DNA from: Nautiliaceae bacterium | GTDB lineage: Bacteria > Campylobacterota > Campylobacteria > Campylobacterales > Nautiliaceae | Reading direction: 5' to 3' | Length of the DNA stretch: 45,037 nt | Assembly (NCBI GenBank): GCA_027062285.1 | Contig: JAMOTL010000005.1 | Location: 1-45,037, forward strand | Part shown: piece after piece, positions 1 to 45,037 of the stretch | Layout: every line of letters starts with the position of its first letter | How positions within the stretch are numbered: position 1 is the stretch's first letter | Translations under genes and position numbers: made by a program | Notes under the pieces: generated by a model | Database searches by the model: none | The model's input: only the letters and a program-made list of their open reading frames with translations | What the model was told of the DNA's origin: nothing

Positions 1-216
1 TTTTCCACCTACAAACCATTTATAAAACGGTGCGTTAGATTCATCAAGAGTTGTATTGAAATCTTCAAACCAGTCGATTTTTTCTCTTGCAAGTTTCGCC
101 CAAGTTCCTTCGTAATCTTTTTCAAACTCTTCTACTTTTTCCCAATATTCGCACATATTTTTAAATTCAGGATTTTCGAATAATTCTTTATGAGGGTAAT
201 ATACTTCTGTTGTCAT
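1..216 (-). CDS. acs: Acetyl-CoA synthetase, N-terminal part (cut by window edge)
   Basis: The first 72 codons are present and the rest lies beyond position 1. Acs converts acetate, ATP and CoA to acetyl-CoA, AMP and PPi in the cytoplasm. The visible part resembles the N-terminal cap of AMP-forming acetyl-CoA synthetases: it begins MTTEVYYPHKELFE and runs through EYWEKVEEFEKDYEGTWAKL to a WF-rich segment (DWFEDFNTT ... FYKWFVGGK). The start is ATG at 214-216 behind a good Shine-Dalgarno (AAAGGAG). The adenylation core is not visible, so the call rests on this cap alone. The pyrophosphatase gene just upstream on the same strand would help pull this PPi-forming reaction, but the two are separated by 129 bp that could hold their own promoter. 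Confidence 0.8.
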   Translation of the reverse strand, partial: MTTEVYYPHKELFENPEFKNMCEYWEKVEEFEKDYEGTWAKLAREKIDWFEDFNTTLDESNAPFYKWFVGGK

Positions 217-332
217 TAAATCTCCTTTACTGTGTTTTTTTTATCATAAGAAAAAAACGCAGCATAAATATAGCATCTGAGAAAATTTTATTATTTGATT
301 GGTTTAGTTGTGTAAAATTGTAACAAAGAGAG

Positions 333-360
333 AAAAAAAAGAGAATTATTTATAATTTTC
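333..360 (-). terminator. Weak terminator candidate behind ppa
   Basis: The ppa stop codon lies inside a perfect A/T palindrome (344-357), which on the minus strand is followed directly by a run of eight T. The stem is A/T-only and short, so intrinsic termination is possible but not strong. Confidence 0.3.
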
Positions 361-864
361 TATTGCTTTTTTTATAAGCTCAATCGCTTTATCTCTTCCT
401 GCATATCCTGTAACTTTTACCCATTTTCCAGGTTCAAGGTCTTTATATGTTTCGAAGAAATGTTTAATTTGATTTAATTCTATTTCAGCTAAATCTGAAA
501 GGTCGTTGATTTTAGCCATTTTAGGGTCAAGTTTTGTAACAGGAACCGCTACTATTTTCTCATCTTTTCCGCTCTCGTCTTCCATAATTAACACACCGAT
601 AACCCTTGATTTGATAACAGTTCCCGGTATTACACTTTCGCTGCTGATAACAAGTATATCGATAGGGTCTCCGTCATCCGCTAAAGTATTAGGCACAAAT
701 CCGTAGTTTGCCGGATAAAACTGGCTTCCGTAAAGAATTCTGTCAAGGAAAATTGCACCGCTTTCCTTATCAAGTTCGTATTTGATATTGCTTCCCTGTG
801 GAATTTCGATTACTGCGTTAACCGCTTCTTCTGGATTTCCAGGTTTAATTTTGCTGATATCCAT
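346..864 (-). CDS. ppa: Inorganic pyrophosphatase, family I
   Basis: Soluble Mg-dependent enzyme that hydrolyses pyrophosphate to two phosphates, pulling biosynthetic reactions forward. The 172 residues match the usual bacterial family I length. The signature D-G-D-P-I-D is at residues 64-69, and further metal-binding acidic residues lie around D96 and D101. The YGSQFYPANYGFVPNT region (residues 45-60) is typical of the family. The ATG at 864 has a strong AAAAGGAG ribosome site. The gene overlaps the upstream BrkB-type gene by 20 bp, so it is the last member of the ABC-F / DUF255 / BrkB / ppa operon. Confidence 0.95.
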   Translation of the reverse strand: MDISKIKPGNPEEAVNAVIEIPQGSNIKYELDKESGAIFLDRILYGSQFYPANYGFVPNTLADDGDPIDILVISSESVIPGTVIKSRVIGVLIMEDESGKDEKIVAVPVTKLDPKMAKINDLSDLAEIELNQIKHFFETYKDLEPGKWVKVTGYAGRDKAIELIKKAIENYK

Positions 865-1672
865 TTTTACTCCTTTTTTGTGAAATTATATCCAAATACT
901 TTATTAAGTAAATACCGCTTATGTAAATAATCCAGTTGATATATATCCATAAGAGCATAAAAAGTAATATGGAAATAGAACCGTAAATGGTAGTATAAGT
1001 TTTATTTATCAAAACATAATAGATAAAAATGTTTTTGGAAACAAAAAACGCAATACTTACTAAAAATGAAGCAATAATAGTGGATTTTGTCGTTTCGTTT
1101 ATCAAAGTTAGTTTATATGCCAGGAAAAAAGTCAGCCATATAAGTAAAAAAGGCACTATTTTGGCAATTTTTATTCCTGAAGTAATATGGGAGCTATCAA
1201 GAAAAAACTGAAATTTTATGGATAAATACATAGCACCTGCGAAAAGAACGGGAAAAAGTGTAAGCATTGTCCAGTAAAGTTTAATTTTTTCCCATAAATT
1301 TCTTTTTTCCTGTTTGAAAATTTTGGCAATAATTGTTTCATAGTTATCAAAGAATAAAATAGAGGTGATTAAAATATAAAAACCTCCTATTATTCCCATT
1401 TTTGAAGAGTTACTTAAAAAATGAGTCAAATATTCTTTAATAAGTTCTTGGTTTGTAGGTAAAATGTTTGATGCTATAAAAGTTTCAAGTTTTGTGTAAA
1501 ATTCACTAAAAAAGGGGCTTGAAGCAAAAATACTTAAAATAATTAAAATTATCGGAACAAGAGAAAAAACAGTATAAAAACTTAGTGCCGCGGAGTAAAG
1601 TGTAATTTCGTCAAGGCTTTTTTTTAAAGATTTAATATCTAATGTTTTTAAAAAATTTATCAATTTCTCCAA
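845..1672 (-). CDS. YihY/BrkB-type (UPF0761) inner-membrane protein
   Basis: Integral membrane protein of about 275 residues with roughly six hydrophobic segments. The N-terminal pattern (LKKSLDEITLYSAALSFYTVFS) followed by LVPIILIILSIFA is the hallmark of the YihY/BrkB family, once annotated as ribonuclease BN. Its molecular role is not settled. The longest frame starts at a GTG at 1681, but the only Shine-Dalgarno (AAGGAG) runs into that codon. The TTG at 1670-1672 sits 8 bases downstream and is the better start, giving MEKLINFLK. It overlaps the DUF255 gene upstream and ppa downstream, which implies translational coupling. Confidence 0.8.
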   Translation of the reverse strand: MEKLINFLKTLDIKSLKKSLDEITLYSAALSFYTVFSLVPIILIILSIFASSPFFSEFYTKLETFIASNILPTNQELIKEYLTHFLSNSSKMGIIGGFYILITSILFFDNYETIIAKIFKQEKRNLWEKIKLYWTMLTLFPVLFAGAMYLSIKFQFFLDSSHITSGIKIAKIVPFLLIWLTFFLAYKLTLINETTKSTIIASFLVSIAFFVSKNIFIYYVLINKTYTTIYGSISILLFMLLWIYINWIIYISGIYLIKYLDIISQKRSKNGYQQN

Positions 1673-3512
1673 AATTTTCACTCCTTTTTAGACACGAATA
1701 AATATCACATATTTGATAATAATTATAATCAGTTTTTTCCCATAAGTAAAACGGATACATAATCGGAAAATACAGTTTTGGATTTGATGTTTTTATAACA
1801 TAAACATTGTAAAAACTTTTTAATTTAACTCTTGCCAAAAAAGCATATTCGAGTTTTAAGGGAAACTTTTTTAATTCGTTTTTGGTAAATTCATATAATT
1901 CGAAATCATTGTTTAAAGCAGCAAAATCAATATATGTATTAAAAAGAACCGATACTGCGCTCGGATAGCTTTTTTCATCGGGAGTTGCCGGAAAATTTTC
2001 AGTCATTTTCCATATTTTATCTTTAAATTTTAATGATTTTCTAATTAAAATTTCCGCATTTTTTAAATACTTATTGTCAAAAGTATATTCATACGCAATT
2101 ATATTTGCCCTGATTAAATAAGCATAATCTTCAAGATTGGCTTTTTTTTCTTTTTTATTTACAAAAGAGTGATACCATATGCCGTTTTGATAAAAATTTT
2201 TATAAATTGAATTTAGAAGTTTTTTTGCTTTTTTTATGTAATTTCTGTCTATGATACTCGCTCTGAATAAAGCCGCAGTCATCATAGCATTCCATGAGAG
2301 AATTTTTTTTCGGTCTAAAAAAGGAAAAGAGTGGTGTTTTCTTAATTTTTTTAAATTATTTAAAAAAATTCCTAAATTTTTAGGAGGAGGTATGTTTAAA
2401 TTAAAATAAATGTGGTTTTTGTCTTTTTCAAAATTTCCTTCTTCTTCAAAATTTATATAATTTAAAATCTCTTGTTTGTTTTTTATATTTTTTAAAGCAT
2501 TTAATATTTCAGCTTTTGAAAAACAGAAATAATCCCCTTCATTCGGTGAGTCGGCTGAATTTGCCGCATAAAAAAGTTTGAATTTTTTATCGTAATACTT
2601 TTCATAAAACTCATTTATTGTTTCATTAATTATTTTTTTATAGAGTTTTTTTGGATTATACTGATAAGTTAGAGCATATATTTCTATCATAAGAGCATTG
2701 GTATAAAGCATTTTTTCAAAATGGGGTATAGCAAAATCATCGTCAACACTGTATCTGAAAAAACCGCCTTCAATTTGATCGTACATTCCGCTTTTTGCCA
2801 TATTTGTAAGAGTTAAATTTAACATATCTAAATACTGTCTGTCTTTTGTTAACAAATATAAATCTAACAGTAGTTTAAATTTATTATATTCCGGGAACTT
2901 ATGTAAGCCTTTAAAACCTCCGTATTCAAAATCAAAAGAGGCTTTTACCTCATCTTCTATAATTTTTAAAGGATTTTTCGTTTGGAGAGGTTTTTCTTCT
3001 TTTTTTAGTTTTTCTTTTATTGCTTTTGTAATTTTTTTAATCTGATTTTTATCTAAATTGGCAAAATAGGGTAAAAGCGTGCTAAAGCCTTTTCTTGAGA
3101 ATATATCGTGTGGTGGAATATAATTGGAAATGAAAAGAATTTCTTTTTTTGGTGTCATTATAATATTTATAGGCCATCCGGGACTTTTATCATAAAGTTT
3201 TTTATAAATCCACTGATAGTATCTGTCGATTTCCGGATGTTCTTCTTTATCTACGACAATAGGAATAAAATATCTATTTAAAAATTTTGCTATTTCTTTA
3301 TTTCTAAAGGATTCTTTCATCATTACATGGCACCAGTGACATGTGGAATATCCTATAGTTACTAAAATAAGTTTGTTTTCTTTTTTTGCTTTTTCAAATG
3401 TTTTTTCATTCCACAGGTGCCATTTAACCAAGTCGTGAGAATGCTCTTTTACATATTCGCTGTCAGCGAATAAAAAAACTGATAAAAATACAAATATTAA
3501 ACTAAGCTTCAC
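1632..3512 (-). CDS. Exported DUF255 thioredoxin-like protein (YyaL/SSP411 family)
   Basis: 626-residue protein. An N-terminal thioredoxin-like domain (about 20-150) carries the family motif GYSTCHWCHVM with CHWC at residues 58-61. A long helical region with the (alpha/alpha)6-barrel look of the YyaL/SPATA20 family follows (motifs GGFKGLHKFPEY, GMYDQIEGGFFRYSVD, PHFEKMLY, LSWNAMM). Unlike the usual cytosolic relatives, it begins with a signal-peptide-like stretch, MKLSLIFVFLSVFLFADS, so it is probably periplasmic. The function of the family is not established; a redox or carbohydrate-linked role is speculation. The start is GTG at 3510-3512 inside the end of the ABC-F gene. Its 3' end overlaps the BrkB-type gene. 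Confidence 0.85.
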   Translation of the reverse strand: MKLSLIFVFLSVFLFADSEYVKEHSHDLVKWHLWNEKTFEKAKKENKLILVTIGYSTCHWCHVMMKESFRNKEIAKFLNRYFIPIVVDKEEHPEIDRYYQWIYKKLYDKSPGWPINIIMTPKKEILFISNYIPPHDIFSRKGFSTLLPYFANLDKNQIKKITKAIKEKLKKEEKPLQTKNPLKIIEDEVKASFDFEYGGFKGLHKFPEYNKFKLLLDLYLLTKDRQYLDMLNLTLTNMAKSGMYDQIEGGFFRYSVDDDFAIPHFEKMLYTNALMIEIYALTYQYNPKKLYKKIINETINEFYEKYYDKKFKLFYAANSADSPNEGDYFCFSKAEILNALKNIKNKQEILNYINFEEEGNFEKDKNHIYFNLNIPPPKNLGIFLNNLKKLRKHHSFPFLDRKKILSWNAMMTAALFRASIIDRNYIKKAKKLLNSIYKNFYQNGIWYHSFVNKKEKKANLEDYAYLIRANIIAYEYTFDNKYLKNAEILIRKSLKFKDKIWKMTENFPATPDEKSYPSAVSVLFNTYIDFAALNNDFELYEFTKNELKKFPLKLEYAFLARVKLKSFYNVYVIKTSNPKLYFPIMYPFYLWEKTDYNYYQICDIYSCLKRSENFGEIDKFFKNIRY

Positions 3513-5439
3513 TTTCTAGCATTTCCTTTTTTTCTTCAAGCTCAAGATATCTTTCCACTTTTTTATCGTATATCTTTTTTATTTCTTCAAGTTCTTCGCT
3601 TAAGTTAACTAAGCCTTTTTCCTGATAACATTCAGGATTTGCCAAACATTTCTCAATTTCGGTTATGGTATTTTCAAGCTCTTCAATAAGTTTTGGCAAT
3701 TCTTCAAGTTCTTTTTGCTCTTTATAACTAAGTTTTTTTGCTTTTTTCTTAGGCTTTTCTTTTTTAGGTGCTGATATTTTTTTTACTTCGTTCTCAAGCG
3801 CTTTTAACTCTTTTTCTATCTCCAAATATTCAGTGTATGGAATATGACTTTCTTCTACAACACCGTCACCTTTAAAAATAAACAGTTTTTTTGCTACTTT
3901 ATCTACAAAATATCTGTCGTGACTTACAAATATTACGCTTCCTTCAAAATCTATTAAATACTCTTCCAAAATATTAATTGTCGGAATATCCAGGTCGTTT
4001 GTCGGCTCATCTAAAATCAAAACGTCAAAATCTTTAGTAAAAAGCAAAGCAAGAGCTACTCTTGTTTTCTCACCCCCGCTTAAAACGCCGATTTTTTTAG
4101 TAAGATATTCTGGAGGGAATAAAAATTCTCTTAGATATCCATATACGTGCATGTTACGGCCTCTTACATTTACGTGGTCTCCTCCTTGAGGACAAAAAGT
4201 TTCTATGAGGTCTTTGTTATCGTCAAGCATAGATTTTCTTTGGTCAAGATATCCGATTTTTAAATTTTCTCCGACTTTAATAATTCCGCTGTCGGGTTTT
4301 TCTTCACCTATTAAGAGTTTAAGCAGTGTTGATTTTCCGGCTCCGTTTTTACCTACGATTGCGATTTTGTCTTTTTGTAAGATTCTTGTGGTAAAATCTT
4401 TTATCAGCAGTTTGTTTCCTATTGATTTTGTAAGGTTTTCTATTTCAAACATCACCTTTTTTTTATTGATTTTTTCTTCTTCTTTAGCGAGAAGTTCACG
4501 TTTAAGCTGCATTTCTATTTTGCGGATTTCACTTCTGTCCTGTTTTACTTTTTCTCTAAGCTCCATTACTCTTTTTTTACGGCCTTCGTTTCTTTTTAGT
4601 CTTGCTTTAACTCCACGTCTTAGCCACTCTTCTTCTCTTTTTAAAAGTCTCAGTTCATTTTCGTAAGCTTTTTCTTTTGCTTTTAAAAGCTCTTCTTTTT
4701 GACGGATATAATCGGCATAACCGCCTTTAAAGCTTCTTAATTTACAGTTTTCAAGCTCTACAACTCTTGTAGCGATTCTGTCGATAAAATATCTGTCGTG
4801 GCTTACAACGATAAAGGTATATTTTTCTTTTAAAAGCATATCTTCCAAAAACTCAGTCATATAAACATCAAGGTGGTTTGTCGGTTCATCAAGAAGCAAG
4901 ACGTCCGGTTTTTGAAGCAAAAGAGAAGCAAGAGCCACTCTTCTTTGCTCCCCACCACTTAGTAGAGAAATGTCTTTATTCTCGTATTTTTTTAAATCGA
5001 ATTCCTGTAATACTCTCTCAATCCTGTCATCAAGATTCCATGCGTTATGAAAATCCAAAAATTTTGTAATTTTGTCTATTTCATTTTGTAGGGCGTTGTT
5101 TTGAGGATTTTTACTGAACTCTTCAGTTAGTTTTAAATACTTTTCATAAGCTTCTTTAAATTCGGTAAGTTCGTTTTCTATCGCTTCTCTAACACTAATG
5201 CCGGTATTAAATTTCGGTTGTTGTAAAAGTCTTTTTATTTTTATACCGTTTTTTGTAATCACTTCCCCTTTATCGGGTTCTATCGTTTTGTCTATTATTT
5301 TCATAAGAGTGGATTTTCCACTACCGTTTTTGCCAATAAGTGCGACTCTTTCACCTTCGTCCAGATGAAACTCCACGTCGCATAAAATTTTTTGAGCTTC
5401 ATAAGTTTTGCTTACATCAATTAAATCTATAAGAGCCAT
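3502..5439 (-). CDS. ABC-F family ATPase (Uup-like)
   Basis: 645-residue soluble protein with two ABC domains and no membrane segments. Domain 1 has Walker A GKNGSGKST at 36-44, signature LSGGEQ at 160-165 and Walker B with DEPTNHLD ending at 191. Domain 2 has GKNGAGKST around 363-371, LSGGEK near 453-458 and DEPTNDLD near 477-484. A charged linker (about 245-325) and a C-terminal coiled coil (about 540-645) match Uup-type ABC-F proteins, which act at the ribosome and, for Uup, bind DNA through the coiled coil. The reading frame stays open 96 codons upstream, but the ATG at 5437-5439 (MALIDLIDVSKTY) has the Shine-Dalgarno and begins the ABC fold. It diverges from the TonB-receptor gene. Confidence 0.92.
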   Translation of the reverse strand: MALIDLIDVSKTYEAQKILCDVEFHLDEGERVALIGKNGSGKSTLMKIIDKTIEPDKGEVITKNGIKIKRLLQQPKFNTGISVREAIENELTEFKEAYEKYLKLTEEFSKNPQNNALQNEIDKITKFLDFHNAWNLDDRIERVLQEFDLKKYENKDISLLSGGEQRRVALASLLLQKPDVLLLDEPTNHLDVYMTEFLEDMLLKEKYTFIVVSHDRYFIDRIATRVVELENCKLRSFKGGYADYIRQKEELLKAKEKAYENELRLLKREEEWLRRGVKARLKRNEGRKKRVMELREKVKQDRSEIRKIEMQLKRELLAKEEEKINKKKVMFEIENLTKSIGNKLLIKDFTTRILQKDKIAIVGKNGAGKSTLLKLLIGEEKPDSGIIKVGENLKIGYLDQRKSMLDDNKDLIETFCPQGGDHVNVRGRNMHVYGYLREFLFPPEYLTKKIGVLSGGEKTRVALALLFTKDFDVLILDEPTNDLDIPTINILEEYLIDFEGSVIFVSHDRYFVDKVAKKLFIFKGDGVVEESHIPYTEYLEIEKELKALENEVKKISAPKKEKPKKKAKKLSYKEQKELEELPKLIEELENTITEIEKCLANPECYQEKGLVNLSEELEEIKKIYDKKVERYLELEEKKEMLESEA

Positions 5440-5469
5440 TTTGTGCCTTTTAATGTTTGTTAAATTTTT

Positions 5470-5477
5470 GTTATACT
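5470..5477. promoter_or_regulatory. Interleaved divergent -10 elements (ABC-F gene / TonB receptor)
   Basis: On the plus strand an extended -10 (TGt TATACT, hexamer 5472-5477) faces the TonB-receptor gene. On the minus strand TATAAC (5470-5475) faces the ABC-F gene. The hexamers share four bases, so the two promoters should compete for polymerase. No clear -35 on either side. Confidence 0.5.
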
Positions 5478-5497
5478 TTCGTTTAAAAAGAGTGGCG

Positions 5498-7564
5498 ATG
5501 AAAAAAATTTTTTTGGTAATTGTATCAATATTTTTGTTGTTTGCCGCAGAAAAAGAAGATTTTTTAAAAACCTTAAATGAAGTGACCGAAATAGCGACTA
5601 TTTCAAAGCTGAATATAGATAAAACCCCATCAAACGTAGAAGTAATCAGACGTGATTTTATTTTAAAAAGCGGGGCAAAAACCCTTCTTGATATATTAAA
5701 ATATTTACCGGGAATCGAAATATCCATGTCTTCAAGTGGTAAAAAAGAATTAATTATCCGTGGAAATAAATCTACTTACAGAGATAAAATAAAATTTATG
5801 ATTAACGGCGTTTCGGTTACGAATAATCTTTATTCCAATCAATTTTATTATTATAATTTTCCAGCCGTATTAATAAAAAGAATTGAATTTACTAAAACTC
5901 CCGATTCGGTGCTTTACGGTGGAAATGCTTTTTTGGGAGTGATTAACATCATTACCGTAGATTCTTTAAATAATGATTTCGTTGATTTTTACGTTTCAAC
6001 AAAACAAGAATTTTCAGGCGCTTTTTTTAAAAAATTTAAACAGGATGAATTATTAATTGACGCTCATTACAGTGTTTCTCATCCACATTTAAAATCTCCT
6101 ACGAGTTATTTGGGTGATATTAAAAAAATGGATGTTATGCCTTATAGAAGCAATGTGGATGTAAGCAGTTTTGAGAAAAATTTCGGAATAGGAATTAAAT
6201 ACGATAAAGAGGAATCAAATATAAAATACCGTCTTGAATATTATGAAAAAGGGAATTTTTTCGGTATTTCCAGACTTACACCTCTAAAACATGATAAAAA
6301 AATTAGATTTTGGCATCAGTATTTGAATTTTCATAATTCAAAATATCTCAAATATAACCTAAAAAACTGCTTTGATGCTGGGATTAAATATTATATCTGG
6401 GATGGAGAATTTAGAACGTTTCCTTATGATTTTAACGAAACAATTGATAATAATCCAGATAACGACATTATAAGCGGAGCAAAAATAAACGAAATAGAAT
6501 ATTATATTAGAAATATAATACATAATGATTTAGATCATCACAATTTTGTTTATTTATTAGAAGCGAAATACGCCAAGCCTTTTGATTATTATTATTTACA
6601 GTATGTTCCCTCTATGAATGAAACACAAAACGCATTTAATCTCGGTCCGAACGGCAAACATTTAAAAGGGAAAAACAACGTTTTAAAAGAGGGTATAAAC
6701 AGAAAGACTTTTTCATCGGCATTTCAGGACTTAATAGTCTTTAATGAAAATTTTTCTGCCGTCGGTGGAATAAGATTTGATTCTTACAGTGATTTCGGAC
6801 GTAAACTTTCATATAAGCTCGGTTCGGTATTTTCAAAAAATGATTACACATTAAAAATACTTTTTAATAACGCTTTTAGAGTTCCGTCTTGGGTGGAACT
6901 TTATGCTAAAAGCGCAAGTGATTTTAACGGAAATGAAAAATTAAAGCCTGAAACAATAGATATGCTTGAAGTCGTCGGAATAAAAAAAATCAAAAATGAC
7001 AGATTGAAATTAGTGTTTTTTTACGGTAAAAACAAAAATTATATCGGAAGAAAAATCGATTTAAAAAGCGGAAAAAAAATATATGATAATCTGGGAACTT
7101 ATTATATCAGGGGTATTGAGGCATCATATCTGAGAAGAAATGAAGATTATAGATTCGATATATCTTATTCTTTGAATAAAAATTATTATGATTTTGAAAA
7201 TAAAATAGTAGGATTTAATATTTACGACTGGCCGGGCAATAGAGAAAAACTGATAAAATCACATTTTGTTTATAACTTTGGTAAAGACAGATCCGTGTTT
7301 TTCGGATTGATTTACGGCAGTGAGATTAAAACTCCGGCTGTTATTAAAAATATTCCTTCATATTTTAGCATTAATACAAATTACCGTTTTAAAAGTCACG
7401 GTTTTTATTTTACAATAGGAGCGGATAATATCACGAATCATAAAAATTATTATTGGGTGGATCCGAGCGATTTAATTTTTGATAGATATTTCTTCGAATT
7501 TGAACATGCGCGTATTTATGCTGTGGGAAGAAAAATATTTTTTAATATTTATAAAGAATGGTAA
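5498..7564 (+). CDS. TonB-dependent outer-membrane receptor
   Basis: 688-residue outer-membrane receptor. It has a signal peptide (residues 1-17, MKKIFLVIVSIFLLFAA) and a candidate TonB box near TEIATIS (30-36). The plug domain (about 43-155) contains LLDILKYLPGIEI, KELIIRGN and VLYGGNAFLGVINIIT; the rest is a beta-barrel rich in aromatic, alternating strands. Such receptors take up large ligands (siderophores, cobalamin, others) using TonB energy, or sense them. I cannot name the ligand. The longer open frame starts at 5408, but the ATG at 5498 begins the signal peptide. The next gene starts within its stop codon (TAATG), and the context (YfiR-like protein, then GGDEF-EAL) suggests a sensory rather than purely nutritional job. 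No ExbB, ExbD or TonB genes are nearby. Confidence 0.88.
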   Translation: MKKIFLVIVSIFLLFAAEKEDFLKTLNEVTEIATISKLNIDKTPSNVEVIRRDFILKSGAKTLLDILKYLPGIEISMSSSGKKELIIRGNKSTYRDKIKFMINGVSVTNNLYSNQFYYYNFPAVLIKRIEFTKTPDSVLYGGNAFLGVINIITVDSLNNDFVDFYVSTKQEFSGAFFKKFKQDELLIDAHYSVSHPHLKSPTSYLGDIKKMDVMPYRSNVDVSSFEKNFGIGIKYDKEESNIKYRLEYYEKGNFFGISRLTPLKHDKKIRFWHQYLNFHNSKYLKYNLKNCFDAGIKYYIWDGEFRTFPYDFNETIDNNPDNDIISGAKINEIEYYIRNIIHNDLDHHNFVYLLEAKYAKPFDYYYLQYVPSMNETQNAFNLGPNGKHLKGKNNVLKEGINRKTFSSAFQDLIVFNENFSAVGGIRFDSYSDFGRKLSYKLGSVFSKNDYTLKILFNNAFRVPSWVELYAKSASDFNGNEKLKPETIDMLEVVGIKKIKNDRLKLVFFYGKNKNYIGRKIDLKSGKKIYDNLGTYYIRGIEASYLRRNEDYRFDISYSLNKNYYDFENKIVGFNIYDWPGNREKLIKSHFVYNFGKDRSVFFGLIYGSEIKTPAVIKNIPSYFSINTNYRFKSHGFYFTIGADNITNHKNYYWVDPSDLIFDRYFFEFEHARIYAVGRKIFFNIYKEW

Positions 7565-8052
7565 TGAAAAAAGTACTGTTGATTTTATTTGTTTTAATGA
7601 CCAGTTTATGGGGAAATATAGAAGAATTACTTTATATAGAATCAAAACTGTATCCAAAAATAATAATGCTTGATAAATCGGTAAATAAGAAAGAAAAAAT
7701 AGTTTTTGATATTCTTTATGATGAAGAAAATTATCATATTGCAAAAGTAATGTCCCAATTGCTTCGAAAAAACGGTGTTGATACAAGGTTGGACAAAATA
7801 CCTCGATATTGTAAAAATGCTGATGCGTATATTTTGGTAACAAAAAATGTATCCGAAAGATTTATAAATAATTTACTTCGTTCTAAAAAACTTATATTCA
7901 GCGTCTATCCTGATATGATAAAAAACAGTATGATAAGCGTCTATATCGGTATAAAAGTAAAGCCTATAATAAATCCTTCTCTCATAAAAAAAGGATATAT
8001 AAAACTAAATCCTATACTTTTAAAGGTGGCAAAAATATATGAAGAGGATTAA
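7564..8052 (+). CDS. YfiR-like (DUF4154) periplasmic protein
   Basis: 162-residue protein with a signal peptide (MKKVLLILFVLMTSLWG) and no other membrane segment. The overall pattern fits YfiR/DUF4154: a central alpha/beta region (KIVFDILYDEE, then ADAYILV), then KLIFSVYPD and a C-terminal V-x-P-I-I-N-P ... LNPILLKVAKIY motif resembling the family's IN...LLxLA ending. YfiR in Pseudomonas is a periplasmic repressor of the membrane diguanylate cyclase YfiN. Only one cysteine is present, so the disulfide control described for YfiR cannot apply here. The start ATG shares one base with the receptor's stop, and the 3' end overlaps the GGDEF-EAL gene by 14 bp. The family call is by pattern, not alignment. 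Confidence 0.55.
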   Translation: MKKVLLILFVLMTSLWGNIEELLYIESKLYPKIIMLDKSVNKKEKIVFDILYDEENYHIAKVMSQLLRKNGVDTRLDKIPRYCKNADAYILVTKNVSERFINNLLRSKKLIFSVYPDMIKNSMISVYIGIKVKPIINPSLIKKGYIKLNPILLKVAKIYEED

Positions 8053-10345
8053 TTCTTTAAAAAATTTGATGAATCTTGTTTTTAGCATTGTGTTGTTAAG
8101 TTTTTTACTTTATATTGTAGTTGATTTATATAATATTTCCAATACTTTAAAAGAACTTCAAAAAGAAAGAATTTCTCTTGCCATAAAAAATGAAAAAGAT
8201 ACGTTTGTTACGCTTTTGAGATTGGGTTTTATTGATGAGTTAAAAGAAGAAATCAATAAAATTATTACTTTTTCAAAAGATATTGAAAATATAGAAATAA
8301 AATGGAAAGATAAAAAATTTAATTATTCAAATATTAAAACCGCCAATAAAATAATAATTCCACTTGATAAAGGAAAAATAACGGTTTATTATCAAAATAA
8401 CCTTATTGATAAATTTTTTGATAAATATATTTTTAGATTTGTACTTTATGCCTCGGTTTTTATTCCTTCAATGATTATATTATTCCTTTTTATAAGAAAA
8501 AAAATTTTGAAACTAAATGTCCTAGCAAAAAAATTAGAGAGTATTAATTTTAAAAAAATTTCATCATTTGAAAAAATAGATGGCAGTTATGAAATAGAAA
8601 ATATTACTAATGCCGTAAATAAACTTTTAAAACAGGTAAATCGTTTTTATGAAAATCAAAAAAATTTTATTTATAGTGTCGTGAAGTATAAAAATCAGCT
8701 TGAAACGGCTCAGAAAATTTCTGAAATGTTTAGTTGGGAATATGATTGCCAGGAAAATATTTTTAATATCATGGGTAAAACATTAAAGATGTTTAATTTA
8801 AAAAGTAGTTATACTTTAAATGATTTTTTGGAACATATCCTGCCTCAAGACAGAAAAATTTTTGAAGAAAAAATTAAAAGGCTATGTAAAAACGGAGAAG
8901 AATTTGAGGTTGTTCACGGTTTTAGAAACAAAGAAAATAAGTTGTTTTATTTCAAAAGTGTAGGTAAATTGAAAAAAAACAAAATAATAGGTGTCAGTTT
9001 AAACGTAACCGATGAAATTAAAAGACAGCAAAAAATAGAGTATCTCGCGTATCATGACTCTTTGACTTCATTACCTAATAGAGCTTATCTTAAAGATGAA
9101 TTTTTAAGGTTGATGAATCTGGGAAAAAGAGATAATAAAAAATTAGCCGTTCTTTATTTGGATTTGGATAATTTTAAAATGATTAATGATACATTGGGAC
9201 ATGAAAACGGTGATAAACTTTTGATTACAATCGCCCAGAGACTTAAAAAAGTACTTAGAAAAAGCGATTTTATTTCCAGAATCGGAGGAGATGAATTTAT
9301 TATTCTTCTTTATGGAATTCAAGATAAAAAAAACATTAAAGATATTATTAATAAGCTTGTTCAATCCCTAACAGAGCCTATAGTAATAAAACAGACACCG
9401 ATTTATCCGACTTTTAGTATCGGATGTGCTATATATCCTGATGATTCCGAAAATATGGAAGAGTTGTTAAAATATGCTGACATTGCGATGTATCACGCTA
9501 AAAATAATGGGAAAAATAGCTGTGAATTTATTAATGAAAAACTAAAAAAACAAATTAACGACTATTATAATATTATAAATGACTTAAAAGAAGCGTTAAA
9601 AAAAGATGATGAATTAGTATTATTTTTTCAACCGAAAATAGATATAAAAAATAAAAAAATCAGCGGTGCCGAAGCTTTAATAAGATGGTATCATCCTCAA
9701 AAAGGCTTTTTAACTCCATTTCATTTTATATCTTACGCAGAAAAAAGCAATTTAATAACCCAAATTGATAGATATGTATTAAAAAAATCGTTTGAAATCT
9801 TGAAAAGATGGCAGGAAAACGGATTTAAAGATTTGATATTGGCAATAAATATTTCTCCTAATGAGTTTAAACAAAATGATTTTATAGATAACCTAAAGAT
9901 GCTTTTAAATAAATATAAAATCGATCCTTCCAAGTTGGAAATAGAAATTACCGAAACTATAAGTATGCAAAATATGTCTTATACTGTTTCAGTTCTTGAA
10001 GAAATTAAAAAATTAGGGTTCAAAATTGCCATAGATGATTTCGGAACCGGTTATTCTTCATTAAATTATTTAAAAAAATTACCTTTTGATACTTTGAAAA
10101 TAGATCAGGTGTTTATAAAAGATTTAGACACACATACGGATGATTTAATAATTACCGAAATGATAGTACAAATTGCAAAAGTTCTAAAAAAACAAACTGT
10201 TGCCGAAGGAGTCGAAACTAAAAAAATTTTAGAAATTGTAAAAGAATTGGAAATTGATGTTGTTCAGGGATATTATTTTTCCAAACCTTTAAATGAAAGT
10301 GATTTTGAAAATTATGTTAAAAATTTTAAGTATTCTGAAAAATAA
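8039..10345 (+). CDS. Membrane PAS-GGDEF-EAL c-di-GMP enzyme
   Basis: 768 residues. TM1 is about 11-32, a periplasmic segment of roughly 100 residues follows, TM2 is about 131-152, then a HAMP-like linker (153-205) and a PAS-like domain (about 220-326). GGDEF domain: RIGGDEF with GGDEF at 416-420 and an intact product-inhibition I-site RKSD at 407-410. EAL domain: EAL at 545-547, NISPNEF near 604, IEITET near 635, IDDFGTGYSSL near 665 and TVAEGVE near 720. Both active sites look complete, so the protein can in principle make and degrade c-di-GMP. It is the third gene of a translationally coupled chain behind the TonB receptor and the YfiR-like protein, the expected input partners by analogy with YfiBNR. 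Its 3' end overlaps convergent ribF by 20 bp. Confidence 0.93.
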   Translation: MKRINSLKNLMNLVFSIVLLSFLLYIVVDLYNISNTLKELQKERISLAIKNEKDTFVTLLRLGFIDELKEEINKIITFSKDIENIEIKWKDKKFNYSNIKTANKIIIPLDKGKITVYYQNNLIDKFFDKYIFRFVLYASVFIPSMIILFLFIRKKILKLNVLAKKLESINFKKISSFEKIDGSYEIENITNAVNKLLKQVNRFYENQKNFIYSVVKYKNQLETAQKISEMFSWEYDCQENIFNIMGKTLKMFNLKSSYTLNDFLEHILPQDRKIFEEKIKRLCKNGEEFEVVHGFRNKENKLFYFKSVGKLKKNKIIGVSLNVTDEIKRQQKIEYLAYHDSLTSLPNRAYLKDEFLRLMNLGKRDNKKLAVLYLDLDNFKMINDTLGHENGDKLLITIAQRLKKVLRKSDFISRIGGDEFIILLYGIQDKKNIKDIINKLVQSLTEPIVIKQTPIYPTFSIGCAIYPDDSENMEELLKYADIAMYHAKNNGKNSCEFINEKLKKQINDYYNIINDLKEALKKDDELVLFFQPKIDIKNKKISGAEALIRWYHPQKGFLTPFHFISYAEKSNLITQIDRYVLKKSFEILKRWQENGFKDLILAINISPNEFKQNDFIDNLKMLLNKYKIDPSKLEIEITETISMQNMSYTVSVLEEIKKLGFKIAIDDFGTGYSSLNYLKKLPFDTLKIDQVFIKDLDTHTDDLIITEMIVQIAKVLKKQTVAEGVETKKILEIVKELEIDVVQGYYFSKPLNESDFENYVKNFKYSEK

Positions 10346-11087
10346 AATTTTTTACTATTTTTATATCCATATTTATTTGCTTTTTTAGTTCTCTAAGCGA
10401 ATCAAACTTTTTATTTTCTCTTAAAAAATCAAAAAATTCTATTTGGATAAATTTATTTACCCGGAAATTTTCTAGAATATGAGTTTCTATTGAAAAATTG
10501 TTATCTGTGGAGCGGATTCCTATAAATGTAAGTGACTTAAAACCGTTTGTTTTTGTTATATATACGCCGCTTTTGGGAATTGTATAAGGTTTGAATAATT
10601 CTATATTTATTGTAGAGACAAGTTCTTTTGAGCCAAGTCCTTGTCCTTTGATTTGGATTCCTTTAATTTTGTAATTTTTCCCTAAAAATTTATTTGCGGT
10701 TTTTATTTTGCCTTCTTTTATAAAATTTCTTATTGTTTTAGCATGAACTCCGATACCGTTGATTTTTATTTCTTTTATTACTTCCACATAAAAATATTTT
10801 TTTAATTCTTCTATTCCTCCGCTTCTATTTTTTCCGAATCTAAAATCTTCTCCTATTATAATTTTAGTAGCATTTAGTTTTTTTAAATACTTAATAAATT
10901 CTTCAGGCGTTTGATGTTTGATTTTTTCTAATATCAGAAAATCAAAAGGTTTTTTAATATATTCAAGCCTGTCAAATCCGGGAGTTAAGGAACTGCCTTT
11001 TTCGATAATTATAATTTTATCGGCTTTTTTTATAAGTTCTTGATGAGCTATATGAACTCCATCAAAGCCTCCGATTGCTATTTTCAT
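10326..11087 (-). CDS. ribF: Riboflavin kinase / FAD synthetase (RibF), short form
   Basis: 253 residues, shorter than the usual ~300. The N-terminal FMN adenylyltransferase domain shows the nucleotide-binding motif GGFDGVHIAH (6-15) and GEDFRFGKNRSGG (79-91). The C-terminal flavokinase region is divergent: the usual PTAN metal/ATP motif reads STIN (158-161), which keeps T and N, and the surrounding segments are short. FAD synthesis is well supported; riboflavin kinase activity is uncertain. It starts with an ATGA overlap on the uvrC stop codon and is the last gene of the minus-strand DUF721-uvrC-ribF run, ending inside the GGDEF-EAL gene on the other strand. Confidence 0.85.
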   Translation of the reverse strand: MKIAIGGFDGVHIAHQELIKKADKIIIIEKGSSLTPGFDRLEYIKKPFDFLILEKIKHQTPEEFIKYLKKLNATKIIIGEDFRFGKNRSGGIEELKKYFYVEVIKEIKINGIGVHAKTIRNFIKEGKIKTANKFLGKNYKIKGIQIKGQGLGSKELVSTINIELFKPYTIPKSGVYITKTNGFKSLTFIGIRSTDNNFSIETHILENFRVNKFIQIEFFDFLRENKKFDSLRELKKQINMDIKIVKNFIFQNT

Positions 11088-12892
11088 TTTTCTTCTTTAA
11101 AAAAATCTTGGATTGCTTTGGCGTCTTTTTCATTTAGGACTGATTTCAGTTCTTCAAAAGAAGCGTTTTTTATATTTTCAAATGTACCGAAATAGTTTAG
11201 AAGTTTAGTCATTTTTGCTTTTCCTATTCCTTTTACTTTTAATAAATCGATTTGTGTATCTTTTTTTCTTTTTGTTTTTCTATGAAATTCTATCGCAAAT
11301 CTGTGTGCCTCATCTCTTAACATCTGTAAAAATTGAAGTCTTTTATCGTTTACAGATAATTCTAATTTTAATACCTCATCTCCGTCAAAATAATATATTT
11401 TATCTTTTGCAGCACCTTTTGCTCTATGGGCTTTTGAGTCGATTTTTTCTTTTGAGATAGCTAACACATCGACATTTGCTCCGGTTGAATTTATTATTTC
11501 TTTAGCGAGTCTAAGCTGAGCTTTTCCACCGTCTATCAGCCAAAGTTCAGGAGGAGGATTTTTTTCAAAACTTATAGCTCTTCTTGTAAGAAGTTCTCTC
11601 ATTTGAGAGTATTCATCTTTACCCTCAAGATGATAATGCCTGTAGTCTTCTTTTTTGAATTTACCGTTTTCCCATACTACCATAGCTCCTACTGTTGCTT
11701 CTCCTTGCATGTGGGAAGTATCAAATATCTCTATTTTGTATGGAATATTTTGAAGGTTAAAAAGACTTTTTATTTCTTCTAAAACAGTGTTTTCTTTTGA
11801 ATTTTTAATTACTTCAAGAGCGTTTAATTTGGCCAGTTTTATTAAGTTTTTCCTCTCAGCGGTTGTAGGGGTGATAATTGAAATTTTTTTTCCGAATTTT
11901 TGAGTTAGAACTTGGCTTAGCCACTCTCTTTCTTCAAAATCTTCTCCCACTAAAATTTTATTTGAAGTAAAAGGTGTTTCGGTTGAATAAAACTCTAAAA
12001 TAGCGCGTGTGTATATCTCTCCAGGCTCTGGGATAGTTTGTGAATTGATAATGGAATTTGAACTTGCTACCACTTTTCCTTCTCTTACGAAAATTCTAAT
12101 AACCACAGCTTTTTTATTAAATATTTCCACTACGAATATATCCAAATCTTCAAGTTTGGCTAGGTCAACTTTCGAATAAATTTCGGCACTTTCAATCGAT
12201 TTTATTCTGTCTCTAATTTCCGCCGCTTCTTCGAATTGAAGGTTTTGAGCGTATTTTGTCATTTTTTTATAAAGAATATTTAAAATTTCATCTTTATTGT
12301 GAATAAGTTTTATGGCTTTATCGACATATTTCTTATATTCTGTGCTTGTGATTTTGCCTTCGCAAGGAGCAAGACATCTTCCTATTTGATGATAAAGACA
12401 TGCTTTTTTGCCTTTTAGGCAGCTTTTTGATTGAACTAAAGGAATTTCTTCATAGATTGTTTTTAATATAGCTCCCGCACCACTGCTGAATGGTCCAAAA
12501 TATCTGATATTTTTTCCTTTTACAACTTTTCTGGTTATTTCTAATCTCGGAAATTTTTCATCAAGATTTACATAAATATACGGATAAGTTTTATCATCTC
12601 TAAGTAATATATTATATTTCGGCTTTAACTGTTTTATAAGGGAATTTTCAAGTATTAAGGCATCGTTTTCATTATCAACGACAATATAATTCAAATCTTT
12701 TGCTTCGCTGATCATTTTATAAATTCTGGGACTAAGATTATCTGCCGGTCTGAAAGGATTAAATCTGAAATAACTTTTAACTCTTTTTTTTAAACTTTTT
12801 GCTTTTCCTATATATAAAAGTTTGCCGTCTTCGTCAAAATATTGATAAATCCCGGGTTTATCAGGAAGTGCTCTTATTTTTTCAAGTAGCAA
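11084..12892 (-). CDS. uvrC: Excinuclease ABC subunit C
   Basis: 602 residues, full length for UvrC, the nuclease that makes both incisions in nucleotide excision repair with UvrA and UvrB. Domains: GIY-YIG nuclease (GIY at 14-16, YIG at 27-29), a cysteine cluster around CLKGKKACLYHQIGRC, a UVR motif near LQFEEAAEIRDRI, the RNase H-like second nuclease (EIFDTSHMQG, then WLIDGGKAQL, and the RDEAHRFAI-type segment) and a C-terminal helix-hairpin-helix (LLKVKGIGKAKMTKLL). The start is TTG at 12890-12892, supported by AAGGA six bases upstream; no nearby ATG fits. It overlaps ribF by four bases. Confidence 0.97.
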   Translation of the reverse strand: MLLEKIRALPDKPGIYQYFDEDGKLLYIGKAKSLKKRVKSYFRFNPFRPADNLSPRIYKMISEAKDLNYIVVDNENDALILENSLIKQLKPKYNILLRDDKTYPYIYVNLDEKFPRLEITRKVVKGKNIRYFGPFSSGAGAILKTIYEEIPLVQSKSCLKGKKACLYHQIGRCLAPCEGKITSTEYKKYVDKAIKLIHNKDEILNILYKKMTKYAQNLQFEEAAEIRDRIKSIESAEIYSKVDLAKLEDLDIFVVEIFNKKAVVIRIFVREGKVVASSNSIINSQTIPEPGEIYTRAILEFYSTETPFTSNKILVGEDFEEREWLSQVLTQKFGKKISIITPTTAERKNLIKLAKLNALEVIKNSKENTVLEEIKSLFNLQNIPYKIEIFDTSHMQGEATVGAMVVWENGKFKKEDYRHYHLEGKDEYSQMRELLTRRAISFEKNPPPELWLIDGGKAQLRLAKEIINSTGANVDVLAISKEKIDSKAHRAKGAAKDKIYYFDGDEVLKLELSVNDKRLQFLQMLRDEAHRFAIEFHRKTKRKKDTQIDLLKVKGIGKAKMTKLLNYFGTFENIKNASFEELKSVLNEKDAKAIQDFFKEEK

Positions 12893-12920
12893 AAACCGTC
12901 CTTTTTTGATGGAATTATAT

Positions 12921-13340
12921 TTATTTTTTTAAGATTTTTTTGATTTCTTCGAATTTTTTTCTAATATCCGGATTTTTTGCTTTTATTTCAAAATCATTAA
13001 CATTTTTTATATAAAATTTAATCTCTTTAGGCGGTTGGGGAGGTTTTGAATATTTATAATCGGTATAAATTTTTTTCGGGTTTATTTCCTTACACATTCC
13101 GTGTGAATGTAGTGTATTGATAATTGAGAAAATCATATTCCTTTTAAAAAAAATTTCTTGTCTTAAGGCGGGATGTGATACTTTAATGTATAAAGTTTCA
13201 CCTTTATATGACATTTGTGTGATATATTTTTTGTAATTTTGCGGCATAAGTGATATAATTTTCCTCAAACAACGATGAATGTTTACTTTTTTTTCAAAAG
13301 GTTTTAATAAATGCGTAATTATTTCATCTGCTTTTTTCAT
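12921..13340 (-). CDS. DUF721 / DciA-like protein
   Basis: 139-residue soluble basic protein. The N-terminal half (MKKADEIITHLLKPFEKK ... LYIKVSHPALRQEIFFKR) fits the DUF721 fold, which includes DciA, the replicative-helicase loading partner in many bacteria lacking DnaC. The VSHPALRQE-type segment is the most telling. The C-terminus is lysine-rich and probably flexible. The ATG has no Shine-Dalgarno; instead a TATAAT -10 ends seven bases before it, so the mRNA may be leaderless. Its first ten codons overlap, in antisense, the lipoprotein gene on the plus strand. uvrC follows after 28 bp. The helicase-loader role is inferred from the family. Confidence 0.7.
   Translation of the reverse strand: MKKADEIITHLLKPFEKKVNIHRCLRKIISLMPQNYKKYITQMSYKGETLYIKVSHPALRQEIFFKRNMIFSIINTLHSHGMCKEINPKKIYTDYKYSKPPQPPKEIKFYIKNVNDFEIKAKNPDIRKKFEEIKKILKK
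13231..13259 (+). promoter_or_regulatory. Sigma70 promoter for lipoprotein-nadB, inside the antisense DUF721 gene
   Basis: TTGTAA (13231-13236), a 17-bp spacer ending in TGA, then TATAAT (13254-13259): an extended -10 with a plausible -35. The predicted start near 13266 is about 45 bases upstream of the lipoprotein ATG. The whole promoter lies within the DUF721 coding region on the other strand. Confidence 0.6.
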
Positions 13341-13481
13341 ATTGTAATTATAACGCTTTTTTTGGGATGTGGTTATAAAGCGCCTCCCACATGGGAGAAA
13401 AAAAAGCAGGAAGTGAATTCGACTGATATAAAAATGTTTGATATAAACGGTTCGATAAAACTTGAGATAGGAGTGAAATGA
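13311..13481 (+). CDS. Small lipoprotein (LptM/YifL-like candidate)
   Basis: 56-codon gene. The product starts MRNYFICFFHIVIITLFLGC, a short basic start, a hydrophobic core and a lipobox cysteine at residue 20, then GYKAPPTWEKKKQE and a polar tail. The mature N-terminus C-G-Y-K-A-P-P recalls the C-G-x-K-G-P start of the small lipoprotein LptM (YifL), which helps the LPS-transport protein LptD mature; that identification is tentative. The -3 lipobox residue is F rather than L, which is tolerated. Its stop codon overlaps the nadB start (ATGA), so the two genes are coupled. The start region overlaps the DUF721 gene in antisense. Confidence 0.65.
   Translation: MRNYFICFFHIVIITLFLGCGYKAPPTWEKKKQEVNSTDIKMFDINGSIKLEIGVK
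13347..13352 (-). promoter_or_regulatory. -10 element of the DUF721-uvrC-ribF operon
   Basis: On the minus strand TATAAT is followed by six bases (TACAAT) and then the DUF721 ATG at 13340. With usual -10-to-start spacing the transcript would begin at or within a base of the start codon. No recognisable -35 and no Shine-Dalgarno. Confidence 0.5.
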
Positions 13482-14905
13482 AGTTTGATAATGTCATTAT
13501 AGGGAGTGGATTGGCGGCTTTATGGTGTGCTAAATTTTTAAATGATGCCGCTAAGAGTACTTTGATAATTACAAAAAACCAGGTGTGGGATTGTAACAGC
13601 TTTTACGCACAGGGCGGAGTTACACTGGCACTTGACGAAAAAGACGTTCCTATTCATATTCAAGATACTTTAAAAGCTGGCAGCTATCATAATAAAAAAG
13701 AAATTGTAGAAATTCTCAGTAAAGCGTCGTTAAAACTAAAAGAAGAATTATTGAATTATGGATTTAAATTTGATCCGGGAGTTACAAAAGAAGGGGCTCA
13801 TAGTATCCGTAGGGTTTTTCATGCTGGAGGTGATGCCACTGGAAGAGAATTACATAAATTTATTTTTAGAAAAGATAAAAGTTATCTGCTTGACGAAGCG
13901 GTGGTATTTGATATTTTAATGGAAAAATCCGTTGCTTACGGAGTAAGTATATATCATAAAGGAAAAAAATATAATATTTACGGTGATAATATCATTATAG
14001 CCAGCGGTGGTATTGGAGCATTGTATAAATATGACACTAACGCCAGGACAATTAGCGGTGATTTACAAGGATTGGCCGTTGAAAAAGGGATAAAACTTAA
14101 AGATATGGAAATGACACAGTTTCATCCTACCGTATTTATAGAAACAAGATTTTCTCAGAAATTGCTTTTAACGGAAGCTTTAAGAGGTGAAGGGGCGTAT
14201 ATAATTGATGAAACCGGTAGAAGGTTTTTATTCGATTATGATGAAAGAGGTGAGCTTGCAAGTCGTGATATCGTAAGCCGCGCTATATTTTTACATCAGC
14301 AAAAAGGGCATAAGGTATTTTTGGATGTGAGTATGTTTGATGAAGAATATTTCAAAAAAAGATTCCCGACTATTTATCAAAAGTTAAAAGATTACGATAT
14401 AAATGTACCTTATGAGCCTATTCCTATTTCTCCGGCGTTTCATTATATGATGGGCGGAATAGAAGTGGATGAAAACTCAAAAATACCCGGGTTTGAAAAT
14501 CTTTACGCAATAGGTGAAGTTGCTTATACCGGAGTTCATGGAGCAAATAGGCTTGCTAGCAATTCTTTGCTGGAATGTTTTGTATTTGCAAAAAGAGCCT
14601 CTGCGGAAATAATAAAGAGAAATTTTAAGACAAAAGATAAAATTTTTTCTATAATTAGTGAAGAACTTTTTAAAAATGACGATAAACATTATAAGAATCT
14701 CTTAAGAGAGCAGATGTGGAAAAACGTAGGGATAGTGAGAGATGAAAGAGGTTTAAAAGAAGCCTTGAGTTTTATTGAAGACACTATTCCTAAGCTTGGA
14801 CGTCTTGCGAAATTGAGATTTCTGACCGCAAGAGAGATAGTAAAAGCGGCAATAAATAGAAAAAACTCGCTTGGAGCACATTACAGAAAGGACGAAAATG
14901 CATGA
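13478..14905 (+). CDS. nadB: L-aspartate oxidase
   Basis: 475 residues. FAD enzyme that oxidises L-aspartate to iminoaspartate, the first step of de novo NAD synthesis; NadA would follow but is not in this window. Motifs: N-terminal dinucleotide fold GSGLAALWCAKFL, CNSFYAQGGVTLALD, HAGGDATGRELHKF, and the diagnostic EVAYTGVHGANRLASNSLLE near residues 347-366. It is somewhat shorter than the ~530-residue enterobacterial enzyme because the C-terminal helical domain is reduced. In oxygen-poor niches fumarate may serve as the electron acceptor (family knowledge). It starts with an ATGA overlap on the lipoprotein gene and overlaps nhaD by eight bases. Confidence 0.95.
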   Translation: MKFDNVIIGSGLAALWCAKFLNDAAKSTLIITKNQVWDCNSFYAQGGVTLALDEKDVPIHIQDTLKAGSYHNKKEIVEILSKASLKLKEELLNYGFKFDPGVTKEGAHSIRRVFHAGGDATGRELHKFIFRKDKSYLLDEAVVFDILMEKSVAYGVSIYHKGKKYNIYGDNIIIASGGIGALYKYDTNARTISGDLQGLAVEKGIKLKDMEMTQFHPTVFIETRFSQKLLLTEALRGEGAYIIDETGRRFLFDYDERGELASRDIVSRAIFLHQQKGHKVFLDVSMFDEEYFKKRFPTIYQKLKDYDINVPYEPIPISPAFHYMMGGIEVDENSKIPGFENLYAIGEVAYTGVHGANRLASNSLLECFVFAKRASAEIIKRNFKTKDKIFSIISEELFKNDDKHYKNLLREQMWKNVGIVRDERGLKEALSFIEDTIPKLGRLAKLRFLTAREIVKAAINRKNSLGAHYRKDENA

Positions 14906-16205
14906 AATGATTCAAGATTTTACTCATACTTGGGTCGGTTGGGCCGTTTTATTGGTGTTTGTTATAGGTTATATAGCAATAGCTGCTGAAGAAAAACTTA
15001 GAATGAACAAAGCAAAACCAGCATTGTTTATAGGTACTTTTTCTTTTATGTTGATAGGTATTTATTTTGCTATCAATCATTTGGATCCTACACCTCTACA
15101 TAATGAGATGAAACATCTCATAGAGGAAATTGCCGAAATCTTCTTCTTCTTATTTGTTGCTATGACTTATATAGAGACACTTATTGAAAGAGGGGTTTTT
15201 GAAGCACTGCGTTTTAGACTTATTTCCAGAGGTTACAGTTATAAAAAACTTTTTTGGATTACCGGGACACTTGCTTTTTGGATTTCACCTGTAGCAGATA
15301 ATCTGACAACAGCGCTTATTTTATCAACTGTTCTTTTAACAATTGACAAACATAATAAAGAGTTTTTAGTTCCGGGAGCAATTAATATAGTTGTTGCAGC
15401 AAATGCCGGAGGTGCTTGGTCGCCATTCGGGGATATAACGACTCTTATGGCATGGACGGCTGAAAAAGGAGAGTTTGTCGATTTCCTTTTCTTGTTCCCT
15501 CCTTCAATTGCCGGTTGGTTATTAACAGCATTTTTATTATCTCTTTTTGTACCTAAAGGTGAGCCTCATTTTGATGCTTTAACTACTCCGAAAGTTAGTA
15601 TCAAAAAAGGTGGAAAAGTTGTTATAGCTCTCGGTATTTTAACTATTATAATAGCTGTAGTCGGGCATATTTTATTCCATTTTCCAGCAATGTGGGGTAT
15701 GATGTTTGGTCTTTCATTATTACTTTTATATTCTTTATATTATAAAGTAAAACATAAAGAGCATTTTAATGTTTTTGTAAATATGGAAAAAGTTGAAAAC
15801 GATACTTTGTTGTTCTTTTTCGGTATTTTATCAGCAGTAGGGGCTTTATATTTCCTCGGATGGTTGTTTTACATTACGAAACTTTATGAAATTATAGGAC
15901 CTACTTGGGCGAATATCGGCGTAGGATTTATCAGTGCTATTATCGATAATGTACCTGTTATGGCGGCGATTCTTAAAGCCAATCCTCCTATGGGAGTAGA
16001 TCAATGGTTACTTGTAACTTTAACAGCGGGTATCGGTGGAAGTTTAATCAGTTTCGGTAGTGCGGCCGGAGTAGGGGTAATGGGTAGAATGAAAGGTATT
16101 TATACTTTCGGAAGCCATATGAAACTTGCCTGGACCGTATTGGCAGGGTATATTTTAAGTATTGCGATATGGTACGTTCAATTCGAAATCATGGGACTTT
16201 ATTAA
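14898..16205 (+). CDS. nhaD: NhaD-type Na+/H+ antiporter
   Basis: 435 residues with about 11-13 membrane segments, member of the NhaD/ion-transporter superfamily, exchanging cytoplasmic Na+ for external H+. Family motifs are ISPVADNLTTALILSTVLL (first half), AANAGGAWSPFGDITTLMAW, and near the C-terminus SAIIDNVPVMAAIL with TAGIGGSLISFGSAAGVGVM, the paired polar segments of the transport site. The longer frame begins at 14871, but the ATG at 14898 has AAAGGA upstream and gives a sensible N-terminus; it overlaps the nadB stop. Sodium export suits a marine or vent organism. Confidence 0.93.
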   Translation: MHEMIQDFTHTWVGWAVLLVFVIGYIAIAAEEKLRMNKAKPALFIGTFSFMLIGIYFAINHLDPTPLHNEMKHLIEEIAEIFFFLFVAMTYIETLIERGVFEALRFRLISRGYSYKKLFWITGTLAFWISPVADNLTTALILSTVLLTIDKHNKEFLVPGAINIVVAANAGGAWSPFGDITTLMAWTAEKGEFVDFLFLFPPSIAGWLLTAFLLSLFVPKGEPHFDALTTPKVSIKKGGKVVIALGILTIIIAVVGHILFHFPAMWGMMFGLSLLLLYSLYYKVKHKEHFNVFVNMEKVENDTLLFFFGILSAVGALYFLGWLFYITKLYEIIGPTWANIGVGFISAIIDNVPVMAAILKANPPMGVDQWLLVTLTAGIGGSLISFGSAAGVGVMGRMKGIYTFGSHMKLAWTVLAGYILSIAIWYVQFEIMGLY

Positions 16206-16251
16206 TCAGTCCTTCTTTTTGTCTTCTTTTTTTATTTCTTACCTCTATTTT

Positions 16252-16260
16252 TGATACAAT
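16252..16260 (+). promoter_or_regulatory. Extended -10 promoter of guaA
   Basis: TGA TACAAT (TG at 16252-16253, hexamer 16255-16260) in a T-rich leader with no clear -35. The predicted transcript starts near 16267, giving a leader of about 13 bases that contains the AAAAGGA ribosome site. Confidence 0.55.
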
Positions 16261-16279
16261 TTCAATAAAAAGGACATAA

Positions 16280-17815
16280 ATGCAAGTTGAAATTTTAATA
16301 CTTGATTTTGGAAGCCAATATACTCAATTAATAGCAAGACGTCTTAGAGAAGAAGGAATTTATAGCGAAATCGTTCCTTATTTTGACGGTTTAAAAGTTG
16401 CTAAAGAGAAAAAACCTAAAGGACTCATTTTCAGCGGAGGGCCAGCTAGCGTATATGACAAAGACGCATACAGAGTTGATAAAGAGATATATGAGTTAGG
16501 ACTTCCAATTTTAGGAATTTGTTATGGGATGCAACTCATTACTGTGGATTTTGGCGGGGAGGTTGTAAGAGCGGACCATCACGAATATGGAAAAGCCGAA
16601 CTTTTTATAGATGATCCTCATAAACTTTTCAAAGATGTCAGCAATCCTACAATAGTTTGGATGAGCCATTCTGACAGAGTGGAAAAACTTCCAAAAGGAT
16701 TTAAAAGAATAGCGCATACACAAAATGCTCCTTATGCGGCAATAGTAAACGAAGAAAAAGAAATATATGCTATCCAATTTCATCCTGAAGTAACTCATAG
16801 CGTAGAAGGACAAAAAATCCTTAGAAACTTTGCAAGAGAAGTTTGCGGCGTTACAAGCAAATGGGATATGGCTCATTTCGCTAAAGAACAAATCAAAAAA
16901 ATTAGAGAACAAGTAGGGGATAATAAAGTAATATGTGCTCTAAGCGGAGGAGTTGATAGTTCTGTAACGGCTGCGCTTTTACACGAAGCAATCGGTGATA
17001 AACTTATCCCTATTTTCGTTGATACGGGACTTCTTAGAAAAAATGAAAGAGAAGAAGTGGAGCATGCGTTTAAAAACGTCCTACATGTACCTTTAATTAC
17101 GGTTGATGCTAGGGAAAAATTCTTAAGCAGACTAAAAGGCGTAACAGATCCTGAAGAAAAAAGAAAAATTATCGGTCATACTTTTATCGAAGTGTTTGAT
17201 GAAGAAGCGAAAAAACACAAAGACGCTAAATTCTTGGCACAAGGGACTCTTTATCCTGACGTGATAGAGAGTGTAAGTGTAAAAGGTCCTTCTAAAACAA
17301 TTAAATCTCACCACAACGTAGGAGGACTTCCTGAGTGGATGAAATTTGAATTAATTGAACCATTAAGAGAACTATTTAAAGATGAAGTTAGAAAACTAGG
17401 ACTCGAACTTGGGCTGCCAAAAGATTTAGTATACCGCCATCCGTTCCCGGGACCTGGTCTTGCTATTAGGATTATGGGTGAAGTAAATGAGAAAGATCTT
17501 GAAATTTTAAGAGAAGCGGATGCTATTCTTATTCAAGAGCTAAAAGCTTGGGGATTATATGATAAAGTATGGCAGGCATTCGCAGTACTTTTAAATGTAA
17601 GAAGCGTAGGTGTTATGGGAGATAACAGAACATATGATAACACAGTAGCTATCAGATGTGTTAGTTCGACAGACGGTATGACAGCAACATTTAGTCACTT
17701 ACCGCATGAGTTTCTTGAGAGAGTGTCTACAAGAATTATCAATGAAGTAGACGGCATTAATAGGGTTGTTTACGATATTTCAAGTAAACCACCAGCAACA
17801 ATAGAGTGGGAGTAA
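16280..17815 (+). CDS. guaA: GMP synthase (glutamine-hydrolysing)
   Basis: 511 residues, full length. Converts XMP, ATP and glutamine to GMP. Class I glutaminase domain: GICYGMQ with nucleophile C81, and FHPE with H168 and E170. ATP-pyrophosphatase domain: P-loop LSGGVDSSV at about 221-229. Dimerisation domain at the C-terminus ([16 protein letters not shown], then KPPATIEWE). The ATG at 16280 has AAAAGGA upstream. hemD starts in its stop codon (TAATG), so both are one transcript. Confidence 0.98.
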
Positions 17816-18462
17816 TGAAAAAATTAAAATTACCTATTTATATTTTAACACAAGAAAAATATGAAGGAATTTTAAATTATCCTGTAATTAAAATCGAGTT
17901 TCTTTCTCCTTCTTTTTCTTTTGAAGGAATAGATTATCTCCTTTTTACTTCAAAAAACGGTGTAAGAGCTATAAATAACCTTACAGACGAATGGAAAAAA
18001 TATCCGGCTTTTGCCATTGGAAAAGCTACGGCGGATGAGATTAAAAAACTTGGTGGAAAAGTAGAATATATAGCAAAAAATGCTTATGGTGATGAGTTTG
18101 CTAAAGAAATTAATTCGAAATATCAAAATAAAACATTTCTTTTTTTTAGAGCTAAAAAGTTAGTTTCAAATATTAAAGATTTTTTTAAAAACAACATATT
18201 AAAAGAAGTAATAATTTATGAAACAAAATGTAACAAACCTGAAAATTATATAAAAAAACCGGCAATTGTCATTTTTTCATCTCCTTCTACAGTGGAATGT
18301 TTTTCTAAGATAGATGATTTTGAAAATATTTTACCAATAGCAATAGGTAAAAAAACAAAAAATGCTTTAATAAATTTTTATAAAGAAAATCAAATATTAA
18401 TGCCCGAAAAACCTTCAATAAAAGAGTGTATAAAGATTGCAAAAGATGTAAAATTTAGGTAA
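17815..18462 (+). CDS. hemD: Uroporphyrinogen-III synthase
   Basis: 215 residues. Closes hydroxymethylbilane to uroporphyrinogen III in haem/corrin synthesis. Sequence is divergent, as usual for HemD, but the two-lobe pattern is visible: YLLFTSKNGVRAI and AFAIGKATADEIKKLG in lobe 1, then VIIYETKCNKP, AIVIFSSPSTVECFSK and PIAIGKKTKNAL in lobe 2. An in-frame extension of three codons exists, but the ATG overlapping the guaA stop is the natural start. It ends just before the structured-RNA promoter. Confidence 0.85.
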   Translation: MKKLKLPIYILTQEKYEGILNYPVIKIEFLSPSFSFEGIDYLLFTSKNGVRAINNLTDEWKKYPAFAIGKATADEIKKLGGKVEYIAKNAYGDEFAKEINSKYQNKTFLFFRAKKLVSNIKDFFKNNILKEVIIYETKCNKPENYIKKPAIVIFSSPSTVECFSKIDDFENILPIAIGKKTKNALINFYKENQILMPEKPSIKECIKIAKDVKFR

Positions 18463-18514
18463 AATACTTTTAAAGAAATCTTCAAATTGATTTGAGTTCT
18501 TTCAAAATAGTTGA

Positions 18515-18543
18515 TTGACTTTCACTAAACTTTATGGTATAAT
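18515..18543 (+). promoter_or_regulatory. Near-consensus sigma70 promoter of the structured RNA
   Basis: TTGACT (18515-18520), exactly 17 bp, TATAAT (18538-18543). It is the closest to consensus of any promoter seen here, as expected for an abundant stable RNA. Predicted start near 18549-18551. Confidence 0.8.
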
Positions 18544-18548
18544 TTTAT

Positions 18549-18724
18549 ACCTGGGAGGAGCGCTACCCGCACATTTTGGGGCCCTACAACCATTCTTATA
18601 GGGGAGACGGTAGCGGTCGGGGTGTGCGGCGGCCTCTTATGGCTGCCCCTAAACCGGCCCTCCTATCCCCACTTTGTGACTTGGCGGAGCCCAAAGTCAC
18701 TGCGTGAACGCCCTCCTGGGTTTT
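18549..18724 (+). ncRNA. ssrS: GC-rich structured RNA, probable 6S RNA
   Basis: About 176 nt, 63% G+C by hand count in an AT-rich region, with no coding potential. The ends (18549-18562 and 18709-18721) pair in a closing stem of about 13 pairs with one mismatch. Inside are a seven-pair hairpin GGCGGCC/GGCTGCC (loop TCTTAT), and near the 3' side a hairpin GTGACTT (18676-18682) / AAGTCAC (18694-18700). A long imperfect rod with a closing stem, an interior region carrying a small 3'-side hairpin, and a GC-rich terminal arm, of about 180 nt behind a strong promoter, matches 6S RNA, which mimics an open promoter and binds housekeeping RNA polymerase. It lacks the GGAAGCAG-type SRP loop, the tmRNA ends and the RNase P core. 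Identity is inferred from architecture only. Confidence 0.55.
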
Positions 18725-18971
18725 ATATGATAACAAACCGATAATATATAAAATAAAACTTTTCTTCTAGTTTTTGTAATAGCGCCAGTCACTAAAAGAA
18801 AACTACTTCTCTTTTTCTCAAAACGATTATGTTTAGTACTATAATAATCAAAATATTATTAAGTTTTTAAAATTTGCAAATGATATTGTCCTAAGATTAC
18901 TTTTGTGGTTTACTTTTGTTTAGAAAATTGTTTCGAAAGCCTGAAATTTAGAGGTTTTAAAGTAAGATTTC
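18725..18971. other. AT-rich intergenic stretch with no recognised feature
   Basis: About 250 bp between the structured RNA and the tRNA. I see no convincing open reading frame, repeat or hairpin terminator. It lies downstream of both RNA genes, which converge on it, so it probably carries their 3' ends. Confidence 0.5.
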
Positions 18972-19048
18972 TGGCGTCCCCGGCGCGATTCGAACGCACG
19001 ACCCCCACCTCCGCAGGGTGGTGCTCTATCCAGCTGAGCTACGGGGAC
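18972..19048 (-). tRNA. tRNA-Arg, anticodon GCG
   Basis: All arms pair: acceptor GTCCCCG/CGGGGAC, D arm GCTC/GAGC, anticodon stem CCACC/GGTGG, T arm GTGCG/CGCGC with loop TTCGAAT. The anticodon loop is CTGCGGA, giving anticodon GCG, read as Arg CGC/CGU. A20 in the D loop fits arginine identity, G37 fits C-starting codons, and the 3' CCA is encoded. Most bacteria read these codons with an ACG tRNA modified to ICG. The gene lies 12 bases behind the acpS stop and is probably cut from the fliL-acpS transcript. Confidence 0.95.
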
Positions 19049-19060
19049 TTAGGAATGAAA

Positions 19061-19414
19061 TTATATCAAATTTTTCTTTAAAACAATAACCGCAGCTATA
19101 GCAAATCCTCCGTCATGAGAAATTGATAAATCCGCTTCTTGTAAATTAAATTTTTTTAGTGTTGCTTGAGAGAAATAGGGTTTGTTATTTGAATTTTTTA
19201 AGATTTCTATATCTAAAAAAGAGCAATCTTTTCCGATTCCTGTACCTATTGCTTTACTAAAGGCTTCTTTTGCTGCCCAATATCCGGCAATAGAACTTGG
19301 AGAGGAGAGGAGGGGAATTTCATTTGGGGTTAAAAATCTTTCAAGAGCTTTTTGACCAAATTTTTCGATCATTTTCTCTATTCGTTTTATTTCAACGATA
19401 TCAATACCTATCAT
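19061..19414 (-). CDS. acpS: Holo-[acyl-carrier-protein] synthase
   Basis: 117 residues, typical for the AcpS group of phosphopantetheinyl transferases, which load the 4'-phosphopantetheine arm from CoA onto acyl carrier protein. The metal/CoA site is visible: GIDIVEIKRIE with D5, and YWAAKEAFSKAIGTG with E50. The C-terminal LSISHDGGFAIAAVIV strand is also typical. It overlaps the fliL stop by four bases (ATGA) and is followed by the tRNA-Arg gene. Confidence 0.96.
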   Translation of the reverse strand: MIGIDIVEIKRIEKMIEKFGQKALERFLTPNEIPLLSSPSSIAGYWAAKEAFSKAIGTGIGKDCSFLDIEILKNSNNKPYFSQATLKKFNLQEADLSISHDGGFAIAAVIVLKKNLI

Positions 19415-19929
19415 TGAATTACAAACTCCGTAAAGTAAACGTTTCTAACTTCTCCAGTTGTCAAAATTTCATTTATTTTTCTTTTTATTTCTTCTTTTAA
19501 TTTTTCTTTTCCTCTTGAGGTTTGTATTTCTTCTACGGTTTTGCTTGATAATATTCTTATAATTAAATCCCTGATAGCAGGTAATTTTTTATCTACTTCT
19601 TGTTGTAATTCTGGTGAATCAAGTTCCAAATCAATTTTGCATTTTAAATATCTGTTAGCATTGTTATTTACTAAATTCACTACAAATGTATCTAAAGGAT
19701 AAATTGGACCGATTTCGGTCATATTGCTTACTTTTTTCTTTTTTTCTATTTTTTGAGGTTCGGGTTGCTCTTGAGGTTCATCATTACCGCTTAATAAGAA
19801 ATAAGCTACCAAACCTCCGATTATCAGTAACAGCAATAGCAGTACAATAATTACAATTAATAAAAGTTTATTTCCGCCTGATTTTTCTTCTTTTTCTTCT
19901 ACTTCTTGATTTTCTTTTTCTTCAGCCAT
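19411..19929 (-). CDS. fliL: Flagellar basal-body protein FliL
   Basis: 172 residues. A charged cytoplasmic start (MAEEKENQEVEEKEE) is followed by one membrane helix (about residues 22-45, rich in I/L/V), a Pro/Glu/Lys linker and a periplasmic FliL domain with IGPIYPLDTFVVNL, then RYLKCKIDLEL, and a C-terminal VRNVYFTEFVIQ. FliL surrounds the stator of the flagellar motor and modulates torque. Two ATGs lie close together; the second (19927-19929) sits six bases from AAGGA and is preferred over the one at 19935. Other flagellar genes are absent here, in keeping with the scattered flagellar genes of Campylobacterota. Confidence 0.9.
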   Translation of the reverse strand: MAEEKENQEVEEKEEKSGGNKLLLIVIIVLLLLLLIIGGLVAYFLLSGNDEPQEQPEPQKIEKKKKVSNMTEIGPIYPLDTFVVNLVNNNANRYLKCKIDLELDSPELQQEVDKKLPAIRDLIIRILSSKTVEEIQTSRGKEKLKEEIKRKINEILTTGEVRNVYFTEFVIQ

Positions 19930-19949
19930 ATTCATTCCTTTTGATTTGA

Positions 19950-19970
19950 TATAATTTTAACAAAAAAGGC
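19950..19970. repeat. 21-bp promoter block, copy 1 (fliL / mlaE-like junction)
   Basis: Plus-strand TATAAT (19950-19955) and minus-strand TAAAAT with upstream TG (hexamer 19954-19959) overlap by two bases, driving the MlaE-like gene and fliL respectively. The 21 bases 19950-19970 recur without change at 41382-41402, also between divergent genes, and end in the AAAAAAGG ribosome site of the plus-strand gene. Confidence 0.6.
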
Positions 19971-19975
19971 GTTAT

Positions 19976-20755
19976 TTGATAACTAAGCTTTTATATTATA
20001 TCGGCAGTTCTGTTATTAATTTAATTCAGAATCTTGGTGATTTCACTATTTTTCAACTCAAAGTAATAAAATTAATATTCAAACCTCCTTTTAGGTTGAA
20101 AGAATTGTTTGAACAAATAAAATTTATGGGGTATGGTAGTTTAGGGGTAATATTTTTGACTTCTTTTTTTACGGGTCTTGTGGAAGCGGTACAATTATAT
20201 AACGGATTTCATAAATTCGGAGTGGAAGATTTTATGGGTTATACGATTTTTGTTTCTATTGTAAAAGAATTGGGTCCTGTTTTTACTGCGTTGATGGTGA
20301 TAAGTAGAGGAATAAGTGCTTATGCAGCAGAACTTGGAAGTATGAGGGTTACCGAACAAATTGATGCTCTTGAAGTAATGGCTGTGGACTCTAAACAATA
20401 CTTAATAGTACCGAGAATTCTCGCTACTATTATTTCTCTTCCTCTTTTAATAGCGTTTTTTGATACGGTATCTAATATAGGAGCATATTTGATATCCGTA
20501 TATTCTTTAGATGTTAATGGCTATGCTTATTTGGAAAATTTAAGACAATTCGCAGAAATGAGAGAAATAAATGAAGGTTTAATAAAAGGTATTGTGTTTG
20601 GATATATCATCAGTGCTATAGGTACTTATATCGGGTATAAAACAAGAGGTGGAGCTAAAGGGGTAGGGCAAAGTACTACAAAAGCAGTAGTTTATTCTTC
20701 AGTATCGGTATTTGTAGCTGATTATGTTATGGCCGCGTTTTTCTTGGTTTTCTGA
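19976..20755 (+). CDS. MlaE-family ABC transporter permease
   Basis: 259 residues with about five membrane helices, fitting the MlaE/YrbE family (phospholipid or hydrophobic-compound ABC transporters). Typical segments: MGYGSLGVIFLTSFFTGLVEAVQ, then VKELGPVFTALMVISRGISA, AELGSMRVTEQIDALEVMAV and the C-terminal VGQSTTKAVVYSSVSVFVADY. The only good start is TTG (19976-19978), about seven bases behind AAAAAAGG. It is alone here: the partner ATPase and MCE substrate-binding genes are not in the window, and ftsZ converges 16 bp downstream. Confidence 0.85.
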   Translation: MITKLLYYIGSSVINLIQNLGDFTIFQLKVIKLIFKPPFRLKELFEQIKFMGYGSLGVIFLTSFFTGLVEAVQLYNGFHKFGVEDFMGYTIFVSIVKELGPVFTALMVISRGISAYAAELGSMRVTEQIDALEVMAVDSKQYLIVPRILATIISLPLLIAFFDTVSNIGAYLISVYSLDVNGYAYLENLRQFAEMREINEGLIKGIVFGYIISAIGTYIGYKTRGGAKGVGQSTTKAVVYSSVSVFVADYVMAAFFLVF

Positions 20756-20771
20756 AAAAAGAAGAAAAGAA

Positions 20772-21881
20772 TTAATCTTTGGCTTTTCTTATCCATGTAG
20801 GAATATCAAGTGTGTCACTGTCGAGTTCTACCCCACCTGATACTTTTCTTTTAATTAAAAGTTCATCTACTTTGTTTTGAACTTGAATGTCAGGTTTGTT
20901 AGCTGCTTTTTCTTTTTCAAAACCTGTAGCTACTATTGTTACTTTAATTTCATCCGGAGCTAAACTGTTATCGGTAGTCGTACCGAAAATAATATCCGCT
21001 TCTTCATCCGCTTTATCATAAATCAGATTCATACTTTCTTCCATTTCCACAAGAGGATAATCTTCATGAAGTGTGAAATGTACAAGCACACCCATAGCCC
21101 CGTCAATAGAAATATTATCAAGTAGAGGTGATTCGATAGCTTTTTTGATGGCGTTAAACGCAGCGTTTTCACCTTTATCTTCCCCGACACCCATAAGTGC
21201 AAGACCTTGATGTGACATAACGGTTTTAAGGTCGTTAAAGTCAACGTTAATATCGTTTTCACCATAACTGATAACCATATTAGAAATTCCGCTTACAGCT
21301 TTATATAAAACATCATCAACTAAGCTAAACGCTTCTCTTCTTCCTACTTTTCTGTCAATTATAGTCAAAATTTTATCATTCGGAATTACAACTATAGAAT
21401 TTGTTTCATTTTTTAAATTGTTTGTTCCGGCTTCTGCCAGTTTTCTTCTTCTTGGTCCTTCAAAAGTAAAAGGTTTCGTTACTACACCTATTGTTAAAGC
21501 ACCTATTTCTCTTGCTGCTTTTGCTATCACAGGAGCGGCACCTGTTCCTGTTCCTCCGCCCATTCCGGCTGAAATGAAAACTAAATCCGAACCTTCCAGA
21601 GCAGCTTTTACTTCTTCATAGCTTTCTTCAGCGGCTTTTTCACCCACTTCCGGTCTCATACCGGCTCCAAGACCTTTGGTTAGAGATTTTCCTAATTGTA
21701 TTTTTTTGTGTGCTTTAGAAGTTTTTAATGCTTGAATATCAGTATTAGCTGCTATTAATTCCACATCTTTAATACCCTTGGCGGCCATATAATTTATCAT
21801 ATTGTTTCCACCGCCGCCTACACCAATGACTTTAATTTTAGGTCCGTCTACCATATCGTTTATTACAAAAAGCTCTTCCAT
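20772..21881 (-). CDS. ftsZ: Cell division GTPase FtsZ
   Basis: 369 residues. Tubulin-like GTPase forming the Z ring. GVGGGGNNMIN (20-30) and the GTP-binding tubulin signature GGGTGTG (108-114) are intact, as is the T7 loop NDINVDFNDLKTVM. The C-terminal peptide LDIPTWIRKAKD is the standard anchor for FtsA. The start ATG has AAAGGATG upstream. It follows ftsA after 14 bp in the ppiD-like/ftsA/ftsZ group. Confidence 0.98.
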   Translation of the reverse strand: MEELFVINDMVDGPKIKVIGVGGGGNNMINYMAAKGIKDVELIAANTDIQALKTSKAHKKIQLGKSLTKGLGAGMRPEVGEKAAEESYEEVKAALEGSDLVFISAGMGGGTGTGAAPVIAKAAREIGALTIGVVTKPFTFEGPRRRKLAEAGTNNLKNETNSIVVIPNDKILTIIDRKVGRREAFSLVDDVLYKAVSGISNMVISYGENDINVDFNDLKTVMSHQGLALMGVGEDKGENAAFNAIKKAIESPLLDNISIDGAMGVLVHFTLHEDYPLVEMEESMNLIYDKADEEADIIFGTTTDNSLAPDEIKVTIVATGFEKEKAANKPDIQVQNKVDELLIKRKVSGGVELDSDTLDIPTWIRKAKD

Positions 21882-21895
21882 TTTTTCATCCTTTC

Positions 21896-23230
21896 TTAAA
21901 ATAAGTTACTTAACCAAGTTTTTATTTTTTGTATTATGCCAGGTTCGTTATTGTCAATCATAATTGAAGTTATTTCTTCTTTTTCCGTTGTTTTTTTCTC
22001 CTCTTCGTTATTAAACTCATCTTTTTGAGTTTTAGAAATTTCATCTAATGAATATTTTGTTCTAAATTGTCTGTTTGAATCTATTTCATATGTTAATCCC
22101 TCTTTTTTTCCATACAGCAATAATCCTATTGCCGTAGAAAACTCAGGTGCTTTTAAATTTTTAAAAAGACCTTCTATTTTTTTTGGAATTCCCACTCTTA
22201 CAGGAAGTCCGTCGAAAAAATTCGAAGCAATTTCTTTAATATTATAGAAATTTGTAAAGCCTCCTGTCAATACTATTCCGGCTCCTATTTTATTTTTAAG
22301 CCCGGATTCTTCAATTTCTTTATTTAAGAGTAAAAAAGTCTCTTCGATTCTGGCGCTTATTACTTGAGTAATAGTAGTAATAGATGCTTTTTGTTTTTCT
22401 TCTTCACTTCCTATCACGGAAATTTCTATTAAATCTTCGTCGTTTTTTACATATTCTTCAAAATTAATTTTTATAGCCTCAGCATCAGCTAAAGGTGTAT
22501 GAAGAGCCATTGACAGGTCATTTGTAATATGATGGCTTCCCACTCCTAAATAATCAGTATATCTTAATGATTTATTAATAAAAATAGCTAAATCAGAAGT
22601 GGTTGCTCCTATATCGATTAATGCTACTCCCAACTCTTTTTCATCTTCTTTTAAATTTGCAAGACCGCTTGCATATCCTGCGGCTACGATATTTTCTATT
22701 TCTAAACCGGCTTGTTTAAGTGTTTTTTTAAGATTTTCAACCCCGCTTTTTTGTGCTGCGATTACATGTAAAGCTACTTCAAGTCTACTGCCGCTCATAC
22801 CTGCGGGATCTTCTATTTCACTTAAGTCATCTACTTTAAAATCATATGGCAAAGCTTGTAACAATTGATAATCTTGAGGAAAATTTGCGTTATATAAAGC
22901 CGTCTGAATCGCTCTGTTGATTTCTTTTATAGTTATTTCGTTTCCCGGAACATTTACAATACCGTAACTTGTAAGACTTTTCGTATAAACTGATGAAAGG
23001 GATACTATTGCTTTTTTTACATCGACACCTGCTACTCTTTTAGCATCGTTTAAGGCTTGTTTTATGGATTTTGATGCCTGATCTATATTAATTATGGCAC
23101 CTTTTTTTACACCTTTTGATTTGGCAATTCCAACTCCGCTGATAGACAGAGAATCCGTGTTCTCGTCATAATTGGCAATTATTGCGGTGGTCTTATAGCT
23201 TCCTAAATCTATGGCAAGTATATTTCTCAA
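21896..23230 (-). CDS. ftsA: Cell division protein FtsA
   Basis: 444 residues. Actin-like ATPase tethering FtsZ to the membrane. ATP-site motifs: AIDLGSYKTTAII at the N-terminus, VALIDIGATTSDLAIF centrally and GIVLTGGFTNF near the end. A long acidic tail leads into a C-terminal amphipathic helix (IIQKIKTWLSNLF) that serves as the membrane target. The start is TTG (23228-23230) with AAAGGA upstream; its first bases overlap the stop of the upstream gene (TTGA). Confidence 0.96.
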   Translation of the reverse strand: MRNILAIDLGSYKTTAIIANYDENTDSLSISGVGIAKSKGVKKGAIINIDQASKSIKQALNDAKRVAGVDVKKAIVSLSSVYTKSLTSYGIVNVPGNEITIKEINRAIQTALYNANFPQDYQLLQALPYDFKVDDLSEIEDPAGMSGSRLEVALHVIAAQKSGVENLKKTLKQAGLEIENIVAAGYASGLANLKEDEKELGVALIDIGATTSDLAIFINKSLRYTDYLGVGSHHITNDLSMALHTPLADAEAIKINFEEYVKNDEDLIEISVIGSEEEKQKASITTITQVISARIEETFLLLNKEIEESGLKNKIGAGIVLTGGFTNFYNIKEIASNFFDGLPVRVGIPKKIEGLFKNLKAPEFSTAIGLLLYGKKEGLTYEIDSNRQFRTKYSLDEISKTQKDEFNNEEEKKTTEKEEITSIMIDNNEPGIIQKIKTWLSNLF

Positions 23231-24672
23231 CTTTTGTCCTTTACATAATTGACGATATTGTATTTTTCATAAAGTTCTTTTAATAAATCTTTGAAAAATT
23301 CATTATTAATTAATGATTCGGTTAAGTTATAAACCAGTGTTTTGTTTTGTTTATATTTTGTTTCGTCAAGCAATTTTTGTTCCTTAATTTTATATAAAAC
23401 GGCATATTGAGGATTGTTTTTAGGCAACAATACCAAGCCTTTGTTTTTTTGTGAAGTAAATACTTCAAACAGAAACATTTCCGACATTGCGGAAGGGAGT
23501 TCTTTTATTTTATTAAAGTCATATTTCGTAACAAATCCTATATCTTTTCCTTTAAAATCGGATAGTTCTTTTTTTGCGATTTCTAAAAATTTTTCATTTG
23601 TTTTCATGATTAAAAGATCTTTTAAAACTTTACTTTTCGCTTGTTCGTAAGCTAAAGGCCTTGGTTTTATTTCTTCTATCAGTTTGGCTGTAATATAACT
23701 ATTATCATATATGAAAGGTTTTAAATAACCGTTTTTTATCAATTCTTCCATTTTATCGGCAGGAATAACTGGATTATATCGGTTTATAGTCGTTATTTTA
23801 TAATTTCCTTGAGAATTTTTTAATTTTTTATAAGCAATAATAGCTTCTTTTTTTAATTTGTGTGCCAAATAATCACGTTTTACTTTTTCTTTTGCTTCAT
23901 TAAAATTTAAAATTTCTCCTTTTTCATTTTTATATGAAAGTTTGTTTTCTTCATAATATTTTTTCAGTTCTTCATCCGAAACTTCACCGATTAAAGGAAT
24001 TTGAACATATGAAATTTTAAATTCTTGCTCTGAGAGATATTTGTTTTTGTTTTTTTCCCAAAATTTTTTAATTTCATTTTCATCTAATGAAACATTTAGT
24101 GATTTTTTATTTAGAATCTTAATTTCAAGCCTGTCGGCATTGTAAAGTGCGCTTGCTATAGTTAAAATTTCCGTTTTTTCAGGTTTAAGATGTAAATATT
24201 TGAATAATTTTTCCACTAATAATTGTTTTCTTAATCTCTCTTCAAAATCTTTCGCTTTTTGTCCTGTGTTTTTAAGATATGTCAAATAAGTTTTTTTGTC
24301 TTTAAAATATTCTAAAATTTTAGCCGCTATATCTTTATCGGTAACATATAAGTCAAGATCTTTAGCGAATTGTCTAATAACCGCCTGCTGTATCGCTATT
24401 TGTAACGCCTGTTTTTTTAAACCCAATTTCTCAGCAGTCGCTTCATCAAGGTTTCCGCCGATTTGTTTGTTGATCTTGTCGAATAAATTCGTATAAGCTT
24501 CTTGCCAGTCTTTTACTGTTACCTCAGTGTTTTCTACTTTAGCAACTACTGAAGAACTTTTATTAAAATTAAATTGCCCCCATCCTACAAATCCGGCTCC
24601 TATAAAAGCGATTGTAGCTATCCAAATTGTTATTACAAGCCATTTTCTGTGAGTTTGCATCCATTCTATCAT
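23227..24672 (-). CDS. PpiD/SurA-like membrane-anchored periplasmic chaperone, parvulin domain not recognisable
   Basis: 481 residues. A short cytoplasmic start (MIEWMQTHRKW) and one membrane helix (about 12-32) lead into a periplasmic SurA-N-like chaperone region (VTVKDWQEAYTNLFDKI ... LKKQALQIAIQQAVIRQFA), as in PpiD. The usual parvulin core, with its S-x-x-G-G-D-L-G-type stretch, is not visible; the middle holds lysine-rich helices instead. It may therefore be a chaperone without prolyl isomerase activity. Location upstream of ftsA/ftsZ is, to my knowledge, conserved in Campylobacter. The ATG at 24672 has AAAGG upstream. Confidence 0.8.
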   Translation of the reverse strand: MIEWMQTHRKWLVITIWIATIAFIGAGFVGWGQFNFNKSSSVVAKVENTEVTVKDWQEAYTNLFDKINKQIGGNLDEATAEKLGLKKQALQIAIQQAVIRQFAKDLDLYVTDKDIAAKILEYFKDKKTYLTYLKNTGQKAKDFEERLRKQLLVEKLFKYLHLKPEKTEILTIASALYNADRLEIKILNKKSLNVSLDENEIKKFWEKNKNKYLSEQEFKISYVQIPLIGEVSDEELKKYYEENKLSYKNEKGEILNFNEAKEKVKRDYLAHKLKKEAIIAYKKLKNSQGNYKITTINRYNPVIPADKMEELIKNGYLKPFIYDNSYITAKLIEEIKPRPLAYEQAKSKVLKDLLIMKTNEKFLEIAKKELSDFKGKDIGFVTKYDFNKIKELPSAMSEMFLFEVFTSQKNKGLVLLPKNNPQYAVLYKIKEQKLLDETKYKQNKTLVYNLTESLINNEFFKDLLKELYEKYNIVNYVKDKS

Positions 24673-24729
24673 ATCGGTAACCTTTTTGTCATCTGTTTGT
24701 CATATAAGATTTTTTAACCTTCTTTTGAT

Positions 24730-24737
24730 ATTATAAT
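24730..24737. promoter_or_regulatory. Symmetric divergent -10 (ppiD-like / bioA)
   Basis: The octamer ATTATAAT carries a perfect TATAAT on each strand: plus 24732-24737 toward bioA, minus 24730-24735 toward the ppiD-like gene. The 15 bases TTTTGATATTATAAT that include it recur at the oxidoreductase/M16 junction. No clear -35. Confidence 0.55.
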
Positions 24738-24767
24738 AAAAAAAAACCTCACAATAAAGGGATTTTC

Positions 24768-26066
24768 ATGAAAAATTCGGAAATTATCGAAAAAGATTTA
24801 AAATATAACTGGCATCCATGTACGCAAATGAAAGATCATGAATTTTTACCTATGATACCTATTAAAAAGGGTGAAGGTGTTTATTTGTACGATTTCGAAG
24901 GAAATAAATATATTGATGCCATAAGCAGCTGGTGGGTAAATATTTTCGGACACAAAAATCCTTATATTAATGAAAAAATAAAAGAACAGCTTGAAACGCT
25001 CGAACATGTAATATTTGCAGGTTTTACCCATGAAGGGGCTGTAAAGCTTGGAGAGAGAATATGTAAATTAACGAATTTTGATAAAGTATTTTATGCTGAT
25101 AACGGAAGCAGTGCCGTAGAAGTGGCTATTAAGATGAGTTTTCATTACTGGAAAAATTCAGGAAAAATAAAACCTCTTTTTTTCAGTTTGGAAAATTCAT
25201 ATCACGGTGAGACGATAGGTGCGTTAAGTGTCGGAGATGTGGGACTTTATAAAGATACTTATAGAGAAATTTTAATAAAAAACATAACGATTCCGATTCC
25301 AAAAGATCAAACTCTTCAGGAAGCCAAATCAGCACTAAAGTTAGCTGAAAAATTTTTCGAAAAATATCATAAAGAAGTCAGTGCACTAATTATAGAGCCT
25401 CTTGTACAATGTGCCGGATATATGAAAATGCATCATCCTTTTTTTGTAAAAGGTTTAAAAGAGTTATGCGATAAATATCAAATTCATATGATAGCGGATG
25501 AAATAGCTGTTGGATTTGGCAGAACAGGTACGATGTTTGCATGTGAGCAGGCGGGGATCAAACCTGATTTTATGACTCTTAGTAAAGGACTTACTGGAGG
25601 TTATTTGCCTTTAAGTCTTGTTTTGACTACAAATAAAATATACAGTGCTTTTTATTGCGATTATGAAGAAATGAAAGCTTTTTTGCATTCTCATTCATAT
25701 ACTGCGAATCCTTTGGCGATTGCAGCAGCAAATGCTACGCTTGATATTTTCGAAAATAAACCTATTTTAGAAGAAAATAAAAAAAAGTCAAAATATATAT
25801 GGGAAAATATACAAAAATTTAAAGAATTACCGAACGTCAAAGAAATAAGACAAACAGGTATGATTACGGCAATTGAGATGATAGATTATCCATGGCAGGA
25901 GAGAAGAGGACTCAAGGTATATGAATACGGTCTCAAAAACGGAGTGTTGTTAAGACCTCTTGGAAATGTAATATATTTTATGCCACCTTATATTATTAAT
26001 TACGAAGAAATGGATAAAATGATAAATACTGCTTATGAAGGAATAAAAAAAGCAGGTAATTTATAG
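24768..26066 (+). CDS. bioA: Adenosylmethionine-8-amino-7-oxononanoate aminotransferase
   Basis: 432 residues. PLP class III aminotransferase that makes 7,8-diaminopelargonate in biotin synthesis using SAM as amino donor. AISSWWVNIFGHKNP (51-65) is diagnostic of BioA rather than other class III enzymes. The PLP lysine is K273 in LSKGLTGGYLPLSL and D244 lies in IADEIAVGFGRTG. The ATG at 24768 has AAAGGG upstream. Other bio genes are not in the window. A transporter gene follows 65 bp later. Confidence 0.96.
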   Translation: MKNSEIIEKDLKYNWHPCTQMKDHEFLPMIPIKKGEGVYLYDFEGNKYIDAISSWWVNIFGHKNPYINEKIKEQLETLEHVIFAGFTHEGAVKLGERICKLTNFDKVFYADNGSSAVEVAIKMSFHYWKNSGKIKPLFFSLENSYHGETIGALSVGDVGLYKDTYREILIKNITIPIPKDQTLQEAKSALKLAEKFFEKYHKEVSALIIEPLVQCAGYMKMHHPFFVKGLKELCDKYQIHMIADEIAVGFGRTGTMFACEQAGIKPDFMTLSKGLTGGYLPLSLVLTTNKIYSAFYCDYEEMKAFLHSHSYTANPLAIAAANATLDIFENKPILEENKKKSKYIWENIQKFKELPNVKEIRQTGMITAIEMIDYPWQERRGLKVYEYGLKNGVLLRPLGNVIYFMPPYIINYEEMDKMINTAYEGIKKAGNL

Positions 26067-26081
26067 AGTAATCTTATTATG

Positions 26082-26111
26082 TTAATTTGAATGTAACAAT
26101 TATCAAATTAA
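26082..26111. repeat. Perfect 9-bp inverted repeat between bioA and the transporter gene
   Basis: TTAATTTGA (26082-26090) and TCAAATTAA (26103-26111) with a 12-base spacer, just upstream of the TTG start of the BT1-family gene. It has no T tract on the plus strand. It could be an operator or a weak hairpin; it does not resemble the known BirA box. Confidence 0.4.
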
Positions 26112-26131
26112 AAAATAAATAAGGAAAAAAA

Positions 26132-27646
26132 TTGATAAATTTCAAAAAAGCTATTAAAAACTCATTATTAAATCCTATTAAACATTTCAAAAAACGGTAT
26201 ATACCTTTGCTGATGATATATTTTGCATATGGAGCCAGCGGAATTAGCGCGGTGGCGGAAACTTTCTGGGTAAAAGAAGAATTGAAACTCTCCGCTGCTG
26301 CTCTTGTCAGTTTGGGGGTATGGCTTAGTATCCCATGGACTATAAAAATGGTATTCGGACAACTTGTAGACAGTGTAAGAATCTTCGGTTCCCAAAGACG
26401 GATTTATGTTTATATAGGTGCTACATTAATCGCACTCGGAACATTGCTTTTAATCGGATTGGCAGGAGATTATCCATGGGCAAAATTTGCCAGTAAGGAA
26501 AATGTATATATTATTTCGGCACTATTAACAGTGATAGGGTTTGTACTCCAGGATGTGGTAGCAGATGCTATGAGTACGGAAGTGGTAGATAGAAACCAGC
26601 CTGAAGAAAAAGTACAAGAAGAACTGGCATACGTTCAAATTTTAGGGAGGCTTTCTATTTCTTTAGCGGGAGTTATGGTAGCGGGGCTAAGCGGTTGGCT
26701 GGCTCAAATATTTTCATATGTAACTATTTTTAAAATATCTTTAATTATTCCTATTATTTCAATAATCGGTGTAACGATTATAAAACTTGAAAATGTAAAA
26801 AAGAGCCCTATAAATTGTAAAATTTTGTGTGGAGGACTTTTATTTGCCGTATTTGTGATTTTGATGGGATACGGTCAGTATCAGGAGTGGCATAATGAAA
26901 TTTTAAAATTTATTTTTAAATATTCTCAGGAAATCGTATTTATTGTTAGTTTTAGCGTTATTGTTTATATGATTAGCCTTATAATCAAAGATATTGACGA
27001 AAAAACACGCTCTTTTATAATAAAAACAGCAATTATTATATTTGTATATAGAGCAATGCCAAGTGTTGGACCCGGACTTCAATGGTGGGAAATAGACGTA
27101 TTACATTTTGATAAAGCTTTTTTCGGAACTCTTTCTCAAATTGGAGCGGTGTTATCGATTCTCGGAATGTGGCTATTTAGCGATTTTATAGCAAAAAAAC
27201 CGGCTCATTATACGCTTTTATGGTTAACAGTAATTACTACTATTTTGTTTTTACCAATAATTGCTCTTTACTATGGCATTCCTCAAAGTCTTGGAATAGA
27301 CCCAAAAACAGTAGCAATCATTGACACGGCAATAGAATCACCTTTTGCTCAGCTGAGTATGATACCGCTTTTAACTCTTATAGCAATTTACGCACCTGAG
27401 GGCAAAAGGGCTACCTGGTTTGCTTTAATGGCAAGTCTTATGAATTTAGCTTTAACTGCGGGAGGACTTTTAACAAAATATTTAAACGAAATATTCGTTG
27501 TTAGCAGAAAAGTTGTAGAAAACGGGAAAATAATTGTACCTCAGGATTACTCGAATTTAGGCATTTTGATGATTATTGTTACAATATTAAATGTAACGAT
27601 TCCTGTTGTAACTATCTATTATCTGATGATAAGAAAAAGAAATTAA
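26132..27646 (+). CDS. BT1-family (folate/biopterin transporter-like) major facilitator
   Basis: 504 residues, about 12 membrane segments. The N-terminal motif IPLLMIYFAYGASGISAVAETFW and the loop IPWTIKMVFGQLVDSV match the folate-biopterin transporter (BT1) branch of the major facilitator superfamily, as does DVVADAMSTEVVDR. Substrate cannot be told from sequence; folates or pterins are the family precedent, and the place behind bioA makes a biotin-pathway compound a speculative alternative. The start is TTG (26132-26134) with AAGGA upstream. A transcript with bioA is possible, but a dyad lies between them. Confidence 0.75.
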   Translation: MINFKKAIKNSLLNPIKHFKKRYIPLLMIYFAYGASGISAVAETFWVKEELKLSAAALVSLGVWLSIPWTIKMVFGQLVDSVRIFGSQRRIYVYIGATLIALGTLLLIGLAGDYPWAKFASKENVYIISALLTVIGFVLQDVVADAMSTEVVDRNQPEEKVQEELAYVQILGRLSISLAGVMVAGLSGWLAQIFSYVTIFKISLIIPIISIIGVTIIKLENVKKSPINCKILCGGLLFAVFVILMGYGQYQEWHNEILKFIFKYSQEIVFIVSFSVIVYMISLIIKDIDEKTRSFIIKTAIIIFVYRAMPSVGPGLQWWEIDVLHFDKAFFGTLSQIGAVLSILGMWLFSDFIAKKPAHYTLLWLTVITTILFLPIIALYYGIPQSLGIDPKTVAIIDTAIESPFAQLSMIPLLTLIAIYAPEGKRATWFALMASLMNLALTAGGLLTKYLNEIFVVSRKVVENGKIIVPQDYSNLGILMIIVTILNVTIPVVTIYYLMIRKRN

Positions 27647-27666
27647 CATCATTTTAATAAAAAACT

Positions 27667-27675
27667 TGATATAAT
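27667..27675 (+). promoter_or_regulatory. Extended -10 promoter of htpX
   Basis: TGA TATAAT (TG 27667-27668, hexamer 27670-27675). Predicted transcript start near 27682, 21 bases before the ATG, with the strong ribosome site GAGGAGG (27691-27697) between. Confidence 0.6.
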
Positions 27676-27702
27676 AAGACTAAAACTTTTGAGGAGGATA
27701 GT

Positions 27703-28584
27703 ATGGCAATCATTATGCTTATTTTAATGAACTTGGCGGTAATGGCCTCGATTTATTTTAGTATATTCTTGATCGAACTTATTTTCGGAGTCAGAATCGA
27801 TCCGCAAAGTGTTACGGGATTGGCAATTTTGGCTGTGATTATCGGTTTTAGTGGTAGTATTATTTCACTTTTACTTTCAAAATGGATGGCAAAAATGTCT
27901 ATGGGGGTTAGAGTTATTGAAACTCCTTCGAATGAAGCTGAACGATGGCTTCTTGAAACAACATATAAGCTTGCTGATAAAGCCGGTATTCCAAGACCGG
28001 AAGTCGGTGTATTTGACGGACCTCCAAATGCATTTGCCACCGGACCAAGTAAAAACAATTCACTTGTAGCTGTTTCAACATCATTATTTGATTTGATGGA
28101 TTTAAAAGAAATTGAAGGTGTTATAGCTCATGAAATAAATCACATAAAAAGTGGTGATATGATTACAATGACACTCGTTCAGGGTGTATTAAACTCACTT
28201 GTATTTTTCATATCGCGTCTTATTGCCAATATTGTGGCGCCTAAAGATGAAGAAGGTAATCCGAATCCTTTTGCTTATATGGCTATAAGTTTTGCTTTAG
28301 AGATTCTTTTATCAATATTCGCTACAATGATTGCTATGTGGTTTAGCAGATACAGAGAATATAAAGCTGACGCAGGAGCAGTTAGAATTGACGGACCTTA
28401 TGGAATTTATTATGCTTTAGCAAAACTTGGCAATTTACCAAAAGAGCAAGTGGCTCTTCCGCCTGAAATGAAAGCATTTGGAATAGTTGGATTCATTAGT
28501 GAATTATTTTCATCACACCCACCAATCCCAAAAAGACTTGAAAATATAAAAAAAGTGGCGAGAGAGCTTGGATATAATGTATAA
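27703..28584 (+). CDS. htpX: HtpX-like membrane zinc protease
   Basis: 293 residues. M48 peptidase of the inner membrane, part of membrane-protein quality control in the stress response. Two N-terminal membrane helices are followed by NAFATGPSKNNSLVAVS, the zinc motif HEINH (143-147) and the third ligand E219 in SRYREYKADAGAV; two more hydrophobic segments lie near 160-178 and 195-213. The C-terminal SSHPPIPKRLENI is typical. Its stop codon sits in the 5' arm of a hairpin that hides the suhB ribosome site. Confidence 0.95.
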   Translation: MAIIMLILMNLAVMASIYFSIFLIELIFGVRIDPQSVTGLAILAVIIGFSGSIISLLLSKWMAKMSMGVRVIETPSNEAERWLLETTYKLADKAGIPRPEVGVFDGPPNAFATGPSKNNSLVAVSTSLFDLMDLKEIEGVIAHEINHIKSGDMITMTLVQGVLNSLVFFISRLIANIVAPKDEEGNPNPFAYMAISFALEILLSIFATMIAMWFSRYREYKADAGAVRIDGPYGIYYALAKLGNLPKEQVALPPEMKAFGIVGFISELFSSHPPIPKRLENIKKVARELGYNV

Positions 28585-28609
28585 TTCCTCCAAAAATCGG
28601 AGGAATTAT
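28581..28609 (+). promoter_or_regulatory. Perfect 11-bp hairpin overlapping htpX stop and suhB ribosome site
   Basis: The arms 28581-28591 and 28599-28609 are exact reverse complements around a seven-base loop. The 5' arm contains the htpX TAA; the 3' arm contains the whole suhB Shine-Dalgarno (GGAGG). There is no T tract, so this is more likely a translational-coupling device than a terminator. Confidence 0.65.
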
Positions 28610-28610
28610 T

Positions 28611-29378
28611 ATGTTTGAAGAAATTAAAAAAATAATAAAAAAAGCCGGAGAAATTTTTAAAGAAGGTTATTACGGATCAAAACACGTAGAACTTAAAGGA
28701 AAAAAAGATTTAGTAACCGAATATGATATAAAAGTTGAAGATTTCTTAAAAAAAGCTCTTTCAAAATACGGTTATAATTTTATTGCTGAAGAGAGTGTTT
28801 TTTCTATTAAATTAAACAATTCTATAATTATCGATCCTATTGACGGTACTACTAATTATACCCATCAAATCCCACATTGTGCCATAAGTGTTGCTGTATA
28901 TGAAAATAAAAAACCAAAATATGCTTATGTTTATAACCCGATACTTAATGAATTTTTTTATGCTATTAAAGGGGAGGGGGCATATTTAAATGATTCTAAA
29001 ATAGAAGTAAGTAATAATGACTTTTTTCAAAGGGCATTAATAGCTACAGGATTTCCTTATAGCAGTGCTGAAAATGAAGAAGATTTACAATTGGTTATTA
29101 AGACATTAAAACATATTCTGCCAAAATGTCAGGATATTAGAAGACTTGGCAGCGCCGCGCTTGATTTATGTTATGTGGCATGCGGAAGATTTGAGGGATT
29201 TTATGAAATAAATTTAAAACCATGGGATGTGGCAGCAGGTATGTTGATAGTTCAAGAAGCAGGAGGAATTGTAACAAATAGTGGAAATTTTGAATACGAC
29301 TTGTTTTATGATAAATGTATAGTGGCTAGTAACGGATTGATTCATGAAGAATTTATTGAAAATTTAAATAAAAAATAA
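28611..29378 (+). CDS. suhB: Inositol-monophosphatase family phosphatase (SuhB-like)
   Basis: 255 residues. Mg-dependent sugar/inositol phosphatase fold. Metal site residues: E60-E61 in IAEESV, D75 and D78 in IIDPIDGTTNY, and the C-terminal PWDVAAGMLIVQEAGG. SuhB also takes part in rRNA antitermination in enterobacteria; whether that applies here is unknown. CysQ-type or fructose-bisphosphatase activity is an alternative within the family. Translation is probably coupled to htpX through the hairpin covering its ribosome site. Confidence 0.88.
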   Translation: MFEEIKKIIKKAGEIFKEGYYGSKHVELKGKKDLVTEYDIKVEDFLKKALSKYGYNFIAEESVFSIKLNNSIIIDPIDGTTNYTHQIPHCAISVAVYENKKPKYAYVYNPILNEFFYAIKGEGAYLNDSKIEVSNNDFFQRALIATGFPYSSAENEEDLQLVIKTLKHILPKCQDIRRLGSAALDLCYVACGRFEGFYEINLKPWDVAAGMLIVQEAGGIVTNSGNFEYDLFYDKCIVASNGLIHEEFIENLNKK

Positions 29379-29399
29379 TGAAAGAATAAAGGTGTGGAA

Positions 29400-29561
29400 A
29401 TGATAGAAATGAAAAATGCAAATTTTAAAGTCGAAAAATCAAAATGGGAAGCTTTTAAAAAAATTGCTAAAATGAAACATTCGGATTCCAGTAAAGAACT
29501 CAGGAAACTAATTGATAAGTATATTGACGAAAATAAAGATTTATTAAACAAATTATTCTAA
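29400..29561 (+). CDS. Small ribbon-helix-helix-like protein
   Basis: 53 residues starting MIEMKNANFKVEKSKWEAF. A short strand (NANFKV), a helix with W/F (KSKWEAFKKIAKMKH), a short turn (SDSS) and a second helix (KELRKLIDKYIDEN) follow the ribbon-helix-helix plan of CopG/Arc-type DNA-binding proteins. Ribosome site AAAGGTGTGG precedes the ATG. It lies 21 bp behind suhB on the same strand. No toxin partner is adjacent, so it is more likely a stand-alone regulator or DNA-associated protein than an antitoxin. Confidence 0.65.
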   Translation: MIEMKNANFKVEKSKWEAFKKIAKMKHSDSSKELRKLIDKYIDENKDLLNKLF

Positions 29562-29562
29562 A

Positions 29563-29602
29563 TCGGAAGAATTTCCGTATTATAAGTTTTTTCTTTTTTT
29601 TG
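29563..29602 (+). terminator. Possible terminator behind the RHH gene
   Basis: Five-pair stem CGGAA/TTCCG with a four-base loop, followed about ten bases later by a T-rich run (six T, C, eight T). The gap between stem and T run makes it a weak candidate. Confidence 0.3.
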
Positions 29603-29646
29603 CTTATTATATTATTTAGTTAACATAATGTATATTCTCTTGAAAA

Positions 29647-30354
29647 TTACCCTTTCTCCTCCGTTATCTCTTTAAGTCTTAAAGCATCAAACGGTGCGCT
29701 AATATCATCAGTGTTGTTAAAATAACAAAACCCGTTTTTTGTTCTATTAATTATTGTTCTTAAAAATTCATCAGGATATCTTCCTTTATATTTGCCCGTA
29801 TATCCGTGAAATCTCGTATAAGTGAATCTTGCTGTCTTTTCAAGTACAAACGGTTGATCGAAATCATGCCACACAAGTGCCGTTTTATTCTGTTTTAGTA
29901 TTGTGTATGTTTTGTCGTTATACCAAGATTTGTGTCTGAATTCAATTGCATATTTATATTCATCTGGCAGTGCTGATAAAAAATTATCCAAAAGCTCATA
30001 GTCGTATTTTAAACTCGGCGGCAGCTGAAAAAGAATTGCTCCGAGGTATTCTTTTATTGGATTTAAAAGTCCAGTAAATTCAAGTGCCAGTTCAGGTTTT
30101 TGAAGTTTGTTTTTGTGAGTAATGTTTTGATTTGCTTTAATACTCATTTTCATATTGTATTTTTTAAGTTTATATTTCCATGATTTTACGGTTGTTTCTT
30201 TAGGGATTTTATAAAAAGTGGAATTAAGCTCCAACGAATTAAAATGTTCGGCATAATAATCGAAATATTTAAATTTAGGCACATCTTCAGGATAAAATTT
30301 ACCTCTCCATTTTGAATAAATAAATCCGCTTGTTCCTATATATAACACATTCAA
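29647..30354 (-). CDS. DUF72 family protein
   Basis: 235 residues. DUF72 TIM-barrel family. Typical start YIGTSGFIYSKWRGKFYP, then EHFNSLELNSTFYKIP and AIEFRHKSWY, with TRFHGYTGKY near the C-terminus. The biochemical function of this family is not established. It ends the nine-gene minus-strand run and starts three bases behind dctM, so it is probably co-transcribed with the TRAP transporter genes. Confidence 0.9.
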   Translation of the reverse strand: MNVLYIGTSGFIYSKWRGKFYPEDVPKFKYFDYYAEHFNSLELNSTFYKIPKETTVKSWKYKLKKYNMKMSIKANQNITHKNKLQKPELALEFTGLLNPIKEYLGAILFQLPPSLKYDYELLDNFLSALPDEYKYAIEFRHKSWYNDKTYTILKQNKTALVWHDFDQPFVLEKTARFTYTRFHGYTGKYKGRYPDEFLRTIINRTKNGFCYFNNTDDISAPFDALRLKEITEEKG

Positions 30355-30357
30355 CCT

Positions 30358-31650
30358 TTATTGAAGCAATAAATAAACTAATTTTGGATAAAATATAACT
30401 ATCAATAATACTACGATTTGAATAATAATAAACGGTATTATTCCCTTATAAAGATCGCTTGTTTTTATAAGATTACCTGCCGCTCCTTTAAGATAAAAAA
30501 GACTAAACCCAAACGGCGGAGTTAAAAATGAAGTTTGTAGATTAATCGCTATTAAAAGAGCGAACCATAAAGGATCTATTCCGAATTCTTCCACGATCGG
30601 TAGTAAAATCGGAATTACAATAAAAGTAATTTCAATAAAATCAATAAAAAATCCCAAAATAAATATAAGCAGCATCGTAATGGCTATAAAAGTATATTGA
30701 TTTTGAATAGATTCCGTAAAAAATTCCGTTACTATATCCCCTGCTCCCGATTCGTTAAATACCAATGAAAAAGCTGTAGCACCTATTAAAATCATAAAAA
30801 TCATTGCTGTAATTTTTACGGTTTCGACACTTGCGTATCTAATAAGTTCTAGATTAAAGGTTTTATAAAAATAAGTTAAAATAATGGCACCGAGTGCTCC
30901 GATTGCCGCAGATTCTGTAGGAGTTGCAAATCCGGCAAAAATACTCCCTAAAACTAATATTATTAATACAAAAGGGGCTATTAAACTTTTTGCGGCTTGT
31001 TTTAAGATTTTTGAGTATGGTTCCTCAGTTTTTATAGGGGGAGCAACTTCCGGTTTAAGAAATGCCACCATCAATATATATAAAATATATAAAACTACAA
31101 TTAATATACCTGGAATTACGGCTGCCTTAAACAAATCCCCTACACTTATATTCATCACAGCACCTAAAATAATTAAAACAATACTCGGAGGAATGAGCTG
31201 TCCAAGGGTTCCACTTGCCGCAATTACACCGCTGGCAAGTCTTGGAGAGTAACCGTATTTAAGCATAACAGGAAGTGAAATAATTGTCATCATAACTACA
31301 CTGGCCCCTACTATTCCGGTAGATGCCGCAAGAATTGCACCTACAATTACAATAGCAATCGCAAGCCCTCCCCTAATCGGTCCAAAAAGTTTCCCTATAG
31401 ATTCAAGCATATTTTCGGCTATTTTGCTTTTTTCAAGTATAAATCCCATAAAAATAAATAAAGGTACCGCCATCAGTGTAAAATTTTGCATAATTCCATA
31501 GATCCTATAAGGCAGAAGTCCGAACACTTCAAGCCCCAAATCAGGATCTAGCATTGCAGCAAATATAGCGCTCGCTCCAAAAGCAAACGCTACAGGAATA
31601 CCCAGCATGAGTAAAATAAACGCAACAATAAATAAAATTATTCCCGTCAT
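30358..31650 (-). CDS. dctM: TRAP transporter large permease (DctM-type)
   Basis: 430 residues, about 12-13 membrane segments; the transport subunit of a tripartite ATP-independent periplasmic transporter driven by Na+ or H+ gradients. Family segments: TLMAVPLFIFMGFILEKS, IVGAILAASTGIVGASVVMM, GTLGQLIPPSIVLIILG and the C-terminal LQTSFLTPPFGFSLFYLKG. Its start overlaps the dctQ stop by one base. The substrate-binding subunit DctP is not encoded nearby. Confidence 0.94.
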   Translation of the reverse strand: MTGIILFIVAFILLMLGIPVAFAFGASAIFAAMLDPDLGLEVFGLLPYRIYGIMQNFTLMAVPLFIFMGFILEKSKIAENMLESIGKLFGPIRGGLAIAIVIVGAILAASTGIVGASVVMMTIISLPVMLKYGYSPRLASGVIAASGTLGQLIPPSIVLIILGAVMNISVGDLFKAAVIPGILIVVLYILYILMVAFLKPEVAPPIKTEEPYSKILKQAAKSLIAPFVLIILVLGSIFAGFATPTESAAIGALGAIILTYFYKTFNLELIRYASVETVKITAMIFMILIGATAFSLVFNESGAGDIVTEFFTESIQNQYTFIAITMLLIFILGFFIDFIEITFIVIPILLPIVEEFGIDPLWFALLIAINLQTSFLTPPFGFSLFYLKGAAGNLIKTSDLYKGIIPFIIIQIVVLLIVIFYPKLVYLLLQ

Positions 31651-32237
31651 TATTCGCCTTTGTGATGTTTTAGTTGATAATATATTTTTCTAAGCTCGGC
31701 AATAGATTGCAAATATAGCATTAAAAATGCCCAGATCATTGTACTTTTTATTATCCATCTACAGCAAAGCCCTCCCGGATCTCCGCTTGCTTCTTGCTGA
31801 GTATAACTCATTTCTACAAATGGAATTGCTTCTACTATTATTAATGTAGCAAGAGGTATCACGAAAAATAAAATTGTGATTAAATTAATAATTTTTTTTA
31901 TTTTAAAAGGAAATTTATCATACAAAATATCCACTCTTACATGTTTGTCTTTACTTAAAGTATATGCTATAGAAAATAAAAACACTATATCAAAAAGATG
32001 CCATTCCAATTCCTGGAGTCCTATACTTCCGGCGGAAAAAAGTTTTCTCATTATTACGTCGTAACTCACAAGAATAGTTAAAGTAAGAAGAGCTATTACC
32101 GAAATAATCATAAAAGTTTTTGTAAGTTTTTCAATGATTATTTCAATTTTTGGTATAAAAGACAATATTAAAGCTATAATAATGGCTGCAAAAAGTGTTT
32201 TATCTAAGTTTTCTGTCAAATAATTGACGAACTCCAT
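31650..32237 (-). CDS. dctQ: TRAP transporter small permease (DctQ-type)
   Basis: 195 residues with four main membrane helices. The small membrane subunit that pairs with DctM. It shows the conserved LQELEWHLFDIVFLFSIAY segment, KDKHVRVDILYDKFP, and a GDPGGLCCRWIIKS motif before the last helix. It follows murF after 10 bp, so it is transcribed with cell-wall genes; no functional link is evident. Confidence 0.9.
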   Translation of the reverse strand: MEFVNYLTENLDKTLFAAIIIALILSFIPKIEIIIEKLTKTFMIISVIALLTLTILVSYDVIMRKLFSAGSIGLQELEWHLFDIVFLFSIAYTLSKDKHVRVDILYDKFPFKIKKIINLITILFFVIPLATLIIVEAIPFVEMSYTQQEASGDPGGLCCRWIIKSTMIWAFLMLYLQSIAELRKIYYQLKHHKGE

Positions 32238-32247
32238 TAATTCTCCT

Positions 32248-33663
32248 TTATAAATAATCAGGCGCGTCGTTACTAAATATAATCAAATCACCGGCTCCTG
32301 TAACATCGGATAAAATTTTCTCCAGTTTTGATTTATCTTTTAAAGAAATTTTATCTATAGTGATATTATTACACAATATTTTTTTATTGATTTTTCCTGT
32401 GATTATTGCCAAATCAAACGTTTTATTTATAGCTTTGGCTAATTTGATATTCATTTCGTCTTTACCTTCAACTATACCGGGTGTTACAATGATTTTCTTG
32501 CCGGGATATTTTTTAATAATTTTAAAACTTTTAAGCATTCCTTCAAGATTGCCGTTAAAACTATCGTCAATTATAATTTTTCCACCTACTTCTATTTTTT
32601 GCAATCTATGAGGAATCGGTTCTAAATTAGCAACTTTTTGCTTGATTTTTTCTATATCTTTGATAAATTCCAAAGCTTGATAAATCGCTAGTGAAATATT
32701 AATGGTATTAAATTCCCCAAGAATTTTGGAATAAAAACGGTGAGATTTACCATTTATTTCCAAATCCCACTCAATTCCGTTTAAATCGGCTTTTATGTTT
32801 TTTATCTTATCTTTGATTGTTTCTACGTTATTTCCGTAAGGAATGTCGTAAGAAAAACCTTTTATGAGTCTTTTACTTTCAAAAACTTCGAGCTTTGTCT
32901 TTTCGATATTCTTTAAGTTTTTAAAATATTCAAGATGCTGAGGTCCTATTTTACCTAAAACAGCATAGTGATTTTGAAGGAATTTAACGATTTCCTTAAT
33001 GTCTCCTCTCTCTCTCGCTCCTGCTTCAGTTACGTAAATTTCAGTATCTTCTGGCAGGTCTTTATTTATATCTAAAACAATTCCTTTTATGGTATTTACA
33101 CTTCTTGGAGTTTTATAAGTTTTATAATCATCTTTTAATAATTGATAAATAAAATTTTTTATAGAAGTTTTTCCATAACTTCCGGTAATAGTAATTATTT
33201 TAGGATTAATTTTATTTAATTTTGATTTAGCAAGCCTTTTATATTTAAAAAATAAAAACTCTTCTAAAAGTTCACTTATAATGACTGCTAACGAAATTAC
33301 GACTACAAGAGAAATTCCAGGGTTGATATCATGATATTTGTTTATAATTACTAAATTCAAAGTTTCTAAAAAACCTAAAATCAAAAGAAATCTTTTTACA
33401 CGGGAAGTGAATTTTAAAGGTTTTTTAATGTTTTTATACCATAAAATCAAAGCCGGCAGATATCCGAAAAAAAGATAAATCCAAAAAAACTTATAAGCGA
33501 AAATATATGTAATTATAGGAATCAATAAATAAAACAGATGCCATTTATAATTATGAAAATGAAAAATTATTCTGTTTATTTTGTAATTGTACCATTGAAG
33601 TGTAGTAATTAAATAAAAACCTATAGCATAAACGGTAATAAAATGAACAATCAAATTAAACAT
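32248..33663 (-). CDS. murF: UDP-N-acetylmuramoyl-tripeptide--D-alanyl-D-alanine ligase with membrane N-terminus
   Basis: 471 residues. Adds D-Ala-D-Ala to the UDP-MurNAc tripeptide. Mur-ligase motifs: ATP P-loop ITGSYGKTS (ending near 167), VTEAGARERGDI, GEFNTINISLAI and DDSFNGNLEGM. The first ~140 residues replace the usual MurF N-terminal domain with several hydrophobic helices, so the enzyme is probably membrane-attached. The longer frame starts at a TTG (33669), but the ATG at 33661-33663 has AAAGGA at proper spacing. Ddl, which makes its dipeptide substrate, is encoded three genes upstream in the same run. Confidence 0.92.
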   Translation of the reverse strand: MFNLIVHFITVYAIGFYLITTLQWYNYKINRIIFHFHNYKWHLFYLLIPIITYIFAYKFFWIYLFFGYLPALILWYKNIKKPLKFTSRVKRFLLILGFLETLNLVIINKYHDINPGISLVVVISLAVIISELLEEFLFFKYKRLAKSKLNKINPKIITITGSYGKTSIKNFIYQLLKDDYKTYKTPRSVNTIKGIVLDINKDLPEDTEIYVTEAGARERGDIKEIVKFLQNHYAVLGKIGPQHLEYFKNLKNIEKTKLEVFESKRLIKGFSYDIPYGNNVETIKDKIKNIKADLNGIEWDLEINGKSHRFYSKILGEFNTINISLAIYQALEFIKDIEKIKQKVANLEPIPHRLQKIEVGGKIIIDDSFNGNLEGMLKSFKIIKKYPGKKIIVTPGIVEGKDEMNIKLAKAINKTFDLAIITGKINKKILCNNITIDKISLKDKSKLEKILSDVTGAGDLIIFSNDAPDYL

Positions 33664-34315
33664 TTCCAATTCCTTTTACTATATGGAAAAGTATATCCTT
33701 TTTTGGCAAAAAAATAAACATTATTAAAAGTAATGAATAAATCAAAAGGTTTAACGCTTTATCATTCGAACATATTTTAAGAGCGCTTCCGAAAGATTTT
33801 TTTATTTTACGACCTGTTATATCAACACTGTAAATTTCATCCAAAATCAGATGTGTTACATACCCTAAAAAGACAAAAAAACCTAAAAAATAACTTTTTG
33901 TAATATTAAGTTCAAAATATTTATAAGCAATAAGAGATGTTAAAAACCAAAAAATAAGCCCTGCCGGGATTGAGTGTATCATTCCTCTGTGTTTTGTAAT
34001 TTTTTTAAAAAAATAAAAAAATAGACTCATACCTAAATAACTAACAATCCATATCAAAAGAATATTAAGTATCGGTATTTTACCGATGTATTTAAACGTA
34101 ATTAAAAAAGCTATAAGATTTGAAAAGAAAAACTGAAGTATTTTAATAGGTGTGGATTTATCGTGGTCGATATCTGGCAGTATCCCTCCTACAATTCCGG
34201 CAAAAAAATATGAAAGTGCATCCCCTGGGGTCGAAAGTGATGAATAACCGATACTAACAGATGTTATGCCGCTTACAAAAGCGGCTACGTTTAGATGTGT
34301 CGAAAAATTTGCCAA
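33656..34315 (-). CDS. Membrane-bound metal-dependent hydrolase-like protein (DUF457/YdjM)
   Basis: 219 residues, several membrane helices. The metal-binding pattern of the family is complete: N-terminal H in NFSTHLNVAAF, GGILPDIDHDKSTP, HRGMIHSIPAG, and THLILDEIYSVD. Activity and substrate are unknown. It starts directly behind acyP and overlaps the murF start by eight bases, within the murein-gene run. Confidence 0.85.
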   Translation of the reverse strand: MANFSTHLNVAAFVSGITSVSIGYSSLSTPGDALSYFFAGIVGGILPDIDHDKSTPIKILQFFFSNLIAFLITFKYIGKIPILNILLIWIVSYLGMSLFFYFFKKITKHRGMIHSIPAGLIFWFLTSLIAYKYFELNITKSYFLGFFVFLGYVTHLILDEIYSVDITGRKIKKSFGSALKICSNDKALNLLIYSLLLIMFIFLPKKDILFHIVKGIGNV

Positions 34316-34588
34316 TTAATACCTTATTTCAAAATCTTCAAAATTCTCAAAAGGAATTTCTTCAAATTTTATATTTTCCACAATGCTAAACGGTGAGCCT
34401 TCTTTTAAAATTTCTAAAAACTCTTCAAGTCTTTGTGGATTTTCTATGTTTGCCACAGCTTCTACTCTTCCATCCGAAAGATTTCTGACATATCCTTTAA
34501 ATCCTCTTTTTTTGGCGTTTTCACTTACAAATTTTCTATACCATACACCCTGTACTTTACCACTTATTAAAAAGCGATATGTTTTCAC
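34316..34588 (-). CDS. acyP: Acylphosphatase
   Basis: 90 residues, standard size. Hydrolyses acyl phosphates. The catalytic arginine lies in GKVQGVWYRKF (R18) and the asparagine in NLSDGRVEAV (N36). The usual glycine after V in the GVGYR motif is a tryptophan here. It overlaps the ddl stop by one base (TAATG). Confidence 0.93.
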   Translation of the reverse strand: MKTYRFLISGKVQGVWYRKFVSENAKKRGFKGYVRNLSDGRVEAVANIENPQRLEEFLEILKEGSPFSIVENIKFEEIPFENFEDFEIRY

Positions 34589-35610
34589 TATTTACCTTTA
34601 GCCATTTGAATTTTATTTATATAAGCGTAATCGATTTTAATCTCTTTTTCCTCTTCTAAGTTTTTAGCAAGTCTATCTATAACATTTTTAAAATCATCAA
34701 ATAAATAATTAGCTAAACTTCCCGGAATTGGGTTAATTTCATTTAAATATATTATACCATCTTTATAAAAAAAGTCGCATCTGATAAGAGCGTTTTTAAA
34801 AATATCACCATAAATTTTCTTAAAAGTTTCTTCAAACTGGGGTTTTAAATTTTTATCTTCTTTAAGTTTAGTCTCTTTTCTTGAAAAATCCATATATTTT
34901 TTTTCAAAATCCAAAAACTCTTTTTTTTCAACTTTTTCAAGTTTTGAGAAGATCCATTCATCAGCCGTACATCCCGCTAAATTATACTCTTCAATTCCTT
35001 CAATAAAAGGCTCGACAATGATTAAATCATCAAATTCCCGTGCTACATCAAATGCATATTCAAACTCTTTTTGATTTCTAACTACACTCACTCCTATACT
35101 ACTGCCAAGTCTTGCAGGTTTTACGATTACCGGAAAATCGAACTTCGTTTTAGGCTCGGTAATAACCTCATAATCAATTACATTAACCCCGATTTCTTTG
35201 GCATACGCTTTTGTAAATAATTTATTATAACTCACGGCGCACGCTTCAGTATTCGGAGTTATTGCTTTTATTTTATAAAAACTGAGAATTCCAGGAATTT
35301 TTCCGTCTTCTCCGTCTCTTCCGTGGATAAGGTTTATCGTAACATCGGGGACTATCTTAATTTCTTTTTTTAAAATTCCCTTTTGATATTTAAATCCGTT
35401 TTTTGTAATTTCGACTTTTTGAGAATTTTTATATTCTCCACTGGCAAAATATTTGCTTTTCATATTTTCCTTATCAATTAAATATATATCTCTTTCTTTA
35501 TCAATAAAGAAAAACCATTCAATAGGAAGTTTGTCTTTTATCGTAATAGCACTTACTATGCTGATTTCATGTTCAAAACTGCTTCCACCAAATATTACGG
35601 CATATTTCAT
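34588..35610 (-). CDS. ddl: D-alanine--D-alanine ligase
   Basis: 340 residues. ATP-grasp enzyme that makes the D-Ala-D-Ala dipeptide for peptidoglycan. Motifs: GGSSFEHEISIVSA at the N-terminus, LIHGRDGEDGKIPG, VKPARLGSSIGVSV and LNEINPIPGSLANYLF at the metal site. It overlaps the ruvA stop (ATGA) and has AAGGAGC as ribosome site. Confidence 0.96.
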   Translation of the reverse strand: MKYAVIFGGSSFEHEISIVSAITIKDKLPIEWFFFIDKERDIYLIDKENMKSKYFASGEYKNSQKVEITKNGFKYQKGILKKEIKIVPDVTINLIHGRDGEDGKIPGILSFYKIKAITPNTEACAVSYNKLFTKAYAKEIGVNVIDYEVITEPKTKFDFPVIVKPARLGSSIGVSVVRNQKEFEYAFDVAREFDDLIIVEPFIEGIEEYNLAGCTADEWIFSKLEKVEKKEFLDFEKKYMDFSRKETKLKEDKNLKPQFEETFKKIYGDIFKNALIRCDFFYKDGIIYLNEINPIPGSLANYLFDDFKNVIDRLAKNLEEEKEIKIDYAYINKIQMAKGK

Positions 35611-36149
35611 TTTGCTCCTTTTGATAATCTTTTTAAAGCTTCTTTTATTACATCTTCCAGTTTTCCGTCAAGTCCGCTTAATGCTTTTATAATATCCGCT
35701 TTTTTAAAGCCCAGATTCTCAAGCGCAACTATCGCCTGTGAATGAATCGGATTAATGTTTTCTATTTCGAATTCACCCATTTCCATTAATATTCTTTTAG
35801 CGGATTTAGGACCGATGCCAGGAACTTTTTTTAACGAATTAATGTCATTTTGAGTAATAATATTTACAAATTCGCTTGGAGTAAAAGTTGAACAAATAGC
35901 AAGTGCCACTTTTGGTCCTACTCCGTTTAATTTTATTAAAGAATCAAAAAGTCTTTTTTCATCTTTGTCTAAAAAACCGTATAAAGAGTATTCGTTTTCT
36001 TTTATAATTTCCGTAATATAATAGATTCCGTCTTTTGCGTTTGAAAAAGTAAGAAGTGAGACGTTGAGTTCATAAATGACATCTTTTACATCCAAAAATA
36101 TTTTTCCGTTTTCCTTTTCAAATATCTTTCCTTTCAGAGCCGCTATCAT
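35607..36149 (-). CDS. ruvA: Holliday junction branch-migration protein RuvA
   Basis: 180 residues. Tetrameric Holliday-junction binding partner of RuvB. N-terminal OB-fold (MIAALKGKIFEKENGKIFLD), two helix-hairpin-helix motifs (LNGVGPKVALAI and VPGIGPKSAKRIL) and a C-terminal RuvB-contact domain (AIVALENLGFKKADIIKAL). The start lies 32 bases inside the fapA end with AAAGG as ribosome site. Confidence 0.96.
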   Translation of the reverse strand: MIAALKGKIFEKENGKIFLDVKDVIYELNVSLLTFSNAKDGIYYITEIIKENEYSLYGFLDKDEKRLFDSLIKLNGVGPKVALAICSTFTPSEFVNIITQNDINSLKKVPGIGPKSAKRILMEMGEFEIENINPIHSQAIVALENLGFKKADIIKALSGLDGKLEDVIKEALKRLSKGAK

Positions 36150-37992
36150 TATTTACCTTTATTTTTATAATTTTAGGCGTTTCACCGATGAATTTTATTT
36201 TAAATCCGCAAATCCCCTCGTCCCCTTTTGTATCATATTTCAAACTTATCGGGGGTTCAATTATATCAAACTCTATTCTATTATAGGCTTTCCAGGGACT
36301 TAATGAAATAATTTTAGCATTATATATCGCATTTTGAATATTATCAATAATTTCAAGCAGCTCTTCTTTATCTTTTTGGTTGTTTTTGAGTTTTTCTTTT
36401 AATTTTTGATAATTTTCGTGTAACAATTTGTGTTCTTTCAGTTTCATTAAAACGGCCGGATTTGTTTTTTTGTTTTGTTGCCTGTTTGCGATATAGATGT
36501 TTTTAAGTTCTTCATAAGCAAATCTGTTTTTTTCTATAATCTCTTTTTTCTTTTTAATTTCTCTTTTTAAGATATTGATATTTTGTTCAATCTCTTTCAC
36601 TCTTTGTAAAAGTCCGTCAATATCTTCACCTCCAAGAACTTTTTTTGGAGAAATAGCGAGCAGGTTTTCCTCTCCTTTTAAATTTTTAATCACAATTTTA
36701 TTTAAAGCGTAAATTTTTGTATGTGATAGCAGATTTTCTATTTCTATATCATGCCCTATTACGACTCCTCCGATGGCATTTTTAATTTTTATCTTTTTAC
36801 CTGTGACTTCTCCGCCTTCAAGAGAGTTGATTAATATATTTTTAGCTTTTAATTTTCCTTTGTGTTTATTTATTTTAGCACTGACGGATTCTATTAAACT
36901 GTTTTTATGTGTTTGGCCTTCTATTTTTAGTGTTACGGATTTTATTTTTGCTTTGTTTCCTACGTTTCCTCTTACAATCAACTCTTTTGTTTCTACAATC
37001 ATATCATCGCCAATCGCTTCTTTTAAAGCGTCGGATTCTTTTACATCTAGCTTTACTTTTGCTTCGTCCCCGTCTTGAACATTTCCGGTTTTAATATTGA
37101 TTTGTTTTATTTCTAATCTGTCTTTTATTATATATTTTTTATCTTCAATAGTTATAAATCCGTCTTTTTTGGCAATATATAGGATTTTATTTTCGTCTTC
37201 TTTTTTATCAATAGTTTGCTCATCGTATATAATTTCAGGAATTTTAAATTCTTTTGGCTGAGATACAAGAATAACTTTTCCTTTACAATTACGCCCTATT
37301 CTTCCTTCTTTGGGTTTAATTATTTCAATGAGAACATCATTGTATTTTACCGGATAGATCAGCTCTTTTTTAACTGATTTTTTCTTTCTTTTATAGTGAT
37401 AAATTATTTTACCCTCCACACTCAAAACAGGATCTATTCCTTTACATAATTCTATTTCGTAATCTTCTTTAAGCTCTCCTGTTATCAGTTTTTTAGTAAG
37501 ATTTTTTATATCCTTTTTCAGTTGTTCATCCATGATGTTAATAATTAAAGAATTTTTTAGTTTTTTCTTATTCATTTCTTTATAAAATTCCACTTCGTTA
37601 TAATTTTTTAAATCGGATTTATGAGACAAATGAAATTTCGCATGAGTAAGATATTTATTCAATTCGACTTTTCCTAAAATTTCAAAACCGTTTTTAGGTT
37701 TATATTTTTTTATTTTTATTTCATATACCTGTTTTATTTCCATATTTTCATTAAGTAAAAATTTTTCGCTGTTAAGAAGTGCAAGCGTTTCTTCGTCCGC
37801 TTCCACATAATCTTCTTCAAGCTTTATATATGTTTTTACTTTTAAAATATCAAAATCAAGTTTTGAAAGCGGTATGTTATATTCTTTTGAAACTTTTAAA
37901 AGTTCATTATTTACATTTTCACATACAACAGTTTTTTCTTCAAACTCTTTTTTGGGGTTTTCTTCTTTTTTTAAAAATTTAAACAATGCCAC
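36118..37992 (-). CDS. FapA-type DUF342 protein
   Basis: 624 residues, soluble. The central part (about 160-450) carries the DUF342/FapA repeats: GKDPVL-like segment (KGIDPVLSVEG), IEIIKPKEGRIGRNCKGK, IAKKDGFITIEDKKYII, then a beta-helix of repeated short strands (VRGNVGNKAKIKSV, then GGEVTGKKIKIKNAIGGVVIGHD). A long coiled coil follows (about 455-560). FapA proteins are tied to flagellar assembly or polar scaffolding in other bacteria; the role here is inferred. The start is GTG (37990-37992) with AAAGGA. It heads the nine-gene minus-strand run. Confidence 0.85.
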   Translation of the reverse strand: MALFKFLKKEENPKKEFEEKTVVCENVNNELLKVSKEYNIPLSKLDFDILKVKTYIKLEEDYVEADEETLALLNSEKFLLNENMEIKQVYEIKIKKYKPKNGFEILGKVELNKYLTHAKFHLSHKSDLKNYNEVEFYKEMNKKKLKNSLIINIMDEQLKKDIKNLTKKLITGELKEDYEIELCKGIDPVLSVEGKIIYHYKRKKKSVKKELIYPVKYNDVLIEIIKPKEGRIGRNCKGKVILVSQPKEFKIPEIIYDEQTIDKKEDENKILYIAKKDGFITIEDKKYIIKDRLEIKQINIKTGNVQDGDEAKVKLDVKESDALKEAIGDDMIVETKELIVRGNVGNKAKIKSVTLKIEGQTHKNSLIESVSAKINKHKGKLKAKNILINSLEGGEVTGKKIKIKNAIGGVVIGHDIEIENLLSHTKIYALNKIVIKNLKGEENLLAISPKKVLGGEDIDGLLQRVKEIEQNINILKREIKKKKEIIEKNRFAYEELKNIYIANRQQNKKTNPAVLMKLKEHKLLHENYQKLKEKLKNNQKDKEELLEIIDNIQNAIYNAKIISLSPWKAYNRIEFDIIEPPISLKYDTKGDEGICGFKIKFIGETPKIIKIKVNNDSGSERKDI

Positions 37993-38004
37993 TTTTATCC
38001 TTTA

Positions 38005-38013
38005 TGTTAAAAT
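38005..38013 (+). promoter_or_regulatory. Extended -10 of murJ, leaderless candidate
   Basis: TGT TAAAAT (TG 38005-38006, hexamer 38008-38013) ends seven bases before the murJ ATG (38021). The predicted transcript starts at or next to the start codon, and no Shine-Dalgarno precedes the ATG. Confidence 0.45.
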
Positions 38014-38020
38014 TACGACT

Positions 38021-39421
38021 ATGATTAAAAGTATTATCGTAAATTTCGTAGGAATCTTTAATTCAAGAGTCCTTGGTTTTATCCGTGATTTGTTAAGTGC
38101 TAGCATTTTAGGTGCAAATATCTATTCGGATATTTTCTTCGTAGCATTCAAATTTCCTAATTTGTTTAGAAGAATTTTTGCCGAAGGCGCTTTTATACAA
38201 AGTTTTTTACCAAGTTTTCAAAAAGCTACACACAAGGCGAAATTTGCATGGAAGGTTTTTGTATATTTTTTATCTTTCCTGATAGTGTTAAGTCTGATAG
38301 TCAACCTTTTTTCTTACGAAATCACATCTATTTTAGCATACGGATTTTCAGAGGAGGCAAAAAAAATAGCCGCTCCTTTGGTTGCGATTAATTTTTGGTA
38401 TCTTGATTTAATTTTTATCGTAACATTTTTTGCCGCTCTTTTACAATATAAAGAACATTTTGCGACTACTGCTTTTTCTACCGCTCTTTTAAATCTTTCA
38501 CTGATCGGAGCGCTTTTAATATCAAAAGATTTGTCAAAAGAAGAAATAATTTGGTATATGAGTCTGGGTGTAATCTTAGGAGGAATAGCACAGGTAATAG
38601 CCCATATAATCGCAGCAAAACATTATGGAATCTTAAAACTTTTAAAAGAAGGTATCAAATCAAAAGAAGAGGAAGATTTAAGTACGTTTAAAAAACACTT
38701 TCTGCCATCCGTGTTTGGAAACTCAACAGCTCATATTTCGGCGTTTTTGGATACTTGGCTTGCTACTTTTTTAAGTGCCGGGAGTATCAGTTATTTATAC
38801 TACGCAAACCGCCTTTTTCAGCTTCCTTTAGCACTTTTTGCCATAGCGGTTTCCACCGTTTTATTTCCTAAAATTACCAAATATTTAAATTCCGACCAAA
38901 AACAAAAAGCCGATGAAATTATGAAAAAAACATTTTGGATTTTGTTTTATGCGTTAATTTTAGCTTTTATTGTAGTAATAATTTCAAGTAAAGAGATTGT
39001 GGGAATATTATTTCAAAGAGGGGCATTTACTCAAAAAGACACTCAAATTACCGCCATAGTTTTGATTATGTATATAATCGGGCTTATTCCTTTTGGGCTT
39101 AATAAACTCTTCTCAAGCTATTTATACGCAACTCACAAACATTTAAAAGCCGCCAAGTTTGCTTTTTATTCGCTAATGGTAAATATTATACTCTCACTTT
39201 TACTTATTATTCCTATGAAAGTTTACGGTTTAGCTCTTGCCAGCAGTATCGGGGGATGGGTTTTATTTTTCCTAACTTTAAAAGAATTCGGATTTGAAAA
39301 GGTTTTAAAATTTTTTGAGAAGCGCTACATTTTCGGTATGATTTTGGTTATATTTATTAGTATAATTTTAGCAATCGTTTTTAAAGAAACTATTAATTTA
39401 TTAAAAGGAATATTATGGTAA
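38021..39421 (+). CDS. murJ: Lipid II flippase MurJ
   Basis: 466 residues with about 13-14 membrane helices (MATE/MOP superfamily). Exports lipid-linked peptidoglycan precursor. Family motifs: [18 protein letters not shown] near the N-terminus, [20 protein letters not shown], then [41 protein letters not shown] and [11 protein letters not shown]. The open frame reaches back to 37874, but only the ATG at 38021 gives the MurJ start and lies outside fapA. cysS starts seven bases before its stop. Confidence 0.95.
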
Positions 39422-40809
39422 TTTATGATTCTCACCAACGAAAAAAAGTAAAATTCGAACCCATAAAAGAAAAAGAAGTGAGAATGTATGTGTGCGGTCC
39501 TACCGTATATGACGACGCACATCTCGGACATGCCAGAAGTTCAATTAGTTTTGATTTGTTAAGACGTACGCTTGAATCACTCGGATATAAAGTTACTTTT
39601 GTTAAAAATTTTACCGATATTGATGACAAAATTATTAAAAAAATGAATGAAACAGGCAAAAGTCTTAAAGAAATTACCGAGTATTATATTGATTCGTATC
39701 TAAGGGATATGGGTGCTTTAAATGTAAAAAGAGCCGATATCGAACCGAAAGCCACAGAATCTCTTGAAGCTATGTTTGATTTGATAAACAAACTTCTTGA
39801 AAAAGGATATGCTTATAAATTGCCAAACGGCGATATTTATTTTGATACCAGTAAAGACGAAGAATACTGTCAGCTTTCTCATAAATGTCAAGATGATGAG
39901 GTTGTACATAGAGTAGAAACTGAAGGCAAAAAAAATCCGGCGGATTTTGCTTTATGGAAAGCTTGTAAAGGCGAAAATGACGTATGTTTTGACTCTCCGT
40001 TTGGTCCGGGCAGACCGGGATGGCATATCGAATGTAGCGCTATGATTAAAAAACATATAGCATATGACGGAGAATATGAAATCGATATTCACGGAGGAGG
40101 AGCCGACCTTTTCTTTCCTCATCACGAAAATGAAGAAGCTCAAACCCACTGCGCATATGGGGGACATTTGGCAAAATACTGGATGCATAACGGTTTCGTG
40201 CAAATAAACGGTGAAAAAATGAGTAAATCTCTTGGTAACAGTTTCTTTGTAAAAGACGCTTTAAAACATTATCCGGGAGAAGTGCTAAGATTTTATCTGA
40301 TGAGTACTCATTACAGGGCGCCTTTAAATTTCTCAGAAGAAGACTTAATTGCCAGTAAAAAAAGACTTGATAAACTATACCGCCTAAAAAAAAGAGTTTA
40401 CGGAGTAAATAAAAAACAAGAAGACAAAGAGTTCCAAAACGCCCTTCTTAATGCTATGAGGGACGATTTAAATATTTCAAAAGCCTTAGCGGTTGTAGAT
40501 GAATTTGTTAAAGTTGCTAATGAAGCTCTTGATAAAAACCCAAAAGATAAAGCCTTAAAACAAAAAATAGTTAGTAATATCGAATTTATCGATAAACTTC
40601 TTGGAGTTGGAGGAAGTGACGCTTATGAATATTTCCAAGCGGGAGTTGATGAAGAAACAAAAGCTAAAATTAATGAACTTATTGAAAAAAGAAGCGCCGC
40701 TAAGAAAGAAAAAAATTTCGAACTTGCTGATAAGATAAGAGATGAACTAAAAGAAATGGGAATTATGATTCAAGATACGCCCGCAGGGACTGTATGGGAA
40801 AAAGTTTAA
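39415..40809 (+). CDS. cysS: Cysteine--tRNA ligase
   Basis: 464 residues, standard length. Zinc ligands include C27, C207 and H236-H237 region ([30 protein letters not shown]). HIGH-type motif HLGH at 36-39 and KMSKS at 268-272. The start ATG overlaps the end of murJ by seven bases. Its stop interlocks with that of the convergent DUF996-like gene in a shared TTAA. Confidence 0.98.
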
Positions 40810-41363
40810 TTTTTTTCCTCCAACAGTTCCGGTTCTATTATTTCAGTGTTGTATATTTCTTCCATTGTAAAAAATCCGAGTAAAATTCCAACCCATCCTA
40901 ATGTATAAATAATTAATCCTATTATAAAAATATTTAGAAAGGCTCCGATTACCAAAAAATAACCGCTGTATTTAAAATAAGGGTTATTATATTTGTTTCC
41001 CAAAGCATCAAAAGTTTTTTTAAAAAATATTGCGCTTAAAATATTTAAAATGTAAAAAACTAAAAAATATATAACTATTGTAGTTGTTATAGGAATAATC
41101 GGATTTTGAGGAGAAAAAACTGACATAAAAAAGCTAAAAATTACGGCAAAAATTTTATAATAAAAAAGCACTGACGCCACTATGCTCAAAACGCTCGCCA
41201 ATAAAAAATAATTAAAAATATTATCTTCCTTTGAATATAAATATACAGCAATTCCAACTAAAAAAAGCCCTACAATCATAAAAAAAACAGACAAGCTCGG
41301 TAAAATCGAAAGAGATATTAAAGCACTTCCAATTATTCCGTAAATTTTTGCTTTCAATTTCAT
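40806..41363 (-). CDS. DUF996-like membrane protein
   Basis: 185 residues with four to five hydrophobic segments. The start [22 protein letters not shown] and the mid-part [26 protein letters not shown] fit DUF996, a family of unknown function. The ATG at 41363 directly abuts AAAAAGG; the TTG two codons later (41357) has better spacing and may be the true start. It diverges from pyrD across the second copy of the 21-bp promoter block. Confidence 0.6.
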
Positions 41364-41381
41364 CCTTTTTTATATTTAATG

Positions 41382-41402
41382 TATAATTTTAACAAAAAAG
41401 GC
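41382..41402. repeat. 21-bp promoter block, copy 2 (DUF996-like / pyrD junction)
   Basis: Identical over 21 bases to 19950-19970. It carries TATAAT (41382-41387) toward pyrD and, on the minus strand, TGT TAAAAT (hexamer 41386-41391) toward the DUF996-like gene. The plus transcript would start near 41394, 15 bases before the pyrD ATG. Confidence 0.6.
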
Positions 41403-41408
41403 ACTCAC

Positions 41409-42488
41409 ATGAGTTTTTTTGACACCATTAAGCCACTTATTTATAAAACTGATCCTGAAATTGCCCATGATATAGTAGAACTGATTTTTAAAACTGTAAG
41501 AAGATGCCCTCTTTTTTTTAATCCATTAATCGAAAAAAATTTCGTAAACGATCCTATGTTAAATCAAAAAATATGGAACCTTGAATTTAAAAACCCCATA
41601 GGTGTGGCTGCTGGATTTGATAAAAACGCCACTATGATTCCCGCATGGCCCGTTTTGGGATTCGGATGGGGAGAAATAGGCGCAGTAACTCCAAAACCGC
41701 AACCAGGAAATGAAAAACCTCGCTCATGGAGACATATAAAATATGAAGCCATACAAAACGCATACGGATTCAATAACGAAGGAGTGGAAGTCATAAAAAA
41801 AAGACTTGAAAAAATTTATCCTTTTGTTTTACCTATAGGAGCAAATATAGGAAAAAATAAAACCACACCTGAAGATAAAGCGATTGAAGATTATAAAATT
41901 TTGGTCGAAAAATTAAAAGATGTAGTCGATTTTTTTGTTATAAACATCTCTTCACCAAATACTCCGGGTCTTAGGGATTTATTAAACGCGCAGTTTATTT
42001 CTACTCTCTTTAAAGAACTAAAAAACAAAACCGATAAACCGATTTTAATAAAATTTTCTCCTGATATGGAAGACGAAGACATTATAAATCTTGCTAATCT
42101 TAGCGTATTACATGGAGCTGACGGTATTATTGTTACAAATACAACAGTTAATTATGATTTGATTGATACACCTATTAAAAAAGGCGGAATTTCCGGTAAA
42201 CCGCTAGCTCAAAGAAGTTATGAAGTTTTAAGATTGATAGCCGGTGAAGTGTTTGGAAAAGTGCCGATTATCAGTGTCGGCGGCATAGACAGTGCCGAAG
42301 AAGCATATAAAAGAATAAAAGCGGGAGCATCACTTTTACAAATTTATACTGCTATTATTTATAAAGGACCTGGAATTGTAAAAGAAATAAATGAAGGTCT
42401 TATTAAGTTTCTTAAAAAAGACGGATTTTCGCATATAAGTGAAGCTATCGGAGTGGAAGTACCTAAAAAAATAGAACATAAGGCTTAA
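41409..42488 (+). CDS. pyrD: Dihydroorotate dehydrogenase (quinone), class 2
   Basis: 359 residues. FMN enzyme of pyrimidine synthesis passing electrons to the quinone pool. The N-terminal helical membrane-contact part (MSFFDTIKPLIYKTDPEIAHD) marks class 2. FMN/orotate motifs: GVAAGFDKNATMIP, EIGAVTPKPQPGN, NAYGFNNEG, FVINISSPNTPGLR and ISVGGIDSAEEA. The ATG at 41409 is preferred over an upstream in-frame ATG at 41379 that would lie in the -10 region. Its stop overlaps that of the convergent oxidoreductase gene. Confidence 0.96.
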   Translation: MSFFDTIKPLIYKTDPEIAHDIVELIFKTVRRCPLFFNPLIEKNFVNDPMLNQKIWNLEFKNPIGVAAGFDKNATMIPAWPVLGFGWGEIGAVTPKPQPGNEKPRSWRHIKYEAIQNAYGFNNEGVEVIKKRLEKIYPFVLPIGANIGKNKTTPEDKAIEDYKILVEKLKDVVDFFVINISSPNTPGLRDLLNAQFISTLFKELKNKTDKPILIKFSPDMEDEDIINLANLSVLHGADGIIVTNTTVNYDLIDTPIKKGGISGKPLAQRSYEVLRLIAGEVFGKVPIISVGGIDSAEEAYKRIKAGASLLQIYTAIIYKGPGIVKEINEGLIKFLKKDGFSHISEAIGVEVPKKIEHKA

Positions 42489-42499
42489 CTTAAAGCCTT
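42480..42499. terminator. Hairpin at the convergent pyrD / oxidoreductase stops
   Basis: AAGGCTT (42480-42486) and AAGCCTT (42493-42499) around a six-base loop; both stop codons lie at the loop edge. There is no T tract directly after the stem on either strand, so termination is uncertain. Confidence 0.3.
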
Positions 42500-43780
42500 T
42501 GATGCCGCTTCGCAGATAGGATAAAAAGTAGGAGGCGGGGTAAGAATCGGATGGGTTCCGATTTGAAGTGTATATAAATCACTGGCTGTTGCTTTTTTTT
42601 GAATTGCAAGCCCTAAAATATTTATTATTTCTGCGTTGTTTATCCCTCCTATTACCTGAGCGCCTAAGAGATATAAATCTTTTTTTGAGAAAATAAGTTT
42701 AAGCGTTGTTTTGGTTGAATGAGGAAACTTTGGTGGGTGGGTTGAGGGAACGGTTACTTTGGATTCTATAATTTCAAATCCTTCATTAACAGCTTTTCTT
42801 TTTGTAATTCCACAGGCTGCGAACATTTTATTATTAATTACTGTTGAATAAATATTTAAAGAATCTTTACTTTGTCTTAAAATTTGAAGTTTATACAAAT
42901 TGGCAGCTGCCACTCTTGCGTCAAATGCCGCAGTGGAAGCAAGCATAAGAGGTGTCGGGTTAGCCGTAAAAAATTCCTTATGCTCTACGCAGTCACCCAC
43001 GGCAAAAATATCCTTTTCAACCCTCATATATTCATCAGCAATAATATATCCGAATTCATTTAAAGAAAATGTATCTTTAAACATTCCGGTATTTGGTTTA
43101 TATCCGGTGGCAACAATTGTCAGATCGGTTTTAATTTTTGTGGAATTTACAATTACGTAATCTTTCCCGATTTCTTCTACTTTTGAATTTAACATTATTT
43201 CCATTTTTTCATTCAAAAGATTATAAGCCTCAGTACTAAAATCATCATCAAAAGAATGATATAAAAGCTTTGGCATCACTTCTATAAGAGTTACTTTTTT
43301 TCCGCTCGCAACAATTTCTTCAGCTGTTTCAATACCTATAAATCCGCCTCCTATTATTGTAATATGAGAAGATTTTTTTATTTTTTCCTTTAGATTTTTT
43401 AAATATTCATAGTCTTTTTTTATGAAATATGCATTTTTTATACCTTTGATAGGAGGAATATTTACCGTTGACCCCGTAGCTATAATAAGTTTATCGAATT
43501 TTATTTTTTTATTAGAAGTTATTATGAATTTACTGTTTTTATCAATACTTTTCATTTCATCTACAATCAATTCTACTTCGTGCTTTTTTAGTTTATCTTC
43601 AAGATTCATAAAATCATCCTCAATCTCAAAGGAATTAAATACATAAGGAATTCCGCAAGGAATCAGTTTTTTAGCATTTTTCTCAATTATTGCGACTTTT
43701 TTTTGAGGATAAAATTTTTTAGCGTTTATTGCGCTTACAAATCCTGAAACTCCTCCTCCGATTACTAAAATATTATACAT
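42485..43780 (-). CDS. FAD-dependent pyridine nucleotide-disulfide oxidoreductase (CoA-disulfide reductase / NADH oxidase type)
   Basis: 431 residues. FAD site VIGGGVSGFVSAI at the N-terminus, a single redox cysteine C42 in LIPCGIPYVF, NAD site ITIIGGGFIGIETAEEI and a second FAD motif DIFAVGDCVEH. A lone cysteine near 42-43 marks the group containing CoA-disulfide reductase, water-forming NADH oxidase and NAD(P)H sulfur/persulfide reductases. Which reaction applies is open; a sulfur-respiring host would favour persulfide or sulfur reduction. No fused rhodanese domain. The ATG has AAGGA upstream; it diverges from the M16 peptidase gene. Confidence 0.8.
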   Translation of the reverse strand: MYNILVIGGGVSGFVSAINAKKFYPQKKVAIIEKNAKKLIPCGIPYVFNSFEIEDDFMNLEDKLKKHEVELIVDEMKSIDKNSKFIITSNKKIKFDKLIIATGSTVNIPPIKGIKNAYFIKKDYEYLKNLKEKIKKSSHITIIGGGFIGIETAEEIVASGKKVTLIEVMPKLLYHSFDDDFSTEAYNLLNEKMEIMLNSKVEEIGKDYVIVNSTKIKTDLTIVATGYKPNTGMFKDTFSLNEFGYIIADEYMRVEKDIFAVGDCVEHKEFFTANPTPLMLASTAAFDARVAAANLYKLQILRQSKDSLNIYSTVINNKMFAACGITKRKAVNEGFEIIESKVTVPSTHPPKFPHSTKTTLKLIFSKKDLYLLGAQVIGGINNAEIINILGLAIQKKATASDLYTLQIGTHPILTPPPTFYPICEAASKALS

Positions 43781-43801
43781 ATTTATTCCTTTTTTTTTGA
43801 T

Positions 43802-43809
43802 ATTATAAT
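43802..43809. promoter_or_regulatory. Symmetric divergent -10 (oxidoreductase / M16 peptidase)
   Basis: Octamer ATTATAAT again gives TATAAT on both strands (plus 43804-43809, minus 43802-43807). Predicted leaders are only about 10 bases (plus) and 15 bases (minus), so each ribosome site lies at the very 5' end of its mRNA. Confidence 0.55.
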
Positions 43810-43825
43810 GAAAAAAAGGAGATTA

Positions 43826-45037
43826 ATGCTTCATAAATTTTATAAAACCACTCTCAAAAACGGACTTGATGTAATTGCCGTACCGATGAATAAAGGCTCA
43901 AACGTAATAACAAGCAACATTTTTTATAAAGTCGGAAGCAGAAATGAAACACTTGGTAAGACGGGAATAGCTCATATGCTTGAACATATGAATTTTAAAT
44001 CTACAAAAAACTTAAAAGAAGGTGAATTTGATAGAATCGTTAAAAGTTTAGGAGGAGTCAATAACGCATCAACCGGATTTGATTATACACATTATTATAT
44101 TAAAACATCTTCAGAATATCTCAATAAAACATTTGAACTTTTTAGCGAAGTTATGGAGAATTTGAATTTAAGTGATGAAGAATTTCAAAGAGAGCGAAAA
44201 GTTGTTTATGAAGAGAGATTATGGAGGGTTGATAATAATCCTATAGGATATCTTTATTTCAGACTGTTTAATAACGCATACATTTATCATCCGTATCATT
44301 GGACCCCTATCGGATTTAAAGATGATATATTAAATTGGACAATTGAAGATATCAGAAATTTTCATAAAGTATTTTATCAGCCTAAAAACGCATTTTTATT
44401 AGTGGCGGGAGATATTGACGAAGAAAAAGTTTTTAAAGAATCCGAAAAATATTTCGCACATATAAAAAATAAAAAACCAATTCCGAAAATTCATCAAAAA
44501 GAACCGAAACTTGACGGAGATAAACATATCGAAATAAAAAAAGAAACTCAACTTGATATTGTTGCAATTGCTTATCATATTCCAGACTTTTCTCATAAAG
44601 ACCAGATAGCTCTCAGCGCTTACAGTGAGATTTTAAGTGGTGGAAAAAGCGGTATTTTAAGAGAAAAACTTATTAATAAAAAATCACTTGTAAATGAGGT
44701 ATATGCTTATAATATGGAATTAAAAGACCCGGGGGTATTTTTGGCTCTTGCCATGGTAAACCCAGGCGTTAATCCTGATAAAGTGGAAAAAGAAATTAAA
44801 AAGATTTTAATCAATACGAAAATCACTAAAAAAGATCTTGAAAAAGTTAAAAACCAGACTAAATTCGATTTTTTAACACAGCTTGAGAGTTCATCCGGTG
44901 TTAGTAATATTTATGGGGATTATTTCGCAAAAGGAGATATAACTCCTCTTCTTGAATATGAAGAAAGAATAAACAGTTTGAAAATTGAAGATATAGAGAA
45001 GATTAAAAATTACTTTGAAAAAAGTATAACGGTAAAA
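43826..45037 (+). CDS. M16 (insulinase/pitrilysin-like) zinc peptidase, 3' part beyond window
   Basis: 404 codons to the window edge, no stop. Inverted zinc motif HMLEH (residues 50-54) with the third ligand at E129/E130 in VVYEERLWR, the HxxEH-(about 75)-E spacing of M16 enzymes. The first M16 domain and the start of the second (SAYSEILSGGKSGILREKL) are present. No signal peptide, so cytoplasmic or exported by other means. The ATG has AAGGAG five bases upstream. The window probably misses only the last short part, since bacterial one-chain M16B proteins are about 410-430 residues. Confidence 0.92.
   Translation, partial: MLHKFYKTTLKNGLDVIAVPMNKGSNVITSNIFYKVGSRNETLGKTGIAHMLEHMNFKSTKNLKEGEFDRIVKSLGGVNNASTGFDYTHYYIKTSSEYLNKTFELFSEVMENLNLSDEEFQRERKVVYEERLWRVDNNPIGYLYFRLFNNAYIYHPYHWTPIGFKDDILNWTIEDIRNFHKVFYQPKNAFLLVAGDIDEEKVFKESEKYFAHIKNKKPIPKIHQKEPKLDGDKHIEIKKETQLDIVAIAYHIPDFSHKDQIALSAYSEILSGGKSGILREKLINKKSLVNEVYAYNMELKDPGVFLALAMVNPGVNPDKVEKEIKKILINTKITKKDLEKVKNQTKFDFLTQLESSSGVSNIYGDYFAKGDITPLLEYEERINSLKIEDIEKIKNYFEKSITVK

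Follow-up and report, generated by a model that had tools for sequence, protein, structure and literature searches.

Few inputs to c-di-GMP signalling from beyond the outer membrane are known. In the closest described system, YfiBNR of P. aeruginosa (yfiR-dgcN-yfiB in E. coli), a periplasmic YfiR with redox cysteine pairs is combined with a membrane HAMP-GGDEF enzyme that has a CHASE8-like periplasmic domain, and with the OmpA/Pal-like lipoprotein YfiB as the outer-membrane component. The survey of Malone 2012 (PMC3375315) described YfiNR as modular, and reported distant pairs that lack YfiB and have GGDEF-EAL or histidine kinase outputs. It named no outer-membrane partner for such pairs, does not contain the word TonB, and left open what the outer-membrane input of YfiR systems without YfiB might be. 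TonB-dependent transducers of the FecA/FpvA type, for their part, signal across the periplasm from an outer-membrane receptor.

The window analysed here is the whole of a 45,037-nucleotide stretch of DNA from a Nautiliaceae bacterium (Campylobacterota; GCA_027062285.1, contig JAMOTL010000005.1, positions 1 to 45,037, forward strand), and it contains a cassette of three genes (Table 1) that resembles both kinds of system. As in YfiBNR, a periplasmic protein with the YfiR fold is encoded together with a membrane c-di-GMP enzyme bearing a CHASE8-like periplasmic domain and with an outer-membrane third component. As in YfiBNR, too, the genes overlap: the receptor and YfiR-like genes meet at TAATG, where the TAA of the first and the ATG of the second share base 7564, and the YfiR-like gene overlaps the transducer gene by 14 bp (8039-8052), compared with 11 bp for E. 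coli yfiR/dgcN. Unlike in YfiBNR, however, the third component is a TonB-type receptor rather than a lipoprotein, the YfiR-like protein has no redox cysteine pairs, and the output is not HAMP-GGDEF but a GGDEF-EAL protein that carries a PAS-like domain. The receptor shares its fold with FecA and FpvA and is likewise proposed to signal across the periplasm, but Pfam detected no STN signalling domain at its N-terminus, no TonB was found in the genome, and its companions are a YfiR-like protein and a GGDEF-EAL enzyme, not an anti-sigma and a sigma factor. The modularity of YfiNR was already known; we did not find a TonB-type receptor described as its outer-membrane partner in the literature searched. 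An Rfam search gave no match, and a promoter scan yielded nothing informative against the AT-rich background.

Table 1 Features of the receptor, YfiR-like and transducer cassette in the window.
Feature	Coordinates	Strand	Basis
TonB-dependent-type outer-membrane receptor, 688 aa	5498..7564	+	Pfam Plug 1.6e-18, no STN match
Receptor N-terminal segment before/into plug, residues 20-44, from about EDFLKTLNEVTEIATISKLN	5555..5629	+	Leave-window-out profile and cross-validation
Receptor Plug domain	5618..5941	+	Pfam
Periplasmic protein, divergent YfiR-like, 162 aa, with signal peptide and one cysteine (Cys83)	7564..8052	+	hhalign, AlphaFold, Foldseek
Inner-membrane GGDEF-EAL transducer, 768 aa	8039..10345	+	ORF and Pfam
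Transducer periplasmic sensor domain, distantly CHASE8/YfiN-like	8132..8431	+	hhalign, periplasmic part only
Transducer PAS-like cytoplasmic domain	8747..8971	+	PAS_3, below Pfam cut-off
Transducer GGDEF domain, intact GGDEF and RxxD I-site	9047..9517	+	Pfam and sequence
Transducer EAL domain, catalytic residues intact	9578..10288	+	Pfam and sequence

Since the middle protein itself has no direct DUF4154 match (Pfam, NCBIfam) and does not reach the PF13689 cut-off, profile and structure evidence was needed to establish its kinship with YfiR. Several of its relatives exceed the DUF4154 cut-off, one of them, 44% identical, scoring 26.2 bits, and profile-profile comparison with the DUF4154 set using hhalign revealed full-length homology (probability 97.6%, E = 3.6e-12). 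When an AlphaFold (AF2) model of the protein (pLDDT 93.2) was compared with known structures using Foldseek, crystal structures of YfiR or its complexes accounted for 16 of the top 20 matches (4zhu, 4yn9, 4xjy and 5eb1; E = 6e-6 to 2e-4, TM up to 0.63). The top-ranked match, from Rhodothermus marinus, carries the name ‘substrate-binding protein’, and solute-binding proteins also matched through half-domains. A search of the sequence profile against the PDB returned weak unrelated matches only and did not recover YfiR, which was found by fold comparison alone. By profile and fold, the middle protein is a divergent YfiR.

The transducer has Pfam matches to GGDEF (3.4e-53) and EAL (6.1e-75). Read by eye, both the I-site and the GGDEF motif are intact (RKSD-FISRI-GGDEF), and so are the motifs of the EAL domain (EALIR, NIS, EITE, DDFGTGYSS, KID, AEGVET and QGY). 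No HAMP match was found before the GGDEF domain; in its stead there is a weak, sub-threshold PAS_3, which scores 21.5 bits where Pfam requires 25.6. Going by these domains, inferred from sequence alone, the enzyme may make or destroy c-di-GMP, with cyclase and phosphodiesterase both possible as its net activity; the output specificity of the cassette is also unsettled, because the window genome has 32 GGDEF matches. The protein has two predicted transmembrane helices (residues 10-28 and 134-152), with a periplasmic loop between them that is roughly 100 aa long. On its own, this sensor domain has no match in Pfam or in the PDB, fold search included. When the periplasmic part only was compared by hhalign with CHASE8 partners, the probability was 94.0 and the E-value 1.4e-7, with a score of 42.9 versus at most 11.0 in 30 shuffles, and TLLRLGFIDEL of the window domain aligned to their AAVAFxDxxAAEE motif. 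CHASE8 was found by Pfam in several transducer partners of YfiR-like proteins. Profile homology shows that the periplasmic domain is distantly CHASE8/YfiN-like, and such a domain is common to the cassette transducers. A first-pass annotation had described three overlapping open reading frames, a YfiR-like middle protein, and a transducer with a periplasmic loop between two membrane helices, a PAS-like domain and intact I-site, GGDEF and EAL residues. The overlaps held for all three genes, the YfiR likeness held by profile and fold but failed as a direct DUF4154 match, the loop was borne out by transmembrane prediction, and the domains held, the PAS only below threshold.

The three genes form a conserved unit. 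The neighbourhood census covered 76 distinct YfiR-like genes of the window's phylum: a receptor lies no more than two genes away from 72 of them, and for 58 it is the immediate neighbour on the same strand, with gaps mostly near zero. For three YfiR-like genes there is none within 5 kb, and among 196 genes further out at these loci there is no receptor. Cassettes differ in their third component, which may be GGDEF, GGDEF-EAL or histidine kinase, the receptor may come before or after, and YfiR-transducer fusions lie beside receptors (DUF4154-GGDEF, DUF4154-SpoIIE and DUF4154-HisKA-HATPase-REC). YfiB is absent from the window operon, and looking for it at the cassette loci across the phylum turned up a single weak match. 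The same gene order occurs outside the phylum on plasmids of Sphingobium and Indioceanicola (HK-REC) and of Caballeronia (EAL protein), and at 13 of 15 Alphaproteobacteria/Burkholderiales genome loci identified in a genome-contig scan with a Sphingobium protein as query; the scan returned no match when the query was a single protein of the window's own phylum. Within related genomes there are empty sites, and the cassette sits at two different junctions. The empty sites indicate that the three genes are gained and lost together. By the neighbourhood census the triplet is found far above chance, and the receptor-YfiR-transducer unit recurs in two bacterial groups.

The window receptor is the sole Plug-domain protein found in its genome; it has no match to the barrel Pfam model, which matches receptors of other cassettes. 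Neither TonB_C nor TonB_2 matched in the window genome or in nine others of its family. In place of TonB, the window genome and close relatives have TolQRA-TolB-Pal only, and no ExbBD was found in the window genome apart from Tol. As the only plug protein in a genome without detectable TonB, the receptor is probably best taken as one dedicated to signalling. Its N-terminal segment is common to other cassette receptors, scoring 38.3 bits with a leave-window-out profile and 23.4 bits in strict cross-validation, versus no more than 4.5 for 20 non-cassette receptors. This segment is a candidate contact for the YfiR-like protein, a function that is inferred. It fails as a universal hallmark because subclades differ: in strict cross-validation just 33 of the 52 receptors from cassettes scored above the controls.

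With moderate confidence, we favour a model in which the cassette signals across the envelope in the manner of YfiBNR, with the TonB-type receptor in YfiB's place. In this model, an outside ligand would bind the receptor and alter how far its plug and N-terminal segment are exposed to the periplasm, which would recruit or release the YfiR-like protein. The latter would otherwise sit on the GGDEF-EAL protein, at its CHASE8-like periplasmic domain, and would set that protein's balance of c-di-GMP synthesis versus breakdown. The ligand and the direction of the signal are inferred, as are the physical contacts, a repressing and not activating role of the YfiR-like protein, and a lack of TonB energy; the gene unit and its recurrence, the homology and fold that the middle protein shares with YfiR, the CHASE8-like domain of its partner, the fusions and the lack of detectable TonB are shown. 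Points against the model are the replacement of YfiR residue F162 in this branch, the sensor domain's lack of any match on its own, the three YfiR-like genes with no receptor nearby and the many GGDEF matches of the genome. Coupling of receptor to enzyme via the YfiR-like protein is likely even without contact data, and contact between YfiR-like protein and transducer gains support from the natural fusions. The first-pass expectations of conservation in relatives and of similar operons elsewhere both held, the latter well beyond the phylum (Alpha- and Betaproteobacteria). Its interpretation that the receptor replaces YfiB, so that the outer membrane sets c-di-GMP, is largely supported, with contact to the loop or receptor inferred; its suggestion that TonB pulling could do so is improbable, because TonB was detected neither in the genome nor in the nine others of its family.

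One alternative that remains possible is a ligand relay, in which the receptor is a gate and the YfiR-like protein binds the incoming ligand as a small solute-binding protein before signalling to the CHASE8-like domain. The name of the top Foldseek match and the solute-binding half-domains speak for this, as does the fact that CHASE8 falls in a CACHE-like clan whose sensory domains are mostly extracellular (PMC8846402). However, active uptake would normally need TonB, which was not found here, and P. aeruginosa YfiR acts by protein contact with YfiB (PMC4655355). Under a reverse logic, which we consider unlikely, the YfiR-like/GGDEF-EAL pair would sense an envelope cue alone and the receptor would be only a co-regulated output or operon cargo. 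The fusions do show that a YfiR domain can be a built-in transducer input, and YfiNR pairs without YfiB exist (PMC3375315). Yet receptors also lie beside fused forms and beside histidine-kinase and SpoIIE versions, which are not c-di-GMP systems, and an uptake role is doubtful for a sole receptor without detectable TonB. Mere co-inheritance of unrelated envelope genes can appeal to the lack of interaction data, but is strongly disfavoured by the 72/76 linkage, gene overlaps, swapped orders, fusions, recurrence in other classes and the finding that exactly these genes are present or missing together.

Should the receptor prove to be the outer-membrane component that is missing, as the trans-envelope model has it, a shared function open to testing would follow for many genes now labelled ‘YfiR family protein’ and ‘TonB-dependent receptor’, and some receptors of the TonB type would act as sensors, not transporters. 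A bolder reading, for which we see the case as evenly poised, is that TonB-type receptors acting via YfiR proteins are a widespread kind of control over membrane transducers that can stand in for one another (cyclases, cyclase-phosphodiesterases, histidine kinases and SpoIIE phosphatases), and that in the window's family the receptor has turned into a TonB-independent signalling receptor, kept without detectable TonB. This TonB-less lineage would offer a clean setting for asking whether such a receptor signals without TonB.

At the residue level, the cysteine pairs of P. aeruginosa YfiR (C71/C110 and C145/C152) are missing from the middle protein, which has one cysteine, C83, and most of its closest relatives have none, supporting the earlier proposal that the YfiR redox switch is missing. 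YfiR residue F162 is thought to contact YfiN; as read from alignments, it is replaced by P or L in the middle-protein branch.

The cassette comprises three co-directional genes, and the TAATG and 14-bp overlaps reported for them in the first-pass annotation were found as stated. It is flanked by divergent and convergent housekeeping genes, with an ABC-F protein on one side and ribF and uvrC on the other. In the third protein, the I-site, GGDEF and EAL residues are intact, as the annotation had also claimed; its proposed PAS-like domain was a weak match.

Positions of the cassette genes in the window and of natural DUF4154-transducer fusion genes in loci from the searched genomes (L-numbers)
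Feature	Position	Strand	Remark
TonB-type receptor gene	5498-7564	+	Plug domain, 1.6e-18
YfiR-like middle gene	7564-8052	+	overlaps receptor gene by TAATG
GGDEF-EAL membrane protein gene	8039-10345	+	overlaps middle gene by 14 bp
DUF4154-GGDEF fusion	L111:4926-6449		
DUF4154-GGDEF fusion	L112:4926-6425		assigned by genome search and sequence, without whole-protein Pfam scan
DUF4154-GGDEF fusion	L113:2248-3789		assigned by genome search and sequence, without whole-protein Pfam scan
DUF4154-SpoIIE phosphatase fusion	L114:3567-5480	-	
DUF4154-HisKA-HATPase-REC (hybrid histidine kinase) fusion	L115:2961-5513	-	

The YfiR-like identity proposed for the middle protein, to be reached through a search against DUF4154 (Pfam PF13689, the YfiR family), failed as a direct match, with neither Pfam nor NCBIfam recognising the protein, but held by profile comparison and fold. 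When only homologues missed by Pfam were used to build a profile, it aligned over its full length with a second profile made from classical DUF4154 proteins (probability 97.6, E 3.6e-12). AlphaFold modelled the protein with high confidence (pLDDT 93.2, pTM 0.85), and the model's 20 best PDB matches were mostly P. aeruginosa YfiR structures, alone or complexed with YfiB. At E 0.01, as many as 54 of the 397 genomes examined from its phylum, Campylobacterota as named in the first-pass annotation, contained a homologue, the weakest of these probably by chance; in a separate PF13689 search about a dozen exceeded the curated cut-off, one of them 44% identical to the window's protein. By profile and fold, then, it is a diverged member of the YfiR family. 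It carries a single cysteine, and most of its close relatives contain no cysteine at all. The disulphide switch of YfiR is therefore missing, and the earlier claim of a single cysteine without this redox switch held on cysteine counts. The best structural match was a Rhodothermus marinus protein deposited as a ‘substrate-binding protein’ (PDB 6k1x / 5z6v), which may itself belong to the YfiR-like superfamily.

Several partner transducers contain the YfiN-type periplasmic domain CHASE8 according to Pfam, which gave no direct match for the window-type sensor domain. When window-type and classical partner profiles were compared over the periplasmic part only, they matched with probability 94 (E 1.4e-7), the window-type profile scoring 42.9 versus at most 11.0 across 30 column shuffles. 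The segment TLLRLGFIDELKEEI of the window-type domain aligned to the AAVAFxDxxAAEETL motif of classical partners, whose YfiN counterpart, AAVVF, is the proposed YfiR-binding site (PMC3375315). AlphaFold predicts a helix-helix-four-strand domain between two TM helices (pLDDT 88.7), for which a PDB search returned no match. On profile comparison, kinship with the classical CHASE8 domains is likely.

Linkage was assessed for 76 distinct YfiR-like genes, each with 5 kb flanks. A TonB-type receptor lay within two genes in 72, of which 58 were directly adjacent and co-directional, with gaps or overlaps mostly near zero; among genes more than three genes distant there were no receptors (0/196). Three loci had no receptor within reach, and at a fourth it was detected solely by six-frame search. 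By approximate, motif-based typing, GGDEF proteins were the commonest third component, followed by histidine kinases and, less often still, GGDEF-EAL proteins. The receptor comes first or last depending on the locus, which argues against plain descent from a single ancient operon. The triplet is conserved as a unit whose output component can be exchanged, and the earlier suggestion that similar operons exist elsewhere held, both within the phylum and in other classes. In a large transducer subgroup (e.g. loci L039, L047, L049, L054 and L069, with partners of ~645 aa), SGDEF or AGDEF replaces GGDEF; given the changed motif, these proteins might not be ordinary enzymes but altered cyclases or receptors.

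Five loci carry DUF4154 joined to the transducer in one protein, with a long segment and a single TM helix in between; every fusion gene adjoins a gene for a TonB-type receptor. Such natural fusions strongly support the YfiR-like protein as the transducer's input. The SpoIIE and hybrid histidine kinase fusions represent outputs beyond c-di-GMP. The three GGDEF fusions apparently lack CHASE8, and the segment between their YfiR domain and TM helix is long and repetitive, probably a coiled coil.

Beyond the phylum, the gene order receptor, YfiR, histidine kinase/response regulator occurs on plasmids from two Sphingobium strains and from Indioceanicola; on a Caballeronia plasmid an EAL protein takes the third place in this order. 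With a Sphingobium query, 15 loci were retrieved from genomes of Alphaproteobacteria and Burkholderiales, and 13 of them have the receptor-YfiR-kinase arrangement. In E. coli and one Acinetobacter plasmid, by contrast, the classical YfiR-cyclase-OmpA-type order occurs without a receptor, which suggests that YfiR systems have either a receptor or YfiB as third component; sampling was not unbiased.

The first-pass annotation had also suggested that TonB pulling could set c-di-GMP; with no TonB found, this is the least likely part of its model here. In the window genome (98.7% complete) the cassette receptor is the only Plug protein, as it is in the second cassette-bearing family member. TonB_C had no match in any of the ten Nautiliaceae genomes tested (the window's and nine relatives), nor TonB_2 in four members tested; TonB_C was present in 16/16 other cassette-bearing genomes. 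The sole ExbB/ExbD-like pair lies in the TolQ-TolR-TolA-TolB-Pal operon, and Tol-Pal is intact in both family members inspected. A very divergent TonB or Tol cross-talk is not excluded; possibly, the cassette receptor is instead a dedicated, TonB-independent signalling receptor in this family.

Window-type cassette receptors share an N-terminal segment (approximately xxFLxTLNExxEIATxTKLNIDxxPS); in ordinary receptors encoded by those genomes, a TonB-box-like IxVSASKT occupies this position. Against a segment profile built without it, the window receptor scored 38.3 bits, and 23.4 bits once receptors of >35% identity were removed; 20 non-cassette receptors scored at most 4.5 bits. Under strict cross-validation only 33/52 cassette receptors beat the controls, and the segment is therefore a subclade mark, no proof of function. 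It could be the receptor's contact for the YfiR-like protein, a role inferred from sequence alone.

The reading we favour, with moderate confidence, is that the receptor's periplasmic face would report occupancy to the YfiR-like protein, and that this protein would in turn control the CHASE8-like domain and, through it, c-di-GMP; contact, sign and ligand are inferred. In crystal structures of the known system, YfiR binds YfiB, and probably YfiN too, through a single conserved face (PMC4655355), which suggests a simple competition mechanism. In the open-licence literature searched (YfiR with TonB or TonB-dependent receptors, DUF4154, CHASE8) the arrangement is undescribed, and a 2022 review covering the sensory inputs of c-di-GMP signalling contains no mention of YfiR or TonB. 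Since Malone et al. 2012 had already described a modular YfiNR core with varied outputs (PMC3375315), the family itself is known and the new part is the receptor's link to it.

Finally, the three genes of the cassette are likely mobile together. Genomes related to the window's have ABC-F-ribF-(uvrC) without the cassette; in the window it separates ABC-F from ribF, and in another Nautiliaceae genome (locus L236) it lies between ribF and uvrC. No further genes travel with it in the loci compared (window and relatives), and the nearest relatives of all three genes come largely from one set of loci, L031-L036. In the two cassette-bearing family members, the cassette (5440-11087 in the window) thus occupies opposite sides of ribF in the same orientation, which might reflect two insertions or a local rearrangement.
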